Shown here: positions 1 to 32,993 of the stretch, in pieces
How positions within the stretch are numbered: the stretch's first letter is position 1
How the letters are laid out: each line of letters opens with the position of its first letter
IMG/VR virus record: IMGVR_UViG_3300018080_000412
Location: 1-32,993 of that record
DNA: 32,993 nt
Strand: one strand, 5' to 3'
Origin: a virus
Translations under genes and position numbers: made by a program
Notes under the pieces: generated by a model
What the model saw: only the letters and a program-made list of their open reading frames with translations
Database searches by the model: none
Told to the model about the DNA's origin: nothing

Positions 1-10
1 AATATATTCG

Positions 11-39
11 TTGACCACTATGTAATAAATAGTTATACT
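11..39 (+). promoter_or_regulatory. sigma70-like promoter of the early operon
   Basis: TTGACC (11-16), a 17-base spacer and TATACT (34-39). It sits directly upstream of the HTH gene and its strong AGGAGG site, and is the only visible promoter for the four overlapping genes 64-1122. The call rests on consensus match and position only. Confidence 0.65.
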
Positions 40-63
40 CTTAATAATTATTAGGAGGACGAT

Positions 64-300
64 ATGCGTTTACGAGAATATTTAAAAAAATATACAATAG
101 TGCAAAGAGTAATGGCTGATAAGTTAGGAATAACAATCACCCATTTGAGGATGTTATTAAATGAAAAAGCATCTCCAAGCAAGAAATTAGCAATTAAAAT
201 TGAAAAAGTTACAAATGGCGAGGTTTCAAAAGAATCTGCTATCTTTTTTGAAGATTATATTGAGAAGGAGAATGATGAGACCAGGAAAAAAGTACTTTAA
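64..300 (+). CDS. Cro/C1-like helix-turn-helix regulator
   Basis: A 78-residue protein with a helix-turn-helix at about residues 12-45 (MADKLGITITHLRMLLN): 'ADKLGIT' fits the first helix and turn, 'THLRMLL' the recognition helix. Size and fold suit a Cro- or YdaS-like DNA-binding protein with no separate effector or protease domain. It is first in an operon behind a consensus promoter, with AGGAGG 7-8 bases before the ATG. Its last 26 bases overlap the next gene, suggesting translational coupling. The likely role is early transcription control; which sites it binds is unknown, the palindromes listed here being candidates. The HTH call is fairly sure, the Cro-like label is inference. Confidence 0.7.
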   Translation: MRLREYLKKYTIVQRVMADKLGITITHLRMLLNEKASPSKKLAIKIEKVTNGEVSKESAIFFEDYIEKENDETRKKVL

Positions 301-550
301 TGTAGGTATTGCTCTTGGGTTAAATCTTTCTTTAGAAGAAAACTTTAAGAGAATATTAAGTGTTTTAAAATCAGATTGTATAGCTGCGCACGATTCTGTA
401 GTGATAGTTTCTGAAGATATTGATCTAATTAATGAGTTATTGAAGAAGCAAAGGGAAATATTGTTTGAGCTTGGCTCTGATGAAAATATTAAAACAAATA
501 TAGAGGTATTAAATGAGTTTTACGCTGGTAAAATTGAAGGAAAGACTTGA
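275..550 (+). CDS. small protein of unknown function, early operon
   Basis: A 91-residue protein I do not recognise. The frame is open further upstream, but the start is placed at the ATG at 275 because AAGGAG lies at 265-270; the adjacent ATG at 272 is too close to that site. The sequence is mixed alpha/beta by eye, with a hydrophobic strand (DSVVIVSEDI) then an amphipathic helix (NELLKKQREILFEL). There is no signal peptide, membrane segment or cysteine cluster. It overlaps the preceding gene by 26 bases and the following one by 38, so the three are probably co-translated. Confidence 0.6.
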   Translation: MRPGKKYFNVGIALGLNLSLEENFKRILSVLKSDCIAAHDSVVIVSEDIDLINELLKKQREILFELGSDENIKTNIEVLNEFYAGKIEGKT

Positions 551-818
551 AAGCGATGAGAACATCTCAGATATAGAAAAAGAAAAGATATTAAGAAACG
601 CTGAAGCGACAACCAAAATACATAAAATTTTTGAAAAGCACAAAATAGATGATATGGATTCTTTAGATATTTTAGTTGGTGCTGTCTGTGGTGCAATAGT
701 TTCTTGTAAGAGTCCATTTAGAGCTCTTTCTGCTGCACTTCAGTGCGCATCTGAATATTATTCTATTTTTGAACATATGCAGGAGAAAAAAGATGAAGGT
801 AAAGATAGAACGCTATAA
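513..818 (+). CDS. small helical protein of unknown function, early operon
   Basis: A 101-residue protein without a recognisable family. An AGAGG site six bases before the ATG supports this start inside the end of the previous gene. The first 50 residues are charged and helical (EKEKILRNAEATTKIHKIFEKHK). The middle is alanine- and cysteine-containing and fairly hydrophobic (SLDILVGAVCGAIVSCKSP), which could be one weak membrane segment or a buried helix. The tail is highly charged. It overlaps the SpoVG-like gene by 26 bases. Confidence 0.6.
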   Translation: MSFTLVKLKERLESDENISDIEKEKILRNAEATTKIHKIFEKHKIDDMDSLDILVGAVCGAIVSCKSPFRALSAALQCASEYYSIFEHMQEKKDEGKDRTL

Positions 819-1122
819 AAGATATCCAGATGGTAAGACTAAGGGGATAGCACAGATAGCTATAGATATCGAAGGTCATTATCTCACAATCAAAGGTGTA
901 AAGGTAATAGATAATTCTAAGGGAGGGGTCTTTTATGCTCTTCCATCAAAGAAGTATACAACTCCTGAGGGAGAAGATAAGTATACACCTATTTGTGCCT
1001 TTTTCTCTAAAGAGAGTTATCATGATTTCCATTCTTCAATGACAGATGCATTTAAAGATTTCTTTCAAAATGAATCTCAAAAATCAGTTCATCAAGATAC
1101 GGACGAAAACGTCCCTTTCTAG
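793..1122 (+). CDS. SpoVG-family protein with SSB-like C-terminal tip
   Basis: A 109-residue protein. The ATG at 793 is chosen over an in-frame upstream start at 769 because AGGAGA sits six bases before it. Residues 1-90 follow the SpoVG fold: an opening strand (KVKIERYKR), 'AQIAIDIEGHYLTIKGVKVID', the family's 'FYALPSKK' strand and turn, and a C-terminal helix (SMTDAFKDFF). SpoVG proteins bind DNA and RNA in bacteria. The last residues, DTDENVPF, are an acidic linker ending in Pro-Phe, like the tip of bacterial SSB that recruits partner proteins. That tip is not part of ordinary SpoVG, so a replication or single-strand-binding role is inferred. It is last in the early operon. Confidence 0.72.
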   Translation: MKVKIERYKRYPDGKTKGIAQIAIDIEGHYLTIKGVKVIDNSKGGVFYALPSKKYTTPEGEDKYTPICAFFSKESYHDFHSSMTDAFKDFFQNESQKSVHQDTDENVPF

Positions 1123-1145
1123 TCTAACACATTCTTACGTTACTA

Positions 1146-1181
1146 CAAAAAAGAAGGCTCCCATTTAACATGAGAGCCTTA
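1146..1181 (-). terminator. leftward intrinsic terminator
   Basis: Read on the minus strand, AAGGCTC pairs with GAGCCTT across a 13-base loop and is followed by CTTTTTT. On the plus strand the same hairpin has no T-run, so it is directional. No leftward gene lies upstream of it; the nearest leftward signal is the promoter-like pair at 1398-1426. Confidence 0.6.
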
Positions 1182-1391
1182 ACTCTAAATGAGACAATCT
1201 GAAGTTTTTTCTTGAACAGAAATTGAATTCAGACGTATTCTCATTTCATTGAAACCAAAACATAAACATAATTATAACGACTTGTATTTATTTTACACAA
1301 CAATGTTTTAGCAGAACATTTTTGTTAAACACAAATAAAGAAAATATAAGCAAATCATTATAAGAAATGAAGAGCATAAATAAAATTTGCG
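1182..1391 (-). ncRNA. candidate leftward small RNA
   Basis: A leftward promoter (1398-1426) and leftward terminator (1146-1181) bound about 245 bases with no open frame of useful length and no start codon with a Shine-Dalgarno site on this strand. The span also carries a second possible leftward -10 (TATAAT near 1272-1277). The RNA would be AT-rich with little obvious internal structure besides the terminator hairpin. The inference rests on paired signals only. Confidence 0.35.
1322..1350 (+). promoter_or_regulatory. possible rightward promoter of the replication gene
   Basis: TTGTTA (1322-1327), a 17-base spacer and TATAAG (1345-1350), about 120 bases before the gene at 1471. The match is moderate in a very AT-rich stretch, so chance is possible. 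The 1123-1470 gap otherwise holds only the leftward signals. Confidence 0.35.
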
Positions 1392-1397
1392 TAAGTC

Positions 1398-1426
1398 ATT
1401 ATATCTATCGTTTGTGTTTTCTTCAA
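1398..1426 (-). promoter_or_regulatory. sigma70-like leftward promoter
   Basis: On the minus strand TTGAAG (1426-1421), exactly 17 bases, then a perfect TATAAT (1403-1398). It faces away from the replication gene and towards the leftward terminator at 1146-1181. Confidence 0.5.
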
Positions 1427-1470
1427 CTTAAATTAGTTAAAATAAAAGCTTTATAGCTGAAGGAGATACC

Positions 1471-2457
1471 ATGACGCTTTGTTATTCACATAGACGAGAA
1501 GATCCTTTTGTAAGATTACATCTACCTATCGTAAGAAATCCAAATATTAGTCTTAAAGCTAAGGCTCTAATGGCATATGCATTTTCTCGCCCTGTTGGTT
1601 GGTCTTTCTATGTATATGAAATTGAGAAACATTGCACAGATGGGAAAAAGAGCATACGTTCAGGATTAAGAGAATTAGAAAAGGCTGGTTATTTACACAG
1701 AAGAAGTAAAAGAGATGAGAATAATAAATTTTGTGGAATAGAATGGCATTTTACTGAAGATATGCTATCAGAAGAAGAATTTAAAAAAATGTTTGCCGTC
1801 TTACCCATTTCGGGTAAGGCCCGAAACGGGTCGGACCCAAAAGGGCACGCTAAGAAGATAGATAGTAAGAAGAAAGATATTAAGAAGAATATAGAAACTA
1901 CTAACGTAGTTTCTTGTCCGTCACCTAAAAAAGTGACAGACACAGCACCAAAACAGATTCAATTCAATAGAAAGAGTAGAGAGTTTGATGGACTTGATGA
2001 CAAAAAGCTCTTAAAGCTTAAAGAAACATATCCGAATCTTGATATATCTCAAGAGATTGGTAAGATGAAGCTTTGGCTTGAGGAGAATCCAAAAGGAAAA
2101 CGACGTAAGGGGACTTGGAGATTTATTCTTGATTGGATATCGAGGACAAGTGAACAATATAAATTCTCGACAGATAAGCAATTTAAGAGTCTTGAAGATA
2201 AAGGGGCAATAAATTCAAATGAATTGAAAGCATTGGGTAATTTCTTTAGTTTTTATGATTCGTGGTATGATAATCTTATGGATAAATTTCTAGCTGATAG
2301 AGGAAAGGTAGTTTTTAGAAACAATAAATTATCCTTTTTTGGAGGTGAAAAAGAATATTTAGCTACCACAAAGAATTTAAGTTGGATGTTAGAAAAGTGC
2401 TGTGTTCCGTATCGAGTGATTGATAAAGCTAAGCAAATGAAAGCAATTAGTGCATAA
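1471..2457 (+). CDS. phage replication protein with N-terminal winged helix
   Basis: A 328-residue protein preceded by AAGGAGATACC. Residues about 18-75 form a winged helix typical of plasmid and phage replication proteins: 'ISLKAKALMAYAFSRP', then 'KKSIRSGLRELEKAGYL' as recognition helix and wing. A lysine-rich linker follows (about 115-165). Residues 185-230 (ISQEIGKMKLWLEENPKGKRRKGTWRFILDWI) match the C-terminal segment of phage replication organisers that load helicase. No ATPase or helicase motif is present. The linker codes a GC-rich inverted-repeat cluster in an otherwise AT-rich gene. Likely role: origin recognition and helicase loading. The family call is good; the exact role is inferred. 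Confidence 0.7.
   Translation: MTLCYSHRREDPFVRLHLPIVRNPNISLKAKALMAYAFSRPVGWSFYVYEIEKHCTDGKKSIRSGLRELEKAGYLHRRSKRDENNKFCGIEWHFTEDMLSEEEFKKMFAVLPISGKARNGSDPKGHAKKIDSKKKDIKKNIETTNVVSCPSPKKVTDTAPKQIQFNRKSREFDGLDDKKLLKLKETYPNLDISQEIGKMKLWLEENPKGKRRKGTWRFILDWISRTSEQYKFSTDKQFKSLEDKGAINSNELKALGNFFSFYDSWYDNLMDKFLADRGKVVFRNNKLSFFGGEKEYLATTKNLSWMLEKCCVPYRVIDKAKQMKAISA
1803..1845. repeat. GC-rich inverted repeats inside the replication gene (candidate origin)
   Basis: ACCCATTTCGGG (1803-1814) and CCCGAAACGGGT (1820-1831) form a 12-bp stem with one mismatch and a 5-base loop. A third box, CCCAAAAGGG (1836-1845), follows, then an AT-rich lysine-codon stretch. In lambda-like phages the origin lies as repeats inside the initiator gene next to an AT-rich segment, which this resembles. 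Confidence 0.45.
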
Positions 2458-2597
2458 AATTTGCTTTAAGATAAACAATATCTATCATGTCATGAAATCA
2501 TACAGAATAACGAATAAAATTGAATATAGAGCAAATTAGAGATAATTTTAAAGCAATAGAAAATATGAACAATTGTGGAAGAAACAATAACTAATTC

Positions 2598-2626
2598 TTG
2601 TATTAAAAGAAATATTTATATATACT
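2598..2626 (+). promoter_or_regulatory. sigma70-like promoter
   Basis: TTGTAT (2598-2603), a 17-base spacer and TATACT (2621-2626), 35 bases before the gene at 2662. It probably drives that gene and rusA. The rest of the 2458-2661 gap shows nothing else. Confidence 0.5.
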
Positions 2627-2661
2627 AAGGCAACAACTTAAACATTTAATTTAGGCTGTAA

Positions 2662-3087
2662 ATGGCAATATCTACTAAAACCTTGACTGTCCAATTCGAA
2701 AACTCTAGAACAAATAGATATTTCAAGGTTAAATCAACAAAAAGAAAATCAAAAATAGTTTCTCAGAAAAAAACCCCAGGACCATACAAAGGAATTCCAG
2801 TGCTTGAAGGTATACATACGGATCCAATACCAGTTGAAAGGAAAACAGAAGAAACAGTAACCGTTTCTGATTGTTGCAAGTCTTTAGTGTACGTTTCAAC
2901 TAAGAACGATTTTGCTAAAATTAACAAAAAAGATTCTTCTTCATGGCTAATGACAATTGAATTCATCTGCCACAAATGCGGAAAAGAATGTAGCGTGAAA
3001 GAAATACCCGTATCTAAACTTGGGAATGAAAATAAAAAAAGAAAGTTTAATCTTCTTTCTTGGATTAAGAAAATTCTAGGGTGCTAA
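2662..3087 (+). CDS. Cys-rich protein of unknown function, probable zinc binding
   Basis: A 141-residue basic protein I cannot place. Residues 1-55 are polar, rich in Lys, Thr and Pro and probably disordered. The second half holds 'SDCCKSL' near residue 72 and 'CHKCGKEC' near residues 103-110. These could pair as a CxxC-type zinc ribbon, with the aromatic strand 'SWLMTIEFI' between them. The tail (NLLSWIKKILGC) is an amphipathic basic helix. It is directly followed, without a gap, by the rusA GTG start, so the two are coupled. The Shine-Dalgarno match is weak. Confidence 0.6.
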   Translation: MAISTKTLTVQFENSRTNRYFKVKSTKRKSKIVSQKKTPGPYKGIPVLEGIHTDPIPVERKTEETVTVSDCCKSLVYVSTKNDFAKINKKDSSSWLMTIEFICHKCGKECSVKEIPVSKLGNENKKRKFNLLSWIKKILGC

Positions 3088-3501
3088 GTGGGAGAATGTT
3101 TAATAACAATAAAATCTCCACCACAATCTCAAGGCAGACCAAGATTTGTAACTAGAGGGTCTCATTCATTCGCATTTGATCCTAACAAGGATAAGAAGAA
3201 TTGGGCTAGGATTCAAATAGCAGAGCAGGTAAATAATATTTTAAGCATTCCGTTGCACTTAGATATTAAATTCTATATGCCAATACCTAAATCAACTTCA
3301 AAGAAAAAGAAAGATCTCATGTTGTTTAATGAAATTAAGCATCAGAAGAAATCTGATATTGATAATCTTTTAAAGTTTACCTTAGATGCAATGAATAATA
3401 TAGCTTTCAAAGATGATAAGCAAATCTGGAAGCTTCAAGTAGAAAAGAGATATGATGAAAATCCAAGAACTGAAGTGATCATGTATTGGGATGATGAGTA
3501 A
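3088..3501 (+). CDS. rusA: RusA-type Holliday junction resolvase
   Basis: A 137-residue protein starting at GTG immediately after the previous stop. It shows the RusA pattern: the N-terminal strand with 'PPQSQGRPRF', then 'KSDIDNLLKFTLDAMNNIAFKDDKQI' (written here only as the family's D-x-DN-x2-K...D...DD-x-Q-I core, about residues 90-115). The conserved aspartates for metal binding are all present. RusA cuts four-way junctions in recombining or replicating phage DNA before packaging. Length matches the family. Placement next to the replication gene fits. It converges with the leftward cassette across a hairpin at 3516-3545. Confidence 0.85.
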   Translation: MGECLITIKSPPQSQGRPRFVTRGSHSFAFDPNKDKKNWARIQIAEQVNNILSIPLHLDIKFYMPIPKSTSKKKKDLMLFNEIKHQKKSDIDNLLKFTLDAMNNIAFKDDKQIWKLQVEKRYDENPRTEVIMYWDDE

Positions 3502-3515
3502 CATATACGCAATAT

Positions 3516-3545
3516 GCAATCTATAAAATTAAAATTTTAGATTGC
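3516..3545. terminator. inverted repeat between convergent genes
   Basis: GCAATCTA (3516-3523) and TAGATTGC (3538-3545) form a perfect 8-bp stem around an A/T-rich centre that can pair further. It separates the stops of rusA and the leftward gene. There is no long T-run, so a bidirectional terminator is likely but not proven. Confidence 0.5.
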
Positions 3546-3760
3546 TATACTGGAAACCCAAGACTTTCTCCAATCTCTTCCCATGCTAAACAACATACAT
3601 CACAACAAAATCTTGTCATTTCATCTAACCTAGAACTAATTATTTCAGCATCTTGATCTAATTCTCTATCACAATAGTTACATTTGTCAGGAACATCAAG
3701 ATTTGTAAGCATTTCATCTAACTTTTCAAGCTCTTCTTCGGTAAATAAATTTTCAGTCAT
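3545..3760 (-). CDS. small zinc-finger-like protein
   Basis: A 71-residue acidic protein. The ATG at 3760 is preferred to an in-frame TTG at 3772, though the Shine-Dalgarno signal is weak for both. It has 'CNYC' near residues 27-30 and 'FCCDVCC' near 51-57, a spacing seen in small treble-clef or TRASH/MYM-like zinc knuckles. The N-terminus is a charged helix (LFTEEELEKLDEMLTNL). It is the last gene of the leftward cassette. A second cassette protein (4130-4390) has the same layout, so they may be distant paralogues. Function is unknown; zinc binding and host-protein contact are guesses. Confidence 0.6.
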   Translation of the reverse strand: MTENLFTEEELEKLDEMLTNLDVPDKCNYCDRELDQDAEIISSRLDEMTRFCCDVCCLAWEEIGESLGFPV

Positions 3761-3911
3761 AATTTTAAACAACTTCTAAAAAGAAGATATAATAGATATA
3801 TTAACTTTCTTCTTCTTCAGTTAATGTGGATTTGTTAATAGATATTAAATGTCTATCTAAGAACTAATGTTTATAAGTTGTTAATAGTATTGATTATATT
3901 TTATTTAAAAA

Positions 3912-4094
3912 TCAATCTTTACTGAAGTAAAAGAGTAATATAAACAACATACCAATCATCCAAACAAGATCTTCACCATTTGTGAACCACCATCCATATG
4001 CTAATGAAATCATTGAAAGAGACAAGACTATGATGGATGAAGGAAGAACAGCAAGTAAGAAGACTATTGACGCTACGATGGCTCCGCTAATCAC
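3912..4094 (-). CDS. small two-helix membrane protein
   Basis: A 60-residue protein with two hydrophobic segments, about residues 4-35 (possibly one long or kinked helix) and 44-58, separated by a short 'YGWWFTNGEDL' turn. The start is the GTG at 4094: on the minus strand AAAGGAG stands five bases before it, whereas the longer frame beginning at 4118 has no site. Size and topology resemble small holins or superinfection-exclusion peptides, but no family signature is visible and no lysis enzyme is nearby. It belongs to a leftward run of small genes with two even shorter membrane peptides. Confidence 0.6.
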   Translation of the reverse strand: MISGAIVASIVFLLAVLPSSIIVLSLSMISLAYGWWFTNGEDLVWMIGMLFILLFYFSKD

Positions 4095-4129
4095 TTTTTC
4101 TCCTTTGTAGTGAGTCACTTTTTAGAGAC

Positions 4130-4390
4130 TTAATTTATGCATACCGTCTGACAACCTCCTTGATGCTTGACCAACGGATCTTCTATTTGTCCTTGATTAC
4201 TAGCTAATTCTTCTATTTCCCAGTCTTCAGCACATTCATCAGAGCAGAAGTCTAAGTCTTTAGCACCCTTAGCTTCATAAGCATTTTCAGGATTAACACC
4301 CTTTTCGCAATATTCGCATACGACCTCTACTCTAGGTGGTTGGTAAAGGTTCTCTGTATAATTTAAATTTGCTAAGTCTATATCAAACAT
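4130..4390 (-). CDS. small zinc-finger-like acidic protein
   Basis: An 86-residue acidic protein with AAAGGA upstream of its ATG. It carries 'CEYC' near residues 25-28 and 'DFCSDECAEDWE' near 47-58. The 'FCSxxC' signature is typical of TRASH/MYM-like treble-clef zinc knuckles. Two further cysteines lie in the tail (GGCQTVC). The pattern matches the cassette's terminal gene (3545-3760). No catalytic motif is visible; a role in binding a host protein or nucleic acid is inference. Confidence 0.6.
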   Translation of the reverse strand: MFDIDLANLNYTENLYQPPRVEVVCEYCEKGVNPENAYEAKGAKDLDFCSDECAEDWEIEELASNQGQIEDPLVKHQGGCQTVCIN

Positions 4391-4407
4391 TTTTATTTCC
4401 TTTGCTT

Positions 4408-4587
4408 TTAGATATCTATTTCTTCAGGAACAACTGTTATCTTATACCCAAGTTCTTTTATTAGAGAGATGATATCTGGCATAAGTGTTGCCGATCTTGT
4501 CATCTTTCTAAATATTTCAGCTTTTTCACATACAGGGTATATTCGCTGAACGCCAAATACGCTTTTTAACCTAACTTTTATTTCCAT
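4408..4587 (-). CDS. 59-residue protein of unknown function
   Basis: A short leftward gene between two clear cassette members. On the minus strand AAGGAT lies about eight bases before the ATG at 4587, and the frame runs 59 codons to TAA at 4408-4410. The protein begins MEIKVRLKSV and ends PEEIDI. It has a basic first half and a helix-then-strand second half (IISLIKELGYKITVV), a plausible small alpha/beta fold. No cysteine pair and no membrane segment are present. Confidence 0.55.
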   Translation of the reverse strand: MEIKVRLKSVFGVQRIYPVCEKAEIFRKMTRSATLMPDIISLIKELGYKITVVPEEIDI

Positions 4588-4655
4588 TTTAACTTATCCT
4601 TGATTTTGAATTTCTCTCTAAAAAATACCAAACCCGTACAGGCTGGAGACTAAGA

Positions 4656-4856
4656 TCAACAATCAAGATCACAATCCTCAATTCTTTTAACTTTTACGTT
4701 CTTTAGAAGCTCTAATTGTTCTGGTCGTAAGAACAGAGTTAGTGAGCTGTCCTCTGTAAAGACATCTAAGTAAACTAAATCATTACCATTAATCTTGATT
4801 TGTCTAACCTCTGTATGTATCTTTGAACTGTAGCAATCAAATTGAACTCTTATCAT
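4656..4856 (-). CDS. 66-residue protein of unknown function
   Basis: The start is placed at the ATG at 4856 (MIRVQFDCYS), with GAGAGGA upstream on the minus strand. An in-frame upstream start at 4883 has no such site. The protein looks all-beta: alternating strands (RVQFDCYSSK, TEVRQIKING, DLVYLDVF, SLTLFL) followed by 'RPEQLELLKNVKV'. It ends in a Cys/Asp-rich tail (EDCDLDC). The fold suggests a small barrel, but I recognise no family. Confidence 0.6.
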   Translation of the reverse strand: MIRVQFDCYSSKIHTEVRQIKINGNDLVYLDVFTEDSSLTLFLRPEQLELLKNVKVKRIEDCDLDC

Positions 4857-4887
4857 TTTATTATCCTCTCTTAAAAGTGCCAAATGC

Positions 4888-4974
4888 TCACCGCAAAAAC
4901 ACCGCTTTATTTATATATATAATTATTAAATTTAAAATTAGCATTGGAGCCGATATTAATAGTGAAATTAACAT
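4888..4974 (-). CDS. 28-residue membrane peptide
   Basis: A micro-gene with AAAGGA six bases before the ATG at 4974 on the minus strand. The product (MLISLLISAPMLILNLIIIY plus IN-KAVFLR) is almost wholly hydrophobic with a basic C-terminal end, so one membrane helix is expected. It lies 14 bases after the stop of another micro-gene (4989-5042) and before the 66-residue gene. The Shine-Dalgarno site and operon position are the support; such a short frame could still be chance. Confidence 0.4.
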   Translation of the reverse strand: MLISLLISAPMLILNLIIIYINKAVFLR

Positions 4975-4988
4975 TTTCAATCCTTTGT

Positions 4989-5042
4989 TTAGGCTCTCAT
5001 CCCATACCAGATCACTAAGAGCGCCCCTAGTAAAAAATACAT
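4989..5042 (-). CDS. 17-residue membrane micropeptide, MYFLLGA family
   Basis: On the minus strand a strong AAGGAG precedes the ATG at 5042. The product is MYFLLGALLVIWYGMRA, a single short hydrophobic helix with a basic end. A second leftward micro-gene at 22243-22302 encodes a peptide sharing MYFLLGA and YG at the same spacing, also behind AGGAG. Two copies 17 kb apart, each with a good ribosome site and each next to another small membrane protein, make translation likely. It heads the leftward cassette 3545-5042. Function is unknown; small membrane regulators, holins or exclusion peptides are possibilities. Confidence 0.55.
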   Translation of the reverse strand: MYFLLGALLVIWYGMRA

Positions 5043-5069
5043 CTTATTATCTCCTTATTATATGCTTTA

Positions 5070-5093
5070 ATGTTATAACTTATATAATAACAT
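5070..5093. promoter_or_regulatory. operator-like palindrome upstream of the leftward cassette
   Basis: ATGTTAT (5070-5076) and ATAACAT (5087-5093) are perfect inverted arms about a 10-base A/T centre, 28 bases upstream of the first cassette start. On the minus strand a weak TTGCTT-17-TATGTT promoter overlaps it. The site could control the cassette. The 5043-5190 gap otherwise shows nothing clear. Confidence 0.35.
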
Positions 5094-5190
5094 AACAAGT
5101 AAAAGTTATGCAAGCAAAAAGCAAATAAAAATAAATTGTTGTCATTAATCCACAGGAATTAGAAAATAAAATTTGACGCTAGGGGGAAAT

Positions 5191-5373
5191 ATGACTTATA
5201 ACGTCTTTACAAAGGAAAGCTTAGAGGAACTGTCTAGGGTTCTCGAAACAAAATTCTCCGATGGATTAGATCCAATAGGATTTCTAATGCAATATGCAGA
5301 CCTATCATTCACAGAAGCTATTGAAATACTTGCTAAGAAACTTCATGTAAAAATAGAGAGAAAGGAGGAATGA
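5191..5373 (+). CDS. 60-residue protein of unknown function
   Basis: The start is the ATG at 5191 (MTYNVFTKES), with AGGGGGAAAT just before it; the longer frame from a TTG at 5173 lacks a site. The protein is short, helical and charged (ESLEELSRVLETKF, FTEAIEILAKKLHV), with no motif I recognise. It leads the rightward block that continues through terS, terL and portal. The next start follows its stop by one base. Confidence 0.55.
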   Translation: MTYNVFTKESLEELSRVLETKFSDGLDPIGFLMQYADLSFTEAIEILAKKLHVKIERKEE

Positions 5374-5374
5374 T

Positions 5375-5512
5375 ATGCCTTTGGTAAAAGGAGCTGGAAA
5401 GAAAGTTATAGGTAAAAATATTAAAGAGCTCATTAAATCTGGAAAGAAGCCAAAGCAAGCAGTAGCTATATCATTATCACAAGCTAGAAAATCTAATAAA
5501 AGAGGTAGATGA
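5375..5512 (+). CDS. small basic phage protein, DUF6496-like
   Basis: A 45-residue, strongly basic protein that opens MPLVKGAGKKVIGKNI and continues with 'KELIKSGKKPKQAVAISLSQ', ending ARKSNKRGR. This matches the short DUF6496-type proteins common in phage genomes: a Lys-Gly start, a helix with 'GKKPKQAVAIALS', and a basic tail. AAAGGAGG precedes the ATG. It overlaps the next basic gene. Function is not known; DNA binding or packaging is inferred from charge and from its place before the terminase genes. Confidence 0.6.
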   Translation: MPLVKGAGKKVIGKNIKELIKSGKKPKQAVAISLSQARKSNKRGR

Positions 5513-5694
5513 TGGCTAAAGAAAAGTGGATAAAGAAAGCAATAAAGAAGCCAGGAGCATTAAGGAAAACCTTAGATGTTAAGAAGGGTAAAGATATCCC
5601 TAAGGGAAAGCTTGAAAAGGCTGCTAAAGGTAAAGGCATAACTGCTAAAAGAGCACGCCTTGCTCAAACGTTAGATAAATTGAGGAAGAAATAA
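5512..5694 (+). CDS. small basic phage protein
   Basis: A 60-residue protein starting MAKEKWIKKAIKKPGALRKT at the ATG at 5512; an adjacent in-frame ATG at 5509 is equally possible. It resembles short phage proteins that share 'KPGALRKTL.VKKG..IP..KL..A' followed by 'KRARLAQTLRK'. About a third of residues are lysine or arginine. It overlaps the preceding gene at ATGATG and is followed directly by terS. Role unknown; a nucleic-acid-binding virion or packaging accessory is a guess. Confidence 0.6.
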   Translation: MAKEKWIKKAIKKPGALRKTLDVKKGKDIPKGKLEKAAKGKGITAKRARLAQTLDKLRKK

Positions 5695-6185
5695 TGACTG
5701 TTTGTGAAAAAACACAAAAAGAACTTGCTGATTGCGCACCATTTGATAAGAAGGTTGGGAGACCATTATATTGGACAGATGAAAACATTGAGAAATTAGC
5801 TGATGAGCTTAATGAATGGAGCAAAAAAGAATCCACTTTAGTCATCGGAGAATTTGCCACGGACAGGAATTGTAACCCATCTCTTTACCGAAAATTATCA
5901 AATATAAATACAAAATTTCGTTCGGTGTATAAAACTGCCCTGAGGAGAATTGGAGATCGTAGAGAAAAAGGAGCCATGAATAAAGAGCTTGAACCTAGGA
6001 CAGTTTCTAAATATGCAAGGTTCTACGATGAAGAATATAATGAATTCATTTTTTCCATGGTAGAACATGAAGAACTCGTTAAAGCTAAAGCAAAGATAAA
6101 GGCTCTTAATCAAGAGCTGAACAATAAGGGTGAGATAATAGAATATTTACAAATGCAAAAAAAGATTGATGAAGTTACAGAATAA
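5694..6185 (+). CDS. terS: probable terminase small subunit
   Basis: A 163-residue protein directly upstream of the large terminase (stop at 6185, next start 6188). It opens after a short tail with 'KVGRPLYWTDENIEKLADELNEW', the typical first helix pair of P22-gp3-like small terminases. A central helical region (FATDRNCNPSLYRKLSNINT) follows, and a C-terminal coiled coil from about residue 125 (KAKAKIKALNQELNNKGEII). Small subunits bind the packaging start site and stimulate the large subunit. The call rests on pattern and position. Confidence 0.7.
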   Translation: MTVCEKTQKELADCAPFDKKVGRPLYWTDENIEKLADELNEWSKKESTLVIGEFATDRNCNPSLYRKLSNINTKFRSVYKTALRRIGDRREKGAMNKELEPRTVSKYARFYDEEYNEFIFSMVEHEELVKAKAKIKALNQELNNKGEIIEYLQMQKKIDEVTE

Positions 6186-6187
6186 AT

Positions 6188-7468
6188 ATGCTAAACGAAC
6201 TCTCACCACAGCAAAAGATATCTTTGAGAGATTCAGATGCTCGCTTGAATATCTGGGAGGGTGCTGTACGATCTGGTAAATCATTTTCAGCCCTTTTACG
6301 TTTTATTGAGTTTGCTATGTCTGGCATAAAGGGTGATTTTATAATTGTTGGTAAATCTGAAAGTTCTATAAAGCGTAATATCATTAGTGAGATAGCTAGA
6401 TTACTTGGATCAGAGGCTCGTTACTTTTCAGGTAAGAGAGAACTATTTCTCTTTGGAAGAAGAATACATATTGTTGGTGCAAATGATGAAAGGAGCGAGG
6501 GAAAGATAAGAGGTGCTTCATTTGCTGCAGCTTTAGTTGACGAAGCAACTACTATTCCTGAGAGTTTCTTTAAGATGCTTCTATCACGTTTAAGCATTGA
6601 TGGAGCTAAGCTTTTTGCAACGACTAATCCAGATTCACCGTTTCATTGGTTAAAGGTAGAATATTTAGATAGAGAAAAAGATCTTGATCTTAAAAGATTC
6701 AAATTTGTTCTTGACGACAACCCTTCTCTAACAGAAGATTTTAAATGTAATTTAAAAAGAGAATATAGGGGACTTTGGTATCGCAGATTTATTGATGGAG
6801 ATTGGGTACTAGCTGAAGGTGCTATTTATGACTTCTTTGATAAAGATTTACATTGCATAGACTTTCCACAATCACATGGTAAGTATTATGTTGCTGGAGT
6901 AGACTACGGCACAACGAACCCTTCTGCATTTACTATGGTTGGTTGTAATCCCGATAAATATCCTAACTTATGGGTAGAGAAAGAATACTATTGGTCAGCT
7001 AAAGAAATGATGAGACAAAAAACCGATTCTGAATATGCCCAAGATCTTATTAATTTCTGTAACGGATATAACGTTAAAGCAATTGCAATAGATCCTTCAG
7101 CAGCCAGTTTCATAGCTGAATGCAATAAGCAAGGAGTTAGAAATATACGTGATGCTAACAATGATGTTTTAGATGGTATCCGTTTTACTGCTCAATTGCT
7201 TACTGAGGGTACGTTGAAAATATGTAGACAATGTACTCATTTGCTTCGAGAAGTAGAAACGTATGTTTGGGATGAGACTGCTGCTTTAAGAGGAGTAGAA
7301 AAACCAAAGAAGGTTAATGATCATTTGATAGACAGTTTACGTTATTCTTTAATGTACTGGTATGAACGAGGTTTTAATCAAACAACTCCAGAAGAGTTAC
7401 AAAATAGATTTAATAAATCGCTGGGTATAGACAATAATTTACCTGCGTTTTTTAGAAATACATTTTAA
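6188..7468 (+). CDS. terL: terminase large subunit
   Basis: A 426-residue packaging motor of the PBSX/Terminase_3 type. The ATPase has Walker A at residues 25-32 (GAVRSGKS), Walker B at about 115-119 (ALVDE) with the catalytic Glu, and a coupling motif 'TTNP' near 145-148. The nuclease has an RNase H-like fold with acidic residues in 'VAGVDYGTTN' (D239), 'AIAIDPSA' (D302) and 'NDHLIDSLRY' (D378, D382). All key residues are intact. The Shine-Dalgarno signal is weak, so translation is probably coupled to terS. The enzyme pumps DNA into the prohead through the portal encoded next door and cuts the concatemer. Confidence 0.92.
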   Translation: MLNELSPQQKISLRDSDARLNIWEGAVRSGKSFSALLRFIEFAMSGIKGDFIIVGKSESSIKRNIISEIARLLGSEARYFSGKRELFLFGRRIHIVGANDERSEGKIRGASFAAALVDEATTIPESFFKMLLSRLSIDGAKLFATTNPDSPFHWLKVEYLDREKDLDLKRFKFVLDDNPSLTEDFKCNLKREYRGLWYRRFIDGDWVLAEGAIYDFFDKDLHCIDFPQSHGKYYVAGVDYGTTNPSAFTMVGCNPDKYPNLWVEKEYYWSAKEMMRQKTDSEYAQDLINFCNGYNVKAIAIDPSAASFIAECNKQGVRNIRDANNDVLDGIRFTAQLLTEGTLKICRQCTHLLREVETYVWDETAALRGVEKPKKVNDHLIDSLRYSLMYWYERGFNQTTPEELQNRFNKSLGIDNNLPAFFRNTF

Positions 7469-7477
7469 GGATTAGAT

Positions 7478-9556
7478 ATGGTAGCACCTAATTTAAACGA
7501 AAGATACTATGCTGATGGCGATAAAAATGTTAAGTCCATGATGGAAGATGCATACGCTCAGGCATTGACTGTTAATCAGTCTTATTGGGCTGAAGCTGAC
7601 ATTGATGCTCGTTTTAAAGCAGGAGATCAACAGCTATGGAATGAAATTTATGGGAATGCTCGAGTATCGAAGAGACATTTTAATTTCAATCGCATGCGTA
7701 GAGTCATTAATATGATTACTGGCCATCAGAGAAAGAATAGAAAAAGCATGGTTGTAGTTCCTATGGAGAATAGCGATCAGTATACAGCTGATCAATTAAG
7801 TCAGGTTCTGTTTTGGGTAACTAAAAGAGATAATATGCTTTCAACTATAAGTGATGCTTTCGAAGGAGCTATTACAACTGGAATGAATCTATTGAGCGTT
7901 TGGGTTGATTATAGACATGATAGCGTTAACGGTGATATTCGTTTAGACAATGTAAGTTACAATGGATATCTTATTGATCCATTTTTCAGAAAGCAAGATT
8001 TGAGCGACTGTAATTATTTATGGCGGCGCATGTGGAAATCTAAAAATCAACTTAAGGCTATGTTTCCAGGTAGAGAAAATGAGATAGATGAAATAAATCC
8101 AAGGGGAAATAGAGACGGTAAGTTTAGTTATATGCCTGAAGCGTATAGTTCTAGTCAGAATAATCTAATAGCACTCGATGAATTTTGGTATGCAGATACA
8201 CGAACTCAAAAAGTTATTCAAGATGTAGAAACTGGTGATACGGTAGAATATTTTGGAGATGATGACACACTAGAAGAATTTATTAGCCAAGATTCAAATC
8301 GTATTGTTAAAACTATTTCTGTTCCAACGGTTAAATTAGTATATTGTGTTGATGGTCGTGTATTTTATGATGGTCCTAATCCTTATGGTCATGAGATAAA
8401 GCCAGTAGATAGATATCCCTTTGTACCAGTATTTGCCTATTATGAGCCAGATGTTCAGTACTATCCTTGGAGGATTCAAGGGGTCTGTCGAGGTCTAAGA
8501 GATGCTCAGTATTTGTATAATAGAAGAAAGATTATAGAGCTAGATATTCTAGAATCTCAAGTTAACTCTGGTTGGGTTTATGAAGAGGATGCATTGGTTG
8601 ATCCAAATGATGTCTTCATGACTGGTCAAGGAAAGGGAATAGCTGTAAAGCAGGGGCGTTTATCAGGAGTTCAAAGAATTGAAGCTCCACAGATTCCTCC
8701 ATCGATGATTCAGCTAAGTGAACAACTTGGCAATGAGATCATGCAGATATCTGGAGTTAATGAAGAGCTTTTAGGATCTGCTATGGATGACAAGGCTGGT
8801 GTTCTTTCTATGTTACGCCAAGGTGCTGGTCTTACTACTCTTCAAAAGCTTTATGATCAACTTGATTATTCTCAGAAGATATTGGGAAGTATAATAGTTG
8901 ACATGATACAGTCTAATTTTCGCCAAGGTAAAATACAAAGGATTACTGAAGAAGAGGTTTCTCCACAGTTTAGACAGAAGTCTTTTCAAAAGTATGATAT
9001 TGAGATCTCAGCAGGTTTAAATACAGAAACACAGAAACAGATGCAATTTGCTCAGATGCTTGAGTTACAGGCTGCTGGTATTCCAATAGCTCCAGAAGAC
9101 TTATTAGAGGCTTCCACAATACAGAATAAATCTGACATCATTGAAAATATGAAGAAGCGTGAGGAAGCAGGGGCAAAGCAAGCGCAAGAAGAGCAAGCAA
9201 TTCAAATGCAAGTTCTACAATCACAAATTAATAGTTTAAATTCGAAAGCTCATGCTGATCAATCTCTTGGTCTTGAAAGAATTTCTAGAATAGATGAGAA
9301 TTCTGGTCTAGCTGAAGAGCGTAGGAGTCAAGCTATAGAAAATATTTCTGATGCTAGATTGAATAGAGCAAAGACTATTAAGGAACTTGAAGGAATGGAT
9401 TTAGAACAGATTCAAAAGCTAATAGATTTAAATAGAATTTTAGCAAAATCTAATGAGTCTGAAGAAATAGAAAAATCTGGAAACATTTCACTTACTGATA
9501 GAATAAGTACACTTAAGGGTTCTATGCCATCAGAGACAATGTCTAATATAGGTTAA
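7478..9556 (+). CDS. P22-like portal protein
   Basis: A 692-residue protein directly after terL. The pattern fits P22-type portals: an N-terminal 'FNRMRRVINMITGHQRKNRKS' segment, the wing/stem region with 'YPFVPVFAYYEP' and 'GVCRGLRDAQYLYNRRK' (about residues 310-350), and 'LLGSAMDDKAGVLSMLRQGAG' near 430. Residues about 540-650 are Gln/Glu-rich and coiled-coil-like, as in the barrel of P22 gp1. Portals form the dodecameric ring through which DNA enters and leaves. The family assignment supports a podovirus-like particle. GGAT precedes the ATG. Confidence 0.88.
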   Translation: MVAPNLNERYYADGDKNVKSMMEDAYAQALTVNQSYWAEADIDARFKAGDQQLWNEIYGNARVSKRHFNFNRMRRVINMITGHQRKNRKSMVVVPMENSDQYTADQLSQVLFWVTKRDNMLSTISDAFEGAITTGMNLLSVWVDYRHDSVNGDIRLDNVSYNGYLIDPFFRKQDLSDCNYLWRRMWKSKNQLKAMFPGRENEIDEINPRGNRDGKFSYMPEAYSSSQNNLIALDEFWYADTRTQKVIQDVETGDTVEYFGDDDTLEEFISQDSNRIVKTISVPTVKLVYCVDGRVFYDGPNPYGHEIKPVDRYPFVPVFAYYEPDVQYYPWRIQGVCRGLRDAQYLYNRRKIIELDILESQVNSGWVYEEDALVDPNDVFMTGQGKGIAVKQGRLSGVQRIEAPQIPPSMIQLSEQLGNEIMQISGVNEELLGSAMDDKAGVLSMLRQGAGLTTLQKLYDQLDYSQKILGSIIVDMIQSNFRQGKIQRITEEEVSPQFRQKSFQKYDIEISAGLNTETQKQMQFAQMLELQAAGIPIAPEDLLEASTIQNKSDIIENMKKREEAGAKQAQEEQAIQMQVLQSQINSLNSKAHADQSLGLERISRIDENSGLAEERRSQAIENISDARLNRAKTIKELEGMDLEQIQKLIDLNRILAKSNESEEIEKSGNISLTDRISTLKGSMPSETMSNIG

Positions 9557-9603
9557 GATATAAGAGAGAGCGCATTTTAGATTGTATTAGATATGATTCT
9601 GTG

Positions 9604-10056
9604 CTACTTCCCGCATATCTCATCAAGTCTTCCATCTTTAAAAAGTTTGCAGAATTGTAGAAGTTGACTTTGCTCTTTTGGCAACATATTTTCATTTAAA
9701 ATTAAGTATTCAATAGTATTTTTATCAGGTAACGACCAAAGATATTCTAAATCTCCAGAAAATGGAAAATATTTGAACACTGTTTGATCATAATCAGGTG
9801 TGGGAAGTGTTTTTCTAGCCAAGAAATATTGGCGAATAACATTTACCATTAAACGCTCTCTCTTATTTATGATAACAACATAGTAAGGTTCAATCCAATC
9901 AGCATGATTCTTTATGCATTCTTCAACTTGAGGTAAAAATTCCTTAGTCATCTCATTGCTAGTATCCATAAGACTTTGCTTATCATCTGCTGTATCTAAT
10001 AACTTTTTAACATGTTCTCCTACAGTTTTATCTTTTTCAGCTAGTTCAGATCCCAT
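9604..10056 (-). CDS. conserved phage protein of unknown function next to portal
   Basis: A 150-residue protein. Its middle reads 'WIEPYYVVIINKRERLMVNVIRQYF' then 'ARKTLPTPDYDQTVFKYF', then 'LEYLWSLPDKNTIEYLILNE' and 'PKEQSQLLQFCKLFKDGRL'. I associate this arrangement with a family found beside portal genes in several phages, but know no function for it. There is no membrane segment. It overlaps the 5'-adjacent leftward gene by 16 bases. Being opposite to the structural genes, it is probably expressed separately from them. Confidence 0.6.
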   Translation of the reverse strand: MGSELAEKDKTVGEHVKKLLDTADDKQSLMDTSNEMTKEFLPQVEECIKNHADWIEPYYVVIINKRERLMVNVIRQYFLARKTLPTPDYDQTVFKYFPFSGDLEYLWSLPDKNTIEYLILNENMLPKEQSQLLQFCKLFKDGRLDEICGK

Positions 10057-10262
10057 ATACCACTCTCTCCAATTAATCCTTTTATCATTTCAAAAAGTTG
10101 TTCATTATACATTTCTTCTGCGTCATCCATATATCCCTTCTCTATCTTTCTTAAAAGATTAGATATTTCATATAAAGATTCGTACATCTCTCTAGAATGA
10201 AAATATAATTCATATTCATCCTTTTCTTCTGGTAGATCAAATTCTAAAATTGCTTTTGACAT
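10041..10262 (-). CDS. small acidic phage protein of unknown function
   Basis: A 73-residue protein with AAAGGAA before its ATG. It begins with a short strand and acidic turn (KAILEFDLPEEKDEYELYFHS), then two helices (LYEISNLLRKIEKG and EEMYNEQLFEMIKGLI). The 'LEFDLPEE.EE' opening is common in small phage proteins of unknown role. It overlaps the downstream leftward gene, so the pair is coupled. Confidence 0.6.
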   Translation of the reverse strand: MSKAILEFDLPEEKDEYELYFHSREMYESLYEISNLLRKIEKGYMDDAEEMYNEQLFEMIKGLIGESGIWDLN

Positions 10263-10325
10263 TATACTATTCCTTTCGTACGTACAAATAATAGTTATAC
10301 AAAATTAATTTTTATTTAACTATAC

Positions 10326-10352
10326 AAAAAAGCCGCAACCTAAGCCACGGCT
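10326..10352 (-). terminator. leftward intrinsic terminator
   Basis: On the minus strand AGCCG pairs with CGGCT across a 12-base loop and runs into TTTTTT. It ends the unit of the leftward gene 10378-10581, so the genes at 10041-10262 and 9604-10056 probably have their own promoter in 10263-10325, which I could not place. Confidence 0.65.
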
Positions 10353-10377
10353 AGAGAAAAAACTTTGTGCGCTAAAA

Positions 10378-10581
10378 TTATTTTCTCATCATCTTTTTAA
10401 CTTTACCAACCATCTTCATATTTTCTTTATCAAGGCCAGACTGGGTATCGACATAACCGCCTTCCATGACAGCATAATCTTTATCTGGGTAAGACCAATG
10501 CTTAACTTCTTGAGGAAGATTTGAGTAACTATTCTTATCTATTTTAGATTCTTTTTTATCACCATAATATTTTTTAGCCAT
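10378..10581 (-). CDS. small basic phage protein
   Basis: A 67-residue protein with AAGGAGAT before the ATG. It opens MAKKYYGDKKESKIDKNSYS, continues 'NLPQEVKHWSYPDKDYAVMEGGYVDTQSGLD' (key residues NLPQ, P, G-x2-D-x3-GLD), and ends in a basic stretch (KMVGKVKKMMRK). The layout 'KKYYG...NLPQ..K..YP....Y......D...GID' recurs in small phage and microvirus-like proteins; no function is known to me. It is followed by a clear terminator. Confidence 0.6.
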   Translation of the reverse strand: MAKKYYGDKKESKIDKNSYSNLPQEVKHWSYPDKDYAVMEGGYVDTQSGLDKENMKMVGKVKKMMRK

Positions 10582-10605
10582 TTTTATCTCCTTGTGAAAA
10601 CTGTC

Positions 10606-10626
10606 AATGTAAATCCGCTTTACATT
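10606..10626. repeat. AATGTAAA-N5-TTTACATT palindrome, copy 1
   Basis: Perfect 8-bp arms around TCCGC, 25 bases upstream of the leftward gene start at 10581. Copies 2 (24931-24949) and 3 (28811-28831) are also at gene boundaries. The form suggests an operator for a dimeric repressor, or a weak transcription-stop hairpin. Confidence 0.5.
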
Positions 10627-10674
10627 AACAAGGCTTTTGACCCCTAGACACTAAGTACCCTGTGCACTTTGCTA

Positions 10675-10691
10675 GTTAAAATAATTTTAAC
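10675..10691. promoter_or_regulatory. operator-like palindrome beside the late promoter
   Basis: GTTAAAAT-A-ATTTTAAC, 8-bp arms with a single central base, ends three bases before the -35 box at 10694. Its position suits a repressor or activator site for that promoter. AT-richness makes chance possible. Confidence 0.35.
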
Positions 10692-10693
10692 CC

Positions 10694-10722
10694 CTAACAT
10701 ATTTAATGGAAAGTGTTATAAT
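10694..10722 (+). promoter_or_regulatory. probable promoter of the morphogenesis block
   Basis: CTAACA (10694-10699), a 17-base spacer and a perfect TATAAT (10717-10722). Initiation would fall at about 10729, exactly where the three-way junction of the leader begins. It faces the HNH gene, scaffold and capsid. Confidence 0.6.
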
Positions 10723-10728
10723 AATAAT

Positions 10729-10786
10729 GAGATCTAGGGAGAGCTCCCCGAAAAGACTTGTCTACTTCGAGTCCTGATCTCTTTTT
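10729..10786 (+). ncRNA. three-way-junction leader RNA or attenuator
   Basis: GAGATC (10729-10734) closes on GATCTC (10776-10781). Inside are GGGA/TCCC (10737-10740 with 10745-10748, loop GAGC) and GACTTG/CGAGTC (10755-10760 with 10768-10773). The joining strand CGAAAA is A-rich. Five Ts (10782-10786) follow the closing stem. Starting at the predicted transcription start, it could act as a 5'-end cap, an attenuator or a roughly 58-base small RNA. Confidence 0.45.
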
Positions 10787-10820
10787 CTAAAGTAGTCTAA
10801 CCTTAAAGTAGGAGGTCATT

Positions 10821-11384
10821 ATGCCTATTGTTAAATGTGAGTTTTGTGGAAAAGAATTTAAAAGATTTTCTTGCAGAATTAACAAATTTAAACATAGTTT
10901 TTGTTCACGTGAATGTGTAGCGAATAATCAAATAAAATCAATAGAAAAAAAAGTACTGTTTAATGTTAAAAAACTTTCAAATGGCTGTTGGATATGGAAT
11001 GGATCCTTAACTGAATTTGGTTATGGGCAGGTTTTTCATAATAGAAAAATGTATAGAGCTCATAGGCTTTCATGGATAATACACAACGGAGAAATTCCAA
11101 AAGGAATTCTTATTTGTCATATCTGTGATGTGAGATCGTGCATAAATCCTCAGCATCTCTTCATGGCACGGCATCAGGGGAATATGGACGACATGGTAAA
11201 GAAAGGTAGACAGTCAAAAGGTGAAAACCAATCATTTTCAAAATTAACAGAAAAGCAAGTAAAAGAAATACGAACTATCAACAAAATAGATAAATACTCC
11301 TATATTGATTTAGCTAAACAATACAAAGTTTCTAGAACAACAATTTATAATATCGTGAATTTAAAAGCGTGGAAACATATTTAA
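10821..11384 (+). CDS. HNH homing endonuclease with N-terminal zinc finger
   Basis: A 187-residue free-standing endonuclease with a strong AGGAGG site. An N-terminal zinc finger (C6, C9, C28, C32) is followed by the HNH_3-type core at about residues 55-130: 'AHRLSWIIHNGEIPKG', 'CHICDVRSCINPQHLF' (H81, H100, N109, H112) and 'GNMDDMVKKGR'. A C-terminal helix-turn-helix (YIDLAKQYKVSRTTIYNIV) gives target binding. It lies between the late promoter leader and the scaffold gene. Two relatives sit at 24290 and 25802. Such genes spread by cutting phages that lack them; some have become packaging nickases, which cannot be told here. Confidence 0.85.
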   Translation: MPIVKCEFCGKEFKRFSCRINKFKHSFCSRECVANNQIKSIEKKVLFNVKKLSNGCWIWNGSLTEFGYGQVFHNRKMYRAHRLSWIIHNGEIPKGILICHICDVRSCINPQHLFMARHQGNMDDMVKKGRQSKGENQSFSKLTEKQVKEIRTINKIDKYSYIDLAKQYKVSRTTIYNIVNLKAWKHI

Positions 11385-11408
11385 TATCAATCTTGCAAAT
11401 AATTATTT

Positions 11409-11490
11409 ACCCTGTAACAATTATGGTAACTCAACTTACTTCGCTGCTAGCGTATTAGTGTAAGAAGAGTAATTAACAGAAAAACAGGGT
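11409..11490 (+). promoter_or_regulatory. structured leader of the scaffold gene
   Basis: ACCCTGT (11409-11415) can pair with ACAGGGT (11484-11490), enclosing smaller helices such as CTTAC/GTAAG. The scaffold Shine-Dalgarno (AGGAGT) lies outside the stem, so it may tune RNA stability rather than block initiation. No promoter is evident in 11385-11514. Confidence 0.3.
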
Positions 11491-11514
11491 GTCGTTTACC
11501 CATAGGAGTGTTTA

Positions 11515-12276
11515 ATGTCTGAAGAAAATATTCAAGAGGCGCAACAGGTGAATATCGCCGATTCACAACAAGACGAAGGCACTCTGGCCTCTGAAACTGA
11601 GACTCAAGAGATTCAAGGACAAGATCAGGAGAAACAGAAAAGTGAAACTGATCAAGAACGTAATTGGAGAGCTTTGAGAAGCAGTAAAGAGGAAGCTGAA
11701 CTTCGAAATAAGGAATTAATGAGACAGAATGCAGAGTATGCTGCAATGGTAAAGGAACTTGCTTCAGGGAAGAAGCAACAAACTGAGCCTGAAATTGAAG
11801 AAGAAGATGACTCAGATATTCCTACACTAGGCAAAACAAAAGAGACAATTAATCGTCATGCACAAAAAATTGCACAAGATGTTGTTTCAAAAGTTTTAGC
11901 TGACCGTGAGCAAGCTGACGCTCCAAATAGATTAAAGCGTGAGCATGCTGATTTCGATCAAGTTGTAAGCAAAGATAATGTTGATTACTTAATTAAAAAC
12001 GAACCAGAGTTGGCGGCGATATTGAATGATATCAAGGATGTTTATAAACAAGGTAAAACTGCTTATAAATTCATGAAAACTCTTGGTATTGCAAAAAAAG
12101 ATAATGTTGATTCTATGAAACAAGATGCATATCGTAATACGGCGAAACCCGTTTCTCCTAATGCAGTAGCAGGTAGGAATTCAGTTGGAGATGCTAATAT
12201 GTTTGCTAGAGGTTTAACATCTGATCTTAAAAAGCAATTACATCAAGAGATGGTAGATTCAATAAAAAGAAGATAG
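11515..12276 (+). CDS. probable capsid scaffolding protein
   Basis: A 253-residue, highly charged protein directly upstream of the capsid gene, preceded by AGGAGT. Residues 1-55 are Gln/Glu-rich and disordered. Residues 50-90 form a coiled coil (SSKEEAELRNKELMRQNAEYA). An acidic patch (EPEIEEEDDSDIP) follows, then a helical region with 'FDQVVSKDNVDYLIKNEPELA', and a basic helical tail (DLKKQLHQEMVDSIKRR), the usual capsid-binding end of scaffolds. Scaffolds direct prohead assembly and then leave. The assignment rests on composition, coiled coil and position. Confidence 0.75.
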   Translation: MSEENIQEAQQVNIADSQQDEGTLASETETQEIQGQDQEKQKSETDQERNWRALRSSKEEAELRNKELMRQNAEYAAMVKELASGKKQQTEPEIEEEDDSDIPTLGKTKETINRHAQKIAQDVVSKVLADREQADAPNRLKREHADFDQVVSKDNVDYLIKNEPELAAILNDIKDVYKQGKTAYKFMKTLGIAKKDNVDSMKQDAYRNTAKPVSPNAVAGRNSVGDANMFARGLTSDLKKQLHQEMVDSIKRR

Positions 12277-12308
12277 TCGTTAACTCTATTACAACATGGA
12301 GTTAAAAA

Positions 12309-13259
12309 ATGGCAATTACAACTACATCAGTATTGCCTGCGCCAGTACAGCAGAGTTTTTCTTATAAGCTCTTATCCGTACCTACTCCCTATATGATTCA
12401 TGGCATAGCTGCTATGAAGAAAATGATGCCTGCTAATGGTGGAACAACTCTTCGTATGAGAAGATATAACCCACTTAACACAGCAACAGTACCTTTAGGG
12501 AATAGTGGTATTACACCACCAGCGCAGCAACTTAGTGCGATTGATATCGATGCTAAGATTAATTTTTACGGAACATATGTATATTTGAATGAGCAGGTAA
12601 CTTTACAGAACCAAGATCCAGTTCTAAATGAAGCTACCCAAAGATTGGGAGTATCTCTTCGTCAAACAGAAGACGAGCTTATTCGTAACATGCTTGCGTC
12701 TACAGCATCGTTTATTAACTGTGTAAACGGAACAAATGGAGATAACCCAACCGAATTAACTCGCCAAGATATTGATGAAGTTATTCGCTCATTAGCAAAT
12801 AATGATGCTTATACTATTTCTGATAACATCGAAGGTGATGATAAGTTTGGAACAGCTCCAGTACGTGATGCATATTTTGCATTAGCTAGTACTCAGCTTA
12901 TTGGAGATTTGGAAGATGTAACTGGCTTTATTGCTAAGGCACAATATCCAAATCAAATGGATACACTTCGTCCTGAGTGGGGAAATGTTTCCAATCTTCG
13001 CTTCTTGCTATCTTCTATTGGTTCTGTATCTACAACAGCTTCTTTAAATAGCGCTGATGTTTATAACATCTTCTGCGTTGGTATGGAAGCATATGCTTGT
13101 ATAGAACAAGATGGATATAGTTCACAGTTCATTTATCGCCCACCTATCTATGATGGTCCTTTGGCTCTCAATGCTAGTGTAGGTTATAAGATGGCACAAG
13201 TTCCACGTATCACAAATGATGCATGGGTTATTAATCTTAGAACAACATTAAACGTGTAA
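12309..13259 (+). CDS. major capsid protein, N4-gp56 family
   Basis: A 316-residue protein with GGAG before its ATG. The pattern 'KKMMPANGGTTLRMRRYNPL', 'GITPPAQQLSAIDIDAKINFYGTYVYL' (family hallmark 'G.tP....l....i.a.i..yG.y...') and 'EATQRLGVSLRQTEDELIRNML' matches N4-gp56-type HK97-fold capsid proteins. It lacks a separate N-terminal delta domain, in line with a distinct scaffold gene upstream. The protein builds the icosahedral shell. Length is somewhat short for the family but complete. Confidence 0.88.
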   Translation: MAITTTSVLPAPVQQSFSYKLLSVPTPYMIHGIAAMKKMMPANGGTTLRMRRYNPLNTATVPLGNSGITPPAQQLSAIDIDAKINFYGTYVYLNEQVTLQNQDPVLNEATQRLGVSLRQTEDELIRNMLASTASFINCVNGTNGDNPTELTRQDIDEVIRSLANNDAYTISDNIEGDDKFGTAPVRDAYFALASTQLIGDLEDVTGFIAKAQYPNQMDTLRPEWGNVSNLRFLLSSIGSVSTTASLNSADVYNIFCVGMEAYACIEQDGYSSQFIYRPPIYDGPLALNASVGYKMAQVPRITNDAWVINLRTTLNV

Positions 13260-13269
13260 GGAGGACATT

Positions 13270-14223
13270 ATGACTGCTGAAACAGAAATCATGGTCGGTG
13301 CATATGTCTCCGATGGCACATATAAGATTCTACAGCTACCCGCTGAAGTTCATTATTTTCAGGTTCACAATTACACCCAGTATAGCTCAGCAGCTAACCC
13401 TGGTGTTGTAAAGCGTGCATATTGGTTCCTTGGAATGCCAGATGATTATTATCTTGGTGTTAAGAATACCGATGGTGCTGCTACAGATGAATCTGTATTA
13501 GGAACTTCTGGTGGATTCAGATGGTTAGAATCTCAGCCAAACAACCTAGAAGCTGCTAAAACTGCAACAGCTATTACAGCTGCTGCACCACCTGTAGTTT
13601 CTGCTGTATCTCATGGATATGAAGTTGGTGATACAGTTCTTGCTACTGGTTCTACAGGAATGTTGCAAATTGCTGGTATGGAATTTACCGTAACTGTAAA
13701 AGATAGCGCAAACGCTTTTAGCATTGGATATCTTGATGCTTCAGGTTTTGCTGCTCCTGCTACAGCTGGTTCTTTTAGAAGAGTTTCCACACCTCCTATG
13801 TTTGCACCACGCCGTAAATTTATCACAAAGATAACCAAAGCAGCTTCTGCTGTTGTTACACTTTCTGTAACACACGGTTATCAAGTTGGTGAAAAAGTTC
13901 GTTTTAACATCCCTGCTGCTTTGGGCATGGTTGAAATGGATGGTTTAATTGGTGAAATCACAGCTATATCTACTGCAAACAACACCATTACTGTTAATAT
14001 CGATTCACAAGCGTTTACAACGTTTGCGTTTCCTGCTTCTGCAAGTGTTCCATTTACACATGCTCAAGTAATTCCAGTTGGTGATGATGCATCAGTATTG
14101 ACAGGCGCTACAGAGAACGAAGGCTATAGAGCTTTACGTATCGGTGGTACTGTTGATGGTGCTTCTTTAGATGATATGAAGTGGATGGCATTAAGAGCAG
14201 GTTATAGACTAATAGAGTCATAA
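13270..14223 (+). CDS. virion head protein with two FCCH-like beta-barrel modules
   Basis: A 317-residue protein ten bases after the capsid gene with AGGAGG upstream. Two repeats start 'VSAVSHGYEVGDTVLATGSTGM' (about residue 113) and 'VVTLSVTHGYQVGEKVRF' (about 195). Each is of the form 'HGy.vGd.V.......gm....G..ftV......FsI' seen in phage structural proteins and named after the FCCH domain of E1 enzymes. A third such module lies in the tail protein at 16284. Position directly after the capsid gene suggests a decoration or head-completion protein. Function is inferred, the modules are seen. Confidence 0.65.
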   Translation: MTAETEIMVGAYVSDGTYKILQLPAEVHYFQVHNYTQYSSAANPGVVKRAYWFLGMPDDYYLGVKNTDGAATDESVLGTSGGFRWLESQPNNLEAAKTATAITAAAPPVVSAVSHGYEVGDTVLATGSTGMLQIAGMEFTVTVKDSANAFSIGYLDASGFAAPATAGSFRRVSTPPMFAPRRKFITKITKAASAVVTLSVTHGYQVGEKVRFNIPAALGMVEMDGLIGEITAISTANNTITVNIDSQAFTTFAFPASASVPFTHAQVIPVGDDASVLTGATENEGYRALRIGGTVDGASLDDMKWMALRAGYRLIES

Positions 14224-14236
14224 TATAATTAAAAAT

Positions 14237-14324
14237 CGGGGGTCCCTAACGCTTATGCTCAGCGTCCTCGGCGGCCAAGAGAGGTAAGGTCGTAACTGCA
14301 GTGGGGCAGTCCTCTCATTTTTTT
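14237..14324 (+). terminator. intrinsic terminator with structured upstream element
   Basis: GAGAGG (14279-14284) pairs with CCTCTC (14311-14316), extended by ACTGC/GCAGT inside (14295-14299, 14306-14310), followed by seven Ts (14318-14324). Upstream is a GC-rich hairpin ACGCT/AGCGT (14249-14253, 14261-14265). CCTC at 14266-14269 could pair with GAGG at 14281-14284 and so compete with the terminator stem. A stop after the capsid genes, like T7 T-phi, would lower tail-gene expression. Confidence 0.6.
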
Positions 14325-14336
14325 AAAGGAGCAATT

Positions 14337-14660
14337 ATGCCAACGGTTTTAAAAAGTCCGTCAGATAAGTTAAAAAATCTTCAAAAAGAAGAATCTAGAT
14401 TAGTAAAAGGAAAGTTTATGTGCCACGAGCCTAAAGGTGGTTCTGTTAAATTTTCTTTTCGTAAATATAAAGAAGATCCAACAAAACATTATCATCTTAT
14501 TGATGGTCAAGAATACGAACTTCCAATAGCTGTTGTAAAACATCTTAACAATTGTGGGTGGGAAATCCATTCTAATTTGTTAGATGCACAAGGTAATCCT
14601 TACGTAGGAACTGGTAAAATAGAGCGTAGATTTACATTTCAAGGATCAGATTATATTTGA
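14337..14660 (+). CDS. small structural-region protein of unknown function
   Basis: A 107-residue protein. The start is the ATG at 14337, behind AAAGGAG; the longer frame from 14301 runs through the terminator hairpin. It is basic at the N-terminus (KSPSDKLKNLQKEESRLVKGK) and then shows beta-rich 'GGSVKFSFRKYKEDPTKHYHL' and 'GQEYELPIAVVKHLNNCGWEIH'. The 'DGq.yelP..VV.HLN' pattern occurs in small phage proteins between capsid and neck genes. A head-completion role is likely by position only. Confidence 0.6.
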   Translation: MPTVLKSPSDKLKNLQKEESRLVKGKFMCHEPKGGSVKFSFRKYKEDPTKHYHLIDGQEYELPIAVVKHLNNCGWEIHSNLLDAQGNPYVGTGKIERRFTFQGSDYI

Positions 14661-14718
14661 TTGTGTTAACATGGAGTTATTTGTTGCAGCATTTTACTCA
14701 TAATATAGCGAGGTAATT

Positions 14719-15672
14719 TTGACTACTTTAGCAAACATAAGAACAAAAGTAAGAAGACTAACAGCTTCTCCATCGGCGTTGCAGATCAATGATTCTGATA
14801 TAGATAGTTATGTTAATACTTTTTATTTAAACGATCTTCCCTCTCACCTAAAGTTATTTTCATTGAAAGAGACATATACATTTTACACAGAACCTAATGT
14901 TGATAAATATGCTTTAAATACAAACCCATCTTTTACTGCTGTAACACCAAAAGCATATTATAGCATAGAACCTCCTGTGTATATTGCTGGATATGAATCA
15001 CTATATACACAATCTAGGAATGAATTTTTCAGATTATATCCTCAAGTAAACAATGAACAAAATAGTGCTGGTACAGGAATAGCTGGACCATATACTTTTT
15101 CTATAACAAATACTCCTGTATTACGAAATCAGGTTATGATATCTGCAGTAGATGGTGGTGGAAATACTCTTGTTGCTACAGATAATGGAACTGGTGGATT
15201 TACAGGTGATGTTATATCTGGTGCAATAGATTATGTAACTGGAGCAATAACAAACTTTACTTTTACAGCTGTAATACCTGTAACACAGAATATTACAGTG
15301 CAATCTGTTCCTTATGTTGCTAATAGACCAAGCGCAGTATTATTTTTTGATAATACATTTACATTAAGAGCTGTTCCAGATAAAGCATATCGCGTAGAAG
15401 TAGATGCATATATATATCCTACAGCATTATTAAACTCTTCAGACAATCCTGAAGCTCAATTTTTATGGCAATTATTAGCTGTTGGAGCATCAAAAAAGAT
15501 TTTTGAAGATAGGGGTGATATGGAGAGTGTTAATATGATTATGCCATTATTTAATGAACAAATGATTTTATCTCAAAGAAAGACAATAGAACAAAATAGA
15601 CCTGTTAGAACTGCTACCATATATACTTCTCAATATCAAGGATCAGGAAATTTAAATTATAACAATATTTAA
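14719..15672 (+). CDS. head-tail adaptor (neck) protein
   Basis: A 317-residue protein starting at TTG with GAGGTAA upstream; no better start is seen. The N-terminus 'ANIRTKVRRLTASPSALQINDSDIDSYVNTFYLNDLP' and the C-terminal helices (AQFLWQLLAVGASKKIFEDRGDME) fit the helical adaptor that docks under P22-like portals (gp4/gp11 type). Residues about 133-197 are an inserted beta-sandwich module with 'GAIDYVTGAITNFTF', also found in the next large tail protein. The protein probably joins portal to tail hub. Confidence 0.65.
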   Translation: MTTLANIRTKVRRLTASPSALQINDSDIDSYVNTFYLNDLPSHLKLFSLKETYTFYTEPNVDKYALNTNPSFTAVTPKAYYSIEPPVYIAGYESLYTQSRNEFFRLYPQVNNEQNSAGTGIAGPYTFSITNTPVLRNQVMISAVDGGGNTLVATDNGTGGFTGDVISGAIDYVTGAITNFTFTAVIPVTQNITVQSVPYVANRPSAVLFFDNTFTLRAVPDKAYRVEVDAYIYPTALLNSSDNPEAQFLWQLLAVGASKKIFEDRGDMESVNMIMPLFNEQMILSQRKTIEQNRPVRTATIYTSQYQGSGNLNYNNI

Positions 15673-15680
15673 GGGGAAAT

Positions 15681-16274
15681 ATGGCTTATCTCAATAATAT
15701 ACCAGCTGCTTCTGACATATTAGCAATAAGTCAGGGTCAAATTTTAGAAAACTTTTCACAATTACAAACACAATTTAGTGTAGACCATGATTCATTATTA
15801 GCTGCTGGAGCTTCTGGTAAACATTTAAAATTAACATTACCAGAAAGAGCAGCTGACGCTGCTACAGGTGTTAACGAAGGAGCTCTTTATACTAAAGATA
15901 GTGGAACTCAAACGGAACTCTATTATAGAGAAGAAAATAATGGTACTGTTGTTCAATTAACTAGTAATGGTGGTATTGGATTTGTTCGTGCTTTTTGTTC
16001 TTTCTTATATGCTGCTGTATCACCTTTTAGCCCTACTGGCACAGGATATAATATTGGTGCTGGCTCTATTGTACGTAATAGCGCAGGTAATTATACCATA
16101 ACATTTACTAATGCTTTGCCTTCTGCTAATTATACTGTAGTTGGTTCGTCTCAAGATGGATTAATTTTTTCTGTTATATCAAAAAATGCAGCATCTGTGA
16201 ATATCTCTATAAGGCGTGGTGATAATGATGCATATATTGATGGAGAAGCGAATTTCACAATCTTTCAAGTTTAA
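15681..16274 (+). CDS. tail appendage protein with fibre-like C-terminal domain
   Basis: A 197-residue protein with AGGGG before the ATG. Residues 1-40 (MAYLNNIPAASDILAISQGQ, then ILENFSQLQTQF) form a helical N-terminus widely seen in phage tail proteins, followed by 'SGKHLKLTLPERAADAATGVNEGALYTKDS'-like linker elements. Residues 110-197 are a beta domain with 'GNYTITFTNALPSANYTVVGS', typical of fibre tips. It lies between adaptor and propeller genes, so a trimeric needle or short fibre is likely. Confidence 0.6.
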   Translation: MAYLNNIPAASDILAISQGQILENFSQLQTQFSVDHDSLLAAGASGKHLKLTLPERAADAATGVNEGALYTKDSGTQTELYYREENNGTVVQLTSNGGIGFVRAFCSFLYAAVSPFSPTGTGYNIGAGSIVRNSAGNYTITFTNALPSANYTVVGSSQDGLIFSVISKNAASVNISIRRGDNDAYIDGEANFTIFQV

Positions 16275-16283
16275 GGTTTAAAA

Positions 16284-18488
16284 ATGAGTTATAAGCCATT
16301 TTATATAGAAGCTTTTAAAACAGGTCTTGAAAGAGATAAATCTGATTTTCAACTTTTACCCGATGCTTTCTCTATTCTTCAAGATGCATATGTTTGGAGA
16401 GATAGAGTTTCTAGAAAAAAAGGATATAAACAAGTTGGAAGATTATTAAGAATACTGTCAGGTCAATCTCTTGGTCTTACAACAGCAAGTCCTTTTTCTG
16501 GAAATATAAAAACAATCCTTTCCCTTGAGTCAAATGCTCAGATTGTACCTGGATCTTTATCTATTAATATTGCTGCTCCAGGAGCAGAGGGTTTTGTAGA
16601 ACCAGCTATTCCAGATGGAACTTTAATTGGTAATGGTGGTGGATCTGGTACTATAAATTATTCCACAGGAGCATTTACATTAGTAAGTGGAGCTGGATGG
16701 GGAGCAGGACAGGCAACAAATGCAGTATTTAACTATTATCCAACTCTTCCTGTAATGGGTATTGATTTAAGAGCTCTTACAACGATTAATGCGGATATAA
16801 CCGTAGCATTTGATACAAAATATGCTTATCAATGGAATACTGGAAGCAAAAGATTTGAAGAATTTGGAGGAGGAACAACTTGGCAAGGATCAGATAGTCA
16901 ATTTTTTTCTGTTAGTAATTATTATAGTACCACTGCTAGTGGAGATATAATGCTTGTTACTAATTTTAATAAAGGTCCTACTCCAGATCCAATACGATAT
17001 TATAATGGCACGTGGAACACTTTTGCTCCACCTGTTGATGGAGTGGGAAATGAAATGCATCAGTGTAGATTAATATTTCCATATAAAGGACGACTTGTTG
17101 CTTTGAATACATGGGAAGGATCTACATTAGCTGCTTCTACTCAAAATTCTCGTAGAGCAAGATGGTCACAAAATGGAGATGCTCTTGCAGCTGATGCATG
17201 GCGTAGTGATATAGCTGGGAAGGGAGGATATATTGATGCTCCTACTTCAGAAGCCATTATTTCAGCAGAATTTATTAGGGATACTCTTGTTGTTGGATTT
17301 GAGAAATCTATTTGGAAACTAAGATATACAGGAAACTTTATCCTTCCTTTTGTCTGGGAAAGAGTTGATAATGAATTTGGTGTAGAGTCTACTTTTTCAA
17401 TTGTTAGAGCTGATTCTTCACAAATATCAGTTGGAAGTAATGGAATTGTTGCTTGTGATGGGATAAATGCTAAACGTATAGACGGTAAAATCCCAAATAC
17501 TGTTTTTAATATACATAATGAAAATGATGGACTGTTTAGAGTTCATGGAATTAGAGACTACGATAAAAAATTAATATATTGGACATTCCCATCAGCTCAG
17601 AATGATAAAACATATCCAGATAGATTATTAGTTTTTAACTATGAAGATTTATCATGGTCATTTTTTAAAGATAGTCTTACGTGTTTTGGTGTATTACAAG
17701 AATTTGATGATAAAACATGGTCAGATTATCCCAATACTACATGGGAGCAAGCATTATTTCCTTGGGTGGATACTGCTTTACAAACATTATATCCAGCAGT
17801 AATAGCAGGAAATCATCAAGGATTTATAGTAAAGTTACAGAGAAGAGCTAGAAATGATCCTGGATTAACTATAACAGCTATTACACCAGGAACCCCTGTG
17901 CAGATCACTAGCCCTAACCATAATTTATCTACTGGAGATTATGTGCGAATAGATGGAATTATTGGTACAGCCAGTGTTTTAAATGATAATTCATATAAAG
18001 TTAATTTTATTGATGTAAATAACATAACATTAAGTGATGAAAATGGTAATCCGATTACTGTAGCTGGTGGTAGTACTTATATTGGTGATGGTGAAATTAT
18101 ATTATTGCATGATTATATTGTTAGGACTAAAAAGTTTAACTTTTTAGATCGTGGTACTGGTACCGAATTAGGTTATATTGATTTTCTTCTTAATTCCACT
18201 ACTAATGGTGAATTCAATGTTGATATCTTTGCTGACAACAATAACAACACCCCTGTTAATGTTAATGATTCTTTTTTCAATAATACTGTGTCTACCGCTG
18301 CTTATGATTCTGATATTACTGGACAAGATAAGCTATTACACAGGATGTTTTCTAGGCAACATGTGCAGTTTCTTCAGTTTGAATTAAATCTTACTGGAGA
18401 ACAAAAAATAGATACTTCTGTACATGATTCAGATATAGAAATTTATGCTATGACTGCATGGGTTGAAGCCTCAGGAAGAATAGTATGA
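16284..18488 (+). CDS. large tail protein, P22-gp10-like propeller
   Basis: A 734-residue protein. The start 'PFYIEAFKTGLERDKSDFQL' with 'DAYVWRDRVSRKKGYKQVG' is typical of phage propeller-type tail or stabilisation proteins. Residues 240-460 show repeated 'GRLVALN', 'RDTLVVGFEKSIWKLRY' and 'LLVFNYEDLSWSFF' blades. Two extra modules are inserted: a beta sandwich at about 85-155 ('GTINYSTGAFTLVSG') and an FCCH-like barrel at about 525-600 ('SPNHNLSTGDYVRIDGI'). It probably closes the tail channel under the adaptor after packaging. The last four bases overlap the next gene (ATGA). Confidence 0.65.
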   Translation: MSYKPFYIEAFKTGLERDKSDFQLLPDAFSILQDAYVWRDRVSRKKGYKQVGRLLRILSGQSLGLTTASPFSGNIKTILSLESNAQIVPGSLSINIAAPGAEGFVEPAIPDGTLIGNGGGSGTINYSTGAFTLVSGAGWGAGQATNAVFNYYPTLPVMGIDLRALTTINADITVAFDTKYAYQWNTGSKRFEEFGGGTTWQGSDSQFFSVSNYYSTTASGDIMLVTNFNKGPTPDPIRYYNGTWNTFAPPVDGVGNEMHQCRLIFPYKGRLVALNTWEGSTLAASTQNSRRARWSQNGDALAADAWRSDIAGKGGYIDAPTSEAIISAEFIRDTLVVGFEKSIWKLRYTGNFILPFVWERVDNEFGVESTFSIVRADSSQISVGSNGIVACDGINAKRIDGKIPNTVFNIHNENDGLFRVHGIRDYDKKLIYWTFPSAQNDKTYPDRLLVFNYEDLSWSFFKDSLTCFGVLQEFDDKTWSDYPNTTWEQALFPWVDTALQTLYPAVIAGNHQGFIVKLQRRARNDPGLTITAITPGTPVQITSPNHNLSTGDYVRIDGIIGTASVLNDNSYKVNFIDVNNITLSDENGNPITVAGGSTYIGDGEIILLHDYIVRTKKFNFLDRGTGTELGYIDFLLNSTTNGEFNVDIFADNNNNTPVNVNDSFFNNTVSTAAYDSDITGQDKLLHRMFSRQHVQFLQFELNLTGEQKIDTSVHDSDIEIYAMTAWVEASGRIV

Positions 18489-18976
18489 GCTTTTTACCAG
18501 ACAATTCACTTACTTCTTTTGTGCCAACAGATGTAATATTACCTGATGATCCTACAGAATTACGGCGTAGTTTAGATGATATTTTAAGAAAAATTATAGA
18601 TGCTCTTAATGATAAACAAATTGGACACTATAATACTGTAGAAGGTGTAAATGGAGATAAGTTTTTTACTCCAGGAGACCCACAGAACTTTAAGGGTGTA
18701 TATAGGAAGGTAATAGATTTCGGTGCATTACCAAATAGTGCTACCAAATCTGTTGCTCATGGAATAACAATAAGTGCTACTACTGAATTCACTCATATAT
18801 ATGCAACAGCTACAGATCCAAGTACTTCATTTATACCTATTCCTTATGTAGATATGAGTGGTGGAAATAACCACATTCAATTATCTTTAGATAGTACAAA
18901 CGTAACAATAATTACTAACTTTAATTACTCTGCATATACTACATGTTATGTAGTCGTTGAATATACTCAGGGTTAA
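18485..18976 (+). CDS. small tail protein with fibre-like C-terminal domain
   Basis: A 163-residue protein whose ATG overlaps the previous stop. The N-terminal part (PDDPTELRRSLDDILRKIIDALNDKQIG) is helical. From about residue 73 a beta domain begins with 'YRKVIDFGALPNSATKSVAHGI', continues 'FTHIYATATDPSTSFIPIPY' and ends 'YTTCYVVVEYTQG'. This domain is common at the tip of short tail fibres or needles. It belongs to the tail hub group by position. Confidence 0.6.
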   Translation: MSFLPDNSLTSFVPTDVILPDDPTELRRSLDDILRKIIDALNDKQIGHYNTVEGVNGDKFFTPGDPQNFKGVYRKVIDFGALPNSATKSVAHGITISATTEFTHIYATATDPSTSFIPIPYVDMSGGNNHIQLSLDSTNVTIITNFNYSAYTTCYVVVEYTQG

Positions 18977-18992
18977 GTTAAGGAGAATTTAG

Positions 18993-19571
18993 ATGGGCTT
19001 TTTATCAAATTTTTTCAAAGGCACGAAAGATAAATGGGAGCAAAAGCAACTATTTACGCCACAACAACAAGCATTCATGGATGCAATGATGGCAGGAGCA
19101 CAACCTGGACTTGAATCAGGACTAGGTTATTTGTCATCTTTACTTGGAGGAGGGCAAGAAGCAACACAAGCATTTGAAGCCCCTCTTATGAGACAATTTC
19201 AAGAGCAAACAATTCCTGCATTAGCTGAAAGATTTGCTGGATTAGATGCTCAGGGTTCATCTGCATTTGGTCAATCTTTGGGTCAAGCTGGAGCTGGACT
19301 TGCTGAGAATCTTGCTGCTCTTCGAGAAGGGTTGAAAATGCAAGCTATCGGCCAATTAAGTCAATTAGGTGGAATGGGTCTTGGTCAGAGGTACGAAAAT
19401 ATTTTAAGACCAGGAAGACCTGGTGCCCTAGGTGGTATTCTAGGTGGATTAGCTGGTGGTATTGGTGCTGGTCTTGGTGCTGGAATGGGTGGTTCCATGT
19501 TTGGTGGTGGTGCAGCAGCTGGTGGTGCTGGAATGGGTGGCGGAGCAATGGCACCTGGAATGTTAGTTTAA
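18993..19571 (+). CDS. glycine-rich internal virion (ejection-type) protein
   Basis: A 192-residue protein behind AAGGAG. Residues 20-125 are helical with Gln/Ala-rich stretches (FTPQQQAFMDAMMAGAQPGL). Residues 140-185 are glycine-zipper sequence (GGILGGLAGGIGAGLGAGMG), suited to membrane insertion or pore formation. It is first of three genes in the place held by P22 gp7/gp20/gp16-type ejection proteins, which leave the virion before the DNA and form a conduit across the envelope. Assignment is by composition and order. Confidence 0.6.
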   Translation: MGFLSNFFKGTKDKWEQKQLFTPQQQAFMDAMMAGAQPGLESGLGYLSSLLGGGQEATQAFEAPLMRQFQEQTIPALAERFAGLDAQGSSAFGQSLGQAGAGLAENLAALREGLKMQAIGQLSQLGGMGLGQRYENILRPGRPGALGGILGGLAGGIGAGLGAGMGGSMFGGGAAAGGAGMGGGAMAPGMLV

Positions 19572-19583
19572 AGGAGAAATAAG

Positions 19584-20810
19584 ATGGTACAAGTTATACC
19601 TCAGATGATGGGATTAGGAGAACAAATAGGAGCAGCTTTTGGTGGTGGGCTTCAACAAGGGATTCCTCAAGGCATTCAAACTTTACAAAATCAGCTTCAA
19701 CAACATCGTGAAAATACTGCATTAAAAGAATTATCACAAAAGTGGAAACCTGACACACCTGATGCTGAAATTATGAATGACATCATGACAGCTCCAGTTA
19801 GTAAAGAATCTAAGCAATTATATCTTTCAGGTATGGGACAGCTTATGAAACAAAAGGAGCAAGAGAAAAAGCGTACATTTCTTGAAAATATTATTAGTGG
19901 TAGACCTCAAGCAGCAGTTGAAGAACAGGTTACAGAGACAACAGAAGTTTCTAAGCCTGTTTCACAAATATCTAAGCCAGCTATTCAAAAACAAGGTGGT
20001 TTTTCTGAAGAACAAATAGCAGCTGCAACAATGGCAGATCCTAGTATTGGAAGAATGATGCAATCTCAGAATGAAGCGGTAGAAAAAAAATTAGAAAGAA
20101 AAGCTAGAATGCATACTCCTATTACAACAAAATATTTTGAAAAGATTAATGAGCGTGCTGATGTACTTCCACAAAAAGAAAGTGCTTTAACATCTATGGA
20201 AAGAGCTATTTCAGAGGGAGACTTTTCTGCTTTTAGTCGTGATAATCTTGCAGACATTACTGGAATAGAAGCTTTACGTACAGCGAAAGGAGCAGAATTT
20301 ATTTCCTCTGGTAAAGAATTCTTTTTAGGTAGTTTAAAAAGAGCTGGAGCACGTCCAAACCAATGGGTAGAACAGCAAATCCAGAAAATGTTGCCTAAAA
20401 TTGGAAGAAGTAAAGAAGCTAACCTTACTGTTACAGAAGCTTTAAAAAACGAACTAGATATTGAAAAGAAACAAATTGAACTCTCTAATGAAATTGCTGA
20501 TGATCTAGAAAATAAGCTTGGATATGTACCAAGAAATATAGGTTCTCTAGTTATGCAAAAGATGAAGCCATATGCAGAACAGAAGCAAAAAGAATTAGCT
20601 AGTACTTTAAAAGATATATCTAAAGGTAAAGTTTCTAATAAAGAAGAGACTAGTCCTACTGAAAGAGTTGAAGTGAAGGTACAAGAATTTGAAGAAACGG
20701 GAAAAACGTTTGAAAAAATGCCATCTCCAGCACAATTTAAAGATCAAGTTATTGAAGACGATAAAGGCAATAAATTTATAAGCACAGGAAAGACCTGGAG
20801 GAAAATGTAA
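19584..20810 (+). CDS. probable ejection protein, coiled-coil rich
   Basis: A 408-residue protein behind AAAGGAG. A Gly/Gln-rich start (GEQIGAAFGGGLQQGIPQGI) is followed by a coiled-coil-prone segment, and a central region with 'TKYFEKINERADVLPQKESALTSMERAISEGDF' (helical bundle). The C-terminus is charged (EVKVQEFEETGKTFEKMPSP) and ends in a small 'GNKFISTGKTWRKM' strand pair. It overlaps the next start by one base (TAATG). The composition and neighbours suit an internal virion protein released on infection. Confidence 0.58.
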   Translation: MVQVIPQMMGLGEQIGAAFGGGLQQGIPQGIQTLQNQLQQHRENTALKELSQKWKPDTPDAEIMNDIMTAPVSKESKQLYLSGMGQLMKQKEQEKKRTFLENIISGRPQAAVEEQVTETTEVSKPVSQISKPAIQKQGGFSEEQIAAATMADPSIGRMMQSQNEAVEKKLERKARMHTPITTKYFEKINERADVLPQKESALTSMERAISEGDFSAFSRDNLADITGIEALRTAKGAEFISSGKEFFLGSLKRAGARPNQWVEQQIQKMLPKIGRSKEANLTVTEALKNELDIEKKQIELSNEIADDLENKLGYVPRNIGSLVMQKMKPYAEQKQKELASTLKDISKGKVSNKEETSPTERVEVKVQEFEETGKTFEKMPSPAQFKDQVIEDDKGNKFISTGKTWRKM

Positions 20811-22249
20811 TGGCCTTTAAACTTTTAAAGCAAAAAATTGATGATGTTGAAGAAGACGTTTCAGTTGAACAACTAGTAGAACCTGGAAAATTTAAATTAT
20901 TAAGTAGACCAGTAGAGACAGTTGAAGAAGGTGGCGAGTTTGCAAAGACATCAAAAGAAATAGCTAAGAGAGGAGCAACAGGATTAACTGAAGGATTTCT
21001 TGGAACATATGGAGATATACTAGATACTTTAGGTCTTCAATCACCTGATGTATTACAACCAGGTCAAAAAGAACTATTAAAAGCACAACATGAAGCTCCA
21101 GAATCTATTCAGCCATTTTTAGATATGGATGATGATTTGATGCCTCGTTATGGTAAATTACCTTCTAGTGAAGATATAAAAAAGTTTTTAGGTATGTTGG
21201 GTATTAATATAAAGCCTTCAAAAGAATTTCTTGGAAGAGCGGCTGAACGTGCTGGTAAAGGTCTTGGTGCAGCATTAAGTTTTGGTGGAGCTGGTGCTGG
21301 TGCAATGGCAACAGGTGGTGCAGTTGGTCAAGCAGTTGAAGAAGGTACAGAAAGTCAATTAGCTGGTAGTTTAGCTGAATTAGCAACTTCCTTACGTGCT
21401 GACAAAATTTTAACAAAGAAATTATTACCTGGTGCAAAAACTAAAGATATTGTCGAAGCAGGAAGAAAACTTGGGCTGACTGAACAACAACTTACACCTT
21501 TAATACAGAAAGAAGGGAAGCTTGCTTTTCTAGGAAAGTTTGCTCGTAAAGGTGATAAGCAAGAAAAATTGATAGCAGGAATAGAATCTACTCTTGGTGA
21601 TGCTTATGAATTTGTAAAAACAGATGCAAAGAAATTGCCAGCAATTCCAAAAGAAGACTCTGCAAAGTTAGCAGATTCTTTTGATAATATTGTAGAAAAC
21701 CTTAAGAAGACAGTAAAACCTAATCCAGAAAAACAACAAGCTATCGATTTTATAAGTGTTGCTTCAGACATAGTTAGAAAAGAAGGAACAACACCAGAAT
21801 CTTTAATAAACTTTTATCAAGATGTTAATCACATCGTTAATTGGAGGAAAGCAGGACAGAAAAGTGCTGCTGCTTTAAAAGGACCAATTGTTAAGGCATT
21901 AAATAAAGCTGATCCTAAATTGGCAAAAGAATTTGAAAATTTAAATACCCTGTATTCTAAATTTAAAACTGCTAGCAAACATTTGAAGCCTAAAGAGATT
22001 GATAAATATTTAAATATGGGTAAAATTGGTGGTTTAGCTCTTTCACTTGCTACTGGACATCCAGCAGGAGTAAAAGCTGCTATTGGAGCTGGAGTAACTA
22101 TGGAAGCTGCAACTCAAGCATTGACTAACCCAAGGTTCCAAAATATGTCTAGAAAACTCTTAAAAGCTATTACAGATGATAAAACAAAATCTGCATTAGC
22201 TTTGAGCAGACAAATGGTTGAATTCATTAAGGAGAAACCAACTCAATAG
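20810..22249 (+). CDS. probable ejection protein with hydrophobic glycine-rich segment
   Basis: A 479-residue protein, translationally coupled to the previous gene. Residues about 145-180 (GKGLGAALSFGGAGAGAMATGG) and 400-435 (MGKIGGLALSLATGHPAGVKAA, then AIGAGVTMEAATQ) are glycine/alanine-rich and hydrophobic, which suits membrane penetration. The rest is helical and lysine-rich with 'LINFYQDVNHIVNWRKAG'. The pattern resembles P22-gp16-like ejection proteins. No lytic transglycosylase motif is visible. It is the last structural gene before the leftward island. Confidence 0.58.
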   Translation: MAFKLLKQKIDDVEEDVSVEQLVEPGKFKLLSRPVETVEEGGEFAKTSKEIAKRGATGLTEGFLGTYGDILDTLGLQSPDVLQPGQKELLKAQHEAPESIQPFLDMDDDLMPRYGKLPSSEDIKKFLGMLGINIKPSKEFLGRAAERAGKGLGAALSFGGAGAGAMATGGAVGQAVEEGTESQLAGSLAELATSLRADKILTKKLLPGAKTKDIVEAGRKLGLTEQQLTPLIQKEGKLAFLGKFARKGDKQEKLIAGIESTLGDAYEFVKTDAKKLPAIPKEDSAKLADSFDNIVENLKKTVKPNPEKQQAIDFISVASDIVRKEGTTPESLINFYQDVNHIVNWRKAGQKSAAALKGPIVKALNKADPKLAKEFENLNTLYSKFKTASKHLKPKEIDKYLNMGKIGGLALSLATGHPAGVKAAIGAGVTMEAATQALTNPRFQNMSRKLLKAITDDKTKSALALSRQMVEFIKEKPTQ

Positions 22250-22302
22250 GTTTCAAGTATCCCATATAATATAATTGCAAAAGCTCCTAATAAAAAATAC
22301 AT
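22243..22302 (-). CDS. 19-residue membrane micropeptide, MYFLLGA family
   Basis: On the minus strand AGGAG stands seven bases before the ATG at 22302 (an in-frame ATG at 22305 is also possible). The product is MYFLLGAFAIILYGILETY. It shares MYFLLGA and the YG with the 17-residue peptide at 4989-5042, and the DNA around the start is almost the same. It follows the 41-residue membrane gene by 13 bases and overlaps the end of the rightward gene by seven. Function is unknown. Confidence 0.5.
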   Translation of the reverse strand: MYFLLGAFAIILYGILETY

Positions 22303-22315
22303 CATTTCTCTCCTA

Positions 22316-22441
22316 TTATCTTATATTTTTATAAAATCTATATCTCTTTTTTCTAGCCTGTATTCTTCTCTTAATACACTCTTCTTCTGCCTTTATGATC
22401 CAATAAATAATAGCGACTAACAAAGTAAGAATCCAAAACAT
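22316..22441 (-). CDS. 41-residue membrane peptide with basic tail
   Basis: The frame starts at the ATG at 22441 with only GGTGA as a possible ribosome site. The product MFWILTLLVAIIYWIIK has one clear membrane helix, then a strongly basic tail (KRRIQARKKRYRFYKNIR). Such N-in or C-in basic anchors occur in small phage membrane proteins, including some holin-like ones. It is directly followed by the 19-residue MYFLLGA peptide, so the two form a small leftward unit. The rest of 22250-22590 holds an inverted repeat and a rightward terminator. Confidence 0.45.
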   Translation of the reverse strand: MFWILTLLVAIIYWIIKAEEECIKRRIQARKKRYRFYKNIR

Positions 22442-22506
22442 ACGTTCACCAATTAAATTAATTTTTGAGATTTGACTTCTTTCAAGACATCACATAAGAT
22501 TACTGC

Positions 22507-22553
22507 GTAAGTCCAATTATTTGAATTGTTTTTATATAAATTTTAGGACTTAC
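22507..22553. repeat. inverted repeat flanking an A/T core
   Basis: GTAAGTCC (22507-22514) and GGACTTAC (22546-22553) are perfect 8-bp arms around 31 A/T-rich bases, between the leftward micro-genes and the rightward terminator. It may be an RNA structure in the 3' region of the ejection gene or a protein site. Confidence 0.35.
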
Positions 22554-22564
22554 ATCATTGTTTT

Positions 22565-22593
22565 GAGGGTCCTCTTATGAGGACTCTTTTTTT
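22565..22593 (+). terminator. rightward intrinsic terminator of the virion block
   Basis: GGGTCCTC (22567-22574) pairs with GAGGACTC (22579-22586) over a TTAT loop and is followed by seven Ts (22587-22593). It ends rightward transcription about 315 bases after the last ejection gene. Confidence 0.75.
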
Positions 22594-22747
22594 AATTTTC
22601 TTCAAGTCTTCTTTTTATAGATTCCATGATAAAATCTCTCATTGATTGGCCGCGCCTGCTAGCTTCTAACTTTACTACTGTATGATCCTTTTGTGTCACT
22701 AAAAAGCTAATTTGTTTATTTCTTTTCTCTTTTATCTTTTCAGTCAT
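22592..22747 (-). CDS. ribbon-helix-helix regulator
   Basis: A 51-residue protein. The start is the ATG at 22747 because AGGAGGGAG lies directly before it; the longer frame from 22780 has none. After a basic arm (TEKIKEKRNKQ), 'ISFLVTQKDHTVVKLEASRRGQ' (strand and first helix) and 'SMRDFIMESIKRRLEEN' (second helix) form an Arc/CopG-type ribbon-helix-helix. These bind operators as dimers of dimers through the strand. A divergent promoter pair lies just upstream, so it may control itself and the tail-fibre unit. The fold call is good; the target is inferred. Confidence 0.7.
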   Translation of the reverse strand: MTEKIKEKRNKQISFLVTQKDHTVVKLEASRRGQSMRDFIMESIKRRLEEN

Positions 22748-22771
22748 ATTCTCCCTCCTAGTACTTGTACA

Positions 22772-22800
22772 ATAATACAATACTACATGTTTAAACGCAA
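22772..22800 (-). promoter_or_regulatory. leftward promoter of the RHH gene with operator-like repeats
   Basis: On the minus strand TTGCGT (22800-22795), 17 bases, TATTAT (22777-22772). The downstream stretch repeats ATTGTA and contains the palindrome TTGTACAA, suitable for binding by the ribbon-helix-helix protein itself. Confidence 0.5.
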
Positions 22801-22827
22801 TACAAAAATATTGCCTTCAACTATAAT
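22799..22827 (+). promoter_or_regulatory. rightward promoter of the fibre locus
   Basis: AATACA (22799-22804), 17 bases, perfect TATAAT (22822-22827). The -35 overlaps that of the leftward promoter by two bases, so the two compete. A GAAGTC/GACTTC hairpin lies in the leader before AAAGGAG. Confidence 0.45.
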
Positions 22828-22875
22828 AAAAGTAATTTGAAGTCTTCATGACTTCTATACAAAAGGAGATTTAAG

Positions 22876-24201
22876 ATGACAAAATTAGTAAAATCATACG
22901 GTCTTGACAACCCACTTCAAGATGTTTTTCCTAAACCAATTATTTCAACAAGAGCTCCAACATCTAGCGATAAGAGTTTACCTCTTGGGCAGATGTGGAT
23001 TAATAAATCTGCTGGTTCAGCGTATACACTTACTTCAGTTTCTGCTGGTTCAGCGAATTGGGAACTTTCTACTGCAAGTGCTGGTGGAGCTCCAATAACG
23101 AAATACGTAGTTGATGCAGATGGTACTGGAGACTATACAACAATTCAAGCTGCTATAAATGCTGCTAATGCTGCTGGAGGAGAGGCAACTGTATGGGTAA
23201 GAAATGGTACTTATACAGAAGATTTAACTCTTTACAGCAAAATAAATGTTGTAGGAGCAACTGGATTTGGAAATTTAGATAATTGTGTAATTGTTGGAAA
23301 ACATACGCCTCCTACAACCGGAGCTTTTATTATTGATGGATTTGTTCTTAGAAGCGCTACTCATGTATTTGATAGTGCTGCCGCTGGCTCAGCATCTATT
23401 GTTGTTACAAATTGTATCATAGATATTACGAATGGTTATACATTCAATTTACCAAATTGGACAGGTTTGTTTGAAGGTTTCGATATTGGATCAACATCAA
23501 CAAATGATGGATTTGTAAATAATACTGGTGGAGCATCTGTTAGAATGGTAACTACTTTGTGTGGTCAGGGTAGTGCTAATCCTATGATAGTTAGTGGTCC
23601 AACTGATTTTTTTGAGGGATATCCAATTGTTCCAATAAATGCACAGGGAGCTGCCGTTGTTAATATCTATGGTGGTGCGTGGTATAATACTATTACAACA
23701 TCTGGTACTGCATCACTTGCTATTTTCAATTCTTCATGTGAGACAGGTGTTAATGCTGCTATTTCTCATGGATCTACTGGAACTGTTTCCTTAACTAATA
23801 CCGCTATTTCTTCAAGCGCTAATCCAGTTATTGCTGGTGCAGGAGCTGGTGCGCTAACACTTGCTTCAACTACTTTCACTAGTGGAAATGTTCTAGCAGG
23901 TACTTTAACGCTTGGAACTGCTGATGAAACTAAGATGGCGAGTCTTAAGATTGGTAGTAAAATAAATGTAGAAACTACTGGTGCTGCTGCAACGGCTGGA
24001 ACTTCTACACTTGTTGGTGGAACTGTTACTGTTAATACAACTGCTGTTACAGCAAATTCAATCATACTTCTTTCACATCAAACTAATGCAGGAGCTCCTG
24101 GATTTGTTTCTGTTACTGCAAGGGTTGTTGGAACTTCGTTTACAATTACCTCAAGTTCAGGAACAGATACATCTACAATTGGCTGGCTTATTTTGAACTA
24201 A
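22876..24201 (+). CDS. tail spike with beta-helix domain
   Basis: A 441-residue protein with AAAGGAG before the ATG. Residues 1-70 are an anchor-like head with 'STRAPTSSDKSLPLGQMWINKSAGSAYTL', shared with the protein at 31448. Residues about 78-125 (YVVDADGTGDYTTIQAAINAAN, GEATVWVRNGTYTEDL) are the opening of a pectate-lyase-type right-handed beta-helix, as in spikes that degrade or bind surface polysaccharide. The rest is Thr/Ala/Gly-rich helix rungs ending in a small beta domain. Enzyme residues cannot be assigned. It is the first gene of the fibre locus. Confidence 0.72.
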   Translation: MTKLVKSYGLDNPLQDVFPKPIISTRAPTSSDKSLPLGQMWINKSAGSAYTLTSVSAGSANWELSTASAGGAPITKYVVDADGTGDYTTIQAAINAANAAGGEATVWVRNGTYTEDLTLYSKINVVGATGFGNLDNCVIVGKHTPPTTGAFIIDGFVLRSATHVFDSAAAGSASIVVTNCIIDITNGYTFNLPNWTGLFEGFDIGSTSTNDGFVNNTGGASVRMVTTLCGQGSANPMIVSGPTDFFEGYPIVPINAQGAAVVNIYGGAWYNTITTSGTASLAIFNSSCETGVNAAISHGSTGTVSLTNTAISSSANPVIAGAGAGALTLASTTFTSGNVLAGTLTLGTADETKMASLKIGSKINVETTGAAATAGTSTLVGGTVTVNTTAVTANSIILLSHQTNAGAPGFVSVTARVVGTSFTITSSSGTDTSTIGWLILN

Positions 24202-24230
24202 ATTGCTTAGTTTAAAACAGTTAAGTCTGT

Positions 24231-24276
24231 GGTTGTTTAGCAAAGATGAGTATATTATACTTTTTGTTAAACAACC
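24231..24276 (+). terminator. 15-bp stem-loop before the second HNH gene
   Basis: 24231-24245 pairs with 24262-24276 over all 15 positions (two G-T pairs), then CATTTTTATT follows. It can end transcription of the spike gene. It also lies in the leader of the HNH gene starting at 24290, so it could limit its expression. Confidence 0.6.
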
Positions 24277-24289
24277 CATTTTTATTAAG

Positions 24290-24931
24290 ATGTTTTACAA
24301 AAGAAAAGACATATCTGGAAGAAAATACGGCTATTTAGAAGTAATCGAATCTTCTCATACTGTATCTAGGGGGAAAGCAAACTTTGCAGTTTGGAAATGT
24401 AGATGCATTTGCGGAAAGATAGTTTATGCAGAAGGCGTAAGGTTAAGAAATGGAACTCTTAAATCATGTGGATGTAAGCAATACAAACCAGCTGAAGAAA
24501 GATTGCAATCTAAAATTAGAATAAATAATGCAACAAAATGTCATGAATGGACTGGTGCAAAAGACAAGGATGGGTATGGGAAAATTATGGTCGATAAAAG
24601 ATATAAAAAAACCCATAGATATGCATATGAACTTACTTTTGGAGAAATACCAAAAGGTATGTTAATAGCTCATGCTTGCGATAATCCGTGTTGTTGCAAT
24701 CCTAATCATTTATTTTTGACAGATATAAAAGGAAATAATTTAGATTGTAGAATGAAAGGAAGAAATGTGCGTGGAAGAAAGTGTCATAATTCTAAACTTA
24801 CTGAAAAAGATGTTTTAGAAATAAGAAATTTAAAAAATAAAATGGGTGGAATTGAAATCGCAAAGCTTTATGGTGTTTCGCGTGCTTCAATTTCTTTAAT
24901 CCTTAATAGGAAAATTTGGAAGCACATCTAA
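24290..24931 (+). CDS. HNH homing endonuclease with zinc-binding N-domain
   Basis: A 213-residue endonuclease. The ATG at 24290 is preferred since the frame upstream (TTG at 24203) runs through the long hairpin; the ribosome site is poor. Residues 10-65 form a zinc domain (WKCRCICGK and TLKSCGC). The HNH core follows: 'HRYAYELTFGEIPKGM', 'AHACDNPCCCNPNHLF' and 'GNNLDCRMKGR'. The C-terminal HTH (GIEIAKLYGVSRASISLILNRKIWKHI, in two parts) resembles the endonuclease at 10821. It interrupts the fibre locus after the spike gene. A palindrome of the AATGTAAA family begins at its stop codon. Confidence 0.82.
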   Translation: MFYKRKDISGRKYGYLEVIESSHTVSRGKANFAVWKCRCICGKIVYAEGVRLRNGTLKSCGCKQYKPAEERLQSKIRINNATKCHEWTGAKDKDGYGKIMVDKRYKKTHRYAYELTFGEIPKGMLIAHACDNPCCCNPNHLFLTDIKGNNLDCRMKGRNVRGRKCHNSKLTEKDVLEIRNLKNKMGGIEIAKLYGVSRASISLILNRKIWKHI

Positions 24932-24949
24932 TGTAAAACCGCTTTACAT
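24931..24949. repeat. ATGTAAA-N5-TTTACAT palindrome, copy 2
   Basis: Perfect 7-bp arms around ACCGC, starting at the last base of the HNH stop codon. It differs from copy 1 (10606-10626) by one base over 19. On the minus strand it lies just downstream of the terminator at 24955-24991. Confidence 0.5.
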
Positions 24950-24991
24950 AAAAAGAACCCCAAGTAAGGAGGCGTCCAAAGCTTGGGGTTC
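24950..24991 (-). terminator. leftward intrinsic terminator
   Basis: GAACCCCAAG (24955-24964) and CTTGGGGTTC (24982-24991) form a perfect 10-bp stem; on the minus strand the stem is followed by TTTTT. It ends the leftward gene 25027-25263. Confidence 0.75.
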
Positions 24992-25026
24992 CAGACTCTC
25001 ATGAGTCACTTGTTGCAGATTTCTTT

Positions 25027-25263
25027 TCAGTCTTCTTTTTCGTCTTCAGGTATAGGTAATTCTACAATGTTATCTTTTTCAGTCTTCTGTTTTTCTTCTT
25101 CTTCTCTTTGAATGGCTTCCCACAGTTCATTTTTAAGTTCAGACACTACACCAAAAAGTTCATTTATGTCTGCATCTACTGGAAATTCTAGAACGAAGAC
25201 ACGTTTTTCATTTTTTATGGCTAGAAGCTTTCTTCGAGCGATTTGATCCAAAACTATTTTCAT
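25027..25263 (-). CDS. small protein of unknown function with acidic tail
   Basis: A 78-residue protein. The ATG at 25263 is supported by GGAGAT just upstream on the minus strand; the longer frame from 25299 is not. It begins MKIVLDQIARRKLLAIKNEK, then strand 'RVFVLEFPVDADINELFGVV', a helix (SELKNELWEAIQREEEEKQK), and an acidic tail (ELPIPEDEKED). No family is recognised. It is isolated between two rightward fibre-locus units with its own terminator, which suggests a separately controlled cargo gene. A possible -35/-10 upstream is not convincing. Confidence 0.6.
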   Translation of the reverse strand: MKIVLDQIARRKLLAIKNEKRVFVLEFPVDADINELFGVVSELKNELWEAIQREEEEKQKTEKDNIVELPIPEDEKED

Positions 25264-25340
25264 GATATCTCCATATTTATATGTTAGCAGTATATACAAT
25301 TAATACTTACATAGCATTATATTTTAATGCAAAATATTTC

Positions 25341-25369
25341 TTGCTACCTAAGAATAAAGATTTTATTAT
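25341..25369 (+). promoter_or_regulatory. rightward promoter of the second fibre unit
   Basis: TTGCTA (25341-25346), 17 bases, TATTAT (25364-25369), 73 bases before the gene at 25442. Confidence 0.45.
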
Positions 25370-25407
25370 TAAGGTAAGCCTGTATTATTCAGGTGCAATT
25401 TATTTGC

Positions 25408-25435
25408 GCAGCATCAGCTGCTCCTAACAAAGGAG
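25408..25435 (+). promoter_or_regulatory. leader hairpins covering the ribosome site
   Basis: GCAGC/GCTGC (25408-25412, 25417-25421) and CTCCT/AGGAG (25421-25425, 25431-25435). The second includes the Shine-Dalgarno of the gene at 25442 and shares one base with the first, so the two may exchange and set translation. Confidence 0.35.
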
Positions 25436-25441
25436 ATATTT

Positions 25442-25792
25442 ATGGCCTATGGAAAAAGGTCTTCTTGGGGCGCTATTAAAGAATTAGCGTTCGGATCACT
25501 TTCAGACACATATGCAGCTGTCGGAAGTGCGATAACCAAAGCAGCTCGTATTGTTAAAATTACAAATAACACAAATGAGACTGTCTATTTTTCTGTTGAT
25601 GGTTCAACAGATATGTTAAAACTTCCAGAAAATTCTTTTCAAATCTGGGATATAACTACAAATAAAGCATTGGGAAATAAACCTCAGTTTATTGAAGTTG
25701 GAACTCAGTTCTATGCTCGTCATATTACTGCTGTAGCTCCTACCTCTGGTTGGATCTCTGTAGAGTATCTTATAGTCGAATCAGGTTCATAG
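25442..25792 (+). CDS. small virion-type beta protein of unknown function
   Basis: A 116-residue protein preceded by AAAGGAGAT. After a short tail (MAYGKRSSWG) it is beta-rich: 'ARIVKITNNTNETVYFSVDGST', 'LPENSFQIWDITTNK', 'FIEVGTQFYARHI', 'GWISVEYLIVES'. Small proteins with 'v.i.N.Td..vy.S.DG....' and '...f.lyD.t.N' occur in many phages near tail genes. A structural role is likely; which part is unknown. The HNH gene at 25802 follows by nine bases. Confidence 0.58.
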   Translation: MAYGKRSSWGAIKELAFGSLSDTYAAVGSAITKAARIVKITNNTNETVYFSVDGSTDMLKLPENSFQIWDITTNKALGNKPQFIEVGTQFYARHITAVAPTSGWISVEYLIVESGS

Positions 25793-25801
25793 GGGGACGA
25801 C

Positions 25802-26287
25802 ATGGCATATGGTCCAAAGCAAACTTTAAAAGAAGGGTTTGAAAAATTTGTCATTAAAACTCCTGATGCCTGTTGGGATTGGTCTGGGTGCTGTCCTGAA
25901 AACCCTGGTTACGGTCAATTTAGGCATGAGGGTAAGAGAGAGAGGGCTCATAGAGCTTCGTGGATAATACATTTTGGAGAAATTCCAAATGGAATGTTTG
26001 TATGTCACAAATGTGATAATAAGAGATGCTCTAATCCAGACCATCTATTTTTGGCAGATGTAAAAGGAAACAATTTAGATTGTCTAAAAAAAGGACGTCA
26101 TCCAACTATGGGTAAGAAAGGTTCTGAAAATATAATGGCTAAATTAAGTGATAAAGAGGCGGTGAAAATAAGAAATTTAGCTGTTGATGGATCAATTCCT
26201 CAACATAAAATTGCTTCAGAATATAATGTTTCTCAGCCACTGGTTTCTTTAATTAAGCGTAAGATACTAAGGGGGAATGCATTGTGA
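25802..26287 (+). CDS. HNH homing endonuclease, third copy
   Basis: A 161-residue endonuclease behind GGGGGA. It lacks the N-terminal zinc finger of the other two. The HNH core is 'AHRASWIIHFGEIPNGM', 'CHKCDNKRCSNPDHLF' and 'GNNLDCLKKGRH'. The C-terminal HTH reads 'QHKIASEYNVSQPLVSLIKRK'. The core is closest by eye to the copy at 24290 (both have GNNLDC). Its stop overlaps the GTG of the following fibre gene by four bases, so it is coupled into the fibre unit. Confidence 0.82.
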   Translation: MAYGPKQTLKEGFEKFVIKTPDACWDWSGCCPENPGYGQFRHEGKRERAHRASWIIHFGEIPNGMFVCHKCDNKRCSNPDHLFLADVKGNNLDCLKKGRHPTMGKKGSENIMAKLSDKEAVKIRNLAVDGSIPQHKIASEYNVSQPLVSLIKRKILRGNAL

Positions 26288-27549
26288 GTCAGGCAGGAAT
26301 TATTAATGTTGGTGCTGTTACTATCCCTGATGCAACAGAAGTTATAAAGGGAAAGGTTAGACTTGCAACAACAGCAGAGGCAATAGCTGGTGTCAATGAT
26401 ACCGCGGCTATTACGCCTTTAAAATTAGCTCAGGCAACGGGTACATCTATAGATAAGCTTTATATAGTTGCTAAAAATGGTAGCGATGTAACTGGAGACG
26501 GTTCTTTAGCTAATCCATTTTTGACAATAACAAAAGCAATGACAACCATTGGTGTACCAGCTGATGCAGCTGATGAAAAGAGAAGATTTACTGTTTTAGT
26601 AATGCCAGGAGAATATGACGAAGCCGTCACAATGCCCGCAGCTAGAATAATAAATCTTATGGGTCTTGGACCTGTAACACTTGGTGATGGAGCTAATGCA
26701 AATTTCTCATCAACAACTCCAAGAAATCTAACTATAGATGTTAATGATGCTGCCGAGAAAGGAACAGGAAGACCATCATATACGATAGGTACTTATGTAG
26801 CAGCTTCTGGAGAAACATCAAGTACTCATTTAGCATACAGAGCTGGATTTACTATCTCTGGAGACTTGGTTTATAACAACATTGGAATTGCTTCAACGAT
26901 AGAAACCACCTTAACAGGTGTTAAAGTACAAGGTAATGTTGATGGTACCTCTGCAGGTATAGGAGGAATTAATTTTCTTATATATCGGTGCTTCTTTGAT
27001 AATTTATTTAATGCTAGTACAGCGCTTCTTAATGTTGTTACATCCACTGAATTTGATGGATTAATAACATGTGCTAGTTATGGAAGAATGGTTGAATGTC
27101 AACTACAAGGTGGTATGACATTTACAAATAGTAATTCTAACGTTCCTCCTACAGGTATTTTTAATAGTCAAATAGACGGCGGTACATTTACATCTGCTAA
27201 CAATCTGAAGGTAGATTATGTCACATACCAATCCTGGATAAGCAGCGGAGCTGCTTTTGCTGGTGGTGGTAGCATTGAATCTAAAGAATTAGCAATTAAG
27301 TATAGCGTTACAGATGCAGATGGAACATCAGGTTGGACTGGTCCAGCTGGTGGATTTTATTCAAGGACGATTACGGCGGCAACACACTTACAGGGTGTTT
27401 TGCCATCTATAGAAATCTATCTTTATGATGGAACAAAGTCTACATCTGTTGTTGTAGATACATTAGAAGTAGCAGCAAACGGAGATGTCACGATAAAAGT
27501 TCCTGACACTCCAGATTTAAGATTTAGAGCAAGAATAGTTATTTCCTAA
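26284..27549 (+). CDS. tail fibre/spike with beta-helix and module C
   Basis: A 421-residue protein starting at GTG, with GGGGGAA upstream. The N-terminus 'IKGKVRLATTAEAIAGVNDTAAITPLKLAQA' is the repeat used by many fibres for attachment. Residues about 58-330 (YIVAKNGSDVTGDGSLANPF, FTVLVMPGEYDEAV) form a right-handed beta-helix. The last 80 residues (DADGTSGWTGPAGGFYSRTI, etc.) form a C-terminal domain shared with the next gene, here called module C. It is a receptor-binding or depolymerising appendage; no active site is assigned. Confidence 0.7.
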   Translation: MSQAGIINVGAVTIPDATEVIKGKVRLATTAEAIAGVNDTAAITPLKLAQATGTSIDKLYIVAKNGSDVTGDGSLANPFLTITKAMTTIGVPADAADEKRRFTVLVMPGEYDEAVTMPAARIINLMGLGPVTLGDGANANFSSTTPRNLTIDVNDAAEKGTGRPSYTIGTYVAASGETSSTHLAYRAGFTISGDLVYNNIGIASTIETTLTGVKVQGNVDGTSAGIGGINFLIYRCFFDNLFNASTALLNVVTSTEFDGLITCASYGRMVECQLQGGMTFTNSNSNVPPTGIFNSQIDGGTFTSANNLKVDYVTYQSWISSGAAFAGGGSIESKELAIKYSVTDADGTSGWTGPAGGFYSRTITAATHLQGVLPSIEIYLYDGTKSTSVVVDTLEVAANGDVTIKVPDTPDLRFRARIVIS

Positions 27550-27560
27550 AGGAGGATAAA

Positions 27561-28817
27561 ATGACTACATTATATGGAAGTTTGGTTGTATTAGGTGATA
27601 TGACCTCAGGTGTTTTGAAGGTTCAAGATACAAACTTTAGTAACAACCTTAACTTAAAATGGAATGAAGACGACACGGTTGATAGAGTGTTGAATTTCTT
27701 AGTTAATGCTGGTGATAGAAGCGTTTCTCTATCTGGCAATTTAACAGTAGAAAGCGCATCCATTCTTAACCAAGATTTAACAACAGATGCTAATGTAACA
27801 TTTGCACAAGTTACAGCTGGAAATATTCAAGCAAGTGCTAATGCTATTATTTCTACTGATGTTAATGGAGATTTAGCTCTTACTCCTAACGGAACAGGAG
27901 ATCTAGTATTAGATGGTCTTAAGTGGCCTCAGGCTGATGGAACAGCTAATTATATCCTTAAAACAGATGGTGCTGGACAACTTTCTTGGATTGCTAATGA
28001 TGCTGGTGATGTAGTAGGTCCTGCTGGTGCTACTGACAATGCTGTTGCTAGATTTGATACAGCAACTGGTAAATTAATCCAAAATTCAGCTGTATTAATT
28101 GATGATTCAAATAATGTAACTGGAGTTGTTGCTCTAACAGCTACTACAGTTAATGCAACTACATTTGATACAAATATTGTAGCTGCTGGAGTAACCTTAG
28201 CTGGAACTTCTTTAGTTGCTGACGGTACAGATGCTAATATTGATATAACAATCACACCTAAGGGTACTGGATCTGTTGTTATGTCACTGGTTGATATTAA
28301 CGGTGGTGCTATTGATGGTACAACTATAGGTGCAACGGTTGCTTCTACTGGTAAATTTACTGCAGTAGATGTTGACAATATCAAAATAGATGGTAATGCA
28401 ATTACTTCTACTGATGCAGCTGGAAGCATTACAATCACTCCAGATACTACTGGTGATCTAGTTCTTGACGGTTTGAAATGGCCTCAGGCAGACGGAACAG
28501 CTGATTATGTTCTTAAGACTGATGGAGCGGGTCAATTGTCATGGGTATCTAATAGCGTTGCAACATATACAGTATATGATGCTGATGCTACTACCGCATG
28601 GGGAGCTGCTGCAGGTGGTTTCTATACACGTACAATTACTGCTGCTACACATGGAAAAGGTGTATCTCCAGTTGTAAGCATCATGGAATATGATGGAACC
28701 AATTTAGATGTTGCTGGTGTAGATCGTGTAAGAATTATACAAGCAAATGGTAATGTTGAAATAAGAGTTCCTGAAGCTCCAGACGGAAGATTCAGAGCTG
28801 GTATTTTCATAATGTAA
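27561..28817 (+). CDS. modular tail fibre with two repeat modules
   Basis: A 418-residue protein with AAAGGAGG upstream. The repeat module 'GTGDLVLDGLKWPQADGTA' plus 'TDGAGQLSW' (module A) occurs twice, at about residues 88-143 and 272-328. Between them is 'TFDTNIVAAGVTLAGTSLVA' with 'DGTDANIDITITPKGTG', found again in the gene at 32196. The C-terminal 80 residues are module C, as in the gene before. Its stop codon lies inside the third AATGTAAA palindrome. Confidence 0.7.
   Translation: MTTLYGSLVVLGDMTSGVLKVQDTNFSNNLNLKWNEDDTVDRVLNFLVNAGDRSVSLSGNLTVESASILNQDLTTDANVTFAQVTAGNIQASANAIISTDVNGDLALTPNGTGDLVLDGLKWPQADGTANYILKTDGAGQLSWIANDAGDVVGPAGATDNAVARFDTATGKLIQNSAVLIDDSNNVTGVVALTATTVNATTFDTNIVAAGVTLAGTSLVADGTDANIDITITPKGTGSVVMSLVDINGGAIDGTTIGATVASTGKFTAVDVDNIKIDGNAITSTDAAGSITITPDTTGDLVLDGLKWPQADGTADYVLKTDGAGQLSWVSNSVATYTVYDADATTAWGAAAGGFYTRTITAATHGKGVSPVVSIMEYDGTNLDVAGVDRVRIIQANGNVEIRVPEAPDGRFRAGIFIM
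27822..27989 (+). repeat. fibre module A, copy 1
   Basis: Coding repeat, residues 88-143 of the fibre at 27561, with the core GTGDLVLDGLKWPQADGTA. Other copies: 28374-28544, 28968-29144, 30707-30883. Protein identity is high but codons differ at many third positions, so the duplications are old and selected. Confidence 0.7.
28374..28544 (+). repeat. fibre module A, copy 2
   Basis: Residues 272-328 of the same fibre. The core is TTGDLVLDGLKWPQADGTAD, followed by TDGAGQLSW. It opens DVDNIKIDGN, as in copies 3 and 4. Confidence 0.7.
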
Positions 28818-28831
28818 AGCTGTTTTACATT
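28811..28831. repeat. AATGTAAA-N5-TTTACATT palindrome, copy 3
   Basis: Perfect 8-bp arms around GCTGT, containing the TAA stop of the gene at 27561. It heads a run of three palindromes (next at 28853-28876 and 28877-28890). Confidence 0.5.
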
Positions 28832-28852
28832 TAACTTCTTAGCTTAATCCCT

Positions 28853-28890
28853 ATATTCCCCCTTATGGGGGAATATGGTTAATTTTAACC
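28853..28890 (+). promoter_or_regulatory. tandem palindromes before a fibre gene
   Basis: ATATTCCCCC-TTAT-GGGGGAATAT (28853-28876) is a perfect 10-bp hairpin. GGTTAA-TT-TTAACC (28877-28890) follows at once. The first may end transcription or cap the downstream RNA; its U-tract is weak. The next start lies 15 bases on. Confidence 0.45.
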
Positions 28891-28904
28891 ATATAGGAAA
28901 TTCT

Positions 28905-30635
28905 GTGGCATATAATTTCAAAGGTTCTTTCAACATATTAAAGGATCTAACAGCTGCGAAAGCAGATGTTGATAATGTTCAAATTGATGGTAATTCCATC
29001 ATCTCAACCGATACCAATGGGGTTTTAAATCTTACTCCTAATGGTACTGGTGATCTAGTATTAGATGGTCTTAAATGGCCTCAAGCTGATGGTACGGCAA
29101 ATCAAATACTATATACAAATGGATCTGCTCAAATAGCATGGAAGAATCAACAGATAGTAGATCAAGAAGGTTATACTTTTAATCCAAATGGATTTCAAGA
29201 TCCAGACACAGATGTTCAGGTTTCATTTGTCGATGGAACAAGAACGTTAACCATTCAACCCGCTGTTACTTCTTTCAAATATTGGTCTGAAGGGCAAGTA
29301 TATACAAAAACTGGCTCTGAGAATATTGTTATAGCTAATACAGAGGGTAATCATTATGTTTATTATAATGGAAGTTCCCTAGCAGAAACAACGACATGGA
29401 GTACTGATTTAATATTAAAGTATTCTCTTGTAGCGGTAATACATTGGGATGCAACAAATAGTAAGCAGATATATTTTGGTGATGAATATAAACATACTAC
29501 ACAAATGGGATCTAGAACACATCTTTATCTTCATGATACACGTGGATATGCTCTAGAGACTGGTGGAGGACTTACAGATATAGTAGCAGATGGATCTGGA
29601 GATGTAAATTCTAGTGCTCAATTTGGATGTGAAAGAACAATTGCATTTGATGAGGATGCTGAATTTGATCTTACTGCAAGAGCAAGCACTTCAAATATAG
29701 CTGTATATTATAAATCTGGAGCAGACGCATCTAATATTTGGCGTGTTGATGAAACAGCTTCTTTTGGAGTATTAACTACTGGAACTGGAAGAGCTGCTTA
29801 TAATGAACTTACAGGAGGAAATTGGGTTCAAACTGAGATAGGAAATCTAAATTTTGTGTTAGCTCATATCTTTACTTATAATGATTCTACACGTAGATTT
29901 GGTGTTATACAGGGTGAAAATGAATATAGTACACTTATTTCAGCTCGTGATGGTGCATATGTAGAAATTAATAATATTGTTATAGATGGTTTAGTAGGGC
30001 CTGAAATAAAGTTCTTGGGAACTATTATTTATCAAACAAGCAATACATATGCTAATACAGTTAAATCTAGAATTAGATCAACAGATACTGGTGACGATTA
30101 TATTGATCTTAGAGATGAGTCAATTACTAGAGGCGGTGTTGCAGGAACATTAACAGATCATGGAGCGTTAACTGGTCTTGGAGATGATGATCATACACAA
30201 TATTTGTTAGCTGATGGTACTAGAACTCTTTCAGGAACATTTACACATGATGGAATATCTTCAGGATATACAGGATCTCAGAATGTTTCTAAACAATATG
30301 GAGTTACAACATCAGATGCTACTATTACACAGATTGCAGCTATAACATTAGATACAAACACAATGGTATCTGTTGAAGCTCGTGTATCAGGTTTTATTGA
30401 TGACTATAGTGCTTCTTTAACTGGGTTTATAAGATATACAGCAAGACGCGTTGCTGGTGGTGCTATTGAGACATCCGCTCCAATTATTGATGTTCAAGAG
30501 GACAGTTCTGGTTCACCTACTGTAGATGCTGATGTTAGTGGTAATGATGTTCGTATTCTTGTTCAGGGTATAGCAGCGGAAAATTGGGTATGGGTTGCAA
30601 CGGTAAATTATAATTTTGTTAAAACGTCAGCATAG
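28905..30635 (+). CDS. modular tail fibre with modules A and B
   Basis: A 576-residue protein. The start is the GTG at 28905: AGGAAA lies just before it, and the protein then begins VAYNFKGSFN like its neighbour at 30644. The in-frame ATG at 28875 sits in the palindromes and lacks a ribosome site. Module A follows (about residues 22-80 from the GTG). A large central domain includes 'DPDTDVQVSFVDGTRTLTIQP' and 'LTDHGALTGLGDDDHTQYLL', the latter a common fibre motif. The last 123 residues (30264-30632) are module B, shared with the next two genes. Confidence 0.7.
   Translation: MAYNFKGSFNILKDLTAAKADVDNVQIDGNSIISTDTNGVLNLTPNGTGDLVLDGLKWPQADGTANQILYTNGSAQIAWKNQQIVDQEGYTFNPNGFQDPDTDVQVSFVDGTRTLTIQPAVTSFKYWSEGQVYTKTGSENIVIANTEGNHYVYYNGSSLAETTTWSTDLILKYSLVAVIHWDATNSKQIYFGDEYKHTTQMGSRTHLYLHDTRGYALETGGGLTDIVADGSGDVNSSAQFGCERTIAFDEDAEFDLTARASTSNIAVYYKSGADASNIWRVDETASFGVLTTGTGRAAYNELTGGNWVQTEIGNLNFVLAHIFTYNDSTRRFGVIQGENEYSTLISARDGAYVEINNIVIDGLVGPEIKFLGTIIYQTSNTYANTVKSRIRSTDTGDDYIDLRDESITRGGVAGTLTDHGALTGLGDDDHTQYLLADGTRTLSGTFTHDGISSGYTGSQNVSKQYGVTTSDATITQIAAITLDTNTMVSVEARVSGFIDDYSASLTGFIRYTARRVAGGAIETSAPIIDVQEDSSGSPTVDADVSGNDVRILVQGIAAENWVWVATVNYNFVKTSA
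28968..29144 (+). repeat. fibre module A, copy 3
   Basis: Opens DVDNVQIDGNSIISTDTNG with core GTGDLVLDGLKWPQADGTA; the final part diverges (LYTNGSAQIAW). Confidence 0.7.
30264..30632 (+). repeat. fibre module B, copy 1
   Basis: C-terminal 123 residues, with 'TQIAAITLDTNTMVSVEAR', 'YTARRVAGGA', 'QEDSSGSPT' and 'DADVSGNDVR'. Copies 2 and 3 at 31067-31435 and 31808-32182. Confidence 0.7.
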
Positions 30636-30643
30636 GTATTTTT

Positions 30644-31438
30644 ATGGCATATAATTTCAAAGGGTCTTTTAATGTATTAAAAGATCTAACAGCATCTAAA
30701 ACAGATGTTGACAATATTCAAATAGATGGAAATTCTATCATTTCAACTGATACCAATGGAGCTTTAAATCTTACTCCTAACGGAACAGGAGATCTAGTTC
30801 TTGATGGTCTTAAATGGCCACAAGCTGATGGAACTGCCACTTACTTTCTTCAAACAGATGGTGCTGGTCAGTTATCTTGGGCGATTCCAGCTGGCGCTGG
30901 CGATGTTGTAGGACCAGGTTCTTCTACAGATAATGCTATTGCTCGCTATGATCTAACTACTGGAAAGATAATTCAAAACTCTGGTGTAATAATTGATGAT
31001 AGTAATAATGTTACAGGTGCTGCATCAGTAAGTCTTACAGGTATTACTCTTGATGGTATAGGAGCTGGATACGCTAATTCAGAACAAGTTTTTAAACAAG
31101 CTGGAGTTCAAACTACAAACACTACACCTACTCAGATTGCAGCTATAACATTAGCTACAAATACTATGGTAACGGTAGAGGCAAGATTTAATGGATTTAT
31201 TAGTGATTACTCAGCATCATGTGGTGGATTCTTACAATATACAGCTAGAAGAGTAGCGGGAGGAGCACTTGAAGTTTCGTCTCCAATAGTAAATGTTCAG
31301 GAAGATAGTTCAGGAGCACCAACGATAGATGCTGATGTTAGTGGTAATGATGTAAGATTACTTGTTACTGGAGTTGGAGCAGAAACTTGGAACTGGACCG
31401 TTTCATATAATTATCATTTTACGCAGACTAATGCATAA
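30644..31438 (+). CDS. short modular tail fibre with modules A and B
   Basis: A 264-residue protein that keeps the N-terminus (MAYNFKGSFNVLKDLTASKT), module A and module B of the gene before, but lacks its large central domain. In its place is a short linker (GDVVGPGSSTDNAIARYDLT, IIDDSNNVTG) that matches the linker after module A in the gene at 27561. It is therefore a mosaic of two neighbours. Only a weak AGGT precedes the ATG. It may be a minor fibre or an assembly partner of the longer one. Confidence 0.68.
   Translation: MAYNFKGSFNVLKDLTASKTDVDNIQIDGNSIISTDTNGALNLTPNGTGDLVLDGLKWPQADGTATYFLQTDGAGQLSWAIPAGAGDVVGPGSSTDNAIARYDLTTGKIIQNSGVIIDDSNNVTGAASVSLTGITLDGIGAGYANSEQVFKQAGVQTTNTTPTQIAAITLATNTMVTVEARFNGFISDYSASCGGFLQYTARRVAGGALEVSSPIVNVQEDSSGAPTIDADVSGNDVRLLVTGVGAETWNWTVSYNYHFTQTNA
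30707..30883 (+). repeat. fibre module A, copy 4
   Basis: Opens DVDNIQIDGNSIISTDTNG, nearly the same as copy 3, but ends TDGAGQLSWA like copy 1, showing a cross-over type of mosaic. Confidence 0.7.
31067..31435 (+). repeat. fibre module B, copy 2
   Basis: Last 123 residues of the gene at 30644, the same length as copy 1 and without gaps between them by eye. Confidence 0.7.
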
Positions 31439-31447
31439 GGAGGAGAT

Positions 31448-32185
31448 ATGGTAGCTAAAGGATTACCCGTTAAACAACCGTTGGGATACTTGGGTATTCG
31501 TGAAACAGATCCTCCCCAAATATATATTTCACCAAGAGCTCCTACTTCAGGAGATTATAGACGTTACCAACTTGGTGACGAATGGATTGACCAATCAACA
31601 AATGATATATGGAAACTTGCTTCTAAATCAGGAAATGTTGCTGTATGGGTTGAAATAGGAGATTCTGTAGGACTTTTGAGTTCTTTAACATCTGATAGTG
31701 GTATCGCTACACCAGTAGCAAATACTATTACATGTACTGGAAATAATGGTCTTCAGACAATAGGATCAGCTGGTTCTTTAACTTATCAATTTTCTCCTGT
31801 ATCTGCTGGTTATTCTGGATCTCAGAGAGAATATCGTCAAAGCTCTATACAAACTACAGATGCAACACCAACAGATATTGTTTCTATTGCACTTGCAGAG
31901 GGTGAAATGATTTCTGTAGAAGCTAGAATTAATGCTTATCGAAGTGATTTTACAGAAGCATTAGTAGCACGAGTTTTTACAGGGGCAAGACGCGGAACAG
32001 GTGGAAATGTCGTTGTTATTAATTCTAATCTAGATATATTTGAAGATAGCTCAGGATCTCCAACTATTACAGTAAATGCAGATGTTGGTAATCAAACGTT
32101 AGATATTAGGTTTGCTGGAGAGGCATTAAAGACATACAATGTTGTTGCAAGCTATGAATATCATAAAACATTAACAAACGCTTAA
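31448..32185 (+). CDS. tail fibre with spike-type anchor and module B
   Basis: A 245-residue protein with AGGAGGAG upstream. The N-terminus (ISPRAPTSGDYRRYQLGDEW, IDQSTNDIWKLAS) matches the anchor of the spike at 22876. The C-terminal 125 residues are a diverged module B ('TDIVSIALAEGEMISVEAR', 'FEDSSGSPT'). It thus joins the head of one appendage to the end of another. No enzymatic domain is visible. Confidence 0.68.
   Translation: MVAKGLPVKQPLGYLGIRETDPPQIYISPRAPTSGDYRRYQLGDEWIDQSTNDIWKLASKSGNVAVWVEIGDSVGLLSSLTSDSGIATPVANTITCTGNNGLQTIGSAGSLTYQFSPVSAGYSGSQREYRQSSIQTTDATPTDIVSIALAEGEMISVEARINAYRSDFTEALVARVFTGARRGTGGNVVVINSNLDIFEDSSGSPTITVNADVGNQTLDIRFAGEALKTYNVVASYEYHKTLTNA
31808..32182 (+). 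repeat. fibre module B, copy 3 (diverged)
   Basis: About 125 residues, with conserved 'SVEAR' and 'EDSSGSPT' but otherwise clearly diverged from copies 1 and 2. Confidence 0.6.
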
Positions 32186-32195
32186 GAGGTAAAAA

Positions 32196-32993
32196 ATGGC
32201 TAATGGCTTCATAAATAATGATTTTACTGCCGACGGTAACATTACTGGAACAACTTTATTCGGCACAACTTTTGATACAAATGTCGCTGCAGCAGGGATT
32301 ACTTTAAGCGGTACTACTCTTGCAGCAGATGGAACAGATGCAAATATTTTAATTACTTTAACACCAAAGGGAACAAGTCCTGTATATTTAAATGGTAAAC
32401 TTGGTATTGGAACTAATGCTGTTCCACATGGAGCAATAGGTGGTGCTTTAGTTGCTTTAGAAGGAGCTAATGCGAGTGTTTCTGCTGGTCCTCATATGCA
32501 GTTTACTACTGCTTCAGATGATTATCCACTGATGCAAATATTTCCATATGCACATAATGACATGCATTATCTTTTTGATTCATATTATGATGGTGCTTTT
32601 AAATCATCTAGTTCTTCATGTAATTTTAGAATATCAAAGAGTTCAACATCTCTTAATATTGCATCTGAGGAAGGAATAGCAGCTGGTAGTGTGGCTACTT
32701 TTCAAAATGATTTAATTATTGATAAAGCAGGATATGTAAATAAACCGCTTCAGCCAGCATTTTGTGCATATAATTCAGCAACTGATCAGGATGTAACTGG
32801 TGATGGAACAACATATACATTAATTTATGATACAGAATTATATGATCAGAATTCTGATTATAATAATGGGACAGGAACTTTTACAGCACCGATAGGAGGG
32901 AAATTTTTATTTACGATAACTACTACTCTTCTAAGTGTAAACGGATTTGGTTTGACTACAATGAATTTAATAACAAGTGATGACACTATTAGA
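32196..32993 (+). CDS. tail fibre with C1q-like domain, partial
   Basis: An open frame of 266 codons that runs off the right edge. AGAGGT precedes the ATG. The first 70 residues repeat a segment of the gene at 27561 ('TTFDTNVAAAGITLSGTTLA', 'DGTDANILITLTPKGT'). A middle part (PHMQFTTASDDYPLMQIFPY) is typical of fibre-borne receptor domains. From about residue 185 comes a C1q/TNF-like beta-sandwich: 'PAFCAYNSATDQDVTGDG', 'YTLIYDTELYDQNSDYNNGT', 'GTFTAPIGGKFLFTITT'. C1q-like heads trimerise and often bind surfaces. The end is missing only because the window stops. Confidence 0.72.
   Translation, partial: MANGFINNDFTADGNITGTTLFGTTFDTNVAAAGITLSGTTLAADGTDANILITLTPKGTSPVYLNGKLGIGTNAVPHGAIGGALVALEGANASVSAGPHMQFTTASDDYPLMQIFPYAHNDMHYLFDSYYDGAFKSSSSSCNFRISKSSTSLNIASEEGIAAGSVATFQNDLIIDKAGYVNKPLQPAFCAYNSATDQDVTGDGTTYTLIYDTELYDQNSDYNNGTGTFTAPIGGKFLFTITTTLLSVNGFGLTTMNLITSDDTIR

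Follow-up and report, generated by a model that had tools for sequence, protein, structure and literature searches.

Two very short open reading frames lie on the minus strand at distant places in the window, by which is meant the whole stretch of 32,993 nucleotides that was analysed (IMG/VR record IMGVR_UViG_3300018080_000412). The first opens a leftward operon of small genes, with the following features:

5040 to 5193, minus strand: divergent promoter/operator-like block that holds the Shine-Dalgarno sequence and start codon of the leftward operon
4989 to 5042, minus strand: micropeptide 1, MYFLLGALLVIWYGMRA, 17 amino acids, ATG to TAA, first gene of the operon
4888 to 4974, minus strand: membrane frame of 28 amino acids, MLISLLISAPMLILNLIIIYINKAVFLR, with a weaker AAAGGA 6 nt upstream of the ATG
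4656 to 4856, minus strand: protein of 66 amino acids, next in the operon, Shine-Dalgarno GAGAGGA, no family
4408 to 4587, minus strand: marker gene of 59 amino acids, 49-57% identical in L177, L180 and L084

The second closes a cassette of small genes at a site designated slot 2, downstream of the tail nozzle gene:

16284 to 18488, plus strand: tail nozzle protein, 734 amino acids, profile match to the solved nozzles 8zkk/8zkm and to 9nwi
20810 to 22249, plus strand: probable ejection protein by gene order, 479 amino acids, at the position of P22 gene 16 and convergent with micropeptide 2
22243 to 22305, minus strand: micropeptide 2, (M)MYFLLGAFAIILYGILETY, 19 or 20 amino acids, last gene of the slot-2 cassette
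22316 to 22441, minus strand: single-span membrane protein of 41 amino acids with a basic tail, an open frame behind a weak GGTGA
22565 to 22588, no strand assigned: hairpin and T-run, terminator-like in sequence
22592 to 22747, minus strand: ribbon-helix-helix protein of 51 amino acids that heads the cassette, with sub-threshold NikA-like and ParD Pfam matches
22876 to 24201, plus strand: fibre/tailspike protein, 441 amino acids, K1-lyase_C domain (E 2.5e-25), the other border of slot 2

The genome is that of an uncultured P22-like podovirus (short-tailed phage) and encodes a P22-type portal, RusA, an HTH repressor-like gene and HNH genes; no close isolate was found. From the nozzle on, the gene products have 734, 163, 192, 408 and 479 amino acids, followed by the 441-residue fibre protein. 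This follows the P22 order 10-26-14-7-20-16-9, and the identity of the nozzle fixes the P22 gene order for the window. By this order the 479-residue product is probably an ejection protein. It has homologues in the relatives and no match in PHROGs, its predicted model (mean pLDDT 51) indicates no more than a helical protein, and the weak fold matches of this low-confidence model are to phage proteins, one of them named 'injection protein'. Slot 2 was reached in the relatives through the nozzle protein, because a pattern search with the 479-residue protein found no viral relatives. Three HNH endonuclease-like genes (10821-11384, 24203-24931 and 25802-26287) are found among the virion genes of the window, and groES and groEL adjoin virion genes in another uncultured podovirus contig (L096 12334-14224).

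The start of micropeptide 1 has AAGGAG 8 nt upstream of the ATG and is preceded by TAATAAGGAGATAATAAG; read 5' to 3' it is ATAATAAGGAGATAATAAG ATG TAT TTT TTA CTA GGG GCG ... TAA. Micropeptide 2 (22302-22243) is preceded by AATAGGAGAGAAATG, and an extra in-frame ATG immediately upstream, at 22305, gives a 20-residue form beginning MM. Its start reads AATAGGAGAGAA ATG ATG TAT TTT TTA TTA GGA GCT ... TGA, with AGGAG 4 or 7 nt upstream of the two alternative ATGs. The 20-residue form has a Shine-Dalgarno sequence and one hydrophobic span (best 12-residue Kyte-Doolittle mean 2.48), and its stop overlaps the 3' end of the convergent 479-residue gene by 7 nt. The features from which the first-pass annotation had argued for paralogy, i.e. 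the common first seven residues and a YG at positions 13-14, the AGGAG before each start and the adjoining membrane frames of 28 (4974-4888) and 41 (22441-22316) residues, are all present in the sequence. In total 10 of the 17 residues are identical. Codons 1-7 differ by three synonymous and no non-synonymous substitutions, and between the two frames pS is 0.74 and pN 0.25. This synonymous excess carries little weight, since amino acid likeness was the basis on which the pair was selected; given that choice, a synonymous-only start is expected even for convergent peptides.

The expectation by chance was obtained from first-order Markov resamples of intergenic DNA, counting frames of 14-30 amino acids with a hydrophobic core behind an AGGAG-class site. 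Two such frames are found in the gaps of the window where 0.013 are expected, a 20-mer at 32470-32532 being left uncounted because it lies past the last closed frame and near the contig end. The corresponding counts in two relatives are 1 against 0.0 expected (G004) and 1 against 0.007 expected (G005). Composition-preserving shuffles of the two peptides reached 10 or more identities out of 17 in about 1e-5 of the trials, and a nucleotide search of the whole record with the copy-1 region returned the copy-2 site with an E value of 1.5e-5. When 25 tiny membrane peptides were compared over their first 14 residues, nine or more identities were seen in three pairs only: micropeptides 1 and 2, the clearly homologous L023/L021 (E about 1e-11) and the likely homologous L242/L236 (E about 0.03). 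The proposed paralogy is supported, and the claim that these are not chance frames is borne out by the counts and the shuffles. Both are very probably real genes, and by their sequence both would be translated and the peptides inserted in the membrane.

The opposite explanation, that they arose by chance or are what is left of larger membrane genes and are alike by accident, is improbable. It can draw on the lack of orthologues of either micropeptide, on the occurrence of MYF.LGA at the start of unrelated proteins (LemA-like, from the genome scan) and on an out-of-frame look-alike in L096, but it is opposed by the excess in the gaps, by the rarity of such identity among the shuffles and by the recurrence of tiny membrane genes at the same position in relatives.

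A wider phage family defined by MYFLLGA, as the first-pass annotation had suggested, found no support beyond this record. The strict pattern had 0 matches in 2.9 million viral contigs, and looser patterns including MYF[LF][LF]G gave no micropeptide in these contigs, every match being a larger gene or a frame that lies within or runs across another gene. The single match in a pattern scan of 85,000 genomes is the LemA-like start of a protein from a Dethiobacter MAG, not a micropeptide. Tblastn against named phages found nothing, and other genomes gave no short frame that begins with MYFLLGA and follows a Shine-Dalgarno sequence. In these searches neither micropeptide had a homologue outside the record, and no Rfam family was matched; for the micropeptides and the membrane/coiled-coil proteins Pfam had no family and PHROGs nothing convincing. 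Three look-alikes were dismissed: MYSVIVMLFIIYYGNF in L096 is an out-of-frame reading of a 97-residue gene, L003 6009-6053 is part of a conserved non-coding region with no start codon and with indels relative to the window, and MYFLLGGV... in L219 is the tail of a longer open frame. The earlier reading therefore stands in part, as real paralogous micropeptides whose setting, rather than sequence, recurs. The results support a sequence family confined to a single record and a wider class defined by position.

At the copy 1 locus, the 154 bp block at 5040-5193 contains the inverted repeat TGTTAT...ATAACA and is 76% identical to L003 1186-1338, with the similarity stopping at the ATG. L003 is the nearest relative (terminase 86%) and keeps the leader, Shine-Dalgarno sequence and ATG of copy 1, while a different gene of 152 amino acids begins at the equivalent ATG. 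The conservation of the leader with another gene behind it implies that the start site is in use and that the peptide is exchangeable. The block is a likely operator separating the leftward operon from the terminase genes. Elsewhere in L003, the segment 5594-6060 is inverted relative to 10310-10788 of the window and includes a conserved non-coding region that follows the 67-residue gene.

No homologue was found of the 28-residue membrane frame, and the 59-residue marker gene is conserved in relatives at 31 loci. The left small-gene operon of the relatives carries other membrane peptides of 17-19 residues; those of G004 and G005 (MFIALLFYVLLFSILGD and MFIPTWLIIAIIFFYIISD) have strong Shine-Dalgarno sequences and are wedged between genes. 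Micropeptides in the operons of the window, G004 and G005, together with slot 2, point to a habit of the group at two loci. Small basic proteins are encoded at 5375-5512 and 5509-5694 of the window; both are conserved at varying positions, the first in 43 of the fetched loci and the second in 12. In L180 3056-3800, small genes that are nearly identical lie in tandem, and two share a Shine-Dalgarno leader (ACACCACGAGGAATAGCA).

Short frames at the head of an operon could also act as leaders that merely prime translation of the next gene. Copy 1 ends 14 nt before the 28-residue frame, and in L084 a 17-residue frame stops one base before the next ATG, its last codons forming the Shine-Dalgarno sequence of that gene. 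This explanation fails for copy 2, because no gene follows it and its strand holds nothing downstream except the antisense of the convergent gene; the membrane character also recurs in relatives, and a leader function is very unlikely.

The cassette of slot 2 lies on the counter strand between the 479-residue probable ejection gene and the fibre/tailspike gene. The slot carries a ribbon-helix-helix gene in the window, G004, G005 and L228, and a homologue of the window's protein in L178 exceeds the ParD cut-off. At the place of copy 2 there is a membrane peptide of 40 residues in G005 and of 31 in G004. In distant phages the same slot has membrane peptides of 16, 19, 21, 26, 27, 28, 30, 31, 33, 37, 38, 40 and 41 residues, and genes for other membrane/coiled-coil proteins (EMKDFHGRLCAIEERNRK type) often lie upstream of them.

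The survey took in 80 of the at least 590 nozzle-bearing IMG/VR contigs. Tail-to-tail membrane ORFs of 14-45 amino acids were found at 16 of 25 ejection-gene ends against 0.44 expected, a somewhat optimistic proportion since L021, L023, L025, L033 and L034 were first spotted by the same feature; the peptides at these ends have 16-41 residues and mostly unrelated sequences. The count of slots by fibre-gene motif is independent of the peptide feature and hence free of that inflation, and about 15 of 17 such slots of at least 150 nt have counter-strand membrane genes (including the coupled gene of L174). Among 1395 distinct long-gene ends, a convergent membrane frame occurs at 27, compared with an expectation of about 10; slot 2 accounts for about 17 of these, and the others match the chance level.

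The L023/L021 pair of 31-residue peptides, from two phages, has a dN of 0.24 and a dS of 1.32 (dN/dS about 0.18). A PYTY(E/D)D-like C-terminal end is common to the peptides of L178, L231 and L242. Micropeptide 2 had no significant match to other slot-2 peptides, only a short ...LETY end, and it fits the class by convergent position, size, span and Shine-Dalgarno sequence. Micropeptide 1 is located in the leftward operon and is outside the class. The tiny membrane genes of slot 2 thus likely form a positional class, and their recurrence suggests that a class of membrane peptides in phages has been overlooked. No description of a tail-to-tail membrane peptide beside the ejection gene was found in the literature searched. 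The small phage genes that Fremin et al. (2022) obtained from metagenomes are, as cited in PMC11364881, like these in being short, unannotated and found by genomics. Frames of fewer than about 30 codons are commonly passed over by gene finders, so such a class would tend to stay unannotated.

In P22, immI (mnt-arc-ant) and sieA are located between genes 16 and 9 (PMC8022706). SieA prevents DNA from entering by way of the gp16/gp20 ejection conduit, and escape mutations are found in gp16 and gp20 (PMC10883804). The P22 slot resembles that of the window in the order of ejection gene, counter-strand genes and tailspike (PMC8022706, PMC2629481, PMC10883804), and both have a membrane protein (a predicted one in the window), a ribbon-helix-helix gene and high variability between phages. 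SieA types have about 162 amino acids and three spans (PMC10883804), whereas the slot peptides have 16-41 and one, with no sequence relation between them; immI has ant, whereas no ant gene or integrase was seen here.

An exclusion-type role for slot 2 would agree with its position, the membrane character of its products, the regulator and the variability. The explanation preferred here, held with a little less than even confidence, is that both frames encode translated inner-membrane micropeptides, with copy 2 at the end of a moron cassette, copy 1 as an operon-first paralogue and exclusion as the likeliest function. Micropeptide 2 would close a 'moron' cassette on the counter strand that comprises a ribbon-helix-helix regulator, the 41-residue membrane protein and the 20-residue peptide, and micropeptide 1 would be its paralogue heading the leftward operon. 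Each peptide would form a single span in the host inner membrane and may disturb a membrane step of infection, as SieA does from the same slot in P22, with expression possibly controlled by the adjacent regulator. The exclusion-type function, taken by itself, is a tentative assignment by analogy: the slot matches that of sieA by gene order, the inner-membrane location of the micropeptides is predicted, and SieA with its about 162 residues and three spans speaks against the comparison, the micropeptides having 17-20 residues and one predicted span. A prophage-expressed role is unsupported, because no integrase was found in the 15 records searched, despite the repressor-like HTH gene.

It is a speculative and rather unlikely extension that, in a large uncultured P22-like group, the rapidly changing peptides of 16-41 residues work as minimal factors that exclude competitors by acting on their matching ejection proteins, and it is as doubtful that the two paralogues of the window are among the smallest members of that exclusion class. 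If the peptides are real, then across a widespread group of uncultured phages the variable site next to the ejection genes, where P22 has sieA, is also home to minimal membrane peptides, and position offers a route to many more of them. Should they prove to block ejection conduits, few known exclusion factors would be smaller, and the peptides would allow a direct test of SieA-like action.

The peptides could instead act on the host membrane in another way, as modulators of a host membrane protein or as membrane-toxic peptides like those of type I toxins. Copy 1 is in a leftward small-gene operon of the kind typical of host takeover, where relatives have other membrane peptides of 17-19 residues, and Ibs-type peptides resemble the micropeptides in size (about 19 residues), hydrophobicity and single span. 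Unlike the genes of type I toxins such as Ibs, the micropeptides are in a phage operon setting and no antisense RNA was found for them, the search returning weak promoter-like sites only and no known antisense RNA from Rfam. Effects of this kind are somewhat unlikely, less so than a part in lysis, in which the peptides and the small membrane proteins of the cassette would be holin, antiholin or spanin-like parts.

A lysis role is kept as a candidate because no integrase and no recognised lysin were found; the lysozyme, amidase and M15 families had no member in the window or in the related records searched, some of them incomplete, and no lysis gene was recognised elsewhere in these records. 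PHROG matches to a holin family at 3912-4118 of the window (E 0.011), to an Rz-like spanin for a 65-residue protein of L033 (E 0.009) and to a holin for a 71-residue protein of L034 (E 0.06) point the same way but are sub-significant. A cassette can contain as many as about eight similar membrane/coiled-coil proteins, whereas a lysis module needs one holin, and no slot cassette has an endolysin gene. The lysis genes of P22 are located elsewhere, and 17-20 residues is, to our knowledge, below the size of known holins. Such a role is unlikely.

The array proteins of L033, L278, L231, L285 and L287 had no match in Pfam and no more than a single weak one in PHROGs. These arrays (in L033 at 14750-16470, in the others in the slot) consist of up to about eight membrane/coiled-coil proteins of 57-85 residues beside the ejection gene, several of them ending in EMKDFHGRLCAIEERNRK.

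Follow-up and report, generated by a model that had tools for sequence, protein, structure and literature searches.

A cluster of modular fibre-like genes in an uncultured podovirus-like phage

Gene content of the locus

The window analysed here is the whole of the IMG/VR record IMGVR_UViG_3300018080_000412 (32,993 nucleotides), which belongs to an uncultured podovirus-like (short-tailed) phage; contigs related to it extend to about 33-40 kb. Seven fibre-like genes and a small conserved gene, P25, occupy the final 10 kb, downstream of the genes for terminase, portal and capsid and of one for a virion structural protein, which places them among the structural genes of a tailed phage; in the relatives G041 and G042 the fibre block is placed elsewhere. 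The window contains no tRNAs and, at the thresholds of Rfam, no structured RNAs, and Rfam did not call the insertions in the capsid gene introns. Searches with positions 1-24000 recovered no near DNA matches among phage records.

All features described below are on the + strand. The first fibre or spike gene (22876..24201) encodes an N-terminal R domain (aa 19-62), a beta-helix-like middle and a K1-lyase_C tip (aa 372-441; PF24146, E 2.5e-25). Its middle gave a weak pectinesterase match below the family cut-off (PF01095, E 7e-6), and the product as a whole matched a PHROG minor tail protein (E 3.1e-5). The second (26284..27549) combines a collar-fibre-like N terminus, N26 (aa 9-49), with a long middle and module C (aa 339-421), and its product recovered PHROG tail protein (E 2e-8) and tail collar fiber protein (E 1.5e-7) profiles; its relative in G041 consists of N26 and C only, in 139 aa. 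The gene at 27561..28817 has the order A-L-D-A-C. It is separated from the next fibre gene by a terminator-like hairpin with a 12-pair stem (28851..28878), and such terminator-like sites number 10 in positions 22000-32993 versus 4.5 in shuffled sequences. The following gene (28905..30635) is built of an AYNFKGS start, module A, a unique middle and tip B1. Its reading frame is listed from an ATG at 28875, by which we refer to it, but the true start is probably the GTG at 28905, since this codon aligns with the start of the 30644 gene while the ATG is at the foot of the hairpin. The 30644 gene (30644..31438) displays the order AYNFKGS start-A-L-B1, which is also found in G041 at 63% identity. 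The 31448 gene (31448..32185) has the architecture N31-R-B2, with relatives in G041 and G002 and, for the tip alone, in G042. The last gene (32196..32993) couples a D module to a C1q-like tip (PF00386, E 6e-5, at the family cut-off), and looks incomplete only because the contig stops there.

Interspersed with these are genes of a different kind. The gene at 24203..24931 encodes a free-standing HNH_3 endonuclease (PF13392, E 2.2e-11), 41% identical to the products of the 25802 and 10821 genes. The 25802 gene (25802..26287) encodes another HNH_3 endonuclease (PF13392, E 7e-12) and is situated between P25 and the 26284 gene, whose equivalents adjoin each other in G041. P25 itself (25442..25792) is a protein of 116 aa with a predicted beta-sandwich (model pLDDT 88.7), and is present in 26 of the 31 loci, the window included. 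A reading of the sequence alone had described the range from 22876 to the contig end as a large appendage locus with at least six appendage genes. This description stands for the fibre genes, on the strength of the tip fold and the K1-lyase_C and C1q-like domains. The two HNH endonucleases in the range are not appendages, and P25 is a small separate family.

Shared modules and their histories

Mapping of the segments common to these proteins bore out the earlier count of four copies of module A, three of B and two of C. Module A is found at about 27812-27990, 28367-28545, 28964-29142 and 30703-30881. The B copies lie at 30252-30626 (B1 of the 28875 gene), 31055-31432 (B1 of the 30644 gene) and 31796-32179 (B2 of the 31448 gene), those of C at 27298-27546 and 28554-28814, and those of the linker L at 28005-28148 and 30899-31039. 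Further common parts are D and the N-terminal R domain, and the combinations differ from gene to gene. The main module pairs scored 75-179 bits in blastp versus at most 39 bits in 20 shuffles of each protein. The R pair of the 22876 and 31448 products, at 34.7 bits, is inside the shuffle range by itself, and was accepted because the R profile recurs in 37 loci, some of them overlapping. Modules A and L are also present in many other viral contigs, and the 30644 product has 171 relatives; hence A and L are not specific to this fibre locus.

The sequence-only reading had further proposed a single anchor common to six genes. We instead recovered two N-terminal types with two genes each, namely R in the 22876 and 31448 genes and the AYNFKGS start in the 28875 and 30644 genes. 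A candidate N-terminal docking peptide common to the 27561, 28875, 30644 and 32196 genes was also rejected: at E <0.1 its profile matched only its own six seeds, and at a loose threshold it gave 4 matches to reversed proteins against 11 forward ones.

All the fibre-gene frames are open, and across 14 module pairs dN/dS ranges from 0.11 to 0.54 and dS, which is near saturation, from 0.61 to 1.91. Such values fit duplications of some age on which purifying selection has acted, in agreement with the initial suggestion of old duplicates retained by selection.

Phylogenetic analysis points to different histories for shafts and tips. The tree of module A, a short segment (about 156 bp), is poorly resolved in many parts. 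In it, the window copies together with one G042 copy separate from the G041 copies together with another G042 copy (support 100/99); one of the three G042 copies, missed by the search pattern, is left out. This shaft module thus clusters largely by genome. Forcing the A of the 30644 gene to pair with that of its orthologue in G041 lowers the log-likelihood by 44 units (p-AU 0.0004), this pairing having been chosen after a first tree had been inspected. The L tree displays no genome-wise clustering. The B tree splits B1 from B2 (100/100), and within B1 the grouping of the 30644 copy with its G041 orthologue or with the 28875 copy is neither favoured nor rejected (p-AU 0.11-0.29). As far as these trees go, the tip subtypes track gene identity across genomes, and copies of shaft module A resemble one another more closely inside one genome than orthologous copies do across genomes.

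In the window and its relatives, the parts upstream of B1 vary between A-L (the 30644 gene and G041), A followed by a middle found only there (28875), a different, long N-terminal part (G002) and R (G043). In the pair G012/G007, two R fibres match at their N termini, over residues 1-114 (68%) and 2-157 (57%), and the remainder does not align. These two relatives thus have N-terminal parts in common but unrelated C-terminal parts, as in modular receptor-binding proteins. Paralogous fibre pairs occur in 17 of the 31 loci, the window included, and none was found in the other 14, several of which are partial. Module recombination, as proposed earlier, is supported by the module map, the A and B trees and the G012/G007 comparison.

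The 30644 gene had been singled out as a fusion of one neighbour's start with the linker of another. The combination itself is real: over 79 residues, its start and module A are 81% identical in protein sequence to the 28875 product, and the linkers of the 30644 and 27561 products share 69% identity. Its status as a derived chimera does not follow, as the same start-A-L-B order is present in G041, from which the 28875 gene is absent; accordingly, the 30644 gene is probably not a newer chimera.

Predicted tip folds and competing interpretations

A model of the stretch 31043-31435, which contains the B1 copy of the 30644 gene (pLDDT 90.7), recovered T4 gp9 (Z 10.8 over 113 residues, 3.0 A), the tailspike of Fri1 (Z 9.1, 3.4 A) and the Kp9 fibre gp42 (Z 8.5, but with an rmsd of 7.2 A). 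Module B is thus predicted to fold like the tips of tail fibres and tailspikes, and a tip or trimerisation fold of phage fibres is found both in this model and in the K1-lyase_C domain of the 22876 product.

Together, these observations make it likely that the locus codes for the apparatus with which a podovirus-like phage binds its receptors. It would consist of some seven distinct fibre or spike proteins, all composed of an attachment part, a variable shaft and a tip. The attachment parts would be the N-terminal R, N26 or short starts such as AYNFKGS, the shafts would be either a long middle or repeats of A, L and D, and the C-terminal tips would be B1, B2, C, the C1q-like domain or K1-lyase_C. 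Each protein might form a homotrimer, and the similar shaft and start segments could serve as recombination sites for swapping tips and attachment parts among neighbouring genes. Several fibres might be carried on one virion at once, conferring several receptor specificities or two-step binding, and the HNH endonucleases encoded among the fibre genes may contribute to the mobility of the segment. A broader host range, as the sequence-only reading suggested for a branched or interchangeable set of fibres, is conceivable.

Alternatively, these proteins could be consecutive pieces of a single long or branched heteromeric fibre, with the shared modules as common joints. There is a precedent in the long tail fibres of the Klebsiella phage RaK2, experimentally shown to comprise nine proteins, seven of them depolymerases (PMC10253068), and several of the window genes have a similar start and differ only in the modules after it. 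However, five of the seven genes finish in B or C, and the remaining two, 22876 and 32196, end in tip-like domains of other kinds, so that independent tips fit better, and gene content differs among relatives, G041 for instance being without the 28875 gene; we therefore regard a heteromeric fibre as rather doubtful. It is also unlikely that part of the locus, chiefly P25, encodes head decoration or cement proteins rather than tail appendages. Among the many beta-sandwich folds that the P25 model resembles is that of the phage cement protein KHP40 (Z 7.2), but endospore pili (Z 8.2) and a baseplate protein from a siphophage (Z 8.0) score as well or better. These middling values are all in the range where a common fold says little. 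The fold searches gave no decisive match for its function, and P25 is within the fibre block in the relatives that carry it.

The multiplicity of copies could in principle reflect a single functional fibre surrounded by decaying duplicates, of which the incomplete-looking 32196 gene might be taken as a case, were its truncation not due to the contig end alone. The open frames and the low dN/dS of the module pairs, along with retention of the 30644 type in G041 and of the 31448 type in G041 and G002, render such decay very improbable. Still more remote is the idea that a diversity-generating retroelement, or some other programmed system of that sort, produces the variation. Repeated segments and variation at the C-terminal tips are features that such a system would share, but the repeats here are scattered coding modules that have diverged strongly at synonymous sites. 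Moreover, RVT_1 was found above the cut-off in none of the 38 records and nowhere in the window, with one weak match in G040 and with fragmentary records that may hide one, which argues against diversification driven by a retroelement.

Possible hosts and relationship to known systems

Relatives of the capsid protein are commoner in metagenome-assembled genomes (MAGs) of Chlamydiota than in those of two control phyla, and this excess hints at possible chlamydial hosts. In a scan of one genome per species over 84,980 species, three of the five capsid relatives were from Chlamydiota MAGs. The contigs bearing these relatives are phage-sized or small, and chromosomal flanks were seen on none. Chlamydiota are obligate intracellular bacteria, and the cultured phages known from this group are small single-stranded DNA viruses only. 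Going by titles and abstract openings, no tailed phages of chlamydiae were recognised in the open-licence literature. We tentatively propose, as a conjecture that could well prove wrong, a widespread undescribed clade of podovirus-like phages infecting environmental Chlamydiota, in which each phage would carry several fibres simultaneously; recombination within the genome would homogenise the shafts, whereas the tips would retain their identity. If so, such an arrangement would be a way to hold several receptor specificities while recombining attachment parts, and the host link, if true, would open a route to study tailed phages that reach bacteria inside amoebae and other eukaryotic cells.

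The locus is of the modular multi-receptor-binding-protein type, a kind already known; what is unusual is that a virus of this small size has so many fibres, together with its possible host. The likeness of module B to T4 gp9 and to Acinetobacter phage tailspikes is one of fold only, at a sequence identity of 7%, and is no proof of common function. The presence of HNH genes beside structural genes is reminiscent of homing-endonuclease islands (PMC10448857), from which the window differs in having two related HNH genes among its fibre genes and a further one at 10821; the search of positions 1-24000 against phage records yielded no island of high DNA identity. Like RaK2 (PMC10253068), this phage has many fibre or depolymerase genes clustered together, but it is podovirus-like. 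A parallel in plan is offered by the modular tailspike and tail-fibre receptor-binding proteins of E. coli O-antigen phages, for which PMC10408124 describes a conserved attachment part, an exchangeable receptor-binding part and recombination mosaicism, with shared sequence motifs proposed as hot spots. The same modular plan is seen here, with the difference that the signature of exchange in module A also extends to paralogues of one genome. Since tip and shaft have different histories in a single set of paralogues, the exchange of parts can be traced, making this locus a clean natural case.

Modular organization of the fibre genes

All-against-all blastp of 25 proteins of the window recovered the shared modules proposed in the sequence-only reading, with the main pairs far above shuffled proteins (top shuffled score 39 bits): 28875/30644 (179 and 140 bits; genes are named by start coordinate), 27561/30644 (164 bits), 26284/27561 (99 bits), 28875/31448 (85 bits) and 27561/32196 (75 bits). 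The pair sharing the N-terminal R module (34.7 bits) and other weak pairs fall inside the shuffle range when taken alone. DNA repeats agree with the protein modules, a 256-base unit occurring three times and a 179-base unit four times. By domain, seven genes are fibre-like (22876, 26284, 27561, 28875, 30644, 31448 and 32196), and their reading frames are open; the true start of 28875 is probably the GTG at 28905, because the repeat continues upstream for 12 bases, where it lines up with the beginning of 30644. Gene 25442, encoding the small protein P25, defines a family of its own apart from these, and the P25 model (pLDDT 88.7) recovered only middling structural matches. Genes 24203 and 25802 encode HNH_3 endonucleases. 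The HNH_3 paralogues of the window (10821-11384, 24203-24931 and 25802-26287) are 40-42% identical to each other, and the family is present in 11 of 38 related records, counting the window.

A model of the 30644 B domain, built with 12 relatives (pLDDT 90.7), had its highest VIA-align score against T4 gp9 (Z 10.8). Next came the Fri1 tailspike at Z 9.1 and, at Z 8.5 with an rmsd of 7.2 A, the Kp9 fibre, ahead of further tailspikes (6.2-7.4) and many beta-sandwich folds (4.7-5.7), including C1q and TNF-like lectins. In BFVD the model had 138 matches at E <=0.001, including phage and giant-virus tail fibres and adhesin-like proteins.

Fibre loci of related phages

Tail-side stretches were fetched for 28 viral records, and 31 loci were compared by module profiles (the window, 27 other viral records and 3 MAG contigs; G001 was excluded as its stretch stops short of the fibre genes). 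They display a recurrent plan in which an R fibre comes first, followed by a single or doubled P25 and by several fibre genes in a row, often tandem paralogues. P25 occurs in 26 of the 31 loci, and 17 loci have one or more paralogous fibre pairs; these counts are lower bounds because several stretches are partial. The median number of module-bearing genes is 3 per locus and the window has the most, 7, though profiles seeded from the window bias such counts towards it.

The loci closest to the window are those of the records G041 and G002, neither of which has any HNH_3 gene. G041 encodes P25, a 139-residue N26-C protein, a 546-residue A/L repeat protein with a C end, and 30644-type and 31448-type fibres, and lacks 28875. 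G002 carries P25 twice, along with an R fibre, a 31448-type fibre and a long protein with a B1 end. In G043, a phage contig of a Simkaniaceae MAG, R is joined to a B1 tip. These loci bear on the suggestion that 30644 joins parts of its neighbours: it does share its start and A module with 28875 (81% identical), but it is not obviously the chimera, since its type recurs in G041 without 28875 and B1 stands behind other starts in G002 and G043. The start may have been donated from 30644 to 28875 or in the opposite direction.

Several loci differ in arrangement. Unlike in the window, the fibre block adjoins the portal gene in G041 (L168 8212-12343) and the terminase in G042 (L169 3527-7683; both in reverse-complement coordinates); misassembly is possible, as both records carry the same sample number. 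In G043 a 167-residue gene (L216 10361-10864), whose R domain is 45% identical to the start of 22876, lies outside the fibre block, between the portal and an 11515-like gene. G027 and G029 are closely related, their last fibres being 99% identical, yet their loci (L188+L189 7966-10872, in joined coordinates, against L186+L187) are set apart by a mid-locus fibre gene that is enlarged or fused and by P25 copy number.

The phage clade and its possible hosts

The window, an entire virus record of 32,993 bases, is classed as linear, without a completeness estimate, and encodes a recognisable terminase, portal and capsid. Podovirus-like morphology is suggested by the portal, since its relatives among isolates include short-tailed phages. 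Bases 1-24000 had no near DNA match in 50,697 phage records. The capsid has 374 related stretches in IMG/VR (75-88% identity in the best 80 of 374), and 38 of 42 viral records examined match the structural protein of gene 16284.

A capsid-alignment scan of one genome per species (84,980 species) recovered five relatives: Simkaniaceae, Parachlamydiaceae and Parachlamydia MAGs of the Chlamydiota (L204, L205, L207), one Methanomicrobiales MAG and one Methylococcaceae MAG. The chlamydial relatives could possibly represent a tailed-phage clade of chlamydiae. Searched by phylum at E 1e-10, capsid relatives occur in 8/232 Chlamydiota, 5/398 genomes of the phylum of the Methylococcaceae MAG and 1/392 of that of the archaeal MAG. 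With the genomes that first pointed to these phyla omitted, Chlamydiota have 5/229 against 4/788 others at this threshold (p 0.03), and 5/229 against 0/788 at E 1e-37 (Fisher p 0.0006), a cut-off picked after the results were known. The capsid pieces of these five additional relatives are just 37-48% identical to the window capsid. Binning error might alternatively lie behind the host links, as each of these MAG contigs is either the size of a phage or a fragment; that such error does occur is suggested by the two MAGs from outside the Chlamydiota. A Pfam K1-lyase_C tip is found on the first R fibre of the window, G043, G046 and G045, whereas the six first fibres checked in viral records all lack it; that of G186 lacks the Pfam match and was recovered by a custom profile only.

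Six capsid relatives on MAG contigs have the major capsid gene in 2-5 pieces (L217 3821-5895, L212 15794-18565 and L214 11883-14031; on the minus strand, L244 11715-13255, L242 16407-18292 and L245 1358-2694), which in the best cases adjoin one another to within a few residues. Three of the six supplied the seven insertions that were compared; these insertions are mutually homologous, with a common 5' motif CTRATTGACTTGRA and a common core resembling the P7 region of group I introns, yet Rfam reported no intron in them. None of 80 viral-contig capsids, a set selected for long matches, is split.

Contrasting histories of tips and shafts

In trees, the B domains split by gene into B1 and B2 (support 100/100), whereas the A modules split into a window and a G041 group irrespective of gene (100/99), each with one G042 copy; a third G042 copy, missed by the collecting pattern, is absent from this tree. 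Joining the A modules of 30644 and its G041 orthologue was rejected (p-AU 0.0004), a pairing named only after a wider tree of 31 A copies had been viewed. In that wider set genome labels are clustered (16 changes versus 22.6 in shuffles; 0/200 shuffles as low), with most inner branches lacking resolution. The L tree (9 rows) shows no genome clustering (200/200 shuffles as low). The start and A segments of 28875 and 30644 (dS 0.81) are closer to each other than either is to the G041 orthologue (54-59% identity, dS 1.23-1.47). Across 14 module pairs dN/dS is 0.11-0.54, indicating selection, and dS 0.61-1.91, values near saturation that make ages only rough.

Exchange or gene conversion among neighbouring fibre genes would give the grouping of A modules by genome, as would whole shafts swapped in from another phage. 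Most likely, the genes would encode separate receptor-binding fibres whose common starts and shafts recombine while their tips are retained; such fibres would be trimers, occurring together on the virion and providing a choice of receptors. A branched set with a wider host range, as proposed in the sequence-only reading, is a more speculative possibility.

Receptor-binding protein loci of modular build with multiple members are already known, as described in PMC10408124 and PMC10253068. Relative to these, the new elements are the phage clade, the modules A, B, C, L, R and P25, which lack Pfam matches over its cut-off, and the contrast between tip and shaft histories.
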